Origin: Arenicella sp.
Lineage (GTDB): Bacteria; Pseudomonadota; Gammaproteobacteria; Arenicellales; Arenicellaceae
Assembly: GCA_023301745.1 (NCBI GenBank)
Contig: JALZVW010000021.1
Coordinates: 1-47,194, forward strand
Direction: 5' to 3'
Length of the DNA stretch: 47,194 nt
Shown: positions 1 through 47,194 of the stretch, in pieces
How positions within the stretch are numbered: the first letter of the stretch is position 1
Layout of the letters: each line of letters starts with the position of its first letter
Position numbers and translations under genes: made by a program
Notes under the pieces: generated by a model
The model's input: only the letters and a program-made list of their open reading frames with translations
Told to the model about the DNA's origin: nothing
Database searches by the model: none

Positions 1-27
1 TTCGCCGCTTTCGCCGCTTTCGCTGCC
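1..27. repeat. 9-bp tandem repeat at window edge
   Basis: The first 27 bases are two exact copies and one degenerate copy of ttcgccgct. On the coding (minus) strand this gives Glu-Ser-Gly repeats in the lipoprotein. The array may continue outside the window. Copy-number change would keep the frame. Confidence 0.6.
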
Positions 28-246
28 GGACGATGGCTTGCTAGGTGGCGCTGGCGGGGTTGGCAGCGAAGGTGCACCGCTGCCGCCGCCACTTGGTGGC
101 GTGGGTAACGATGGAATACTCGGTCCGCTAGGGCCACCGGCACCACCACCGCCTGGGGGGCTAACACAGGCCGTCATTATGGATGCAAGCGCTATCACTA
201 AGCTTAGGCGTTTAAATGGCACTGACAAGTCTGATGACAAGGCCAT
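1..246 (-). CDS. Lipoprotein, C-terminus beyond the window edge
   Basis: Reading leftward from an ATG at 246, 82 codons stay open to base 1, so the gene is partial. The N-terminus is a lipoprotein signal: a basic pair (K12-R13), a hydrophobic stretch at residues 14-23, and a lipobox-like M-T-A-C with the acceptor Cys at 27. What follows is a low-complexity linker rich in Gly, Pro and Ser, in which PSLPTPP occurs twice, then an ESG repeat that runs off the edge. It starts 32 bases after the stop of the TPR/TonB-like gene on the same strand, so the two are probably cotranscribed. The folded domain, if any, is outside the window, so no function can be given. Proteins with this build are usually envelope proteins whose linker spans the periplasm or reaches the surface. 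Confidence 0.7.
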   Translation of the reverse strand, partial: MALSSDLSVPFKRLSLVIALASIMTACVSPPGGGGAGGPSGPSIPSLPTPPSGGGSGAPSLPTPPAPPSKPSSGSESGESGE

Positions 247-278
247 CAAATTCAATCGAGTTTTAATAAAGTCTTGCA

Positions 279-1973
279 CTAGAGAGTCTCCGGTTTGTTA
301 TCGGCTGAGTCCTTAGACGCAACTGGGGCTTTGGGTTTTCGCACCGACACTTCGACTTCATAACGATAATCACTTATTGGAATCAGCTTGCCATTTTCAA
401 TAATAGGCCTGAATTTAATACGTCTGGCAATACGCCTAGCTCGATTGGTCAACGCCGTTGTGGTCTCAACCAATGCATCACGAGACACTTTTCGAACTCG
501 CCCGTCATCGTCAATAGTAATAGTCAATGGAATCAACTCAATCTTACGCGCCGAAACCACCGGCTTACGCACAATCGAAGATGTGAATGCGGGTAGCTTT
601 ACCGGCATGTTAAAGCTTTCAACGATAGGGTGAGTAGCCGGCAAATGCTGCGCACCCGACCATGCTAAATCATAATACCGATTAGCATCGCCAACCCGGC
701 CCGACAACAAATTCAGGTCACCCAAAGCGAGTAAGGCTTGAAGAGTATTAATGAGATCTTGCTCACCTTTGGCCTTGCGCAGATAGGCTAATAAGACACG
801 TTCGCCTCGATATGATGAATTAAATTGTGAGCCTTGGCGAGAACCAAGTCTTGATTGTTGCCTTGAATCCGATCGGTTTAAGCCGCCAAAAGGTTGCTCA
901 CGTGGGCTCGTTCTAAAGGAGCGGTCAATACCAACATCGATGCGGCTTTTTAGATGATGCGACAGAGCAAGTTCACCGTAAGGCAATAAAAGTTCGCTCA
1001 GAGGCCGGTCACCATAGCGGTTAACCGCATAACTGAAATATCGTATTGCTTGATCGAGATGAATAATGCTTAGCTCACTGACAGTCGGGTTATTTAAATA
1101 TAGGTCTAAATACTGATTGCCTAACCGCACGACCATATCAAACGAATACGCATCGTCGAAGTTTGGCTTTCTCTTTTCTAACTTGATGATTTGACGTAAC
1201 TGCTGCTCAGTTTCTTCTATATTGCCTAATGCGTAATTCATTTCGAATAATTCACGCAGAATCGGGCGTTGTTCAATGCTATTTACGCCATTATTAATTT
1301 TAGCGATGTGCAAGGCTTGAATAAGCATTTTTCGAGCTTCGTCGACTCGACCTGATTGCATCAGGCTTCGCCCATAAGACAAAAAAGACTCGCCTAATTG
1401 TTCGCTAAACGCTTCTTCGGTTTCTTTTAGGCTTTGAATTTCTTGAAACTGACGCTCAATACTCTCGCGTAACTCTGGGCTCAAAATTGCGGTCGGGCGA
1501 ACATCAATAATCGGCACATCAATCGGCTCGGCGCCGACACTTATAAAATAAAGATCAAGCCCACCTATGTTCTCTACAGGCGCCTCGGCAAGCTCGCTGA
1601 TATCTATTCGCTTGTCTTTTTCGGGCGCCGCCGCTATCACAGAAGCGTCTTTGTCTTCGAGCGCGTTAGTCTCGCTGGCCTCAGCTGTCGTGTCTAAGGT
1701 TACCGGCTCTGCGCCACTGGTAAGTTCAGATACATCATTTTCATTAACGGCCGGTTTAGGTACATCATTTGTGGTCAACGCCCAACCACTCTTTTCATCG
1801 AGCGCTTTTTGGGTACCATTGTTCTCAACAGCGTTTGCATTACCCGCATTGCTTTGGGCATATGAGTTTGCCATTGAGAGCAACAACAACGAGGTAAAGA
1901 GCAAGCTCGCAGGCCTACCCTTGAATCCGAAGACATGTGCGTAACGAGTCGATCTATTAATACTTAGTGTCAT
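279..1973 (-). CDS. Exported TPR protein with TonB-like C-terminal domain
   Basis: A 564-residue protein. Residues 1-39 look like a signal peptide: hydrophobic core around 22-34 and an Ala-x-Ala type site before Q40. Residues about 40-165 are acidic low-complexity sequence. Residues about 170-440 are helical with TPR-like spacing (for example SLMQSGRVDEARKMLIQAL, and ALLALGDLNLLSGRVGDANR). The last 100 residues match the TonB C-terminal pattern: a strand with ITIDDDGRV, then RARRIARRIKFRP and a final GKLI strand. Canonical TonB keeps an uncleaved N-terminal anchor for ExbB/ExbD; here the signal looks cleavable, and no exbB or exbD is visible nearby. It may be a periplasmic partner of outer-membrane proteins rather than a true energy transducer. 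The domain call is by pattern only. Confidence 0.75.
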   Translation of the reverse strand: MTLSINRSTRYAHVFGFKGRPASLLFTSLLLLSMANSYAQSNAGNANAVENNGTQKALDEKSGWALTTNDVPKPAVNENDVSELTSGAEPVTLDTTAEASETNALEDKDASVIAAAPEKDKRIDISELAEAPVENIGGLDLYFISVGAEPIDVPIIDVRPTAILSPELRESIERQFQEIQSLKETEEAFSEQLGESFLSYGRSLMQSGRVDEARKMLIQALHIAKINNGVNSIEQRPILRELFEMNYALGNIEETEQQLRQIIKLEKRKPNFDDAYSFDMVVRLGNQYLDLYLNNPTVSELSIIHLDQAIRYFSYAVNRYGDRPLSELLLPYGELALSHHLKSRIDVGIDRSFRTSPREQPFGGLNRSDSRQQSRLGSRQGSQFNSSYRGERVLLAYLRKAKGEQDLINTLQALLALGDLNLLSGRVGDANRYYDLAWSGAQHLPATHPIVESFNMPVKLPAFTSSIVRKPVVSARKIELIPLTITIDDDGRVRKVSRDALVETTTALTNRARRIARRIKFRPIIENGKLIPISDYRYEVEVSVRKPKAPVASKDSADNKPETL

Positions 1974-2207
1974 TAATGAGCCAGCCTTTTCAAATGATGT
2001 TCCTCTAACCTTAGTACTGACCGTGCCACCTTAAGTTTCAGCATTACAAAAAATTAACCTCATTGCGGATTAATTCTCTTAGGACCTGAAGAAATAACGG
2101 TTTAAACCACGATTTTGAGCGATAACAACATCGTACCATGTTAGGCGATATCTATCTTTTTGCTAGGAATGTGAACTTTTTACTAGGTACTTGAAAACTA
2201 AGGAGTG

Positions 2208-3248
2208 CTAATAGACTCTAGGCTCGATTTCCAATACAACGTCATAAGTTGATTTAACATCAGCTTGAATCGCCGCGGCCATTTTTAAAATTGAGTTGCC
2301 ACTCTTAAAGTTAGGATTCACAATCACTAATGCTTGATCACGATGCACATAGACCGCATCCACTGATTTGTCTTTCCAGCCACATTGCTCGATCAACCAC
2401 GCGGCGGCGAGTTTAGCGCTACCGCCGTCGAGCGGAAAAGCAACGATCGAGGGAAACAATGCTGTCAATTGACGATGTTTATCTTGGTCGACAACCGGAT
2501 TTTTAAAAAAACTACCCGCGTTTGGGATGTCGTCGGGCATTGGAAGCTTTGACGCCCTTATCTGGCATACGGCATTATAAACATCGATCGGGCAGGCTGA
2601 GGCGGTCAGATTTGCAGCCAAGGCAGGATATGTCAGGGTAAGTTGCGCTGTTTTTAGTAAGCGAAACACCACTGAGGTAATAACGTATTTAGCCGACAAA
2701 GCGTGCTTGAAAATACTGTCTCGATATGCGAACTGACAGTCGGAATTACTTAAGATTCTTACTTGACCCGATTCAATGTCTAAGACATGAACCGCTTCAA
2801 TAGAGTCTTTAACCTCGACACCGTAGGCTCCGATATTTTGAATTGGTGCGGCGCCTACCAAGCCGGGGATAAGCGCTAGGTTTTCAAGGCCAAACCAAGC
2901 TCGCTCTAATGCATAACCAACAAAGTCATGCCAATTCTCACCAGCGGCGACATCGACGACAACTGACTCAGAATTCTCGCTTACTAGTTCAATTCCGGTT
3001 AGGCGGTTTAGAACAACCATGCCGTCATAGTCACCCGATAAGACAATGTTACTCCCTTCTCCCAACACCAGTACTGATAATCCATTACTTTTGGCAAAAT
3101 CAAGGCTGCCGAGCAACTGCGGCACGGAGCTACATCGACTAAAATAGGCGGCCTTAGCTGGCACAGCCAAACTGTTGTGCGCCTGTAATGACACATCAGT
3201 TTGAATCAGCACTTCGTTATTGGAAGTGATTTCGCCTATTTTTTGCAC
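2208..3248 (-). CDS. murB: UDP-N-acetylenolpyruvoylglucosamine reductase
   Basis: MurB reduces the enolpyruvyl ether of UDP-GlcNAc with NADPH to give UDP-MurNAc, the second committed step of peptidoglycan synthesis in the cytoplasm. It has 346 residues, close to the E. coli enzyme. The FAD-binding parts are GEGSN at 63-67 and IPGLVGAAPIQNIGAYG at 127-143. The expected catalytic residues are present: Y175 and R176 in YRDS, S246 in GSFFKNP, and a Glu near the C-terminus (E340). The shape is that of type I MurB. The start is GTG at 3248, with AAGAG about seven bases upstream. The gene lies 82 bases after aspS on the same strand; the 234-base gap after it suggests the TPR gene has its own promoter. 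Confidence 0.96.
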   Translation of the reverse strand: MQKIGEITSNNEVLIQTDVSLQAHNSLAVPAKAAYFSRCSSVPQLLGSLDFAKSNGLSVLVLGEGSNIVLSGDYDGMVVLNRLTGIELVSENSESVVVDVAAGENWHDFVGYALERAWFGLENLALIPGLVGAAPIQNIGAYGVEVKDSIEAVHVLDIESGQVRILSNSDCQFAYRDSIFKHALSAKYVITSVVFRLLKTAQLTLTYPALAANLTASACPIDVYNAVCQIRASKLPMPDDIPNAGSFFKNPVVDQDKHRQLTALFPSIVAFPLDGGSAKLAAAWLIEQCGWKDKSVDAVYVHRDQALVIVNPNFKSGNSILKMAAAIQADVKSTYDVVLEIEPRVY

Positions 3249-3330
3249 TCACTCTTGCCTGTTTTGTCCTAATTTACGAAGCATGCTTATGCTAAACACC
3301 GCCGTTCCAAACAGCCCCTTAACTAGCTTA

Positions 3331-5148
3331 CTATTGGCCTTGTTCTTCTTCCGCTTGCTTTGCCGCCTGAGCTGCAGGGCTTAAGCGGATATGCAAGTCA
3401 CGTAATTGCGTCTTATCAACATCACTGGGTGCTTGAGTTAGTAAGCATGAAGCTTTCTGCGTTTTTGGAAACGCAATCACATCACGAATAGAATCAACTT
3501 CAGACATCATCGCAACAATACGATCAATACCGAACGCAATACCACCGTGCGGCGGAGCGCCAAATCGAAGCGCGTCTAGCAAGAAGCCAAATTTTTCTTC
3601 AGCTTCATTGTCGTCGATGCCTAGTGCGGTGAACGCTTGCTTTTGTACTTCGGTTTGGTGAATACGAATTGAACCACCACCAAGCTCAGTACCATTAAGT
3701 ACCATGTCATAAGCACGCGACAAGACATTCCCTGGATTGGTCACCAATTCTTCTATTTGATCTAACTTGGGCGCCGTAAACGGGTGATGCAACGAGGTCC
3801 AGTGGCCACTTTCTTCGTCTTTTTCGAACATTGGAAAATCGACCACCCACATTGGCGACCACTTAGCTTCGATCATGTCTAAGTCAGTGCCGACCTTAAC
3901 CCGCAATGCTGCGAGCGAGTCATTAACCACCTTAGCGCGGTCGGCGCCAAAGAAGACTAAGTCACCATCTTCAGCTCCAATGCGAGTCATTACTTGGGCA
4001 AGCACATCAGCAGGCAAGTTTTTAACGATTGGCGATTGTAAGCCTTCGTTGCCAGCCGACAAATCGTTAACCTTAATGTAGGCTAAGCCACGAGCACCGT
4101 AGTTGCCGACAAACTCAGTGTATAGATCGATTTGCTTACGACTCAACTTCGACGCACCGCCTGGAATACGCAATGCGGCGATACGACCATCATCCGAATT
4201 AGCAGGAACTGAAAACACCTTAAAATCGACACCTTTCATCAAATCAGTAACCGACACTAATTTCAACGGAATACGTAAGTCCGGACGATCGATACCATAC
4301 TCTTCGATTGAATCAGCATAAGTCATACGCGGAAATTCGGCCGGCAGGTCGACATCTAACTTGGCTTTAAATAAGCCACGAATCATCCCCTCCATCATGT
4401 TCATGATTTCTTCTTCATTCATAAACGAGGTTTCGACGTCAAGCTGAGTAAATTCAGGCTGACGGTCTGCGCGCAAGTCTTCGTCGCGGAAACAGCGCGC
4501 TATTTGATAATAACGCTCGAAACCAGCCACCATTAACAATTGCTTAAACAACTGAGGCGACTGCGGCAGAGCGAAAAAATCACCGGCATGAACACGGCTT
4601 GGCACCAAATAGTCACGCGCACCCTCTGGCGTTGATTTGGTTAAGATCGGTGTCTCAATATCACAAAAGCTTTCGGCTTCTAGAAAATCACGAAAGTACT
4701 TAGTCACACCGCTGCGCAAACGAAAAATCTTTTGCATTTTATCGCGACGCAAGTCGAGGTAGCGATACTTCAAGCGAACCGCTTCACTCATGTCATCGTC
4801 GTCTAACTGAAATGGAATCGGATCTGAGCGATTAAGTACTTGAATTTCAGTCGCATACACTTCTACCATACCCGTCGGCAGGTCGGCATTAGTGGTTCCC
4901 TCAGGGCGGGCGCGAACTTTGGCCGTGACTTGCAATACATGCTCATTGCGAACCGTATCGGCAATTGCAAACGCCTCAACGGCATCAGGGTCAACCACCA
5001 CTTGGAGTAACGCAGACGCATCACGTAAGTCGATAAAAATCACACCGCCATGGTCTCGGCGGCGCTGCGCCCAACCGGCAACGGTAATAACTTGATCAAT
5101 TAGGCTTTCATTAATTTCGCCACAATTATGACTACGTAGTGCTTTCAT
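3331..5148 (-). CDS. aspS: Aspartyl-tRNA synthetase, bacterial type
   Basis: Class II synthetase that charges tRNA-Asp. At 605 residues it has the bacterial layout: an N-terminal OB-fold anticodon domain (about 1-110), the catalytic core, and an inserted GAD domain in the middle. Motif 2 reads [19 protein letters not shown] and motif 3 contains [13 protein letters not shown]; the ATP-site GGGSIRIH is also present. The C-terminus ends in a short Gln/Glu-rich tail. Upstream on the same strand are DUF502 (88 bases) and the FmdB protein, a neighbourhood common in Gammaproteobacteria. Whether it is discriminating (Asp only) or also charges tRNA-Asn cannot be settled here, since neither asnS nor gatCAB is in view. 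Confidence 0.97.
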
Positions 5149-5236
5149 TTTTTTCTCTTAATGCGATTGCTTTTATGGGCAAATTTAATGCCACTTAAAC
5201 TACTGATTTTAGCTTTCTAAGTCAGTAAGTAGGGTA

Positions 5237-5923
5237 CTATTTCTTTTCAGACTTAGCCTTTTGCTTTGCCTGAGCTTGTTTTTTCTTGTTCAGTTCATCC
5301 GCCATTTTCTTAGCCTCTTCAGGGTCATCTAGGGGATTAATAACGCCCGCAGATAAAATCATTTTCAGACCAATTTCGACCGGAACATCCAGCCGCTTGA
5401 CGTCAGTTCTGGGCACCATTATATAAACCCCAGAAGTGGGGTTAGGCGTGGTTGGTACATAGATATTGATCAGGTCTTGACCCGCTACTTCTTGAAATTT
5501 TTTCGGTGTATCGCCGGTTACGAACGCCAATACCCATATACCTTTACGCGGATATTCAACCAAAACCATTTCGCGAAACGATTGGCTGGCATCGGAAAAT
5601 AAACTCGCCGTAATCTGCTTCACCGCACCATAGACTGTACGAACCAAGGGAATTCGTGATAACAGAGATTCCCAAATACTAACGATTCTGCGGCCAAAGA
5701 AATTAGCAACAACCAACCCTGTGACTAACACTAGCAACAACGTCAGAATCACGCCTAGACCTGGAATTTTAAAACCAATTAAATTTTCAGGGCGAACAGC
5801 GGGCGGCAGCAGCAATAAACTTCGATCAATAAGTCTGATCGAAAACGACAATACAACATAGGTCGCCACTAAAGGTAACCAGACTAATAGACCCGCTACA
5901 AAATATCGTCTTAAACGCGCCAT
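5237..5923 (-). CDS. DUF502 family inner-membrane protein
   Basis: A 228-residue membrane protein of the DUF502 family, whose biochemical role is not established. Two hydrophobic segments are seen, at about 8-30 and 52-77, followed by the family's characteristic region with IPLVRTVYGAVKQI and a soluble part containing VFVTGDTP-like sequence (AFVTGDTP) and TPNPTSGVY. The last 30 residues are Lys/Ala-rich and probably cytoplasmic. It begins 9 bases after the stop of the FmdB gene and sits 88 bases before aspS, so the three are likely one transcript. This order (zinc ribbon, DUF502, aspS) is widely conserved. Confidence 0.85.
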   Translation of the reverse strand: MARLRRYFVAGLLVWLPLVATYVVLSFSIRLIDRSLLLLPPAVRPENLIGFKIPGLGVILTLLLVLVTGLVVANFFGRRIVSIWESLLSRIPLVRTVYGAVKQITASLFSDASQSFREMVLVEYPRKGIWVLAFVTGDTPKKFQEVAGQDLINIYVPTTPNPTSGVYIMVPRTDVKRLDVPVEIGLKMILSAGVINPLDDPEEAKKMADELNKKKQAQAKQKAKSEKK

Positions 5924-5932
5924 TGATATGAC

Positions 5933-6196
5933 CTAATCCGCTGAAACGGTGGATTTCGAGTCAGCCACAGGTGTTGATTTTGCTGCCGGTGTTGACTCAA
6001 CTGGTTTTTTACCTGAATTTTTGAAGTCAGTCTCGTACCAGCCAGTGCCTTTTAACTTAAAAGCCGCGGCGGTTAGCTGTTTCTTCAGAGCCGGTGCTTG
6101 GCACTTTGGGCAATCCACTAACTTAGGATCGCTCATCTTTTGCAACGCCTCTAAGGCATGGCCGCAATCGGTACATTGATATTGATAAATAGGCAT
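5933..6196 (-). CDS. FmdB family zinc ribbon protein
   Basis: A small 87-residue protein starting MPIYQYQC. It has the FmdB/CxxC regulatory-protein layout with two Cys pairs, C8/C11 and C29/C32, which would bind one zinc ion. After residue 40 there is a conserved FKLKGTGWYETDF segment and then a Ser/Thr/Lys tail of low complexity. The family is named for a putative regulator of formamidase, but in bacteria of this kind no role is demonstrated. It is the first gene of the probable FmdB-DUF502-aspS unit. A promoter is likely in the 129-base gap upstream. Confidence 0.85.
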   Translation of the reverse strand: MPIYQYQCTDCGHALEALQKMSDPKLVDCPKCQAPALKKQLTAAAFKLKGTGWYETDFKNSGKKPVESTPAAKSTPVADSKSTVSAD

Positions 6197-6242
6197 TTTC
6201 TTAAAATTTCTTCGAAAATTGTTATACGTTAAATATTAACTA

Positions 6243-6262
6243 AAGCGGCAAACGCCGCCTTA
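6243..6262 (-). terminator. Possible weak terminator after pmbA
   Basis: On the minus strand GCGGC-GTTT-GCCGC forms a 5-bp stem with a 4-base loop, followed by TTTAGTTAA. The stem is short and the T-run is interrupted, so this is only a candidate for the end of the pmbA transcript. Confidence 0.3.
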
Positions 6263-6325
6263 AACGAGACATTCCCCATATATTTAGACGTGCTTAAGCG
6301 TTAAAAACAGCGCGGCATTATACCG

Positions 6326-7648
6326 CTAACTGCCGGCAATCGTCATATTATCAATGACGATTGATCCACATTCTGTACTTCCACGATTATCGTAGTCGTT
6401 ACCAATTGAGACAATATTGCGGTACATGTCTAGTAAATTGCCAGCGACAGTAATTTCTTCAACAGGGTATTGGATTTCACCATTTTCTATCCAGAAGCCG
6501 GCGGCCCCGCGAGAGTAGTCACCCGTAACCATATTAATGCCAGACCCGATTAGCTCAGTAACCAATAAACCAGTGCCCATTTCTTGCAGCAGCTGCTGCG
6601 TTGTTTGCCCGGTATTAGTCACGCTCAGGTTACGCACTCCGCCCGAATTTGCGGTGGACTCAAGCCCAAGCTTGCGCGCTGTATAAGAGCCTAAAACGTA
6701 GCTCTCTAAGCGGCCAGCCTCGACAATCGCTCGATACTCGGGCGTTGCCAGCCCTTCGTTATCATGCCAAGCACTGCTTGATGCTCCAGGCTTGTGAGGG
6801 TTCTCGGCAATCGTCATAAAGCTCGGCAACACTTCTTCACCAACTTTATCCAGCATAAAGCTGGCTTTCTTATAAATGGACCCGCCTTTAATCGCACCAA
6901 TTAAATGGCTGATTAAACTCTTAGCCATTGCTGAATCGTACATCACTGTAGCTTCGCATGACGCGATTTGGCGCGCGCCTAAACGCGCGACGGTCCTTCG
7001 TGCCGCGACTTGGCCAATCTCTTCAGCCGAGTCAAGATTAGACGCGTTGCGATTACTGTCATACCAGTAATCGCGTTGCATGCCTCCATCATCGGAGCCG
7101 ATGACAGAGCACGATATACTGTGCTGACTGCCTAAACTCTCACTTAAAAAGCCGTGAGAATTAGCGTAGACGGCAGAGCCAGAATAAGAGTTAACCGATG
7201 CGCCTTCTGAGTTTGTAATGAGGTCGCTAGACTCAAGCGCTGCTTGCTCGCAACGCATCGCGATATCGAGCATCTGAGCCTCATCAGCGTTCCACGCGTG
7301 GTGCAAATCTAAGTCTAACTTTGACGACGCCATTCGACCCGCATCGCCCAAACCAAAACATTCATCAGCACCGGTATAACGGGCAATCGAAATAGCCGCG
7401 TCAACGGTACTGCGAATGCCTTGCTCACTCATATCAGCGCTACTCGCCGAACCGGTTTTATGGTCTTTATAAACACTGATTACAAATTGCGCATCGTTAT
7501 GCTTTTCAACCGTTTCAAGCTCTTGCTGGCGGGCCCCAACCGAGACGCCAGTTCCTTGGTGAAGCGACACCTCAGATTGATCGATGCCTTGTTTTTTAGC
7601 GTAGTCGATCGCAAATTCAGCGGCGTTTGCTAGGTTTAATTCACTCAT
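6326..7648 (-). CDS. pmbA: Metalloprotease subunit TldE/PmbA
   Basis: PmbA (TldE) pairs with TldD in a heteromeric protease that trims unfolded peptides; in E. coli it matures microcin B17 and degrades the CcdA antitoxin. The 440-residue protein has the family's N-terminal region ([20 protein letters not shown]) and the C-terminal parts NSGGVRNL and [15 protein letters not shown]. As expected for PmbA, no HExxxH zinc motif is seen; TldD supplies that. Its ATG overlaps the tldD stop in an ATGA, which suggests translational coupling and balanced amounts of the two subunits. In E. coli the two genes are at separate loci. No ribosomal-peptide precursor is seen nearby. Confidence 0.95.
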
Positions 7649-9093
7649 AGCTGCACCCCGCCTACTGTCAACGCGTCCATTTTTAGGGTTGGCTGGCCAA
7701 CGCCAACCGGAACACTTTGGCCATCTTTACCACACACACCGACACCCGAATCTAGACTCAGGTCGTTGCCGACCATACTAATAGTCTGCATTGCGTCTGG
7801 GCCATTGCCAATCAGGGTGGCCCCTTTAACCGGCGCGGTTATCTTACCGTCTTCAATTAAGTACGCTTCGCTTGATGAGAAAACGAACTTACCAGAAGTG
7901 ATATCAACTTGGCCGCCGCCAAAGTTAACCGCGTACAAGCCTTTCTTTACGCTCTTAATAATGTCTTGAGGATCGTGTTCTCCAGCGTGCATATAGGTAT
8001 TTGTCATGCGCGGCATCGGCAGGTGTGCGAATGATTCACGCCGACCGTTGCCGGTAACATCCATACCCATCAAGCGAGCATTATGTTCATCTTGCATATA
8101 GCTCTTGAGAATTCCGTTTTCGATCAAAACCGTATTTTTGGTTTGATTGCCCTCATCATCAACGTTCAATGAACCACGACGGTCGGCAAGCGTGCCGTCA
8201 TCGACTACCGTGCAAAACTCGCTCGCGACTTTCTCGCCGATTCGCCCAGAAAATGCAGAAGTACCTTTACGATTAAAGTCACCTTCTAAGCCATGCCCCA
8301 CCGCTTCATGCAATAAAATTCCGGGCCAGCCATTACCCAACACCACTTCCATCGTGCCTGCGGGCGAATCAACCGCCTCGAGACTAACCAGAGCTTGGCG
8401 CACCGCTTCGTGAGCATAGTGCTCGATCATCGAGGTATCGAAATAATCGAACCCTAAGCGGCCGCCGCCGCCCATTGACCCGCGCTCTCGCTTACCATTT
8501 TGCTCGACAATAACGGAGATATTCAAACGCACCAATGGACGCACATCTGGGATTTGACGACCATCGCTGGTGACAATTAAAACAACCTCATAAACCCCCG
8601 ACAAACTGGCCATAACCTCTTTGACTCTCGGGTCATGATCACGCGCAGCTCGATCTGCTTGCTCTAAGATAGCCACTTTACTAGCATCATCTAAGGCCGC
8701 AACCGGGTCTAATTGTGAATACAAAGGCTTAATGGCTTGTGGCCGCCACAGCTTATTTGACTGAACATTCTGACCCTGTCGACCTATCGCCGAAACCACG
8801 TCAGCGGCCGCCAAAATAGAGGCCGCATTGAGATCTTCACTGTAAGCGAATGCGGTTTTCTCGCCCACGACCGAACGCAATCCAACGCCTTGGTCAATAT
8901 TGAAACTACCAGTTTTAACTTGGCCTTCATCAAGCGACCAGCTTTCATGTTTGGAGTACTGAAAATACAAATCAGCAAAATCACTACCATCAACATTGGT
9001 AAGTTTCTGCATAAGCTGATTCAAATGCCCATCGGACAAGCCAGTGGGCTCGAGCAAGGTTGCTTGCGCGATCGATAAATGTTCTTGGTTCAT
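7645..9093 (-). CDS. tldD: Metalloprotease subunit TldD
   Basis: Catalytic partner of PmbA. The zinc motif HEAVGH is at residues 262-267. Conserved parts around it include [12 protein letters not shown] near the N-terminus, [10 protein letters not shown], and MPRMTNTYM further on. I chose the ATG at 9093, giving 482 residues, one more than E. coli TldD; an in-frame GTG at 9144 would add 17 residues with no family resemblance. Neither start has a strong ribosome site. The gene follows yhdP after about 210 bases, so an internal promoter is possible. The order yhdP-tldD is conserved in enterobacteria. It overlaps pmbA by four bases. Confidence 0.95.
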
Positions 9094-9302
9094 ATTTTCA
9101 AAGGTCCAGATTGGCGCTTTTACAAAGCGTATAGAACCTGACACAACATCAGGCTCAGGAATATTTCTGCCACTTACTTATCGCCATTGCGACTCGGCGG
9201 CGATAAACAATGCATTTTAATTAAAACGAGCAAGCCATCAATAGTAGCAAAAATCGGCTAAAAATAGATCAGCTCAGGTATAGAAACTTGGCTGCCTTGC
9301 GC

Positions 9303-12300
9303 TTATAGATTGGGGGCTAACTCAGAAGATTCAATCTCCTGAGAGATACTTTGCTCTTGAGTTTCGAGTTTAACGGCCGGTTCGTTGCTTGGCGCGGGCA
9401 ATTCTTCCTCTTGTGCGCCTGAAGCATCTTCAGGCTCAGTGTCAGGCTCGCTCAGCTCTTTGAAGGCCTCAGGTGCATCAACGGCTTGGCTGACTCCGTC
9501 TTTGATCTCCACCAATTCAAAATCTTCCCAGGTTCCGAGCGCGCGATAACTTTTAAAACTTGAATTGCGCATCTCATCTTTGAAGATTCGCTGAGTGATG
9601 AACACGAAAGCGCCTGCGGCAGGGTTCGCCAAGGCACTTAAGAGCGCCAGATTGCCACCTAGTTCAGGCGACACATGGACCTCTAAATCGACTAATTCTT
9701 TATTTAGGTCTACTTTGCCTTCCATTCGAACAAACACCGCCGGCGCAAGCACAAAAGCTTCACTGAGTATGGCTTCTCCGTCAGCGAATGCCCCTGCGTA
9801 TCGCATTCGATCAAACTTCAAACCAGATGCAAACACGTCTCTAAAATCAAACACCAACCGTCGAGCAATCGCATTAAAATTAAACAAACCTAGCAATTTG
9901 CCACCGCCGGGTTCAATTTTAACTAATTCTCCGTCTTTAATAAACGCATCAAACTCACCGTTTAGGCGGCCATATTCAAACTCATGCGGCGCGCCTATCC
10001 AACGCAATTTACCGTTGACTGTGCCATCTCCTTTGCGAATAAAGCCATCAAAATCCATATCATTAAATGCGCCCTCGGCCTCATCAATCACCGTATTGAA
10101 AACAAATTTTGAAATCGAGCCTACCTCTTCATTGTTAACCCAGCGGCCACTTGCTTTAGTGAGAATGCCGTTGTGCCTGAGCTCTACCTTGTCAATCAAC
10201 CATTGCTCGTTCTCGGGCTTCGCGGTGAGCGACAGGGCCCCCAAACTCTTACCGGAAACTCGCAAACTTTCAATCTCTAATGAAATCGAAGGAAAGTCTT
10301 CTGGTTTAAGGCTGTAGTCTATTTTATCTAATGGCGCACCCGCGTTTAAATCTTCACCAATAGTTAAATGAGATAACTTAAAGCCATAATTACTGACCGC
10401 GGCGCGCGGCTGCATTTGCAGCGTACCCGCAATGTTCTGACCATCAAGCGTTCCAATCCAATGTAAGCCATCAACCGAGACCGCTGAAATATTGATTGGA
10501 CCAAACTCTCGACCTAAACAAACAGGGCTACTAGCGACGATATTTATTGACCGCATTGCATCTAAAAAATCAGTGTTGTCAGTCGGCACTTCAGGCTCAT
10601 AAGATGCTAAGTCGATAACAGCACTTAACCAATCGTCTATATTGATGCTGTCATCTTGAATTTCAAAGTTAATGCCGGGTTGGAGCTCATCACCAGTATG
10701 ACCTCCAATTTTGATCAACGCATTATCGAACAACGAAGGGGTTTTTAGCGTATTAACCTCAGGGGCATTTGTCTCAAAGCGTGCACTCGCTGAATCGCCA
10801 TAGTCGATCGAAAGCGATTGACTTGCTTCGGCCCCGCCAAACGCCATAGACAAATTAAGACTTGAGACTTGCTCAGCGGGCTTTAACAATGGCGCGGGCG
10901 CGGTCACTTCTATCCCCTTTAAATTAGATGTCGCGTCGATGTCTATTCTCTCGCCTTCAAATAGAATTGAGCCTTGCCACGGGGCCACACCATTAAACCA
11001 TGTTAATAGGTGCTCACCGATCCACGGTTTTAAGGCATCAACTCTAGCTGCCCCGCTTGCCAACAACTTCATCACAGGAGGTTGGGCTTCTTTAATCGTA
11101 ACTACTTCACCGCGAGTTTCGCCGCCTAAAAAGGTAGCCCTAACATTACTGGACTCGACACTGCGTTCGGTAAACGAAATCAAGGCGTTAATATCGTCAA
11201 CAGGCACCTGTTCTGGTAATAGACCGCTGCCATCGACCACTAATGCGGTGCCGTTAACACGGGTATTAGCAATGTCGTTGAGCAGCATCGTCACTTGCGT
11301 CTCGATATCAACTGAACCGTTCTGCACGATGAAGGGCAATTCCGCCGCGCGGTTCTCTGGTTTAATTAACGGGCCCTTGAACAAAAAATCCATACCCTTT
11401 ACTAGTGACGTAGTGGTTTTTCCACGGACACTTAATGCTCGACTCCGTTGAAACAGTGATGTGATTTGCAATTTAGCATCGCTAAGAGGGTCGCCATTTA
11501 ACCAAAGTTCAGAGGGAGAGATCGTCAGCTCTTCGTTTTTAAGCACCGCTGAGCCTAAGCCTCGCTTGGCCGCCGGCCAGTTTTGTTGTGGCGCGTAATC
11601 GACGACCACATTGGCAAAATCAGCACTGGCGTCTAAGTTTGCTTTATTCTCGGCAAAAGCCGTTCTCGACACTTCGCCTTTATAAGTGACCAAACCATTG
11701 GTAAGTTTGCCCGACAAAAACGCACTGGTTGACCATGTCCTAAATTTTTTAAGCTTTGGGTCGTTTGGCAAATAGCTAACCAACTTACTCATATCAAACA
11801 CTTCAAATTCAGCGCTTGCATCTATAGATAACGGCACTTGCACTTCGGCCTCAGAAGGCCTGTCGATCAATTCTCCAGCCTCGTCATACCTCAAGTCGGC
11901 CACTGATTCGACCTTAAACAGCTGACCGAAATTAGAAACCTTCCTCGCCTTGGTGTCGATATTGAATTTGGCATGTATATTAGAGATCCGAGCATTGCGG
12001 TCTTCAAAAACCCCATTTAAAACAGAGAAGTTCACCGCTCCCTCGCTCCCTCGCTCCCATTCAAACTCACCCATTGCGCGGCTAATTTGAAAGCTTTTAT
12101 CGTACCAACGCGACCAGCTAAATTCAGAATTTCGAGTCGCAAAGATAAATGTGCCGCCGTCCGCTGAAGCCTTTAATTCGCCACTCAAATTATTCATCGC
12201 TGGCGCACGCCCAATCGACTTAAAGCCAATATCTGACGCGGCGGCCTCGAGAGACCAGGTATTGATATTAAGCAACGGCCCGGAGAAGTCCAAGTGCACA

Positions 12301-13166
12301 TCGTGCAATCGGCCTGCCAACTTTGCATCTAATAGCCAGCCTGCTTCACCGGCCAAACCCGTGAGCTTAATAAAATCTCGAATACGTTCGACATCAAGAG
12401 TTTTGAGTAAAACTCGCCCTTGGCCGTTATCAACATTAACCGAAAAGTCTTTCGAGGTTAGTAATCGCTCACCCCCCTCGCCTTCAACTTCTAGTGATGC
12501 TCCCCATTGTGACTCACTAAGCAAATCGCCATTAGTTTTTAAGGTAAACGCGAGTAGCCCTTTAGGGGTGTTTACCGAGGCCTTAAGCACCCGATCTTCG
12601 GATAAACGACTAAATTCAATATCGATCTCTGTATAGCGATGAAGACGGTCTTCATCGCGACGCCAGACAACTTCACCGCCATTCCATGTGGCACTTTGTT
12701 GATCTAACAACCACGAAACCGCCTTCTGATTTAAACTAAGATTACGACCTGGCACGCTGGCATTACGACGCTTTCGATTCAGTGCCATTCCAGCGATTTG
12801 CAGCTGGTTATTATCGAGTGAGACTATTTCTATATACGGCTTTTCAATAGCGAATTCTGTAAAGCTCGGCCAGAGCGTTAACATCGAACTTGGGCTAACA
12901 ACAGCCGATAATGACTCGAAGGCTAGAGCAGGCTCTAAAGGCATGTCACCAGCAACTTTAAACCCTTCGATTTTCAATCTCGGCGACAGACCAAGCCAAA
13001 CGGTTTCAACGTTATCAATCGTAACGTCTCGTTTAAATAGGCTACTGAGATTAGATTCAAGTAAGCCCTTATGGCGGTCGGCGTAGGTAAAATAAGCCGC
13101 TACCCCACCCCAAAATAGAAGGTAGAGCAGGATTAAGCTTAGGAATATTTTAAGTAAGAGCTTCAC
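9303..13166 (-). CDS. yhdP: YhdP, AsmA-like phospholipid transport protein
   Basis: YhdP is a very large inner-membrane-anchored periplasmic protein of the AsmA-like group; with TamB and YdbH it carries phospholipids to the outer membrane in E. coli. This copy has 1287 residues against roughly 1266 in E. coli. One membrane anchor lies at about 4-26; the rest is beta-rich periplasmic sequence. The C-terminal part (about 1060-1210) has the conserved AsmA-like segment with GKLLGLFNFNAIARRL and LNKELVDLEVHVSPELGG. The last 70 residues are acidic (Glu, Pro, Ser) and look disordered. It starts at GTG 13166, overlapping the rng stop by four bases (GTGA), which indicates coupling. Members were long annotated as TIGR02099 family. 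Confidence 0.93.
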   Translation of the reverse strand: MKLLLKIFLSLILLYLLFWGGVAAYFTYADRHKGLLESNLSSLFKRDVTIDNVETVWLGLSPRLKIEGFKVAGDMPLEPALAFESLSAVVSPSSMLTLWPSFTEFAIEKPYIEIVSLDNNQLQIAGMALNRKRRNASVPGRNLSLNQKAVSWLLDQQSATWNGGEVVWRRDEDRLHRYTEIDIEFSRLSEDRVLKASVNTPKGLLAFTLKTNGDLLSESQWGASLEVEGEGGERLLTSKDFSVNVDNGQGRVLLKTLDVERIRDFIKLTGLAGEAGWLLDAKLAGRLHDVHLDFSGPLLNINTWSLEAAASDIGFKSIGRAPAMNNLSGELKASADGGTFIFATRNSEFSWSRWYDKSFQISRAMGEFEWERGSEGAVNFSVLNGVFEDRNARISNIHAKFNIDTKARKVSNFGQLFKVESVADLRYDEAGELIDRPSEAEVQVPLSIDASAEFEVFDMSKLVSYLPNDPKLKKFRTWSTSAFLSGKLTNGLVTYKGEVSRTAFAENKANLDASADFANVVVDYAPQQNWPAAKRGLGSAVLKNEELTISPSELWLNGDPLSDAKLQITSLFQRSRALSVRGKTTTSLVKGMDFLFKGPLIKPENRAAELPFIVQNGSVDIETQVTMLLNDIANTRVNGTALVVDGSGLLPEQVPVDDINALISFTERSVESSNVRATFLGGETRGEVVTIKEAQPPVMKLLASGAARVDALKPWIGEHLLTWFNGVAPWQGSILFEGERIDIDATSNLKGIEVTAPAPLLKPAEQVSSLNLSMAFGGAEASQSLSIDYGDSASARFETNAPEVNTLKTPSLFDNALIKIGGHTGDELQPGINFEIQDDSINIDDWLSAVIDLASYEPEVPTDNTDFLDAMRSINIVASSPVCLGREFGPINISAVSVDGLHWIGTLDGQNIAGTLQMQPRAAVSNYGFKLSHLTIGEDLNAGAPLDKIDYSLKPEDFPSISLEIESLRVSGKSLGALSLTAKPENEQWLIDKVELRHNGILTKASGRWVNNEEVGSISKFVFNTVIDEAEGAFNDMDFDGFIRKGDGTVNGKLRWIGAPHEFEYGRLNGEFDAFIKDGELVKIEPGGGKLLGLFNFNAIARRLVFDFRDVFASGLKFDRMRYAGAFADGEAILSEAFVLAPAVFVRMEGKVDLNKELVDLEVHVSPELGGNLALLSALANPAAGAFVFITQRIFKDEMRNSSFKSYRALGTWEDFELVEIKDGVSQAVDAPEAFKELSEPDTEPEDASGAQEEELPAPSNEPAVKLETQEQSISQEIESSELAPNL

Positions 13167-14641
13167 GCAAGTGCTATGTCGTATTGTTGTTGTTGATAAT
13201 AAGGGTCGGCTTGAATACTAATTGGGCGATCAATAAATTCCTGCAGATCAGCGACACTGCTGGCCTCTTCGTCGAGCAATAAGTCGACGACCTTCTGAGC
13301 AGCAACAACCGTGTAGGCTTGCGCTTTATACTGGCGATCTTCTCGTAATATCTCACGCAAAATTTCATAGCAAACAGTTTGGATGGTTTTGACCGTACCC
13401 CGGCCATTACAAATTGGGCATGTTTCGCACATCACTTGCTCTAAGCTCTCTCGAGTACGTTTGCGGGTAATTTCGACCAACCCCAATGGTGAGATATCAG
13501 TGACATTAATCTTGACTCTGTCCTTCAAAATGCCCGCAGCCAATGCCGCCAATACCTGTTTCTTATGCTTAGCGCTTTGCATATCAATGAAGTCGACAAT
13601 AATAATGCCGCCTAAATTTCTTAATCTCAATTGATGAGCGATCTCAGTCGCCGCTTCCAAATTCGTTTTAAACAAGGTTTCTTCGAGGTTACGACGCCCC
13701 ACATAAGAGCCAGTATTGACGTCTATCGTTGTCATCGCTTCGGTTTGATCAATAATCATGTCGCCGCCCGATTTAAGCATCACCTTGCGATGCATGGCGC
13801 TTTCGATTTCATGTTCTATCGAATACAAGCCAAACAAGGGCTGCTCTCCTGGGTAGTACTCGAGCTTATCGATCAATTCTGGCATAAAGTCTTTGGCGAA
13901 CTCTCGTGCCTTATCAAAGGTTTCTCGCGAGTCAATTCTGATTTTCTCCATGTCGTCGTGCACTAAATCGCGCATAGTGCGTAGCGACAACGGCACATCT
14001 TCATGAATCAATGTTGCTGGCAAGGCCCCCTTCATAGCCGCGCTGACATAGCCCCACAGTCGCTGTTGAAAAATCATATCGTTAGCAATATCTTCATCAC
14101 TGGCAGACTCGGCCAAGGTGCGAATGATAAAACCACCTTTAAGATCATGCATTTCAATTTGATTAGACACCAGGCTGCGCAGGCGCTCGCGCTCTTCGAG
14201 ACTTTCTATTTTTTGAGAAATTCCAATATCAAATCCGTTCGGTAAGTAGACTAAATTCCTCGACGGCATGCTCAGTTCCATGGTCAAACGAGCACCTTTA
14301 GAGCCGATAGGGTCTTTCAGAACTTGTACATAAACGCTTTTTCCTTCGTGCACCAAGTCTTGAATCGCTGGCACGTCACGCATCGCCCGGCCAGCGAAAG
14401 CGGGGTCGTTACGCGCAATATCGGCCGCATGTAAAAAACCATTTTTATCTAAACCGATATCCACAAACGCCGCTTGCATGCCTGGCAAAACGCGGACCAC
14501 TTTGCCTTTAAAAATATTACCAACAATGCCACGAGACAAGGTTCGCTCGAGATGCAACTCTTGTAGACGCCCATTCTCAACCACCGCTACTCGCGTTTCA
14601 CGGGGCGTTACATTGATTAATATTTCGTCTTTAGATGCCAT
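13163..14641 (-). CDS. rng: Ribonuclease G
   Basis: Endoribonuclease of the RNase E/G family, which cuts A/U-rich single-stranded RNA, matures the 5' end of 16S rRNA and turns over some mRNAs. The 492-residue length fits RNase G (489 in E. coli) and not the much longer RNase E. An S1-type RNA-binding region is at about 38-125 (GNIFKGKVVRVLPGMQAAFV), the catalytic domain contains IDVNTGSYVG and IIIVDFIDM with the Mg-binding acidic residues, and the zinc-link CPICNGRG lies near residue 410. It is 110 bases after maf and overlaps yhdP. The maf-rng-yhdP-tldD order matches E. coli. Confidence 0.96.
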   Translation of the reverse strand: MASKDEILINVTPRETRVAVVENGRLQELHLERTLSRGIVGNIFKGKVVRVLPGMQAAFVDIGLDKNGFLHAADIARNDPAFAGRAMRDVPAIQDLVHEGKSVYVQVLKDPIGSKGARLTMELSMPSRNLVYLPNGFDIGISQKIESLEERERLRSLVSNQIEMHDLKGGFIIRTLAESASDEDIANDMIFQQRLWGYVSAAMKGALPATLIHEDVPLSLRTMRDLVHDDMEKIRIDSRETFDKAREFAKDFMPELIDKLEYYPGEQPLFGLYSIEHEIESAMHRKVMLKSGGDMIIDQTEAMTTIDVNTGSYVGRRNLEETLFKTNLEAATEIAHQLRLRNLGGIIIVDFIDMQSAKHKKQVLAALAAGILKDRVKINVTDISPLGLVEITRKRTRESLEQVMCETCPICNGRGTVKTIQTVCYEILREILREDRQYKAQAYTVVAAQKVVDLLLDEEASSVADLQEFIDRPISIQADPYYQQQQYDIALA

Positions 14642-14751
14642 TATTAATACGTTTGGTTAGTCAATAACAAGTTCTAGCGGATGATCATCTCTATATAAGT
14701 CGTTATTTAGATCGAGCGCTATTAAAGCCTAGTGCTGTAGAGTTACGCAAG

Positions 14752-15348
14752 CTACAGCCAATTCCTGTCAATAATGGCCAATAATTCATTTACCTCTCGC
14801 AAGGGTAAGCCGACCACATTACTATAACTACCTTGAATAAGCTTAACCCAAGCTGAAGCATAACCTTGAATTGCATACGCACCAGCCTTGTCGCTTGGCT
14901 CCCCGGTCGCCCAGTATCGTTGCATTTGCTCAACGGTTATACGACCAAATTCAACCTCAGTAATGCCTAGCTTTACATTCGCTCGGCCCTCGTGAAGCAA
15001 ACAAACCGCCGTCATCACTTGGTGTCTATTGGCGCTTAAATTGTGCCATGTCTGCTGGGCATTTTCATAGCTACTTGGCTTGCCGTACACGACATCACCT
15101 TGCACAACAATAGTATCGGCGGCCAGAATCGCCACACCAGCTTGCGCTAAATCACTATCGGCCGCCCGTGCCTTATCTCGGGCTAGCCGAGTTACAAAGT
15201 CTTCGGGGGCTTCGCTCTCTTTACGGCTTTCGTCCGTGTCAGTGACGTGCACGGTGAATGATACGCCCATTTCTTCAAGCATTTCTTTGCGTCGAGGCGA
15301 GCCCGAGGCTAAAATTAAATCCGTTTTGGGTAAGGCTAGGTCAGACAA
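14752..15348 (-). CDS. maf: Maf/YhdE nucleotide pyrophosphatase
   Basis: Maf proteins hydrolyse nucleoside triphosphates, often modified or non-canonical ones; the YhdE branch acts on dTTP and UTP. The 198-residue protein has the family signature SGSPRRKEML at 15-24 and the catalytic ADTIVV with D78. Placement before rng argues for the YhdE type rather than YceF. The start is TTG at 15348: there is no in-frame ATG before the SPRR motif, and AGGAG stands seven bases upstream, inside the last codons of rlmH. The two genes are two bases apart, so maf translation probably depends on rlmH. Confidence 0.93.
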   Translation of the reverse strand: MSDLALPKTDLILASGSPRRKEMLEEMGVSFTVHVTDTDESRKESEAPEDFVTRLARDKARAADSDLAQAGVAILAADTIVVQGDVVYGKPSSYENAQQTWHNLSANRHQVMTAVCLLHEGRANVKLGITEVEFGRITVEQMQRYWATGEPSDKAGAYAIQGYASAWVKLIQGSYSNVVGLPLREVNELLAIIDRNWL

Positions 15349-15350
15349 AA

Positions 15351-15824
15351 CTAATCTCCTCGATGATAAGGTAAGTTGGCATTAATGCTCCACGCGCGAT
15401 AGAGCTGCTCAGCGAGCATGACACGAACCACAGGGTGCGCGAAGGTCATGGCCGAAAGAGACCACTTTAGTGGCACCTGCGATAAATAATTTGGATCAAT
15501 GCCTTCAGGGCCACCAATTAAAATGGCCACATCTTGACTTTCATCAATCCAGTTTTGTAAATTTTTTGCAAGCGCATCAGTGTCGATATGCTTTCCCTTA
15601 CGATCTAAGGCAATGACCAGCGTTCCCTTAGGAATAGCCGCTTGTAACGCTTGAGCTTCATCGCGCAAAATTCGCACAGTATCGGCATTTTTACCACGTT
15701 TCTTAGCGGCTATCTCGACAAGCTCAAGCTGGCACAAGGCAGGCATGCGCTGAGCATATTCCTTATAACCCTGCTCTACCCAGTGCGGCATACGCGTTCC
15801 AACGGCGATCAACTTAATACGCAT
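15351..15824 (-). CDS. rlmH: 23S rRNA pseudouridine1915 N3-methyltransferase
   Basis: SPOUT-class methyltransferase that methylates the pseudouridine at position 1915 in helix 69 of 23S rRNA using S-adenosylmethionine. The 157 residues match the family length. It starts MRIKLIAVG and has the knot-forming GGPEG segment near residue 104 and the C-terminal HPVVRVMLAEQLYRAW and PYHRGD, all typical of RlmH. It lies 62 bases after the nadD/rsfS gene, the usual neighbour, and two bases before maf. In many relatives mrdA and rodA come next; here they do not. Confidence 0.96.
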   Translation of the reverse strand: MRIKLIAVGTRMPHWVEQGYKEYAQRMPALCQLELVEIAAKKRGKNADTVRILRDEAQALQAAIPKGTLVIALDRKGKHIDTDALAKNLQNWIDESQDVAILIGGPEGIDPNYLSQVPLKWSLSAMTFAHPVVRVMLAEQLYRAWSINANLPYHRGD

Positions 15825-15886
15825 GGGTAAGACAGTAAATTAGGGTGTTTCGATAAGATTCAAAAGGTGTCGTTGGATAAGCGCAG

Positions 15887-16918
15887 TTATGCGCTATCTT
15901 GCTCTTCACGATGTTTTTTCATCAATGCGCGCACATCTTCGTCCCAGAGTTTTTCTAGATCGTAATACTCACGCACTTCTGGGCGCATTACATGCAAGAC
16001 AACGTCACCGAAGTCGACTAACACCCATTCACCAACATCGGCGCCGTCTTCGTTAAGCGGGATCACCCCTTGCTTACGAAGGCTGGTCGACGCTGAACGT
16101 GCGAGTGCTTTCACGTGCGTATCGGAAGTACCACTGGCCACCACCATGTAATCGGCGAAGTCAGAGATATCTGTAATGTCAATTGTACGAATGTCCACGC
16201 CTTTGATGTCTTCGAGGGCGTCGACCACTTGGTCTTTTATTTGTTCAGGTTTCATAGGGCGTATTTTATACAGTTGCTGCTCCTGAATATAGGAGAAAAC
16301 AGCTTTGGGTAAGAATTCTTTGCTTAATAAGTTGTCGCTTCTCGAATCGGCTAGTTCAGCGCGTAATTCGGTGGACGAGATGGCAAATTCGGTATGCTCA
16401 AACACCCAGATCTTGCCTCCACTCTTTTTTACCGCTTGATTTTGCAATTCTAGCGGGTCGCAAACTAGTCGCTGCTGCAATTCATGCGGCAGATTCAGTT
16501 GATAGCCAGGGCGGTTCATAACCACCCAGTTAACTTTATCAACCAACTCATCGTAGCGATGCCAGTGCGGCAAACTCAATAAACTATCACCACCAACAAC
16601 GACGCAAATCTGGGCCTCTGGGTAGTTAAGCTGAAACTCGTCGACAGTATCGATCGTATAGGAGGTTGCTTGACGTTTTATTTCGCTGTCATCCGCGACG
16701 TAGTTAGCTCCTTGGGCAAGCGCTAGGCTCATCATCGTAAAACGATGCTCGGCGCTGGCGCTGATTCGTTCTTTATGAGGCGGCCGCGCGCTCAAGACCC
16801 AATGTACGGCATCAAAGGGCATCTGCTCGTTGAGCATTTGAATAGCATTTAGATGCCCCAAATGAATCGGATCAAAGGTGCCGCCAAAAAGCCCAATCAA
16901 CCTAGCTGGCTTGGACAT
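15887..16918 (-). CDS. nadD-rsfS: NadD-RsfS fusion: NaMN adenylyltransferase and ribosomal silencing factor
   Basis: One frame of 343 codons carries two proteins that are normally separate. Residues 1-219 are NadD, which joins nicotinate mononucleotide and ATP to give deamido-NAD: GGTFDPIHLGH at 12-22 and ISSTELR at 180-186 are the nucleotidyltransferase motifs. Residues 222-343 are RsfS (YbeB), which binds ribosomal protein uL14 and blocks subunit joining in starved cells: DFADYMVVASGTSDTH and GEWVLVDFGDVVLHVM are typical. Only three residues (Ile-Arg-Pro) separate YIQEQQLYK, a normal NadD end, from the Met that usually starts RsfS. That Met (16255) has no ribosome site at normal distance; AGGAG is about 27 bases upstream. 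I took the ATG at 16918 over a TTG just before it. It follows proA by 8 bases. Confidence 0.93.
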   Translation of the reverse strand: MSKPARLIGLFGGTFDPIHLGHLNAIQMLNEQMPFDAVHWVLSARPPHKERISASAEHRFTMMSLALAQGANYVADDSEIKRQATSYTIDTVDEFQLNYPEAQICVVVGGDSLLSLPHWHRYDELVDKVNWVVMNRPGYQLNLPHELQQRLVCDPLELQNQAVKKSGGKIWVFEHTEFAISSTELRAELADSRSDNLLSKEFLPKAVFSYIQEQQLYKIRPMKPEQIKDQVVDALEDIKGVDIRTIDITDISDFADYMVVASGTSDTHVKALARSASTSLRKQGVIPLNEDGADVGEWVLVDFGDVVLHVMRPEVREYYDLEKLWDEDVRALMKKHREEQDSA

Positions 16919-16926
16919 CAAACAAC

Positions 16927-18180
16927 CTAAGCACGAATATGGCCATCACCATAAACAATGTATTTTTGCGATGTTAAACCCTCTAAACCAACCGGTCCGC
17001 GAGCATGCAGCTTATCGGTACTAATGCCTATTTCAGCACCTAAACCATACTCGAAACCATCAGCAAAACGAGTTGAGGCGTTGATAATCACTGAGCTTGA
17101 ATCAACTTGTTGAATGAATTTCCGACTGGTCGTGTAATTCTCAGTAACAATACTCTCAGTATGGTCAGAGCTGTGGTCAGAAATATGCTGAACCGCTTGA
17201 TCAAAGCCATCGACCACTTTAATCGCCAAAATTGGCGCCAAGTACTCAGTATCCCAATCTTCGTCGGTCGCGGCATGCATAGCAACAATCCCACGGGCGC
17301 GCTCACAACCTCTAAGCTCTACCCCTTTTTCGCTATACGCTTGGCACAGTCGCGGCAAAACATCATTGGCGACATTTTGATGCACTAATAAGGTTTCCAT
17401 TGCGTTGCATACGCCATAGCGGTGCGTTTTGGCATTCAGCGCAATATCAAAGGCTTTTTGCTGATCAGCGTCTTTATCAATAAAAACATGACAAATACCG
17501 TCCAAGTGCTTAATCACCGGCACACTAGCCTCTCGGCTAATACGCTCGATCAAACCTTTGCCGCCACGCGGGATAATTACATCCACATACTCAGGCATAG
17601 TAATTAATTCGCCAACCGCCGCGCGATCAGTGATTTCAATGACTTGCACTGCATCGGCAGGCAAGCCGACTTCGGCTAAGCCCTGCGCAATACACTTAGC
17701 CACCGCCATATTCGAATGAATTGCTTCAGACCCACCACGTAATATAGTGGCATTACCAGACTTCAAACACAGTATCGCCGCATCGACAGTAACGTTCGGG
17801 CGAGACTCGTAGATTATGCCAATAACGCCTAAAGGAACACGCATCTTACCGACCTGAATTCCTGATGGGCGATAGCTCATATCACTCACTTCACCGATAG
17901 GGTCAGGCAGCGCTGCTACTTGCCGGCAACCCTCAGCCATCGCGAAAATGCCGGCCTCGCCCAACTCCAAGCGGTCAAGCAATGCCGCCGCTAAACCATT
18001 CTCTTTGCCGGCTACTAAATCTTTTTGGTTAGCCTTGATTAACTCATCAACAGCATTCTCAAGCTTGCTGGCGATCGCCAATAGGGCGGCGTCTTTATCC
18101 CCACGACTGGCGCTAGCCATTGCACGGCTCGCTGCGCGAGCGCGCTGACCTAAGGATTGCATGTATTGTTTTACGTTCAA
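16927..18180 (-). CDS. proA: Gamma-glutamyl phosphate reductase
   Basis: ProA reduces gamma-glutamyl phosphate with NADPH to glutamate-5-semialdehyde, the second step of proline synthesis. It is 417 residues, as in E. coli. The aldehyde-dehydrogenase fold is recognised by [16 protein letters not shown], the catalytic C258 in [10 protein letters not shown], and the C-terminal [20 protein letters not shown]. It lies between holA (53 bases) and the nadD fusion, as in Pseudomonas. proB is not in the window. No feature suggests separate regulation. Confidence 0.97.
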
Positions 18181-18233
18181 CTCAAATACTCTTTTTTCGA
18201 TTACTAATGTGCTTAAAAATATAAGATGGAATA

Positions 18234-19289
18234 CTAGACACTGACAGTGCTGGCCAGTTTAACTCCACACAGGCGACAGCATAGCTGCTCAATCTGATAC
18301 CAAAGACTACCGACTTCGGAATAGCGCTGACCCTTTACGGTTTGATCTAAATGAGCGGCCTGCTCAAGTAAATCATACCAAAGATGAGGCGCAATTCGCC
18401 CTAATGCGGCATTAACGGCAGGCTCGCGTTTATTCCATATCCGATTTTGTTTAAATAACATACCGCGATTTTGACCTTGTTGCAGGCCTGACGATATCGC
18501 CGCGAGCACTCTAATTTCTCGCACTAAGGCCCAGACCACGATTACCGGCTCTACCCCTTCAGATTGCAGGCGACTTTTAATACGCAATACACGATTAAAA
18601 TCGCCGATCAAACAACCGTCAGTAAGGGCATAAACATCGAATCGAGCCTGATCAGCCAAGCTTTCAGTCACCAATTTTAGCGTTACCGCGCCATCTTTGG
18701 CTAAGACTTGTAATTTATCAACTTCTTGAGCGGCCGCCATGACATTCCCTTCGAGCTGCTCAGTCATGAGCTCCACAACACCCGCCTCGACTCGAAGCGC
18801 TCGTGATTGCAGGCGTTTTTTTAACCAGGCCGGAAACTGCGGCAAACTAATATCGAAACCATCTACGAGCCAACCAACTGATTCGATCGACTTAACCCAC
18901 TTAGCCGAGCGTTGGCGCTTATCGAGTGAAGGCATCATGACGACTAAAATGTCGTCTTCAGGAGGGTTTTGACAGTACTCTGTGATCGCTTTTGTGCCGG
19001 CCGTGCCCAATGATTTAGGCACTCGAAACTCAATCAGCCGCTGCTCAGCAAACAATGACATTGCCTGGCCAACACCGGTCAACTGATTCCAATCAAAGCC
19101 AGTTTCTAACTGATACTTGAGCCGCTCGGTAAAACCTTGTTCTTTAAGCGTTCGGCGCACCCCATCCAAAGCCTCTTCTACTAGTAAAGGCTCATTGCCA
19201 TTAAGTAAAATAACCTTCGGAGGCGTATTCGCTGAACCCGGCGCATAGGCCTTAAGGCGTTCAGCTACTTCATCAAGTGTGATACGCAT
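18234..19289 (-). CDS. holA: DNA polymerase III subunit delta
   Basis: HolA is the clamp-loader subunit that opens the beta sliding clamp. The 351-residue protein begins with the typical pattern of a strand followed by [14 protein letters not shown] at about 28-41, where the delta family keeps a Walker-like fold without a working P-loop. The middle ([19 protein letters not shown]) and the helical C-terminal collar domain are as expected. It is 22 bases after lptE and 53 before proA, in the conserved leuS-lptE-holA order. Confidence 0.95.
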
Positions 19290-19311
19290 CGCATTCGGGG
19301 CTTAACCGCGC

Positions 19312-19818
19312 CTATTTGGGCTGATAATCGGTGATTACCGACAATTGCCGCACGATACGAAGCGATACAGCTTGCTCCATACTTTCTTGCAATTCGGCCT
19401 CTTCAGACTCAACTTCAACCACAGATTCAGGGTCAAAGTTATATTGGCGTAATTCAGACAAGCTTTTCGGCGGCCGAATATCACCACCTTCAGTATCCTT
19501 TAACGAGTAGGCAACCTTAAACACTAAATTATAGCTATTGGCTTTACCACGGTCATCTAAGGTCGCAACGGTTCGATTGGTTGACGCGTTAGTCACAATA
19601 AGAGAGGCATCTGCACCAGCCGCCGTGGCTGAGAGTGTCGCACCCGCTCGAATTAGAATACGTTCTAGCTCGTCTTTAAATGGCCCTTCTGGGGCGCTAA
19701 CAAACATGTTTTTAACGCCATCAGACAGCGGAATACTGCCGCGCAAGTGAAAGCCACACGCAGATATAGAAATTGCTAAAAGTAGTAATAGCGCAGAGCG
19801 CAAAATGTTGTTGACCAT
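19312..19818 (-). CDS. lptE: LPS-assembly lipoprotein LptE
   Basis: LptE plugs the LptD barrel and helps insert lipopolysaccharide into the outer leaflet. The 168-residue precursor has a signal peptide ending in I-S-A-C with the lipidated Cys at 21, followed at once by GFHLRG, the hallmark of the family. The remainder has the LptE alpha/beta fold (IRQLSVITDY type C-terminal helix). An acidic insert around residues 130-145 (Glu-rich) is somewhat unusual. It sits between leuS and holA, its normal place. Confidence 0.95.
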   Translation of the reverse strand: MVNNILRSALLLLLAISISACGFHLRGSIPLSDGVKNMFVSAPEGPFKDELERILIRAGATLSATAAGADASLIVTNASTNRTVATLDDRGKANSYNLVFKVAYSLKDTEGGDIRPPKSLSELRQYNFDPESVVEVESEEAELQESMEQAVSLRIVRQLSVITDYQPK

Positions 19819-19880
19819 TTTCAGACCTAGTTTTTATTCGTTTCAATTAGATTTTAGCGCAAGCTGGCATCGTTGCGGAA

Positions 19881-22472
19881 TTAATTCGCGACAATATTCA
19901 CCAACTTATTCGGCACCACGATAACTTTACGCACGGTAACACCGTCCAGAAAGCGTTGAACATTTTCATCAGCCACCGCTAAGGCTTCGACCTCTGCTTT
20001 ATTCATTGACGCTGCGACATTCAGTTTTGCACGCAGCTTACCGTTCACTTGCACAACATATGTAATTTCATCTTTAACCAATGCCGATTCATCTACCGAG
20101 ATCCAACCACTGCTTTCTAGTGATTGCTCGGTTCCATATGTCGCCCACAAATGTTCGCATAAATGCGGGGTGATTGGCGCTAGGATTTTCACCAAAATAG
20201 TGCATATTTCAGATAATGTGACATCGGCATGCTCACCCATTGCTGACCAATCGGCTTTCTCAGCGGCATTGGTTAGCTCCATTGCCGCAGCGACAACGGT
20301 GTTAAACTGCTGCCGCTCAAAGTCAAACAGGACTCGTTGAACAATGCCGTGCGTAATTAGTCGCAATGCCTTAGTCGCCGCGTTTGCATTGTCTATGACA
20401 CTTAATGGTTTTAATTTAATACGGCCCAAGGTGTCGCTATGTTTTTCAAATAGATTCCAAACACGGCGTAAAAACCGCGAGCCACCGGCGATAGCATCAT
20501 CATTCCACTCTAATGATTGCTCCGGAGGAGCCGCAAACATGGTGAACAAGCGCACTGTATCGGCACCGTAGCGATCAATCATACTTTGTGGGTCTACGCC
20601 ATTATTCTTCGACTTAGACATTTTCTCGACGCCGCCAACGTCAACCGGTTCGCCATCGGCAAGCAATACAGCGCCGCTAGGCTTTCCTTGATCATCAAGT
20701 TGCACTTCGACTTCTTTAGGATTATAGAAACTGCGCTTGCCATCATCAGCGATCCGAAAGAAGGTTTCGGCCGTCACCATACCTTGAGTTAGCAGCCGTT
20801 TAAACGGCTCATCAGAGTTAATCAGACCAACATCACGCATCAATTTATGAAAAAACCTCGCGTACAATAAATGCATGACAGCGTGTTCAATTCCACCAAT
20901 ATATTGATCAGCGGGCAACCAATAATCGGCCCGCTCGTCCAACATAGCCGTGTCTAAATCGGGGCAACAATAACGTGCGTAATACCAAGACGACTCAAAA
21001 AAGGTATCAAAGGTATCTGTTTCGCGTTCAGCCGGCTCGCCGGTAACAGGGTGAACAGTATCAATAAATGAACGCATTTTTTTAATTGGCGAGCCAACTC
21101 CATCCATCACCACATCGGTTGGCAATTCAACCGGGAATTCAGTTGCTGGAGAGGGATCACCCTTCGCGTCATAGACAAAGGGAATAGGGCAACCCCAATA
21201 ACGTTGCCTCGACACGCCCCAATCACGCAAACGATAATTGATTTGCTGCTCGCCAAGGTTATTTTTTTCTAACCACGCCGTGATATTGATTTTGGCTTCT
21301 TCCGACGTTTGGCCATCAAATTCGCCAGAATTCTTAAGCACACCAAGCTCGGTGTACGCGCCATCAGCAATGTCTAGCACTCCATCGGCCGGATAGATAA
21401 CCGGCTTGATATCAATCCCATACTTAGTAGCAAACTCATAATCTCGCTGATCATGCGCTGGCACAGCCATTACCGCACCAGTACCGTAAGTCATTAATAC
21501 GAAGTTAGCGCACCATACTGGTAGTTCATCACCGGTTACGGGGTGTCTTGCTGTAACGCCAAGACTAATGCCGCGTTTCTCCATTGTTTCCATGTCGGCT
21601 TCAGCCGTGGAACTCTGCGCACATTGCGCACGAAAAGCGGCGACGTCATCATTCGTCGCTGACGCTTGTAACGCCAGGGGATGATCCGCTGCGACAGCTA
21701 AATATGTGACCCCCATAAGCGTATCTGGCCGAGTGGTAAACACACGCAGGTTGTCGAAGTCATCGACGGCAAACTCAGCTTCGGCGCCAACCGACTTACC
21801 GATCCAGTTACGCTGCATGGTTTTAACTGAATCAGGCCAGCCATCGAGGTCATCCAAGCCGGCAAGCAACTCTTCTGCATAATCAGTGATTTTAATAAAC
21901 CATTGAGGAATTTTTTTCTTCTCAACCAAGGCACCCGAACGCCAGCCACGGCCATCAATCACTTGCTCGTTAGCCAGTACAGTTTGGTCCACAGGGTCCC
22001 AATTGACTTCAGATTCTTTTTTATAAACCAGACCACGCTCATACAATTTAGTAAAGAACCATTGCTCCCACTTATAATAATCTGGCTTACAGGTCGCCAG
22101 CTCACGGCTCCAATCGTAACTAAAGCCCAGCCGTTTTAACTGGCCGCGCATGTCGGCAATATTGTCATCTGTCCAAGGCGCTGGCGCTGTTTTATTTTGA
22201 ATGGCTGCATTTTCAGCTGGCAAGCCAAAGGCATCCCAACCAATCGGGTGCAACACATTCTTACCAAGCAACCGTTGATAACGGCTAATTACGTCACCAA
22301 TCGTGTAGTTACGAACATGCCCCATGTGCAGTTTGCCTGACGGGTAGGGAAACATTTCTAAACAATAAAATTTTTCTTTATCGCTGTCTTCTACCGCTTT
22401 GAAGACCTGCGTCTTTTCCCAATTAGCTTGGACGCTAACTTCAATGTCTTGTGGGCTGTACTCTTGAGGCAT
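19881..22472 (-). CDS. leuS: Leucyl-tRNA synthetase
   Basis: Class I synthetase that charges tRNA-Leu. The 863 residues are close to the E. coli length. Signature HMGH is at 49-52 and KMSKS at 617-621. Between them is the CP1 editing domain, with [15 protein letters not shown] and the [10 protein letters not shown] segment whose Asp is needed for editing of misacylated tRNA. The DSGW-like region, WYYARYCC and the anticodon-binding C-terminal domain follow. It is the first gene of the long minus-strand run; the preceding 279 bases hold a candidate promoter. Confidence 0.97.
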
Positions 22473-22528
22473 GATTCTATGTTATCAATGGTTTAACTGG
22501 CCTATTTTGAGGCAGGCCTAAACCCAGC

Positions 22529-22557
22529 ATTGTAACGGTAACGGTGTTGAGAGTGCA
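22529..22557 (-). promoter_or_regulatory. Candidate sigma70 promoter of leuS
   Basis: On the minus strand TGCACT (22557-22552), a 17-base spacer and TACAAT (22534-22529) precede leuS by about 57 bases. The -10 is good (5 of 6), the -35 weak (3 of 6). Inferred from consensus only. Confidence 0.3.
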
Positions 22558-22751
22558 GTGTTTTATCGAGGATTGTATGTGCGAATTCAGAACCTTTCGA
22601 CTCAAGCAGCGGCGATAGGACAACTTGAGATCTTATTCAGATAGCCGAGCCCCAAACTGATTTTTGATTGGCCCGGCGAAAGGGCAAAGCAATGAGATCG
22701 CCAATCGATTGATCTGCGATCTATAAGCCGGCTAAGAGCTAATTGAAGTTA

Positions 22752-23147
22752 CTAACCAGTCGACAATGGCGGATGAAAGATAAACTGCACGACCACGCCT
22801 TCTGGGTCAGAGCAATAAAAGCTGCGCGCGCCATCCCGGTGCGTCTTAGCTTGATTAATCATTTTCACGCCATTGTCGAGTAAAAAATCATACCACTGAT
22901 CAACCTGTTCGATTTTATCGACAATAATACCGGTATGAGCCAACGACTGAGCCTTAACACCCGTGTCAGCCACTCGATGTAGAGCCAAATTATCGACGCC
23001 GCTAGAAAGATAAACATTGTCGCTATCGGGCCGCCATTCGACCTCGAAACCAAGCAAATCAACGTAGAACGACTCTACCAATGCAAGATCTAAAACATTT
23101 AACGCAACGTGGCGCATGCCCGCATGCTGTGGTCTGGTAAGGCTCAT
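22752..23147 (-). CDS. VOC (glyoxalase/dioxygenase) family protein
   Basis: A 131-residue single-chain VOC protein with the two beta-alpha-beta-beta-beta units of the fold. The first starts MRHVALNVLDL (H13 is a likely metal ligand) and the second starts with LAHTGIIVD. The C-terminal strand reads GVVVQFIFHP, where many VOC enzymes carry a Glu metal ligand; here the matching residue appears to be Gln, so the metal site may differ. The substrate cannot be told. Its ATG overlaps the stop of the OsmC gene (ATGA), so the two are coupled, at the end of the trp block. Confidence 0.8.
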   Translation of the reverse strand: MSLTRPQHAGMRHVALNVLDLALVESFYVDLLGFEVEWRPDSDNVYLSSGVDNLALHRVADTGVKAQSLAHTGIIVDKIEQVDQWYDFLLDNGVKMINQAKTHRDGARSFYCSDPEGVVVQFIFHPPLSTG

Positions 23148-23557
23148 TGAATAATCTCAAATGAATGGGTGATGTCGGCAGTCTTACCGAGCATGATAGA
23201 CGCTGAGCAATATTTTTCAGCGGACTGTTGAACCGCTAAGCCAACCGCTTTATCACTTAGCTTTTGGCCACTTACTTTGAAATGTAGATGAATTTTAGTA
23301 AACACTTTCGGTTCAGTGTCAGCTCGTTGAGCTTCAATTTCGGCAACGCAATTTTCAACCGTTAAACGGCGCTTGCGCAAAATATGAACGACATCAAACG
23401 ATGCACAGCCGCCCATGCCAATCAATAGAGTCTCCATTGGTCTCGCGCCTAAGTTCTCACCGCCAAACTCAGGAGGGCCATCCATCATGATCTCGTGCCC
23501 CGAACCTGAGGTGCCTTTGAAGTTCACGTTTTGTTGAAGTTCTACACTTATTTTCAT
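23144..23557 (-). CDS. OsmC family protein (YhfA-like)
   Basis: A 137-residue OsmC/Ohr-fold protein. The two redox cysteines of the superfamily are present: C51 in MGGCASFDVVHIL and C117 in KYCSASIML. OsmC and Ohr proteins reduce organic hydroperoxides with electrons from lipoyl proteins or other thiols; this branch, close to E. coli YhfA, has no firmly assigned substrate. It follows trpC by 48 bases and overlaps the VOC gene. From memory, Pseudomonas has an OsmC-like gene downstream of trpGDC with a crp-type gene between; here the crp-type gene is absent. Confidence 0.85.
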   Translation of the reverse strand: MKISVELQQNVNFKGTSGSGHEIMMDGPPEFGGENLGARPMETLLIGMGGCASFDVVHILRKRRLTVENCVAEIEAQRADTEPKVFTKIHLHFKVSGQKLSDKAVGLAVQQSAEKYCSASIMLGKTADITHSFEIIQ

Positions 23558-23605
23558 TACATTATCTACTGTAGTTTCTATTAATTACTTTGATTCTAAA
23601 TCGGC

Positions 23606-24415
23606 CTAAAAAAACAACTCAGCTAACCGTTTACCTGGATCATCGGCACGCATAAACGCTTCGCCGACTAAAAAACTATTTACATTATGCTCTCGCATTA
23701 GACCAATGTCGTCTTCGGTATGAATGCCGCTCTCGGTCACCACCACCACATCGTCAGGTATCGAGTTTAGCAAGTCTATTGTGGTATTCAGCGACGTACT
23801 GAAATCTCGTAAATTTCGATTATTGATGCCGATCATTGGCATTGCCAACTTAAGACCTCGCTCAAGTTCATGCTGATTATGCACTTCGATCAAAACGTCC
23901 ATATCAAGCTCTTGCGCTCTACCCGCTAAATCTTGCATAAGACCGTCTTCCAAGGCGGCAACGATCAAGAGTATACAATCGGCCTCCATCGCTTTAGCTT
24001 CGAACACTTGATAATCATCAAGCATGAAATCTTTTCGTAACATTGGCAAAGTGCAGGCTTGGCGCGCCTGCGCGAAGTACTTGGCGCTGCCTTTAAAGAA
24101 TTCTCGATCGGTTAATACCGATAGACAGCTGGCACCGTGCTTTTGATAACTTTCGGCAATATCAGACGGGCGAAAGTCTTCTCGGATAATACCTTTGCTT
24201 GGGCTGGCCTTTTTAACTTCAGCAATAATCGCCGAATGCCCTGACGCCAAAGACGAGGTTAACGCCGCGACGAAACCTCGACTGTCAGGCATGTCTGCCG
24301 CCTTGGCTTTCACGTCAGCCAATGAAAATTGGCGTTTCGCATGAACAACTTCTTCAGCCTTGTGAGCCATGATGTTATCGAGCACATCTGAGCCTGTCGA
24401 CATAACTTGATGCAT
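23606..24415 (-). CDS. trpC: Indole-3-glycerol phosphate synthase
   Basis: TrpC closes the indole ring, turning the deoxyribulose derivative CdRP into indole-3-glycerol phosphate. The 269-residue protein is a single (beta/alpha)8 barrel; it is not fused to TrpF as in enterobacteria. Active-site segments are [14 protein letters not shown] (catalytic Lys), [24 protein letters not shown] and IGINNRNL with VVTESGI near the end. Its ATG comes directly after the trpD stop. An ATG four codons later (MSTGSDVL) is an equally likely start. Confidence 0.96.
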
Positions 24416-25444
24416 CTAATTTTCTCCCAAAGCCTGCTGAGTAGCGAGTATATAGCCTTGTTTTGCGGCTAAGGCCTTACCTGAATTTATCGAAGCTATG
24501 GCCATCTCAATACCATCCGCTAAAGAGCTGGCTAAACCAGAAACATAAACCCCTGCGCCAGCATTGAGAACCACAATATCCCGAGCGGCCCCTTTTTCTC
24601 CAGCCAAGACACGCTCAATTATTGCTAAAGACTCAGCCGGGTCACGCACGATAATTTGCTCTACGTTAGCCGGTTTCAAGCCAAAATCTTCGGGCTGAAC
24701 ACGGTAAGAGACAACTTGCCCATCACGCATTTCACTAATAGTCGTCGGCGCGCAAATACTGATTTCGTCCATGCCATCATCAGAGTGCACCACTAAGGTA
24801 TGCTCACTTCCGAGGCGCAAAAAGACATTGGCGATAATATCAGTCAAGTCTTTGGCAAACACGCCAACCACCTGCCGCCTCACTTGAGCCGGGTTGGTTA
24901 ATGGGCCTAACACATTAAAAATCGTTCTAACCGCCATCTCTTTACGCGGCCCAATAGCATGGCGCATCGCACTGTGGTGCATTGGTGCAAACATAAAGCC
25001 AACGCCGGCCGATTCGATGACCTTTGCAACCTGATTAGACTCAAGGTTCAAATTAGCACCGGCTTGCTCAAGCAAGTCGGCGCTACCGGACTTACTCGAA
25101 ACCGATCGATTACCATGCTTGGCAACGCTACAACCGGCCCCAGCCGCAACAAACGATGCGGCGGTTGACACATTGAACGTGCTTATACCGTCGCCACCGG
25201 TCCCAACAATATCAATTAAATTTGGCGCATCTATATCCACATGACTTGCCAGAGAGGACATCACCTCTGCAGCCGCCGTTATTTCATCTACGCTTTCGCC
25301 CTTCATTCGCAAAGCGATTAGCAAACCGCCAATTTGAGAGTCAGTACACTCACCTGTCATGATTTGCTGCATCACAGCTTGCATGTCTTGGCGCGATAAA
25401 TCTTGGCGCTCGATAAGCTGCGCGATGGCCTGTTGAATATGCAT
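24416..25444 (-). CDS. trpD: Anthranilate phosphoribosyltransferase
   Basis: TrpD transfers the phosphoribosyl group from PRPP to anthranilate. At 342 residues it is the stand-alone form, not fused to TrpG. The PRPP-binding VGTGGDGISTFN and the GNRSVSSKSGSADLLE segment are seen, then FAPMHHSAMRH and RTIFNVLGPLTNP, all typical. I chose the ATG at 25444, two bases after the trpG stop; an in-frame TTG two codons upstream is less likely. Confidence 0.96.
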   Translation of the reverse strand: MHIQQAIAQLIERQDLSRQDMQAVMQQIMTGECTDSQIGGLLIALRMKGESVDEITAAAEVMSSLASHVDIDAPNLIDIVGTGGDGISTFNVSTAASFVAAGAGCSVAKHGNRSVSSKSGSADLLEQAGANLNLESNQVAKVIESAGVGFMFAPMHHSAMRHAIGPRKEMAVRTIFNVLGPLTNPAQVRRQVVGVFAKDLTDIIANVFLRLGSEHTLVVHSDDGMDEISICAPTTISEMRDGQVVSYRVQPEDFGLKPANVEQIIVRDPAESLAIIERVLAGEKGAARDIVVLNAGAGVYVSGLASSLADGIEMAIASINSGKALAAKQGYILATQQALGEN

Positions 25445-25446
25445 AA

Positions 25447-26013
25447 TCAATTAGTTTCCAGAAAATTCTTCAAAAGAGCATGACCGTGTTCAGTCAGAAT
25501 CGACTCAGGATGAAATTGCACGCCTTCAATCGCCAGCTCGCGGTGGCGTATGCCCATTATTTCACCGTCGTCACTCCATGCCGTTACTTCGAGACACGGT
25601 GGCAATGAGCTCTTTTCAATCACCAAAGAGTGATAGCGCGTCACGGTAAAAGGGTTTGGAATATTTTTGAAAACCCCTTGATTGATATGGCGAATGGGCG
25701 ATGTTTTACCGTGCATAATGCTCTTAGCGTGCACCACATGGCCCCCAAAGGCTTGACCGATACTTTGATGGCCCAAGCAAACACCCATTAAAGGAAGCTG
25801 ACCTTTAAAATGTTCGATCACAGAAAGCGAAATACCGGCTTCGTTAGGCGTGCACGGGCCGGGCGATAACATAATGCGGTCTGGGCGCATCGCCTCAATA
25901 TCCCGAAGTGTAATTTCGTCATTGCGAAAAGTACGAACGTCTTCACCTAGTTCACCCAAATATTGCACGAGGTTATAGGTAAACGAATCGTAGTTATCAA
26001 TCATTATTAACAT
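25447..26013 (-). CDS. trpG: Anthranilate synthase component II (glutamine amidotransferase)
   Basis: TrpG releases ammonia from glutamine for TrpE. The 188-residue class I amidotransferase has the nucleophile C79 in [10 protein letters not shown] and the His-Glu pair in VQFHPESIL near residue 170. The start [15 protein letters not shown] is typical. In some bacteria the same subunit also serves p-aminobenzoate synthase (PabA); no pabB is visible here. It follows trpE by 9 bases and precedes trpD by two. Confidence 0.96.
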
Positions 26014-26022
26014 AAGAAACCC

Positions 26023-27561
26023 CTAATTTTTTGGTGATGTTGTTGATCGCGTTTTAGCGCTGGCGAGACCTAAACCCGTGCTGGCCATCTCAATCGCCTT
26101 GACCATTGCTCGCGCCTTATTCAGGGTTTCTTTCCACTCATACTTGGGCACTGAGTCGGCAACAATCCCGGCACCAGCTTGCACATACACCACGTTATCT
26201 TTAATCACCGCCGTACGAATAGCAATAGCGGTGTCCATATTGCCGTTCCAGCCTAAATATCCAACGGCACCGGAATAAATGCCACGCTTGATCGGCTCGA
26301 GTTCATGAATGATCTCCATCGCTCGTATCTTTGGCGCGCCACTTACCGTGCCAGCCGGAAAAGTGGCCTTTAACACGTCAATGGCGTCAACACCGGACTC
26401 CACTTGGCCATCAACATTCGAGACGATGTGCATGACGTGCGAATAACGTTCTACAAGCATTCTTTCTGTTAGCTCAACCGAGCCGGTCTTAGCAATGCGG
26501 CCCACGTCATTGCGACCCAAATCGATCAACATAAGGTGTTCAGCGAGCTCTTTCTCATCATTGAGAAGCTCAGTTTCTAATTCGAGATCACGTTCAGCGG
26601 TGTCTCCACGTTTACGCGTTCCAGCAATCGGTCTAACCGTAACCAGACCATCCTCTAAACGCACTAGAATTTCGGGCGACGAGCCTACAATTTCAAAGTC
26701 GCCCATATCAAGAAAGTACATATAAGGCGATGGGTTAATGGTTCTCAACGCTCGATACAAGTCAATTGGTCGGCCAGTATAGGGGGTAGATAAACGCTGA
26801 GACAGCACGACTTGCATGATATCACCCTCACGAATGTAGTCTCGGCAACGCTCTACCGCCGCTTGAAAATCAGGTTGTGAGAAATGTAAGTCGTAGTTAC
26901 TTTCATCGACACTCGGCTTGTCAGCCCGCACAATCGGTGCGCTAACATTTGAGTCGAGGCCGGCGACACAAGCGTCCAAATGCTCCTGAGCTTTTTGATA
27001 AGCCTGGTCGTCATTCAAGTCAGCCAAGGTGACCATAAAAATACGGCCAGAAAGATTGTCAAACACCAACACGTCTTTTGAAACCATTAACATCACATCG
27101 GGCGTGCCAATGTCGTCAGGTTTATCGTTTAATGCTAAGCGTGGTTCAATATAAGCAACAATTTCATAGCCGAAATAACCAACCAGCCCTCCGATCATTT
27201 CAGGTAAACCACTGTACTGCGCCACTTTGTATTGAGCCTGCAGCTCGCGCACTTTTTCCAGAGGCTGCTCGACCTGCGACGTTTCAACAATCTCGCCATC
27301 TTGTTCGACCGTCATTTTTTTTCCAAAAAAACGATAAATTCGCTTACACGGCAAACCGATAATCGAGTATCGCCCCCACTTGTCTCCGCCTTGAACCGAC
27401 TCAAATAGATAAGTATAAGGCTGCGCGGCTAGCTTTAGATAGGTACTAACAGGGGTATCGAGGTCGGCCAGGGTTTCACGAACCACCGGCACATGTGTAA
27501 AACCCTGTGTTTTAAAAGGCGCTACAAAAGAGTTGAATTCTGATTCTGTTGAAAAAGGCAT
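26023..27561 (-). CDS. trpE: Anthranilate synthase component I
   Basis: TrpE converts chorismate and ammonia into anthranilate, the first step of tryptophan synthesis. The protein has 512 residues from the ATG at 27561; a GTG at 27594 would add eleven residues without family similarity. The N-terminal region holds the likely tryptophan feedback site (YLFESVQGG), and the C-terminal chorismate-binding domain has RPIAGTRKRG, LIDLGRNDVGR, FPAGTVSGAPK and GAGIVADS. The 261-base gap upstream shows no clear attenuator: no short frame with Trp codons and no terminator with a T-run close to trpE. Regulation may instead be by feedback or by a distant regulator. Confidence 0.96.
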   Translation of the reverse strand: MPFSTESEFNSFVAPFKTQGFTHVPVVRETLADLDTPVSTYLKLAAQPYTYLFESVQGGDKWGRYSIIGLPCKRIYRFFGKKMTVEQDGEIVETSQVEQPLEKVRELQAQYKVAQYSGLPEMIGGLVGYFGYEIVAYIEPRLALNDKPDDIGTPDVMLMVSKDVLVFDNLSGRIFMVTLADLNDDQAYQKAQEHLDACVAGLDSNVSAPIVRADKPSVDESNYDLHFSQPDFQAAVERCRDYIREGDIMQVVLSQRLSTPYTGRPIDLYRALRTINPSPYMYFLDMGDFEIVGSSPEILVRLEDGLVTVRPIAGTRKRGDTAERDLELETELLNDEKELAEHLMLIDLGRNDVGRIAKTGSVELTERMLVERYSHVMHIVSNVDGQVESGVDAIDVLKATFPAGTVSGAPKIRAMEIIHELEPIKRGIYSGAVGYLGWNGNMDTAIAIRTAVIKDNVVYVQAGAGIVADSVPKYEWKETLNKARAMVKAIEMASTGLGLASAKTRSTTSPKN

Positions 27562-27740
27562 GGCAATAATTACTCGTTTTAGGTGCAACCGCACTTCATT
27601 GAGTGCTATTTAAGGCTGCGTATGCAAATACAAATGATGTGTGTGGGTGAAATTCATAATAGAAGCGCCCACAGATAGTTCTAGCGTCGCCAGCTCCGCC
27701 AACTTAAATCCATAATTTGTAGTACGTTATTTTGCATAAT

Positions 27741-27760
27741 AAAAGAGAGGGGTTCGCCCC
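27741..27760 (-). terminator. Possible terminator after rpe
   Basis: On the minus strand GGGG-CGAA-CCCC forms a short G/C stem with a GNRA-like loop, followed by TCTCTTTTATT. It lies about 65 bases after the rpe stop and upstream of trpE. The stem has only four strong pairs. Confidence 0.35.
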
Positions 27761-27822
27761 GTAGGCCAATGATTACGCGAGGGCGGCTTCAGGTCAAGTA
27801 CTAATAAGGGCCTAAACGACCT

Positions 27823-28512
27823 TTAAGACGTGGCTTTTGCGATATTTTCACGCATCTGACTAATCACCTTGGCATAATCATCCTGATTGAAAATTGCTGA
27901 ACCGGCAACGAAAGTATCAGCGCCAAGTGCCGCTAGCTCACCGATATTGTCGGCCTTTACGCCACCGTCGATCTCTAGGCGTATATCGCGACCACTCGCA
28001 TCAATGATCTTGCGCGCTTCGACAATCTTATCTTTGATATAAGGTATGAATGATTGACCACCAAAGCCAGGATTAACCGACATGAGTAAAATCATATCAA
28101 CCTTATCGATCGCCCACTCCAAAACAGATAATGGAGTTGCAGGGTTAAAGACTAAACCCGCCTGGCAACCTTCCGCTTTTATCAGCTGCAAACTGCGATC
28201 CAAGTGCTTGCTCGCTTCTGGGTGAAAGGTGATTGTTGTCGCGCCGGCGGCGGCAAAATCAGGGATAATTCGGTCAACTGGCTCAACCATCAAATGCACA
28301 TCAATCGGAGCCTTAACGCCATGGTCACGTAACGCTTTACAAACCATGGGCCCAATCGTTAAATTAGGTACATAGTGGTTGTCCATTACATCAAAATGAA
28401 CCCAATCAGCTCCAGCGGCTAGCACGTTATCAACTTCTTCTCCTAACTTTGCAAAGTTAGCAGACAGAATAGAAGGGGCTATTACGTAATCTCTCGTCAT
28501 TTGATCGGCCAT
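27823..28512 (-). CDS. rpe: Ribulose-phosphate 3-epimerase
   Basis: Interconverts ribulose-5-phosphate and xylulose-5-phosphate in the pentose phosphate pathway. The 229-residue TIM barrel has [15 protein letters not shown], the metal-binding [26 protein letters not shown] and LEIDGGVK. An ATG four codons downstream ([10 protein letters not shown]) would give an N-terminus closer to other Rpe proteins; there is no ribosome site to decide. In many Gammaproteobacteria rpe is followed by gph (phosphoglycolate phosphatase) and then trpE; here gph is missing from that place. Confidence 0.96.
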
Positions 28513-28641
28513 TTGGCAGTGTGAACAGTTCGACTTAGTTGAGACGCAATTATAGCGAAACTATTTCAAACTGCCAGATCAAACTAGCATTTCAGATGAC
28601 CGGCTAAAACGAGCGATGCGACAAAGATAGATCCACCATGG

Positions 28642-29991
28642 TTACTGCAGTAACAAAAACATCGAACCATTACCACGCACAATATTCAGCATCAGCACTT
28701 CTTTGCCGTCTATCGCATTTAACAAGGAATCTATATTACTAACCGATTTGCGGTTAGCTGAGACAATAATATCGTTCGCACGCACACCATGCTCCCACGC
28801 GACGCTGCCTTGGCGTACATTGCTAACCAAAACCCCTTCTTCAGAATTAGTGCTAACTTGGCGCGCATCGCTTTCCTTAAACACAGCACCTTCTAGCTGA
28901 TGGTGAATCATCGTGCCTTTTTTAGAGGCCCTTGTTGACGATTCAAGTACCGGTTCAAGCGTCATGCGGCCACCTTCTCGAGCAACAACCATGCTCAACC
29001 TATCACCGGCAAATTGCTGACCAATAATGGCGCGCAAATCATTGCTTCGAGCAATCTGTTGGGTCCCGGCTTCGAGCACCACGTCGCCGATTTGCAAACC
29101 AGCCTTATCAGCGCTTGAGCCCTCTATAACATTACTGATTACCGCACCGCCGGCCTGCTGAATATTAAACGCATTCGCTAAATCTGGCGTAAGATCTTGA
29201 ACTTGAACCGCTAAAAAACCTCGCTGAGGAGTGCCATACTTAACTAGATGCTGCTTCACTCGCAATGCCATATTAACTGGCGTAGAAAAGCCGATTCGGG
29301 AATTGCCCGCTGTTTGCGCTGATCTCGCAATGTTTAGGCCGACCATCTCGCCATGTAAGTTCACCAACACACCCGACCCAACAGCCGCATCACTGCGAAT
29401 AAAATTTTGATGCGCTTGCACGCTGTTGTTACGAGCTAGGGCGCTGACCACGCCGGTTATCAATGTGTTCTCTTCACCTAATGGGTCGCCGATAGAAACC
29501 ACAAAGTCACCAACTCGCAATGAGTTCGAGTCGGCCACAACGATTGAAGTCAAACCAAGCTCGCTGACTTTAATTAAGGCAACGTCCGATGCCGCGTCAC
29601 TGCCAAGCACCTCACCATCAATCACTCGACCATCAGAGAGCGTCACCTTAACGTTACTTGTGCCGCGCACAGAATGCTCATTAGTTAAAATTAAACCTTG
29701 CAAACCATCAACCACAACACCCGTTACAAACACCTCGCGCGCACGGTTATTCGCTGGCCGACGTTGGTCAAAAAAGCGCCGAAAAAAAGGATCATCAAAC
29801 GGATCTCTTCGCGACTGAACAGGGGTTGTTATCGAAATGCGAACCAGCGATGCCTGCACACGCTCGATCACGGGTGCCAATGAAGGCAAACGTTGACCAT
29901 CAACAGATAATGGTAAGTTCGCGTTCGCTGGTTTTGGCATCATCAGCATAAACACTGCACTGACCAACAGCACTGAAATTATTAGCTTCAT
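28642..29991 (-). CDS. HtrA/DegP-like periplasmic protein with altered serine loop
   Basis: The layout is that of DegP/DegQ: signal peptide (cut probably after ANA at about 25), trypsin-like domain, and two PDZ domains (about 250-340 and 375-449). Numbering from the ATG at 29991, the catalytic His (H106 in LTNEHSV) and Asp (D136 in SDVALIKV) are in place. The serine motif is not: normal members read about DAAINRGNSGGALVN, and this one reads DAAVGSGVLVN, four residues shorter, without GNSGG. A Ser (S206) remains, but its oxyanion loop would be rebuilt. It is an intact frame, so a chaperone-like or otherwise non-proteolytic role is possible. A TTG three codons upstream is an alternative start. 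Neighbours give no clue to a partner. Confidence 0.85.
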   Translation of the reverse strand: MKLIISVLLVSAVFMLMMPKPANANLPLSVDGQRLPSLAPVIERVQASLVRISITTPVQSRRDPFDDPFFRRFFDQRRPANNRAREVFVTGVVVDGLQGLILTNEHSVRGTSNVKVTLSDGRVIDGEVLGSDAASDVALIKVSELGLTSIVVADSNSLRVGDFVVSIGDPLGEENTLITGVVSALARNNSVQAHQNFIRSDAAVGSGVLVNLHGEMVGLNIARSAQTAGNSRIGFSTPVNMALRVKQHLVKYGTPQRGFLAVQVQDLTPDLANAFNIQQAGGAVISNVIEGSSADKAGLQIGDVVLEAGTQQIARSNDLRAIIGQQFAGDRLSMVVAREGGRMTLEPVLESSTRASKKGTMIHHQLEGAVFKESDARQVSTNSEEGVLVSNVRQGSVAWEHGVRANDIIVSANRKSVSNIDSLLNAIDGKEVLMLNIVRGNGSMFLLLQ

Positions 29992-30093
29992 TACGTTCAA
30001 TTCTCTAACTCTCTTAATTTTTTGCTTCTACTTAATATTTTTTCTGAATAATATTTCTTTCGAGGCTTACTTTATTAACATTGGTAACTTACC

Positions 30094-30996
30094 TTACTTA
30101 ATATTAGTTATTCCGTGCGGAACATGCCCGGTCGGCACGTGCTGACGCGCAGAATCACAGTGCCCTTGCTGGTCGTCGAAAAAGATATCGGCGCCAAACG
30201 TACGCAAAAATTCACCCTTGGGTAAGCCGCCTAAGAATACGGCTTCGTCAATGCGGATATCCCACGCCCTCAAAGTTCGAATCACTCGCTCATGAGCTGG
30301 CGCTGATCTTGCGGTAATAATCGCAGTCCGAATAGGCGATTCACCTTGCGGAAATTCAGATTGAATTCTATGCACAGCCGCCAACATATTCCTGAACGGG
30401 CCACCAGGAAGCGGTTTTTTCGCAGCCTTGACCTCGTGTTTAGCAAATTCGACTAAGCCTTTTTGCTGATAAACCAATTCAGCTTCATCAGAAAAAACCA
30501 CCGCATCGCCATCAAATGCGATACTTAACTTACCTTTGCTAGCCGCTGAATTTTTGGTATTTGAGGGCAACATAGTGGCCGCGGCAAAACCAGAACCCAG
30601 AGTATTTGCAACATCTTCGGGGTCAGTTGATAAAAACACGTCGGCGCCAAACGGCTCTACATACTTAAACGGGCTAGCACCATTGGTGAATGCAGCACGA
30701 GTTATTGGAAGGTCATGCTCTTGAATTGAATTAAATACTCGCAGGCTCGTATCAGCACTATTGCGTGACAACAAGATAACCTCTACACGCTCACGTGCTT
30801 TACCCAAGCCATTCAAGTTCAATAGCTTCTGAACTAGCGGAAACGCGGTTCCGGGTTTCAATATTTCATTCTCGCGCTCGAGCTGGTATCGGCAATACGC
30901 CTCTACCCCTTCTTTCTCGTAGATACGATGGCTCTCTTCGAGATCAAATAGAGCTCGAGAAGAGATAGCAACAACCATTTTTTGCTTGTCACTCAT
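30094..30996 (-). CDS. Cytosolic 5'-nucleotidase (NT5C1-like)
   Basis: A 300-residue protein of the 5'-nucleotidase family related to eukaryotic cytosolic nucleotidase I, a HAD-type phosphatase that removes phosphate from nucleoside monophosphates. Clear segments are VILLSRNSADTSLRVFNSI at about 74-92, ITRAAFTNG, and FDGDAVVFSDEAE at 161-173, with IFFDDQQGHCD near the C-terminus. Bacterial members are widespread in marine Proteobacteria but little studied; the preferred nucleotide is not predictable. It stands alone between the HtrA-like gene (93 bases) and the acyltransferase gene (121 bases). Confidence 0.85.
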   Translation of the reverse strand: MSDKQKMVVAISSRALFDLEESHRIYEKEGVEAYCRYQLERENEILKPGTAFPLVQKLLNLNGLGKARERVEVILLSRNSADTSLRVFNSIQEHDLPITRAAFTNGASPFKYVEPFGADVFLSTDPEDVANTLGSGFAAATMLPSNTKNSAASKGKLSIAFDGDAVVFSDEAELVYQQKGLVEFAKHEVKAAKKPLPGGPFRNMLAAVHRIQSEFPQGESPIRTAIITARSAPAHERVIRTLRAWDIRIDEAVFLGGLPKGEFLRTFGADIFFDDQQGHCDSARQHVPTGHVPHGITNIK

Positions 30997-31095
30997 AAGT
31001 TGAATATTCTCTGTAAATCCCCAATCATTTGCTCAGTTTAGCAACATTACTCGTCGTCTTCGAAAAAGCTAACAAACTATTTAGTTTCCGGTAGG

Positions 31096-31119
31096 AATAG
31101 AAAAACAAGCATCTTGTTT
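31096..31119 (-). terminator. Terminator at the end of the acyltransferase gene
   Basis: On the minus strand AAACAAG-ATG-CTTGTTT makes a 7-bp stem with a 3-base loop and is followed by TTCTATT. The left arm begins within the stop codon of the acyltransferase gene. The stem is A/T-rich, so strength is moderate. Confidence 0.5.
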
Positions 31120-31663
31120 ATTGAAAGGTGTTTTTGGGGTGATAAGCGTGTTGAGTTCTGCAAAATTCGATCACTTGAGCTTGATCTTCAGCGAACGAAG
31201 CCAGTGGCATACGAGACGGCATGATTGTGAAGGTTTTTTCGGCAAAATTGGGCCCGGCAATAACAATCGGCACATTAGCCTTTCTTGCGATGTGATAATA
31301 ACCGCTTTTTAAAGTCGATTCATAACTCCGTGTTCCTTCAGGAGTAATCAAAAACCGTAATTGATCTGTTTGATCGAGCTGATTTACCACTGAATCAACA
31401 AAATTGGTACGCGTACGACGATTGACTGGCAACACTCCAAGAAAAGCACACACATACTTAATTGGCCAAATAAAGAAGACATCTTTGGCGAAAATCTTTA
31501 CGTTTAAATCCAGAGCTTGAATGGCTAACCAACCATAAAAAAAATCCCAATTACTGGTGTGGGGCACGCCCACAAATATATATTTGCGTTCTGTAGGCGG
31601 TTCACCAATCATGCGCCAGCCCAATAGTTCAAACATAATGTACTGGCAAATTTTCTGTTTCAC
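31118..31663 (-). CDS. PlsC-like 1-acyl-glycerol-3-phosphate acyltransferase family protein
   Basis: A 181-residue acyltransferase with the two PlsC-family motifs: the catalytic HX4D as HTSNWD at 35-40 (H35, D40) and PEGTRS at 108-113. Such enzymes move a fatty acyl chain from ACP or CoA to a lysophospholipid or related acceptor at the inner membrane. At 181 residues it is shorter than PlsC (about 245) and lacks an N-terminal membrane segment; a hydrophobic stretch at 62-80 could bind the membrane. The start is GTG at 31663 with GGAG upstream. The acceptor cannot be named. It follows dinB by 113 bases. Confidence 0.8.
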   Translation of the reverse strand: MKQKICQYIMFELLGWRMIGEPPTERKYIFVGVPHTSNWDFFYGWLAIQALDLNVKIFAKDVFFIWPIKYVCAFLGVLPVNRRTRTNFVDSVVNQLDQTDQLRFLITPEGTRSYESTLKSGYYHIARKANVPIVIAGPNFAEKTFTIMPSRMPLASFAEDQAQVIEFCRTQHAYHPKNTFQ

Positions 31664-31776
31664 TAATGGATCTCCAACCTTCTCAAAAGTGCTCGTAGAG
31701 CTTAATCAGACGACATAATAAAACAAATTCTTCAACAACATTGCTGTATCGCCGTGCGAGACACCAGACCAACGAT

Positions 31777-32871
31777 TTAAAACAACCCCAATTGAGGGTC
31801 TTCTCTTATCTCGCTTGGCTTGTTCGGGGCTAGATTATGATCGGTAGAGTGCAAGTTTGCTAACGTGACTCCAATCAGCCGTATCGGGCGCTTACCAACC
31901 TCAGTTTTACGTAATAGTTCCGGCAAAACACCGGCAATATCATCTTTGGAGATATAACCCAACGCATCTGTTTTGCTTCGCGTATTAAGTTCGAAATCAG
32001 AATACTTGACCTTCAAGGTGACTGTATTTGCTGATAACTGCTTGGCCTCCAGTATCCCCTCTAATCGGCCTACAATGCCAAGCAAGGTCTGCCAAATAAC
32101 GGCCTTATTAATCACGTTTCCTTCAAAAGTCGTTTCTTTGCCAATAGATTTACGCACACGATGCGACCGCACTGGCCGTTCGTCAATTCCACGAGCAACG
32201 CGATAGTAATACGCGCCGGTTTGGCCAAATTCAGTTTGCAATTCGACCTCGCTCAAGCGCTTCAAATCGGCGCCGGTATAAATACCCAAGCCATGCATCT
32301 TCTTTTCGGTAACTTTCCCAACGCCGAAAAATTTTCTGATATCCAATTGTTCTACAAAATCTTCAGCCACCTCGGGCCTTATCACATATAAGCCATCAGG
32401 CTTATCCATATCTGACGCGATCTTAGCGAGAAATTTATTGAATGATACGCCGGCCGACGCCGTTAGATTAACTTGCTGTTGAATTTTCAGCTTGATCGAG
32501 TTCGCGATTTCGGTCGCCGAGCCAATCTCAAGTGCACGTTCGGTGACATCTAAATACGCTTCGTCTAACGATAACGGTTCGATCATGTCGGTAAAGAGTT
32601 TAAATACCTCATGAATACCCTCAGACGCAGCCCTATAAGCCTCAAAACGAGGTGGTACAAAAATAGCGTTGTGACAAAGTTTCGCCGCCTGAGCTGAGGG
32701 CATGGCTGAATGAACGCCAAATTTGCGCGCCTCATAGCTGCACGCAGCAACCACCCCGCGACTCCCAGGCTTGCCACCAACAATCACAGGAAGGCCACGC
32801 AGCTCGGGAAAATCTCGCTGCTCTACCGAGGCGAAAAACGCATCCATGTCGATATGTATGATTTTTCTCAT
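31777..32871 (-). CDS. dinB: DNA polymerase IV
   Basis: Y-family translesion polymerase. From the ATG at 32871 it has 364 residues. Catalytic acids D8, D103 and E104 (in IDMDAFF and SLDEAYLD) and the steric gate F13 fall at the same numbers as in E. coli DinB. The helix-hairpin-helix, thumb and little-finger regions follow. An upstream GTG/ATG frame would add 33 residues that overlap ung and do not look like the family, so I rejected it. The gene is 19 bases after ung, so both are probably one transcript. The C-terminal PQLGLF resembles a beta-clamp binding motif. No LexA box (CTGT-N8-ACAG) was seen before dinB or ung. Confidence 0.95.
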   Translation of the reverse strand: MRKIIHIDMDAFFASVEQRDFPELRGLPVIVGGKPGSRGVVAACSYEARKFGVHSAMPSAQAAKLCHNAIFVPPRFEAYRAASEGIHEVFKLFTDMIEPLSLDEAYLDVTERALEIGSATEIANSIKLKIQQQVNLTASAGVSFNKFLAKIASDMDKPDGLYVIRPEVAEDFVEQLDIRKFFGVGKVTEKKMHGLGIYTGADLKRLSEVELQTEFGQTGAYYYRVARGIDERPVRSHRVRKSIGKETTFEGNVINKAVIWQTLLGIVGRLEGILEAKQLSANTVTLKVKYSDFELNTRSKTDALGYISKDDIAGVLPELLRKTEVGKRPIRLIGVTLANLHSTDHNLAPNKPSEIREDPQLGLF

Positions 32872-32890
32872 TCTATTAACATCTGGCTCT

Positions 32891-33574
32891 TTAGCGAACC
32901 TGCCAATCAATCGCCGACTTATGTTTACTAAGTAAGTAATCATTCGCCTTAGAAAAGTGGCCACACCCAAAAAAACCTCGGTGTGCCGAGAGCGGTGACG
33001 GGTGGGGAGCGCTTAAGACTAGGTGCTTATCGCGGTCAATCATCTTACCCTTCTTTTGTGCGTATGCGCCCCAAAGCATGAATACAACATTGTCACATTC
33101 ACTATTAATCACTTCGATCACTTTATCAGTAAACCGCTCCCAGCCTTTACCCTGGTGACTGCCGGCCTCAGCGTGTTCCACGCTCAGCACAGCATTGAGC
33201 AGCAACACTCCCTGCTCGGCCCATGCGGTTAAATGGCCATGCTCTGGAACATCGCAACCCAAATCTAATTGCAATTCTTTGTAGATATTGCGCAATGACG
33301 GTGGCACTTTAAGCCCTGGCATCACACTAAAGCTAAGGCCGTGTGCTTGATTTGGACCGTGGTAAGGGTCTTGCCCCAATATAACTACCCGCACCGACGC
33401 CAAGGGAGTCACATTCAATGCCTTAAATACGCTTGCCTCCGGGGGGTAGATGATTTTCCCGCTCTGCCTCTCTAAACGAAGAAACGCCAACAGCGACCGA
33501 AAATAGTCGTGCTCAAATTCAGAGCACAAATATTCGAGCCACTGAGTATCTAGATCGGCTGCTTTAAGGTTCAT
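32891..33574 (-). CDS. ung: Uracil-DNA glycosylase
   Basis: Removes uracil from DNA as the first step of base excision repair. The 227-residue family 1 enzyme has the catalytic water-activating motif GQDPYHGPNQAHGLSFSV, the VLLLNAVLSVE strand, and the DNA-intercalating HPSPLSAHRGFFGCGHF loop. The ATG has a good ribosome site (AAGGA). It is directly upstream of dinB, putting uracil repair and an error-prone polymerase under one promoter; this is a plausible but unproven functional link. Confidence 0.97.
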   Translation of the reverse strand: MNLKAADLDTQWLEYLCSEFEHDYFRSLLAFLRLERQSGKIIYPPEASVFKALNVTPLASVRVVILGQDPYHGPNQAHGLSFSVMPGLKVPPSLRNIYKELQLDLGCDVPEHGHLTAWAEQGVLLLNAVLSVEHAEAGSHQGKGWERFTDKVIEVINSECDNVVFMLWGAYAQKKGKMIDRDKHLVLSAPHPSPLSAHRGFFGCGHFSKANDYLLSKHKSAIDWQVR

Positions 33575-33922
33575 TTTTTTCCTTAGATGGAAGAGCTAAG
33601 TGGGCAACTTCGCTTATAAGTTCTGCAAAAGTCATGGCATTTAGATTAAAAAATCTTAACTGGCCTTTATAGCCGATCATTAATCAAAACTAAGTTATTT
33701 ATCGTTTTCACCCTATTTTAGCGTAGTTTTAAGGATCTAATAAATACGCGGCAAGTCTAACTAAAAATTCATCAAAACAGATATGCGATTACCGAAGGTT
33801 AAGGCTGATTGTGTCGGCCGTTTGGCTCGTTAGACTGACAAGCATTGGCCGTAATCACTACCCTACTTTAACGTTTTTATGCCAATGAAAATCCCTACAA
33901 CTACCCAAATCGAGGAACTATT
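33575..33922. other. 348-base gap between divergent genes
   Basis: A/T-rich region between ung (minus) and the small exported protein (plus); it must hold both promoters. I see a short dyad agattaaaaaatct near 33651-33664 and a 23-codon minus-strand frame (33635 to 33564) that overlaps the ung start, but no convincing promoter hexamers, tRNA or structured RNA. Confidence 0.5.
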
Positions 33923-34204
33923 ATGTTATCGAAAAAACCAGTTTTACCAAACTTTTTGAAAACTCTTTTAATCACTTCTATGGCATTCGGCAGCGTAGCT
34001 GCATTCGCAGGCCAAAACCAAGAGGGTGAGAAAATTGGCGACTTGAAAGACATGAAAGCCAAACATTCTCTTAAAGCCGAAGAAATGACTAACAAACTAG
34101 ATGCCGAAGCCGCTGCTAGCTCATTAACTGACGAGTCCAAGAGCACTCTGAACAAGGGCGACGAAATGCTCGACAAAGCAGAAGAAATTAAGCCTGGCGA
34201 GTAA
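33923..34204 (+). CDS. Small exported charged helical protein
   Basis: A 93-residue protein I do not recognise. Residues 1-29 are a good signal peptide (KK near the start, hydrophobic LLITSMAFGSVAAFA, cut before G30). The mature 64 residues are very rich in Lys, Glu, Asp and Ala with heptad-like spacing (EEMTNKLDAEAAASSLTDE) and have no Cys or Trp, so a soluble periplasmic helix or short coiled coil is likely. GAGGAA stands at the right distance before the ATG, and a strong terminator follows 36 bases after the stop, which argues for a real, separately transcribed, perhaps abundant gene. An overlapping minus-strand frame lacks these marks. Its function is unknown; a stress or envelope role is only a guess. 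Confidence 0.75.
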   Translation: MLSKKPVLPNFLKTLLITSMAFGSVAAFAGQNQEGEKIGDLKDMKAKHSLKAEEMTNKLDAEAAASSLTDESKSTLNKGDEMLDKAEEIKPGE

Positions 34205-34237
34205 ATCGCGGTTTACGCCCGATACGGCGAGAAAGAC

Positions 34238-34270
34238 AAAAAGGCCTAGTCTATGTGCTAGGCCTTTTTT
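34238..34270 (+). terminator. Strong rho-independent terminator
   Basis: AAGGCCTAG (34241-34249) pairs perfectly with CTAGGCCTT (34258-34266) around an 8-base loop. The stem is flanked by an A-run on the left and T6 on the right. It ends the small exported-protein transcript. Confidence 0.88.
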
Positions 34271-34284
34271 ATGCCTAGATCTTT

Positions 34285-34313
34285 TTCCTATCGTCTCGAA
34301 CCTGCTCTATAAT
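34285..34313 (+). promoter_or_regulatory. Promoter of the peroxiredoxin gene
   Basis: A perfect -10 TATAAT lies at 34308-34313, with a weak -35 TTCCTA 17 bases upstream. Transcription would start near 34320, giving a leader of about 30 bases. The weak -35 would suit an activator-dependent promoter, but no activator site was identified. Confidence 0.55.
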
Positions 34314-34350
34314 AGCCGACTTACTAACCCAATTCATTCGGAGCTCAATC

Positions 34351-34821
34351 ATGATTAAAGTAGGCGATTCAATTCCCGCAGCGACTATCACAGTCATTAC
34401 AAAAGATGGCCAAGACAACGTGTCAGCCGCTGACTTCTTTGCAGGTAAAAAAGCAGTCTTGTTTGCATTACCAGGAGCATTTACGCCAACGTGCTCTGAG
34501 GCGCATCTGCCAGGCTTTGTCGTTAAGTATGATGACATCATTGCTAAAGGCGCAGACCTAGTGGCGTGCTTATCAGTTAACGACTCATTCGTCATGAAAG
34601 CTTGGCAGGGCAACCAAAATGCCGAGAACATAGCGATGATCGCTGACGGTGGCGCTGCGTTAACTAAGGCGATGGATTTAGTTTTAGATACCGCCGATTT
34701 TGGTGGCATTCGCTCACAACGTTACTCAATGATTATTGATAACGGTGTAGTGACTCATCTAAACGTTGAAGAAGGCGGCTTTGAAGTAAGCGATGCCGAA
34801 ACAGCGCTAAGCCAGCTGTAG
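34351..34821 (+). CDS. Prx5-type (type II) peroxiredoxin
   Basis: A 156-residue thiol peroxidase that reduces hydrogen peroxide and organic peroxides in the cytoplasm. The peroxidatic Cys is C48 in PGAFTPTCSEAHLPGF, with the usual Pro-Thr/Cys active-site pattern. A second Cys, C73 in VACLSVND, is 25 residues later, the same spacing as the resolving Cys of plant PrxII (C51/C76), so an intramolecular disulfide is plausible. No glutaredoxin domain is fused. It has its own promoter with a perfect TATAAT and GGAG before the ATG, and a hairpin follows the gene. The OsmC protein elsewhere in the window may serve a related purpose. Confidence 0.93.
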   Translation: MIKVGDSIPAATITVITKDGQDNVSAADFFAGKKAVLFALPGAFTPTCSEAHLPGFVVKYDDIIAKGADLVACLSVNDSFVMKAWQGNQNAENIAMIADGGAALTKAMDLVLDTADFGGIRSQRYSMIIDNGVVTHLNVEEGGFEVSDAETALSQL

Positions 34822-34851
34822 CTAAGACACAGACAAGTCGCAGCACCAAAT

Positions 34852-34890
34852 AGAGTGACTTACTGACAAGGTAGGTCACTCTGTCTTTGG
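34852..34890 (+). terminator. Hairpin after the peroxiredoxin gene
   Basis: AGAGTGACTTAC (34852-34863) pairs with GTAGGTCACTCT (34871-34882), 12 bp with one G-U pair and a 7-base loop, then GTCTTTGGTT. The stem is strong but the T-run is poor. It lies between convergent genes and may serve both. Confidence 0.55.
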
Positions 34891-34996
34891 TTCAATTTTC
34901 GCCCAGTTCGTTGGCTTTAAGGAACTCAGCCAGAATATTAAATGCACCATGTCAGAGCTTGCAATAGGTTCAACCGCAAGACTGCATTTTTGAGCA

Positions 34997-36616
34997 TCAG
35001 AGCGGCTCTGCATCATGCAATTCGCCTAAGGCATGCTTTAGACCGTCGAGTTTATTGCCATAACGTTGCCATCGACCAACCGACCCCGAATACAAGGGCT
35101 GGCGCACCTGCACCGAACTTGCAGTAGAGACTGGGGCATCATTTTCATGAAACCGCATGCATGATTCTTGCCATTGTAGACCACAAAATTCGAGTAAGCG
35201 ACGCGTCTGCTTTTCTTGATCGTGCACAATACCTTCGTAGCTCACTTCCATAAACCTATTTGCAGGCAGATTTGCTCGCCAATGAGACATCAAGGTATCA
35301 AACCGACGGTAGAACTCAGCGGTCTGGGTTAAATCATAAGTATAATGGTAGTAAGAGTGCTGAACGGTCAACAACTGTCGATAATTGCTCAAGCAGCTAT
35401 CCATAGCACCACGTCGCAAGACAATTATTCGAGCCTTAGGTAGCGCTTGGTGGATCAAGCCAGCATAGAAAAAATTTAACGGCATCTTGTCAGTAAAACG
35501 CCTCGCGCCTCGACTAAGCTTGATAGCCGAAGCAAGATATTCTTCACCGATACGGTTGAGCACCTCGCTCGAAAGATCGTTAGATTTTAAAAACGTTTCA
35601 ACGTCCATGACCATATTCGAATCGGTTTTGGTTGCCTGCTTAATCAAGCCCGGAAATATATTTAATTCGCCCGCCGCCATCACCTCGCTATGACTTGACA
35701 GTATTCGATCGACCAAAGTAGTGCCTGTTCTTGGTAAGCCGACTATAAAAATAGGGGCATCATCATGGCTAGAATCAATGACGCTTGGCGAGCTTTTGAT
35801 CGCCAAAGGTTCATGGGTCACGGTAGACATCGCCGCTTCAAATAGGCGGTCGTAGGAAAACACCTGAGCATCAGTTTGGCTCAACTTTAACTGCTTGGCC
35901 TTGTGAAGCCACTCTAAACTTTCTTCATACCGACCAAGGTCTTCCAAGGTTTTAGCAATCGCATGACCTAGATGTAAACTCGCGTCTTCGTCGCCCACCA
36001 ACAAATCAAACAATGGCAACAAATCAGGTAGATAGTGATACTGCTCTGTTTGCCGCTTGAGACCAACAAGCGACGACCAAGCTCGATACGAGTTTGAATC
36101 GCGGCTCAATGTTTCTATATAGCCCTTTTCGGCTAACTCAAAAGACCCTAAAAATTGCTGCGATGCCGCTAGGTTGTAATGAAAGTTTGCCGGTGCATCG
36201 TTCAAGCTCACTGCCTGCTCAAAAAACGGTATCGCTTTCTCGTGGAACCCTGTGCGACTATAAATCACGCCAATAGTGTCTGCCAAATGCGCGTCATCGA
36301 CAGTCAGTGCTGCCGCCCTGTCGGCCGCTAACTTGGCCGCTTCCTGATCGCCTACAATGGTTAGCGCCTGACCAAGATAAGCATGGTAATACGCGCTATT
36401 AGGCTCTAAGTCAGCCGCGCGGCCGAATAATTCCACCGCCTTTGTGTGATTTCCAAAATCGGCAGCGATCGTGGCTAGCAAACAATACGGCACCGCATCG
36501 TTAACATCAGCGTGAATCATTTTGATAGCACTAGAGTGCACTTCTTTATGATGCTTATTTGCGATTTCTCGCAGACCATTTAACAAGCGCTGAGTGGATG
36601 AATATAATTTTTGCAC
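34997..36616 (-). CDS. TPR-containing sulfotransferase
   Basis: A 539-residue protein in two parts. Residues 1-250 are tetratricopeptide repeats (for example AVELFGRAADLEPNSAYYH at 61-79 and AIPFFEQAVSLN at 128-139). Residues about 285-539 are a sulfotransferase: the PAPS 5'-phosphosulfate loop GLPRTGTTLVDRIL starts at 293, and the 3'-phosphate motif IIVLRRGAMDSCLSNY follows about 100 residues later. It would move sulfate from PAPS to a hydroxyl or amine acceptor. There is no signal peptide, so it is cytoplasmic. This domain pair is frequent in marine Proteobacteria and resembles tyrosylprotein sulfotransferases in layout, but acceptors are unknown. It is divergent from the TonB-dependent receptor across a 267-base gap. 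Confidence 0.88.
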   Translation of the reverse strand: MQKLYSSTQRLLNGLREIANKHHKEVHSSAIKMIHADVNDAVPYCLLATIAADFGNHTKAVELFGRAADLEPNSAYYHAYLGQALTIVGDQEAAKLAADRAAALTVDDAHLADTIGVIYSRTGFHEKAIPFFEQAVSLNDAPANFHYNLAASQQFLGSFELAEKGYIETLSRDSNSYRAWSSLVGLKRQTEQYHYLPDLLPLFDLLVGDEDASLHLGHAIAKTLEDLGRYEESLEWLHKAKQLKLSQTDAQVFSYDRLFEAAMSTVTHEPLAIKSSPSVIDSSHDDAPIFIVGLPRTGTTLVDRILSSHSEVMAAGELNIFPGLIKQATKTDSNMVMDVETFLKSNDLSSEVLNRIGEEYLASAIKLSRGARRFTDKMPLNFFYAGLIHQALPKARIIVLRRGAMDSCLSNYRQLLTVQHSYYHYTYDLTQTAEFYRRFDTLMSHWRANLPANRFMEVSYEGIVHDQEKQTRRLLEFCGLQWQESCMRFHENDAPVSTASSVQVRQPLYSGSVGRWQRYGNKLDGLKHALGELHDAEPL

Positions 36617-36659
36617 GATTTATCTAATTTGCTATTGGTCAGCAACGCTGGTTAAAACC

Positions 36660-36678
36660 AGTGCACATATTTTGCACT
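36660..36678. repeat. Inverted repeat in the sulfotransferase/receptor gap
   Basis: AGTGCA and TGCACT are exact inverted arms with a 7-base spacer. The dyad is 44 bases before the sulfotransferase start and about 205 bases before the receptor start, just upstream of its candidate promoter. It could be an operator for either gene. Confidence 0.4.
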
Positions 36679-36709
36679 AATTTGGGGCACAGATGCACCT
36701 TGTTATGTA

Positions 36710-36738
36710 TTGACATCAATCTACTATAAAAGCACTAT
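36710..36738 (+). promoter_or_regulatory. Candidate promoter of the TonB-dependent receptor
   Basis: A perfect -35 TTGACA (36710-36715) is followed after 17 bases by CACTAT (36733-36738). A TATAAA at 36725-36730 is closer to consensus but spaced wrongly from TTGACA. No Fur-box-like sequence was seen, so iron control is not indicated. Confidence 0.35.
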
Positions 36739-36883
36739 TCTTCGGGCCTAAACGAAAAAAACCTTCATAGGCACATCTGGATGACGGACCAAATAAGCTT
36801 GGTAGCCGACCATCAACTAACGTATTCCAAATATTGAAAGTTAGCACCTTGATCTATACGTTAATAATTCCATAGGTATTACA

Positions 36884-39346
36884 ATGCAATATAACAACGA
36901 AAAGAAGAGTTATAAACTAAAAGCATCGACTAGAGCCATAACACGAGCCTTAGCGTTGCCACTTACCGGAGCCGCCTTTATTAGCCCAAGCTTCGCCCAG
37001 AACGACAGTTTAGAAGAGATTGTTGTTACCGCAACAAGACGTGCGGCCACGGTGCAAGATGTACCAATTAATATTTCAGCGATTGGCGCTCAACGCATCG
37101 AACAGCAAGGCTTTAACGAAATTGCCGATTTGTTAGCATTTGTACCAGGAATAAACACGGTTGACCAAGGGGGTCGTAACGGTAACAACCTTATTGTTCG
37201 AGGAATAAACGCCGAGCCATTAGGTCAAGGCAGCGGCAACGATATAGGCGGCACTGTTGCCACCTATATTGGAGAAGTGCCAATCGCTATCGATTTAAAA
37301 CTGAACGATCTACAACGAGTGGAAGTGCTATTAGGCCCTCAAGGCACTCTTTTTGGTGCTGGTACTTTGAGTGGCGCGATTCGTTATATACCAAACAAGC
37401 CTAACACCGAGGAAGCAACCTTTGAGGTTCGTGGCGATGCGTATTCTATCAGCGAAGGCAGCGGCGTAAGCACCGACCTTGGTTTCACCTTCAACCAACC
37501 GTTGTCTGACACGATAGCCATTCGGGGTTCATTTGACTCATCAGAAGACGAGGGCTTTATAGACTACCCGTTTGTTGTGCGTGAAATCGGCGTGTCAGAA
37601 CCCGATACTGACCGTAATGACGCCGCCGCAGCGGCCGCCAACTTTGACCCCGTTAGCGATGCCAACGGCCAAGAAGTAGATTCTGGCCGAGTTGCCGTGC
37701 GTTGGCAGCCCAGTGATGTATTTGATGCAACACTGACATACTATTTTCAAGACGAAGATAACGCAGGTCGCTCGGTGTCTGGCGAACGAGGCGGTTTTGA
37801 AACGCCTCGCTTTGCGTCCCCTAGCCGAGTGTTAGAGCCCAATGAAGAAGAAAACCGCTTAACCGCATTAGAAATTACCGCTGATTTAGGCTTTGCTGAG
37901 CTAACATCGGCAACCGGTATTGCGACCTATGAAGAAGTGGGGCAACGCGACCAAACGGATCTACTTATTAGCTTGGAATATTCATACGAGACGTTCCCTA
38001 CTTTTACCGCGTTTACGCGTGAAGAAGAAGAGCGTGATATTTTTAATCAAGAAATACGTTTAGTGTCAACAAGTGACGGCCCAATCAACTGGATCGTCGG
38101 CGCTTTTTACAACAAATTTGAAACGGTAAGTTCGTCATCTGAATTCACCCCTGGTTTTGCGCAATTCGCTGGCTTTGACCGTCCTGATGACTTAGAGTTT
38201 TTCTCAGCCGGTTCGAGCGAAACTGAAGAGTCAGCGGTCTTTGCTGAGATTGGCTACCAAATCAACGACAAATGGCAAGTCACCATCGGTGGCCGCTATT
38301 ATGACTTCGATATTCAAAGCCAAAGCACAGTCGACTTCCCTTTATTTGACCCCGATTTCGTTGCACAAAACTTAAATGTCATCGAAGACCGAGCCTTTGA
38401 CCCAACACTACGTCAAGAAGGCGATGGCACGCTCTTCAAGTTCAATACGTCTTATGATTTATCGGAAGATGTCACCCTATACGCAACCGTCAGCGAAGGC
38501 TTTCGTATTGGTGGCGGAAATGGCGGCGGCGCTTGCGCAGACTTTGACCCGAATGCCGATCAAGGTAATTGCAACTTAGCACCCGGGCAACAATTTGGCC
38601 CAGGCCCAAATGACTTTGCGCAATTCGACGAACGAGCATTTGGTCCCGATCAAACTCGAAATTTCGAGCTTGGGGCAAAGACCCAATGGGCTGATGGAAA
38701 AGTAACGCTCAACGGCGCTCTATTTTACGTTGAGTGGGAAGACCCTCAATTAGCATCGGCAACGGTGAACGCGTCAATTCCAATCACCATTAATGCCGAC
38801 GGCGCCGAGTCGACTGGCTTCGAGTTAAGTGGCGACTGGCTAGCCACCGACCAACTGCGACTTAGAGGTAGCCTGAGCTATACTAAAAGTGAACTATCGG
38901 CCGATGTACCATCACTTATCCGAACCATTACACCTCCAGGCTTTGGCTCTTCATTTGAAGACGGCCAAGATGGTGACCGATTACCGGGTTCGCCTGAAAC
39001 TCAATTTTCACTATTTGCTAGTTATAATTTGCCGTTAGCAAACGGCCGAGAATTACATTTAAACGGCAGCTACTCTTGGCAAGATGATGTTTTATCGCGA
39101 GCCGGCGGCCGAGGAAGCAGCTTAACATTAGACAGCTTCGGCGTAGCAAATGCCTCCGCGGTTTATGAGGCAGAGAAGTATTCAGTTACAGTTTATGCTG
39201 ATAACCTGTTCAATGAATTTGCTGAAACTGGGGTGCAGTCGACTCAACTGTCAAACCAAACGGTTAACGGTGCCAACGTACGTAGCTTCTTAACCAATGT
39301 TTTAACGCCACGTACCATTGGCGCTCGGTTTACTTACCGCTTCTAA
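36884..39346 (+). CDS. TonB-dependent outer-membrane receptor
   Basis: An 820-residue barrel protein. The signal peptide is cut after SFA at about 38; the TonB box region is LEEIVVTATRR just after. The plug domain (about 50-165) has DVPINISAI, LAFVPGINTV, NLIVRGI and LGPQGTLFGAGTLSGAIRY. The 22-strand barrel follows and ends in TIGARFTYRF with a terminal Phe, as outer-membrane insertion requires. The plug style is that of marine and sphingomonad receptors with undefined ligands; no siderophore gene is near, and no Fur box is visible. It is divergent from the TPR-sulfotransferase and has its own terminator. Confidence 0.93.
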   Translation: MQYNNEKKSYKLKASTRAITRALALPLTGAAFISPSFAQNDSLEEIVVTATRRAATVQDVPINISAIGAQRIEQQGFNEIADLLAFVPGINTVDQGGRNGNNLIVRGINAEPLGQGSGNDIGGTVATYIGEVPIAIDLKLNDLQRVEVLLGPQGTLFGAGTLSGAIRYIPNKPNTEEATFEVRGDAYSISEGSGVSTDLGFTFNQPLSDTIAIRGSFDSSEDEGFIDYPFVVREIGVSEPDTDRNDAAAAAANFDPVSDANGQEVDSGRVAVRWQPSDVFDATLTYYFQDEDNAGRSVSGERGGFETPRFASPSRVLEPNEEENRLTALEITADLGFAELTSATGIATYEEVGQRDQTDLLISLEYSYETFPTFTAFTREEEERDIFNQEIRLVSTSDGPINWIVGAFYNKFETVSSSSEFTPGFAQFAGFDRPDDLEFFSAGSSETEESAVFAEIGYQINDKWQVTIGGRYYDFDIQSQSTVDFPLFDPDFVAQNLNVIEDRAFDPTLRQEGDGTLFKFNTSYDLSEDVTLYATVSEGFRIGGGNGGGACADFDPNADQGNCNLAPGQQFGPGPNDFAQFDERAFGPDQTRNFELGAKTQWADGKVTLNGALFYVEWEDPQLASATVNASIPITINADGAESTGFELSGDWLATDQLRLRGSLSYTKSELSADVPSLIRTITPPGFGSSFEDGQDGDRLPGSPETQFSLFASYNLPLANGRELHLNGSYSWQDDVLSRAGGRGSSLTLDSFGVANASAVYEAEKYSVTVYADNLFNEFAETGVQSTQLSNQTVNGANVRSFLTNVLTPRTIGARFTYRF

Positions 39347-39370
39347 AAAAAGCGCGCAAGCAAATCAAAC

Positions 39371-39404
39371 AAAGGCGGCCGGTTAACTCAGGCCGCCTTT
39401 TTTA
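39371..39404. terminator. Bidirectional terminator between receptor and CDF transporter
   Basis: AAAGGCGGCC (39371-39380) pairs with GGCCGCCTTT (39391-39400) around a 10-base loop, with T6 on the plus side and TTTGTTTG on the minus side. It lies between two convergent genes and can serve both. Confidence 0.87.
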
Positions 39405-40349
39405 TCAACAATCGACATCAGAATTAAGTCGAGAAATTTCCACGGTTGAGTGCTGCATACCAAAGCGGTCATGCAAAATAGCTTTAATGGCATCTCTAAC
39501 TTGGCCCGCATCGGCGTCATTACCAATCTGTGCTTCTAAGGTCGCCATCGGCCGCTCCTGAGTGATCGACCAGGCATGAATATGCCGCACTTTCACTAAG
39601 TCTCTGACCTCTTGCTCGAGTAGCGTGGCCACCGTACGCCGATCAAATCCGTCCGGCGCGCCTTCAAGTAATATATGGCCGCTTTGTCGCACCACATACC
39701 AAGCCGATCGCAAGATAATCAAGGCAACAATAACCGACAAGATTGGGTCAATGAGCGTCCAGCCAGTGTAAATAATCACCACCGCGGCAATCAATGCCGC
39801 AATCGACCCAAGCAAATCACCAATGACATGCAGCACCGCGGCCTTAATATTCAAATTATCGCTTTCTCCCTTTGTGAGCACCCAAAAGGCAAGAAGATTA
39901 ACCACTAAGCCACCCAAGGCGACCCAAAGCATCAAGCTTCCGGCCACTTCGACAGGCTGTAGGATTCGCTCATACGCCTCATAGAAAATCCAGCCCGCAA
40001 TTAGAAACAGAGATAGCCCATTTACAAATGCGGCAAGTATCGAAAAACGGTCAAAACCATAAGTGCGCCGCCAACTCGCTGGGCGGCGGGCCAAGCGGAG
40101 CGCAAACCAAGCAAGGCTTAATGCGGCAAAGTCAGTCAACATATGACCCGCGTCGGCGATCAACGCAAGCGAGCCTGAGATAAGGCCGCCGAACACTTCA
40201 ACAAACATAAAGACACCGATTAACGTCGCCGCAATGGCTAACGCTTTCTCATTACCAGAACCGTGTCCGTGTCCGTGTCCGTGTCCGTGTCCGTGTCCGT
40301 GTCCGTGTCCGTGTCCGTGTCCGTGTCCGTGATGATCATGCGGCGGCAT
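39405..40349 (-). CDS. Cation diffusion facilitator with His-Gly repeat N-terminus
   Basis: A 314-residue metal/proton antiporter of the CDF family, which exports Zn, Co or similar divalent ions from the cytoplasm. Six membrane helices are seen between about 35 and 210. The metal site is formed by HMLTD in helix 2 and HVIGD in helix 5, the HxxxD pair usual for zinc. The C-terminal cytoplasmic domain (about 225-314) has HIHAWSI. The N-terminus is MPPHDH followed by 12 His-Gly pairs, coded by a perfect hexanucleotide repeat. Such tails bind metal and may sense or deliver it. The gene is monocistronic, between a terminator and the amidase gene. Confidence 0.94.
   Translation of the reverse strand: MPPHDHHGHGHGHGHGHGHGHGHGHGHGHGSGNEKALAIAATLIGVFMFVEVFGGLISGSLALIADAGHMLTDFAALSLAWFALRLARRPASWRRTYGFDRFSILAAFVNGLSLFLIAGWIFYEAYERILQPVEVAGSLMLWVALGGLVVNLLAFWVLTKGESDNLNIKAAVLHVIGDLLGSIAALIAAVVIIYTGWTLIDPILSVIVALIILRSAWYVVRQSGHILLEGAPDGFDRRTVATLLEQEVRDLVKVRHIHAWSITQERPMATLEAQIGNDADAGQVRDAIKAILHDRFGMQHSTVEISRLNSDVDC
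40261..40331 (-). repeat. Hexanucleotide microsatellite (ccgtgt)11
   Basis: Eleven perfect copies of ccgtgt and a partial twelfth. On the coding strand each unit is CAC-GGA (His-Gly). The unit is a multiple of three, so gain or loss of copies by slippage changes tail length without a frameshift. The absence of any synonymous change points to recent expansion. Confidence 0.97.
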
Positions 40350-40386
40350 TTGTGTATTACCTTTTATGTTTTTTCGCTAGCCGATA

Positions 40387-41823
40387 TCACAACTTGGTAA
40401 AACGGAAAATCAATTGAGCTAAGGTATGATCTTCAAACCGCTTACCAATAAATGACAGCCCTGTCGGCATGCCAGCGACGGTGCCGCCTGGAACAGTCAC
40501 ATGAGGGTGCCCGCCGACCGCTGGATAACCAGCCATACCTGGCCCGAAGAAGGAGTCTCCATTAATATGGTCTATTTTCCAGGCAGGGCCTCCGGTAATT
40601 CCAATTATAGCGTCTAAATTTTGTTCCTTAAAAACCTTATCCAAACCATTTTCGCGGGTCATAGTATGACCCTTGGCTTTTATATCTTTATATTCCTTTT
40701 CACTTAACTCTAGTGCCGCAGACGCATCAAAAATACTTTGGTCAAAGTGCTTCATTTCTTCAGCAGCATTGTCATTATTGAATGTGATTAACTTAGCCAA
40801 GGTCATCGTTTTCAACGCATTATTACGAGCTTTAAAATAGCCGTTCAAGTCTCGCTTAAACTCATATTGCAGAAGCTTGTAGTTGTCAGCCCAAAAACCT
40901 TCGGCTGGCGTAAGAGTAACGTCATCGACAATAATCGCACCGGCCAGCTTTAACTTATCTATAGCCGCCACTAATAATTTGTCTCGCCGAGGGTCGTAAC
41001 CTAATGTCGATGCCATTACGCCAATGCGTTTACCGTCTAGGGCGTCGCCGTCGCTTAAGGCTTGTAAGCCTTTGATCAAATTTTCGTAGTTTTGGGCCTC
41101 TGGGCTAATCATTGCTGACAAAACTAACGCGGCGTTCTCTATATTATTTGCCAAGGGCCCGGCGGTGTCTTGCGATGTTGCTAACGGCACAATTCCGTCG
41201 CCACTAATAATCCCGTGGGTCGGTTTAAAGCCAACAACCCCATTACTGGTTGCGGGGCAGATAATCGAGCCGTGGGTCTCGGTGCCAATGGCAACCTCAA
41301 CATAGCCTAATGCCACCGCAACACCAGAGCCAGAACTTGAACCACAAGGCGATCGACTAGGGTCGTTAGCATTAACCGTTTGGCCGCCAACCGCGCTCCA
41401 ACCTGAGCTTGATTTTTGTGAGCGAAAATTAGCCCACTCACTCAAATTTGCTTTACCTAAAATTACCGCACCCGCTTGTTTCAACTGAGCAACACTAGGC
41501 GAGTCTTTCTCGGGGTAATTTTCAAGCAAGGCTAAAGAGCCGGCTGTCGTTGGCAAGCCCTGCATGTCAATATTGTCTTTAATTAAAATCGGCATGCCCT
41601 TGAGCAGAGTCTCACCGCCTCGCGCATCAATCAACTCGGCATCCTTTTGAGCATTTGGGCTGATCGCGATGACCGCGTTATAAATGTCGTCTTTAGCGTC
41701 TATCAGCTTGAGGCTTTGCTGCACTTTTTCCACCGCCGACAACTCGGCCGCCTGCCCAACACTCGCGTAAGGTTGAGCTACAAAAAAGAGTAAACATGAA
41801 ACTAATTTGATTGCCGTTTTCAT
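40387..41823 (-). CDS. Exported amidase (amidase signature family)
   Basis: A 478-residue amidase signature hydrolase with a signal peptide (hydrophobic LVSCLLFFVAQPYA, cut probably near residue 25). The Ser-cisSer-Lys triad is visible: K82 in ILIKDN, S162 in GSSSGSG, and nucleophile S186 in GTETHGSII; the 24-residue spacing of the two serines matches FAAH. The family cleaves amides as different as aryl, fatty and peptide amides; the substrate is not predictable. Export is less common than cytoplasmic location. Its ATG overlaps the stop of the upstream amidohydrolase gene by one base (TAATG), so the two are translationally coupled and probably act in one pathway. Confidence 0.92.
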   Translation of the reverse strand: MKTAIKLVSCLLFFVAQPYASVGQAAELSAVEKVQQSLKLIDAKDDIYNAVIAISPNAQKDAELIDARGGETLLKGMPILIKDNIDMQGLPTTAGSLALLENYPEKDSPSVAQLKQAGAVILGKANLSEWANFRSQKSSSGWSAVGGQTVNANDPSRSPCGSSSGSGVAVALGYVEVAIGTETHGSIICPATSNGVVGFKPTHGIISGDGIVPLATSQDTAGPLANNIENAALVLSAMISPEAQNYENLIKGLQALSDGDALDGKRIGVMASTLGYDPRRDKLLVAAIDKLKLAGAIIVDDVTLTPAEGFWADNYKLLQYEFKRDLNGYFKARNNALKTMTLAKLITFNNDNAAEEMKHFDQSIFDASAALELSEKEYKDIKAKGHTMTRENGLDKVFKEQNLDAIIGITGGPAWKIDHINGDSFFGPGMAGYPAVGGHPHVTVPGGTVAGMPTGLSFIGKRFEDHTLAQLIFRFTKL

Positions 41824-43097
41824 TACTTCACCTGTCGATTAAATTTTATCACTTCGCCGCCTTTCATAACAAAATCGACGTTTTCTAATACACTGATATC
41901 GTCCAGCGGGTTGCCGCTAACCGCTATAATATCGGCGTAAGCGCCAACCTTAATAGAACCAAGGTCGCTTTCTTTGTTCAACAATGTTGCCGCATTAATA
42001 GAAGCCGCTTGTAACGCCTGTATAGGAGACATGCCAAACTGTACCATTCGAGACAGCTGCTTTAAATTATCACCATGTGGGTACACACCTGCATCGGTAC
42101 CCATCACCATATTAACTCCAGCGTTAACCGCCTTGCTGAAATTTTCTCGCTGTAGCGCACCCGTTTTACGTTCTTTAGCAAGACTCTCTTCTAAAATCCC
42201 GGCTTTCTCGCCTTCGCCCAAGATGAATTCAGTAACGTAAATATCCATAGAAAGGTAAGTACCTTTGTTCTTAGCTAATTTAATTCCGGCGTCATCAATA
42301 AAGCTGGCATGCTCAACCGAATCAACGCCTGCCTCAATCGCCGCATACACACCTTCTGTTCCGTGTGCATGCGCAGCCACAGTCACGCCTCGGCGATGCG
42401 CCTCTGACACCGCCATTTTCATCTCTTCTAGAGAGTACTGCTGAACACCGACTTTGGTGCCTTTAGACAACACGCCTCCGGTTGCGCACAACTTAATCAG
42501 GTCAGCACCATATTTGATATTGCGGCGTACTTTTTTCGCCACTTCCCATGGGCCATCGGCAACGCCATCACTACTTACCTGATAGTCAACTGGTAACAAA
42601 TTATTATCGCAATGGCCGCCGGTAATACCCAATGACGGACCTGAGACAAACATACGTGGGCCAACAATGTCGCCGGCATTTATGCTATCGCGCAAGGCCA
42701 CATCGATAAAACCACTCGCGCCGAGGTTTCGAACCGTAGTAACGCCCGCCATCAAGGTCAGTTGTGCGTGCTTAACCCCTCTTAAGGCGGCTCGAGTTTG
42801 CGAACTGGCTAAACGTTTGTAACCATGTTCGGTCGAGCTACTTGTTAAATGAGCATGCATATCAATCATGCCTGGTAACAAAGTCAAACCCCTTAGATCA
42901 ACAACATCACCAATGAGTTGGCGTGCATCACCGCTTTGAATATCAATTATGCGCCCATCTTCGACGGTCACGATTGGCTTAGAAAGCAAACGCCCTCGCT
43001 CAACATCAACCATGGCATCGGCGATGATGAACGTTTTCGCATTCACGCTCGCACTAACTACAAACAATAAAAATGCAACAAGCACTCTGTAACTCAT
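41823..43097 (-). CDS. Exported metal-dependent amidohydrolase (Xaa-Pro dipeptidase-like)
   Basis: A 424-residue amidohydrolase-superfamily protein with a signal peptide (cut after VNA at 20). Metal ligands are visible: H81 and H83 in IDMHAHL, a Lys in ADLIKLCATGG, then HAHGTEG, VEHASFID and the final Asp in MGTDAG. This layout fits the imidazolonepropionase-like/prolidase branch, whose exported members cleave dipeptides or N-acyl amino acids. GGAG lies before the ATG. It starts 155 bases after the gamma-glutamyltransferase gene and overlaps the amidase gene by one base. Confidence 0.92.
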   Translation of the reverse strand: MSYRVLVAFLLFVVSASVNAKTFIIADAMVDVERGRLLSKPIVTVEDGRIIDIQSGDARQLIGDVVDLRGLTLLPGMIDMHAHLTSSSTEHGYKRLASSQTRAALRGVKHAQLTLMAGVTTVRNLGASGFIDVALRDSINAGDIVGPRMFVSGPSLGITGGHCDNNLLPVDYQVSSDGVADGPWEVAKKVRRNIKYGADLIKLCATGGVLSKGTKVGVQQYSLEEMKMAVSEAHRRGVTVAAHAHGTEGVYAAIEAGVDSVEHASFIDDAGIKLAKNKGTYLSMDIYVTEFILGEGEKAGILEESLAKERKTGALQRENFSKAVNAGVNMVMGTDAGVYPHGDNLKQLSRMVQFGMSPIQALQAASINAATLLNKESDLGSIKVGAYADIIAVSGNPLDDISVLENVDFVMKGGEVIKFNRQVK

Positions 43098-43252
43098 CGT
43101 AACTCCTTAGATGTTATTAATAATGTAGCTTATCTTAACCGTTAACCATGAAAGATATGTCGGACCAACGCTTAGCCATAATGCGACGAATCAGAGACGA
43201 TATCATTTTTAATACGTAGTTTTACTTTCCAATTTGAGTAACTAAGTTAAGC

Positions 43253-44944
43253 TTACTCTATGACACCTGAAACGCCGATACCGCGGGGATCGGAAGCCGT
43301 ATTGGTTGCACCCGGTCGACTCTCAATTAGTTGTAAATCACCGAACTCAAAACCATGTGGCTCCACCCGATAGCCTCGATTCTCTAACTCTAGGGTAGCC
43401 TTACTATTTAATGGAATGCTAACACTGGTTGTGATCAAATCGGCGGGTAATAGCTGATGGTGAAAGCGACTTGCGCTAACCGATTCTGTGGCAGACATGC
43501 CATTGTCAATCACATTGATAATGCTTTGAAATACCGAGGTGAAAATGGTCGACCCACCTGGGGTACCAACCACCATTCGTATATCATCGCCGTCTAAAAG
43601 AATCGTCGGGCTCATCGATGACAGCATGCGCTTTGACGGTTGAATCTCATTGGCCACACCACCGACCACGCCATACGCATTAGCCACTCCCGGCTTAGTA
43701 CTGAAATCGTCCATTTCGTTATTGAGAATAAAACCAGCGCCTTCCACCACCACTCCGCTACCATAGCTCCAGTTAAGCGTATAAGTATTAGAGACAGCAT
43801 TGCCCCATTGGTCGACAATCGAGAAATGCGTGGTGCTAGGCGAATCTAACCCAGGCTTAGCGTGCTCTAATGTGCTTATAGAGTCGACCTTAACTTCTTT
43901 CGCTCGGCGCTGAATATAGGCATCGCTTACTAACTCTTTTATCGGCACGTCGAAAAAGTCGGGATCACCAAAATATTCAGCTCTATCGGCAAATACTCGT
44001 TTTTCCATTTCGGCGATCAAATGAATATATTGAGCTGAGTTTGGTTCAAGGCCTTCAAACTCACTTCCTAACAACTGCTTCATTTTCAGTAGCTGAATCA
44101 CCGCAAAACCGCCGGAACTTGGCGGCGGCGCGGTAACCACGGTATAACCGCGCCAATTAGCGATCAGCGGTTTACGCCAAACCACTTGATAACTCGCCAG
44201 ATCGTTAGCACTGATTAACCCTTTGTCTCGAGCAGACTGAGCGATGATGAGTGATGATGTTTCACCTTGATAGAAATCATTCGGCCCCTGCTTAGCGATG
44301 CGCCGCAATACAGCCGCTAAATCGGCTTGCTTGAATGTGCCACCGTCCGCCATCGAGCCAAAATGTTCAGCAAAATTAACCTTGCCATCAAACCATTCAA
44401 TGGTACTCGGTATTACTTTGGCTTTTTTAGGGTGCACCTCAAAGCCATTCTCGGCATAGCTAATTGCTGGAGCGAGTAAGCTCGCCCAGGATTTACTGCC
44501 AAATTTTTGGTGAGCCGCCCATAAGCCAGCAACGGTTCCGGGCACGCCTGCGGCTCGAATGCCGATCAAACTCGATTTTTCAACAACGTTTCCATCAGCA
44601 TCGAGATACATATCTCTACTTGCTGTAAGCGGGGCTTTTTCGCGGTAATCCAAAAAATGGTTCTGGCCATTCATGCGAGCAAGCATAAAACCACCGCCGC
44701 CAATATTTCCAGCCTCAGGAAACGTCACTGCCAATACAAATGACGCCGCAACAGCGGCATCAACAGCATTGCCGCCACTATTCAAAACAGCCTCTACCGT
44801 GGTTGCGGCGTATTTATCTGGCATCGCGTAGGCCGCCTTGGGACTGGTGCTTTCAGGCGCCGGATGACTCACACAGGAGCCCAGAAGTAGCGCGACTAGA
44901 GCAAGCACGAAGCTATTGATTGACAGAGTATTTCGAAAATTCAT
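43253..44944 (-). CDS. ggt: Gamma-glutamyltransferase, lipoprotein form
   Basis: GGT cleaves gamma-glutamyl bonds of glutathione and related compounds by hydrolysis or transfer, and cuts itself into two subunits at the nucleophile. Here that residue is T371 in PSTTHFSIVD; cleavage would give a light chain of about 193 residues. R101 (REKAP) is the expected substrate-binding Arg, and GGGGFM, NNEMDDFS and VGTPGGSTI are conserved. Unlike the E. coli periplasmic enzyme, the signal ends in L-G-S-C with Cys at 24, followed by V25, so the protein should be membrane-anchored. A long dyad lies just before the start codon and no normal ribosome site is seen. Confidence 0.94.
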   Translation of the reverse strand: MNFRNTLSINSFVLALVALLLGSCVSHPAPESTSPKAAYAMPDKYAATTVEAVLNSGGNAVDAAVAASFVLAVTFPEAGNIGGGGFMLARMNGQNHFLDYREKAPLTASRDMYLDADGNVVEKSSLIGIRAAGVPGTVAGLWAAHQKFGSKSWASLLAPAISYAENGFEVHPKKAKVIPSTIEWFDGKVNFAEHFGSMADGGTFKQADLAAVLRRIAKQGPNDFYQGETSSLIIAQSARDKGLISANDLASYQVVWRKPLIANWRGYTVVTAPPPSSGGFAVIQLLKMKQLLGSEFEGLEPNSAQYIHLIAEMEKRVFADRAEYFGDPDFFDVPIKELVSDAYIQRRAKEVKVDSISTLEHAKPGLDSPSTTHFSIVDQWGNAVSNTYTLNWSYGSGVVVEGAGFILNNEMDDFSTKPGVANAYGVVGGVANEIQPSKRMLSSMSPTILLDGDDIRMVVGTPGGSTIFTSVFQSIINVIDNGMSATESVSASRFHHQLLPADLITTSVSIPLNSKATLELENRGYRVEPHGFEFGDLQLIESRPGATNTASDPRGIGVSGVIE

Positions 44945-44949
44945 GGCGT

Positions 44950-44987
44950 ACTAGAGTTAAATGCTGGTTATGCCAACATACTCTAGT
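44950..44987. promoter_or_regulatory. Long dyad at the ggt translation start
   Basis: ACTAGAGT (44950-44957) and ACTCTAGT (44980-44987) are exact inverted 8-mers. Inside them ATGCTGG and CCAACAT form a second, imperfect pair around TTATG. On the ggt mRNA the hairpin would end five bases before the ATG, covering the ribosome-binding region. There is no T-run, so it is not an intrinsic terminator of the upstream gene. It may be an RNA switch or an operator. Confidence 0.5.
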
Positions 44988-45030
44988 TAATAGTTATCGT
45001 AAACCGCCTGAGTCAGCAAGCTTAGAACAG

Positions 45031-46050
45031 CTACTTTTCGAGCGGTAGATAGCCACCCAAATTATCAAAACTGGCAACTAATTCTCGTTGCTGACGGCCG
45101 AGCTCACCGTCATTAAACAAAGGAGCTTTAGATGCATCAACCTTATAACTCATATTTTCAAAACCTTTATCAAAACGTGAGTCAGTAACTTTAACGTTTC
45201 GAGTCTGAAATGAAAATCTCGCCAACTCAATTGGGTCGATACTATGACTAAATCGTTTGAACCCTTTAAACGCGACCGATTCATCTATGTAACGATCACT
45301 GCGGGCAATTAGTGACAAAACCAATTGATGCACAAAATCAGCTCGACTCGGATGCTCACAGGCAACCGTAATTGAACCGTTTTCTAGCTCAGGGAAGTGC
45401 GACGAGGTGCCGATAACACCAAGCTCATAAATGATTTTATCCCCTAAAACAGCTTGGTCATGAATTTCAAAAGTGCATCCAGCAAACGCGAGTCCCTTAA
45501 GTTGCTCATCAACATCGAGTGCCGGAGCCTTGCCCAACGTAGATTTATTGCCCGCCATCAACGGCAAATCTAAATGGCAATTAAAAGGAGTCGTAACACG
45601 ACTGCCTTGGTCGATGCGCACGGTAAGTAGCTCGCGCACTTCATGTTCTCGTACTTTCTTAATTGCTAATAACGAGGTTTGGACAATTTCGGAGGTTGGT
45701 GTTGTCGGCTCGATTAACCAACGCCGACCGTAGACCATTTTATCCATCTGCGCGATTTCAGCTGAAGCCGGATAATTCTCTTTACCAATCACACCAACAA
45801 TCAAATATAGGCATGAACCTTCTTGACCCGCAAATAGCTGGTACCCCTGGGGCACTGAAATATGGGCCAATACATTGCTAAGATTGTCTAGCTTTCGGTC
45901 AATATCTAAATACTGTTGAGGCACAGCCTCTTCACCATTCGATAAACGAATAGTCGGGGCAAACTCTAGAGGCGTCTCACCAAACTCATTTTGCCTGGCG
46001 TGCTTGGCATCTAACTGCTTGGAAATAAGATGTAAGATTGGAACACTCAT
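45031..46050 (-). CDS. Unrecognised protein with internal duplication
   Basis: A 339-residue protein that I do not recognise. It has no signal peptide or membrane segment. The two halves resemble each other: LYLIVGVIGKENYP at 81-94 matches IIYELGVIGTSSHFP at 206-220, and after each comes a helical stretch of the same style, EPTTPTSEIVQTSLLAIKK near 114-132 and EHPSRADFVHQLVLSLIAR at 232-250. This suggests a duplicated alpha/beta domain of about 120 residues. The C-terminal part ends with NLGGYLPLEK. It lies 86 bases before ggt on the same strand and 114 bases after the EamA gene. There is enough composition and codon regularity to consider it real, but no function can be given. Confidence 0.75.
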   Translation of the reverse strand: MSVPILHLISKQLDAKHARQNEFGETPLEFAPTIRLSNGEEAVPQQYLDIDRKLDNLSNVLAHISVPQGYQLFAGQEGSCLYLIVGVIGKENYPASAEIAQMDKMVYGRRWLIEPTTPTSEIVQTSLLAIKKVREHEVRELLTVRIDQGSRVTTPFNCHLDLPLMAGNKSTLGKAPALDVDEQLKGLAFAGCTFEIHDQAVLGDKIIYELGVIGTSSHFPELENGSITVACEHPSRADFVHQLVLSLIARSDRYIDESVAFKGFKRFSHSIDPIELARFSFQTRNVKVTDSRFDKGFENMSYKVDASKAPLFNDGELGRQQRELVASFDNLGGYLPLEK

Positions 46051-46164
46051 AAAAAATCACCATGATAAACACATTGCTTGCTGCAACTTAAACACAGACC
46101 CGAGATTATGCCGATTCATCCCATCTGAAGTGTGAATTTATTGTCGTTTTTTTGTGAACATACG

Positions 46165-47061
46165 TTACGTAGCCGTTTTAGTCGGCCGCCGAATGCTCAG
46201 CACGCCCACAACCAATGCAGTCCCAAGCAAAATTGTTCCCATGCCGATAACCATCATCGTGGTGATTTTTTCGTTAATGAATAGCGCGCCCCATATCGAG
46301 CCAAATAACGGGATTAAAAAGGTGACGGTAATGGCTTTAGTGCTTCCGACCTCTGCCAACAATCGAAAAAACATCAAATACGCCAAGCTCGTACACAATA
46401 CAGAGAGCGCCAATAATGACATCCACGCATCAAAGCTCGGCATTTGAGTAGGCATAAACCAGAAGAGTAATGGCACTAGGCACACTGCCGCGCCTAATTG
46501 GCTGAAAGTAGCGATACTCAAGGCTGACAACTCAGTTAATTTCTCAGTCGTATAATTTGCCGAAATACCATACAAGATCGGCGCGAATGCAGCGGCGGCA
46601 ATAGCCACGGCTTTACCTTGGGCTGGCACCGATAGCTCATCAGAGACTAGCACCACGACACCAATGAAACCGACGGATAAGCCTATAATTCCGCTTAACG
46701 CCAAGCCTTTTTTTAGCCAAACCCAAGCAACCACCGCTCCCCAGATCGGCGCGGTGCCGTTTAGAATGGCGGCCATGCCGCCGGTTATATACAGCATTGA
46801 GTAAGCAAACAGCACGAACGGAATAGCCGAATTCAATACACCAACCACAAAAATCCGCGGCCAATGCCCAACAACGCTCGCTCGGCTCGACGCCGGCTCT
46901 CTTGCCCACCAAAATGGCAATAATACTAAACCAGCAATCAACACTCGGGCCTCGATCAACGCAACCGCCCCGAACTCTGGTACAGCGATACGCATAAACA
47001 AAAACGACGCGCCCCAAAGGGCCGCCAAAATGATCAGTTCTATCACGTTTTTTACAGGCAT
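46165..47061 (-). CDS. EamA/DMT family transporter
   Basis: A 298-residue inner-membrane protein with about ten hydrophobic helices in two EamA repeats (about 5-135 and 145-285). The first repeat begins AALWGASFLFMRIAVPEF and includes ITGGMAAILNGTAPIWGAVV; the second includes PLFGSIWGALFINEKIT, both typical of drug/metabolite transporters. Members export amino acids, purines or small metabolites, but the substrate cannot be predicted from sequence. GGAGAGG precedes the ATG at 47061. The final 133 bases of the window upstream of it hold no gene that I can support. Confidence 0.92.
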   Translation of the reverse strand: MPVKNVIELIILAALWGASFLFMRIAVPEFGAVALIEARVLIAGLVLLPFWWAREPASSRASVVGHWPRIFVVGVLNSAIPFVLFAYSMLYITGGMAAILNGTAPIWGAVVAWVWLKKGLALSGIIGLSVGFIGVVVLVSDELSVPAQGKAVAIAAAAFAPILYGISANYTTEKLTELSALSIATFSQLGAAVCLVPLLFWFMPTQMPSFDAWMSLLALSVLCTSLAYLMFFRLLAEVGSTKAITVTFLIPLFGSIWGALFINEKITTMMVIGMGTILLGTALVVGVLSIRRPTKTAT

Positions 47062-47194
47062 TAACCTCTCCTTTTCAGGTTCGAAGTGTAAAGCACAATC
47101 AGTAAAACACTAACCGCTTTCGACAACTGTGCGTTTATCTGGGCGAAAGCGACATTTACTATGCACGCCAAATGTTAATATGGGGCTATATATT

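Follow-up and report, generated by a model that had tools for sequence, protein, structure and literature searches.

A nadD-rsfS fusion gene of Arenicella with a conserved internal start that probably also gives free RsfS

Results

NadD and RsfS are encoded in one stop-free frame

The stretch of Arenicella sp. DNA that was analysed (47,194 nt, hereafter the window) carries on its minus strand a gene in which the coding regions of NadD and RsfS follow each other, with these parts:

15887..16918, minus strand: fused nadD-rsfS ORF, 343 aa plus stop (ORF listing; Pfam and NCBIfam matches)
16265..16906, minus strand: NadD domain (nicotinate-nucleotide adenylyltransferase), residues 5-218 (NF000839 match)
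16256..16264, minus strand: linker Ile-Arg-Pro, residues 219-221 (translation)
15890..16255, minus strand: RsfS domain, residues 222-343 (Pfam and NCBIfam matches)

A sequence-only reading of this DNA had described a single open frame through NadD and RsfS, with no stop codon between the domains and with an Ile-Arg-Pro linker in front of an internal Met codon (16253-16255). The open frame was confirmed in the ORF listing, and the linker and the Met codon were found in the translation. With NadD first and RsfS behind it in one stop-free frame, the product belongs to the NadD-YbeB/RsfS fusions. Translation from the ATG at 16918 gives 343 aa, and an in-frame TTG one codon upstream (16919-16921) gives an alternative ORF of 344 aa (15887-16921). 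The neighbours on the same strand are proA (16927-18180) and rlmH (15351-15824), both named from their translations.

The nucleotidyltransferase motifs of NadD are GGTFDPxHxGH and ISSTxxR. Both are present in the fused protein (GGTFDPIHLGH at residues 12-22, ISSTELR at 180-186), and residues G12-P17, H19, G21, H22, S181, S182 and R186 are invariant across 15 fused proteins. The Pfam model CTP_transf_like (PF01467) matched residues 10-187 with 85.4 bits, and two NadD equivalog models identified the domain as NadD, TIGR00482 with 158.6 bits (cut-off 112.45) and NF000839 with 190.2 bits (cut-off 187); the remaining NadD models in the NCBIfam match list were all under their cut-offs. In the genome of the window (G000), only one protein matched TIGR00482 above the cut-off, the other match, of 27 bits, being CoaD. 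PF01467 matched two further proteins of the genome, this CoaD and one of RfaE domain II type, and no second NadD was found in this approximately 95%-complete genome.

The C-terminal part was identified as RsfS by PF02410 (residues 230-325, 106.2 bits, cut-off 21.6) and by TIGR00090 (residues 228-325, 112.2 bits, cut-off 56.9), and one RsfS match was found in the genome. The internal Met222 aligns with residue 1 of the solved RsfS chain 9q40_9, and residues 6-106 of chain 6sj6_9 align with residues 227-327 of the fused protein, at equal length. RsfS acts on uL14, and the uL14-contact residues of Staphylococcus aureus RsfS are given in a passage of PMC7125091 as Glu70, Asp81 and Tyr98. If the alignment is gapless and the numbering alike, these correspond to Asp291, Asp302 and Tyr319, two identical residues and one Glu-to-Asp exchange. 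In a structure model both domains fold (mean pLDDT 90.7, pTM 0.72). As 27 single-NadD rows of the input alignment were partly misaligned over the RsfS half, nothing was drawn from the modelled domain placement.

The fusion is rare but recurrent

The same fusion was sought in related genomes and was present, beyond chance, in 15 of the 17 assessable genomes of Arenicella, the unfused members being G003 and G008; 18 genomes were searched, and G009 was left out since its gene is cut by a contig end. Across the order, 106 of 109 genomes had an RsfS match, and 20 of these 106 are fused. The screen required a frame of at least 300 aa around RsfS, the minimum able to hold both domains, and all 20 candidates proved to have both domains in one frame. 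Besides the 15 in the genus of the window, they comprise G018 in the next genus of the family, G025 and G035 (family f6), G031 (f12) and G061 (f2). G019 and G020, which represent the other genus of this family, do not have the fusion.

In a sample of the class, an RsfS match was found in 351 of 370 genomes, and outside the order none of 14 candidates among the matches listed was fused, including five with frames of at least 300 aa. Only L135 was fused among 18 long-frame candidates (at least 224 aa around RsfS) from the class and order searches. A fused-alignment query against a phylum sample of 397 genomes gave at least four stop-free matches across both domains; those among the matches listed were the genome of the window itself, G794, G586 and G496. 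The last three have both domains in one frame, the NadD model matching only positions 4-135 in G496. In a set of 123 loci that have both domains, 22 carry the fusion, two of them (L039 and L046) representing one contig, with identity over 4552 bases. The fused loci of this set outside the order come from MAGs of Bdellovibrionales (L081) and Lentisphaerae (L107). In the latter, an 870-aa frame has NadD-RsfS at its C-terminal end, and NadD begins only at residue 505.

A common occurrence of the fusion in Gammaproteobacteria was also considered and rejected: many tblastn matches cover both genes in one segment, but few are one ORF. Both domains were present in 79 of 80 tblastn loci, and one stop-free ORF only in L046, L081 and L107. 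The NadD-RsfS fusion is therefore rare but recurrent, and nadD and rsfS are usually neighbours yet separate genes, as had been supposed from the sequence.

Age and direction of change

A tree of NadD, RsfS and RlmH from 48 loci requires six changes of state between fused and unfused (6-6 over the bootstrap trees), at least four of which are forced by well supported branches. It groups Arenicella with the fused G018 and has G003 and G008, both unfused, branching within the genus at weakly supported nodes. Holding the fused Arenicella together was not rejected with three genes (p-AU 0.388) and was weakly rejected with ten (p-AU 0.026), the latter on a quick tree in which long branches meet at this point and G008 fills only 31% of the columns. 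A single origin with G003 and G008 as clean losses is thus one possible history.

In G003, G019 and G020, read base by base, nadD and rsfS overlap as ATGA in different frames, so that from that state a frame change would be needed besides the change of the stop. The sequence-only reading had proposed that one base change at the NadD stop created the fusion and that this may be recent. Neither proposal held. The fusion spans most of the genus, which has two unfused members, and reaches the next one, and these three nearby unfused relatives overlap out of frame; a recent one-base origin is ruled out by this spread and this overlap. The fusion is an old trait of most of the genus, in an order with several changes of state. 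Unfused G008 differs: its two genes share a frame and are separated by three stops. The upstream stretch TATAAAAT of the fused species is still present there (L030 / L157, about 467-600), and from its sequence G008 is perhaps a fusion that split again.

The internal Met codon is conserved at a variable joint

Three features were placed at the joint:

16253..16255, minus strand: internal ATG, probable second start for free RsfS of 122 aa (conservation and low structure)
16235..16300, minus strand: strongest synonymous constraint (alignment columns -36 to -24 and +1 to +6; codons -15 to +6 in the window)
16263..16291, minus strand: two A+T boxes, TATATT and TAAAAT, 17 nt apart (conservation; putative function)

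The joint in the window reads Leu-Tyr-Lys-Ile-Arg-Pro-Met. The internal Met is kept in all 15 fused Arenicella proteins; in the two columns just before it the commonest residue occurs in only 3/15, and the residue after it agrees in 8/15. From the NadD Leu-Tyr to the Met there are 4 residues in 11 of these species and 11, 11, 20 and 25 in the others. In unfused G003 and G008, the homologous ATG is the presumed start of rsfS.

Other fusions vary at this point. Three that are unrelated (L107, L145 and L146) have an ATG near the start of RsfS with Shine-Dalgarno matches of -9.5, -6.0 and -8.7 kcal/mol, respectively, and L135, L015 and L032 keep their ATGs with weaker matches. The junction lacks an ATG in L037, L038, L081 and L144, the last of which has a GTG with a Shine-Dalgarno match of -6.2. 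Free RsfS from an ATG at the junction is therefore not always needed.

Synonymous constraint is strongest around the joint

Constraint was measured as synonymous codon agreement, corrected for amino acid and pair distance, in blocks of ten alignment columns. The highest block (columns -33 to -24, corresponding in the window to codons about -12 to -3 relative to the Met) reached 0.296, compared to a 95% point of 0.147 in permutations, of which 0 out of 20000 were as high. All the best blocks listed in two analyses (12 and 8) lie in columns -39 to +6 of the internal Met. By way of example, Tyr is encoded by TAT in 15/15, one Ile by ATT in 13/15 and another by ATA in 10/10, the share of ATA among Ile codons being 17-23%; elsewhere at this divergence, synonymous codons agree in only 23-65%, depending on the amino acid.

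As a control, eight neighbouring genes (10 to 15 species each) were analysed, and only 2 of 3182 blocks reached at least 0.235, both in maf. A second comparison was made with g5, a genus of the order in which nadD and rsfS are unfused and overlap. Its best nadD block was 0.17 (11 of 20 sequences kept, near copies removed), and its best rsfS block was 0.209, at the far end of the gene and with only 8 of 20 sequences kept; values near 0.2 can therefore arise elsewhere. The stretch in maf (14812-14832, minus strand) has two blocks of 0.27 in columns 176-187, with DNA like GGTAGTTATAGNAATGTNGT, to which even the sister genus has a similar sequence. With rng downstream of it, the stretch may, by its sequence, be a promoter or another cis signal.

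An overlapping frame as the cause of the constraint was not supported. Among the five alternative frames, stops fall within the constrained stretch in 15/15 species for three frames, in 13/15 for one and in 7/15 for the last, an antisense frame, so that no overlapping gene common to the set explains the constraint. The antisense frame, open in 8/15 and broken in 7, holds in the window a 65-aa ORF (16115-16312, plus strand) that crosses the joint and is, from the sequence, probably due to chance. No known RNA element was found at the joint, the only match being rne5, outside the joint and far under its gathering score.

Start signals upstream of the internal ATG

The absence of a ribosome site before the internal Met, also noted in the sequence-only reading, was borne out by a best duplex of +0.9 kcal/mol compared to a gene median of -1.5. 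A Shine-Dalgarno sequence better than the gene median is absent before the internal ATG in 13/15 species, the exceptions being L024 and L033, and L026 equals the median. In all 15 species, the mRNA has less structure near this ATG than the gene has on average (mean z +1.87).

Of the two A+T boxes, TATAT[T/A] is kept in 15/15 fused Arenicella and does not resemble a -35 element. The second box is TAAAAT in the window, where it resembles a -10 element and is separated from the ATG by 7 nt. At the same distance of 17 nt from the first box, 12/15 have a hexamer that retains this A at position 2 and this T at position 6, and in 11/15 the hexamer position ends 7 nt before the ATG; a -10-like hexamer at that spacing is absent in 3/15 species. 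A consensus scan of the gene found no promoter of sigma-70 type (-35/-10 at 16-18 nt). Genome-wide, the pattern of two boxes was found at three places (0 in a reversed control), one of them inside the gyrB coding sequence, and it is not specific to promoters. As the boxes partly follow from the Lys-Ile codons, they are weak evidence for a promoter, and an internal promoter upstream of the internal ATG is a tentative, speculative proposal.

Discussion

One gene, probably with two products

The nadD-rsfS gene of Arenicella is probably one gene with two products, a NadD-RsfS fusion and free RsfS. Ribosomes from the nadD start would read into rsfS without a stop, giving NadD with a C-terminal RsfS, and because the frame is free of stops, every NadD made must carry RsfS unless it is cleaved. 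The second start would be the old rsfS AUG at 16255, whose conservation suggests a free RsfS of 122 aa. Since this start is conserved, its surroundings are under codon constraint and the mRNA there lacks structure, the AUG is probably used, and a 14-kDa RsfS from it is the likelier outcome. Initiation would occur without Shine-Dalgarno on A+U-rich, unstructured mRNA, and the speculative internal promoter could possibly help. From what is described for the family, both free and fused RsfS would attach to uL14 of the 50S subunit and prevent the subunits from joining. Some NadD might also reach the 50S subunit through the fusion, be it as a by-product or as a feature in its own right. Of the sequence-only reading, the real fusion, the usual separateness of the two neighbours and the missing ribosome site stand, and its recency and one-base origin do not.

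It is quite possible, if somewhat less than probable, that both products are made and that the fused tail is simply tolerated, as harmless read-through with free RsfS as the acting form and no coupling of NAD to the ribosome. This overlaps with the two-product explanation and differs from it in function. It would fit the lack of the fusion in 2 of the 17 assessable genomes of the genus, and also a neutral simulation on a tree of 4-fold sites, which expects a linker stop in only 1.4-2.0 of 17 tips (P of two or fewer stops 0.68-0.81), the tree being near saturation (length 25.5) and differing in topology from the protein trees. With so low an expectation the absence of linker stops is not significant, and the stop-free linker is ruled out as proof of selection. 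Against mere tolerance, linkers of 4, 11, 20 and 25 residues all keep the frame, although the definition of fused requires this. When G008, which is in frame, and G003, which is not, are both counted, about four of five length changes keep the frame (P about 0.045, a weak value from a hand count). Selection to keep the fused frame is thus weakly supported.

A committed bifunctional enzyme, made only at full length, with the Met and the codon bias as ancestral leftovers or serving the protein, is unlikely. The open frame and the lack of Shine-Dalgarno before the internal ATG agree with it, as does the existence of fusions that lack the ATG (L037 and L038 with a Gly-rich linker, the Bdellovibrionales MAG L081, and G794, which is L144). 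However, the Met is invariant amid variable flanks, and the needs of the protein cannot explain the synonymous constraint. The chance that a sequencing or assembly error removed a stop codon is negligible: the assembly is a draft of 191 contigs, but 14 further assemblies from the genus have the fused frame too, and their linkers differ in length and sequence. Returning to the two-product explanation, it could be extended, in a form that we hold to be improbable, to a NadD anchored through RsfS partly on free 50S subunits, with the internal start, with or without its own promoter, setting the amount of unanchored RsfS. If so, NAD supply would be linked to the shutdown of ribosomes at the onset of starvation through the proportion in which the long and the short product are made.

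Comparison with known systems

Wolinella belongs to a different phylum from Arenicella. The NadD-YbeB(RsfS) fusion as a kind is already known in print from that genus: a table entry of 2011 lists the NadD-YbeB fusion of Wolinella succinogenes, for which no pyrophosphatase or NAD-cleavage activity was detected (PMC3223725). Compared by description only, it resembles the Arenicella fusion in having the same two domains, named in the same order; unlike our reading of Arenicella, the passage says nothing of an internal start (PMC3223725). A passage of PMC5462765 states that ybeB often adjoins nadD and that the two seem to make up one fusion protein of two domains, a general statement without sequence or distribution and, in that passage, without an internal start. 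The fusions found in print are thus brief mentions, and no internal rsfS start was found among the open-licence papers listed. What is new here is the joint, with an internal start kept in the most constrained stretch of the gene. The ordinary nadD-rsfS pairs (G003, G019, G020 and genus g5) have the same order, with the rsfS ATG on the end of nadD, but in different frames and with an overlap, compared to the one frame of the Arenicella fusion.

The lysC gene is described in a passage of PMC11955535 as having an internal in-frame start for a short product, LysC-beta, which is called putative and has support from ribosome profiling. Like nadD-rsfS, it is one gene with a long and a short product in the same frame (PMC11955535). 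The nadD-rsfS gene differs in that its start was deduced from conservation and its short product would be a whole former gene. As for RsfS itself, YbeB/RsfA is described as a ribosomal silencing factor in PMC3400551, with nadD unmentioned in the main text. The mitochondrial homologue MALSU1 is placed on uL14 with L0R8F8 and mt-ACP in a passage of PMC8316566; there it acts in ribosome assembly, with partners that are individual proteins rather than an enzyme fused to it (PMC8316566). In the 234-residue PDB chain 5ool_u of MALSU1, residue 95 is the first of the RsfS part.

Annotation as a single protein would hide a second product. The Arenicella gene is a useful natural test case for a link between NAD supply and ribosome shutdown, and the two forms of fusion, with the hidden start kept (Arenicella) and without it (the Gly-linker family f6), amount to a natural experiment that asks if the silencing of ribosomes requires free RsfS and if NAD synthesis benefits from a place on the ribosome. 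The family f6 fusions (L037:4323-5333 and L038:2258-3268), with their Gly-rich linker and no internal ATG, would by the looks of their sequence be committed fusions.
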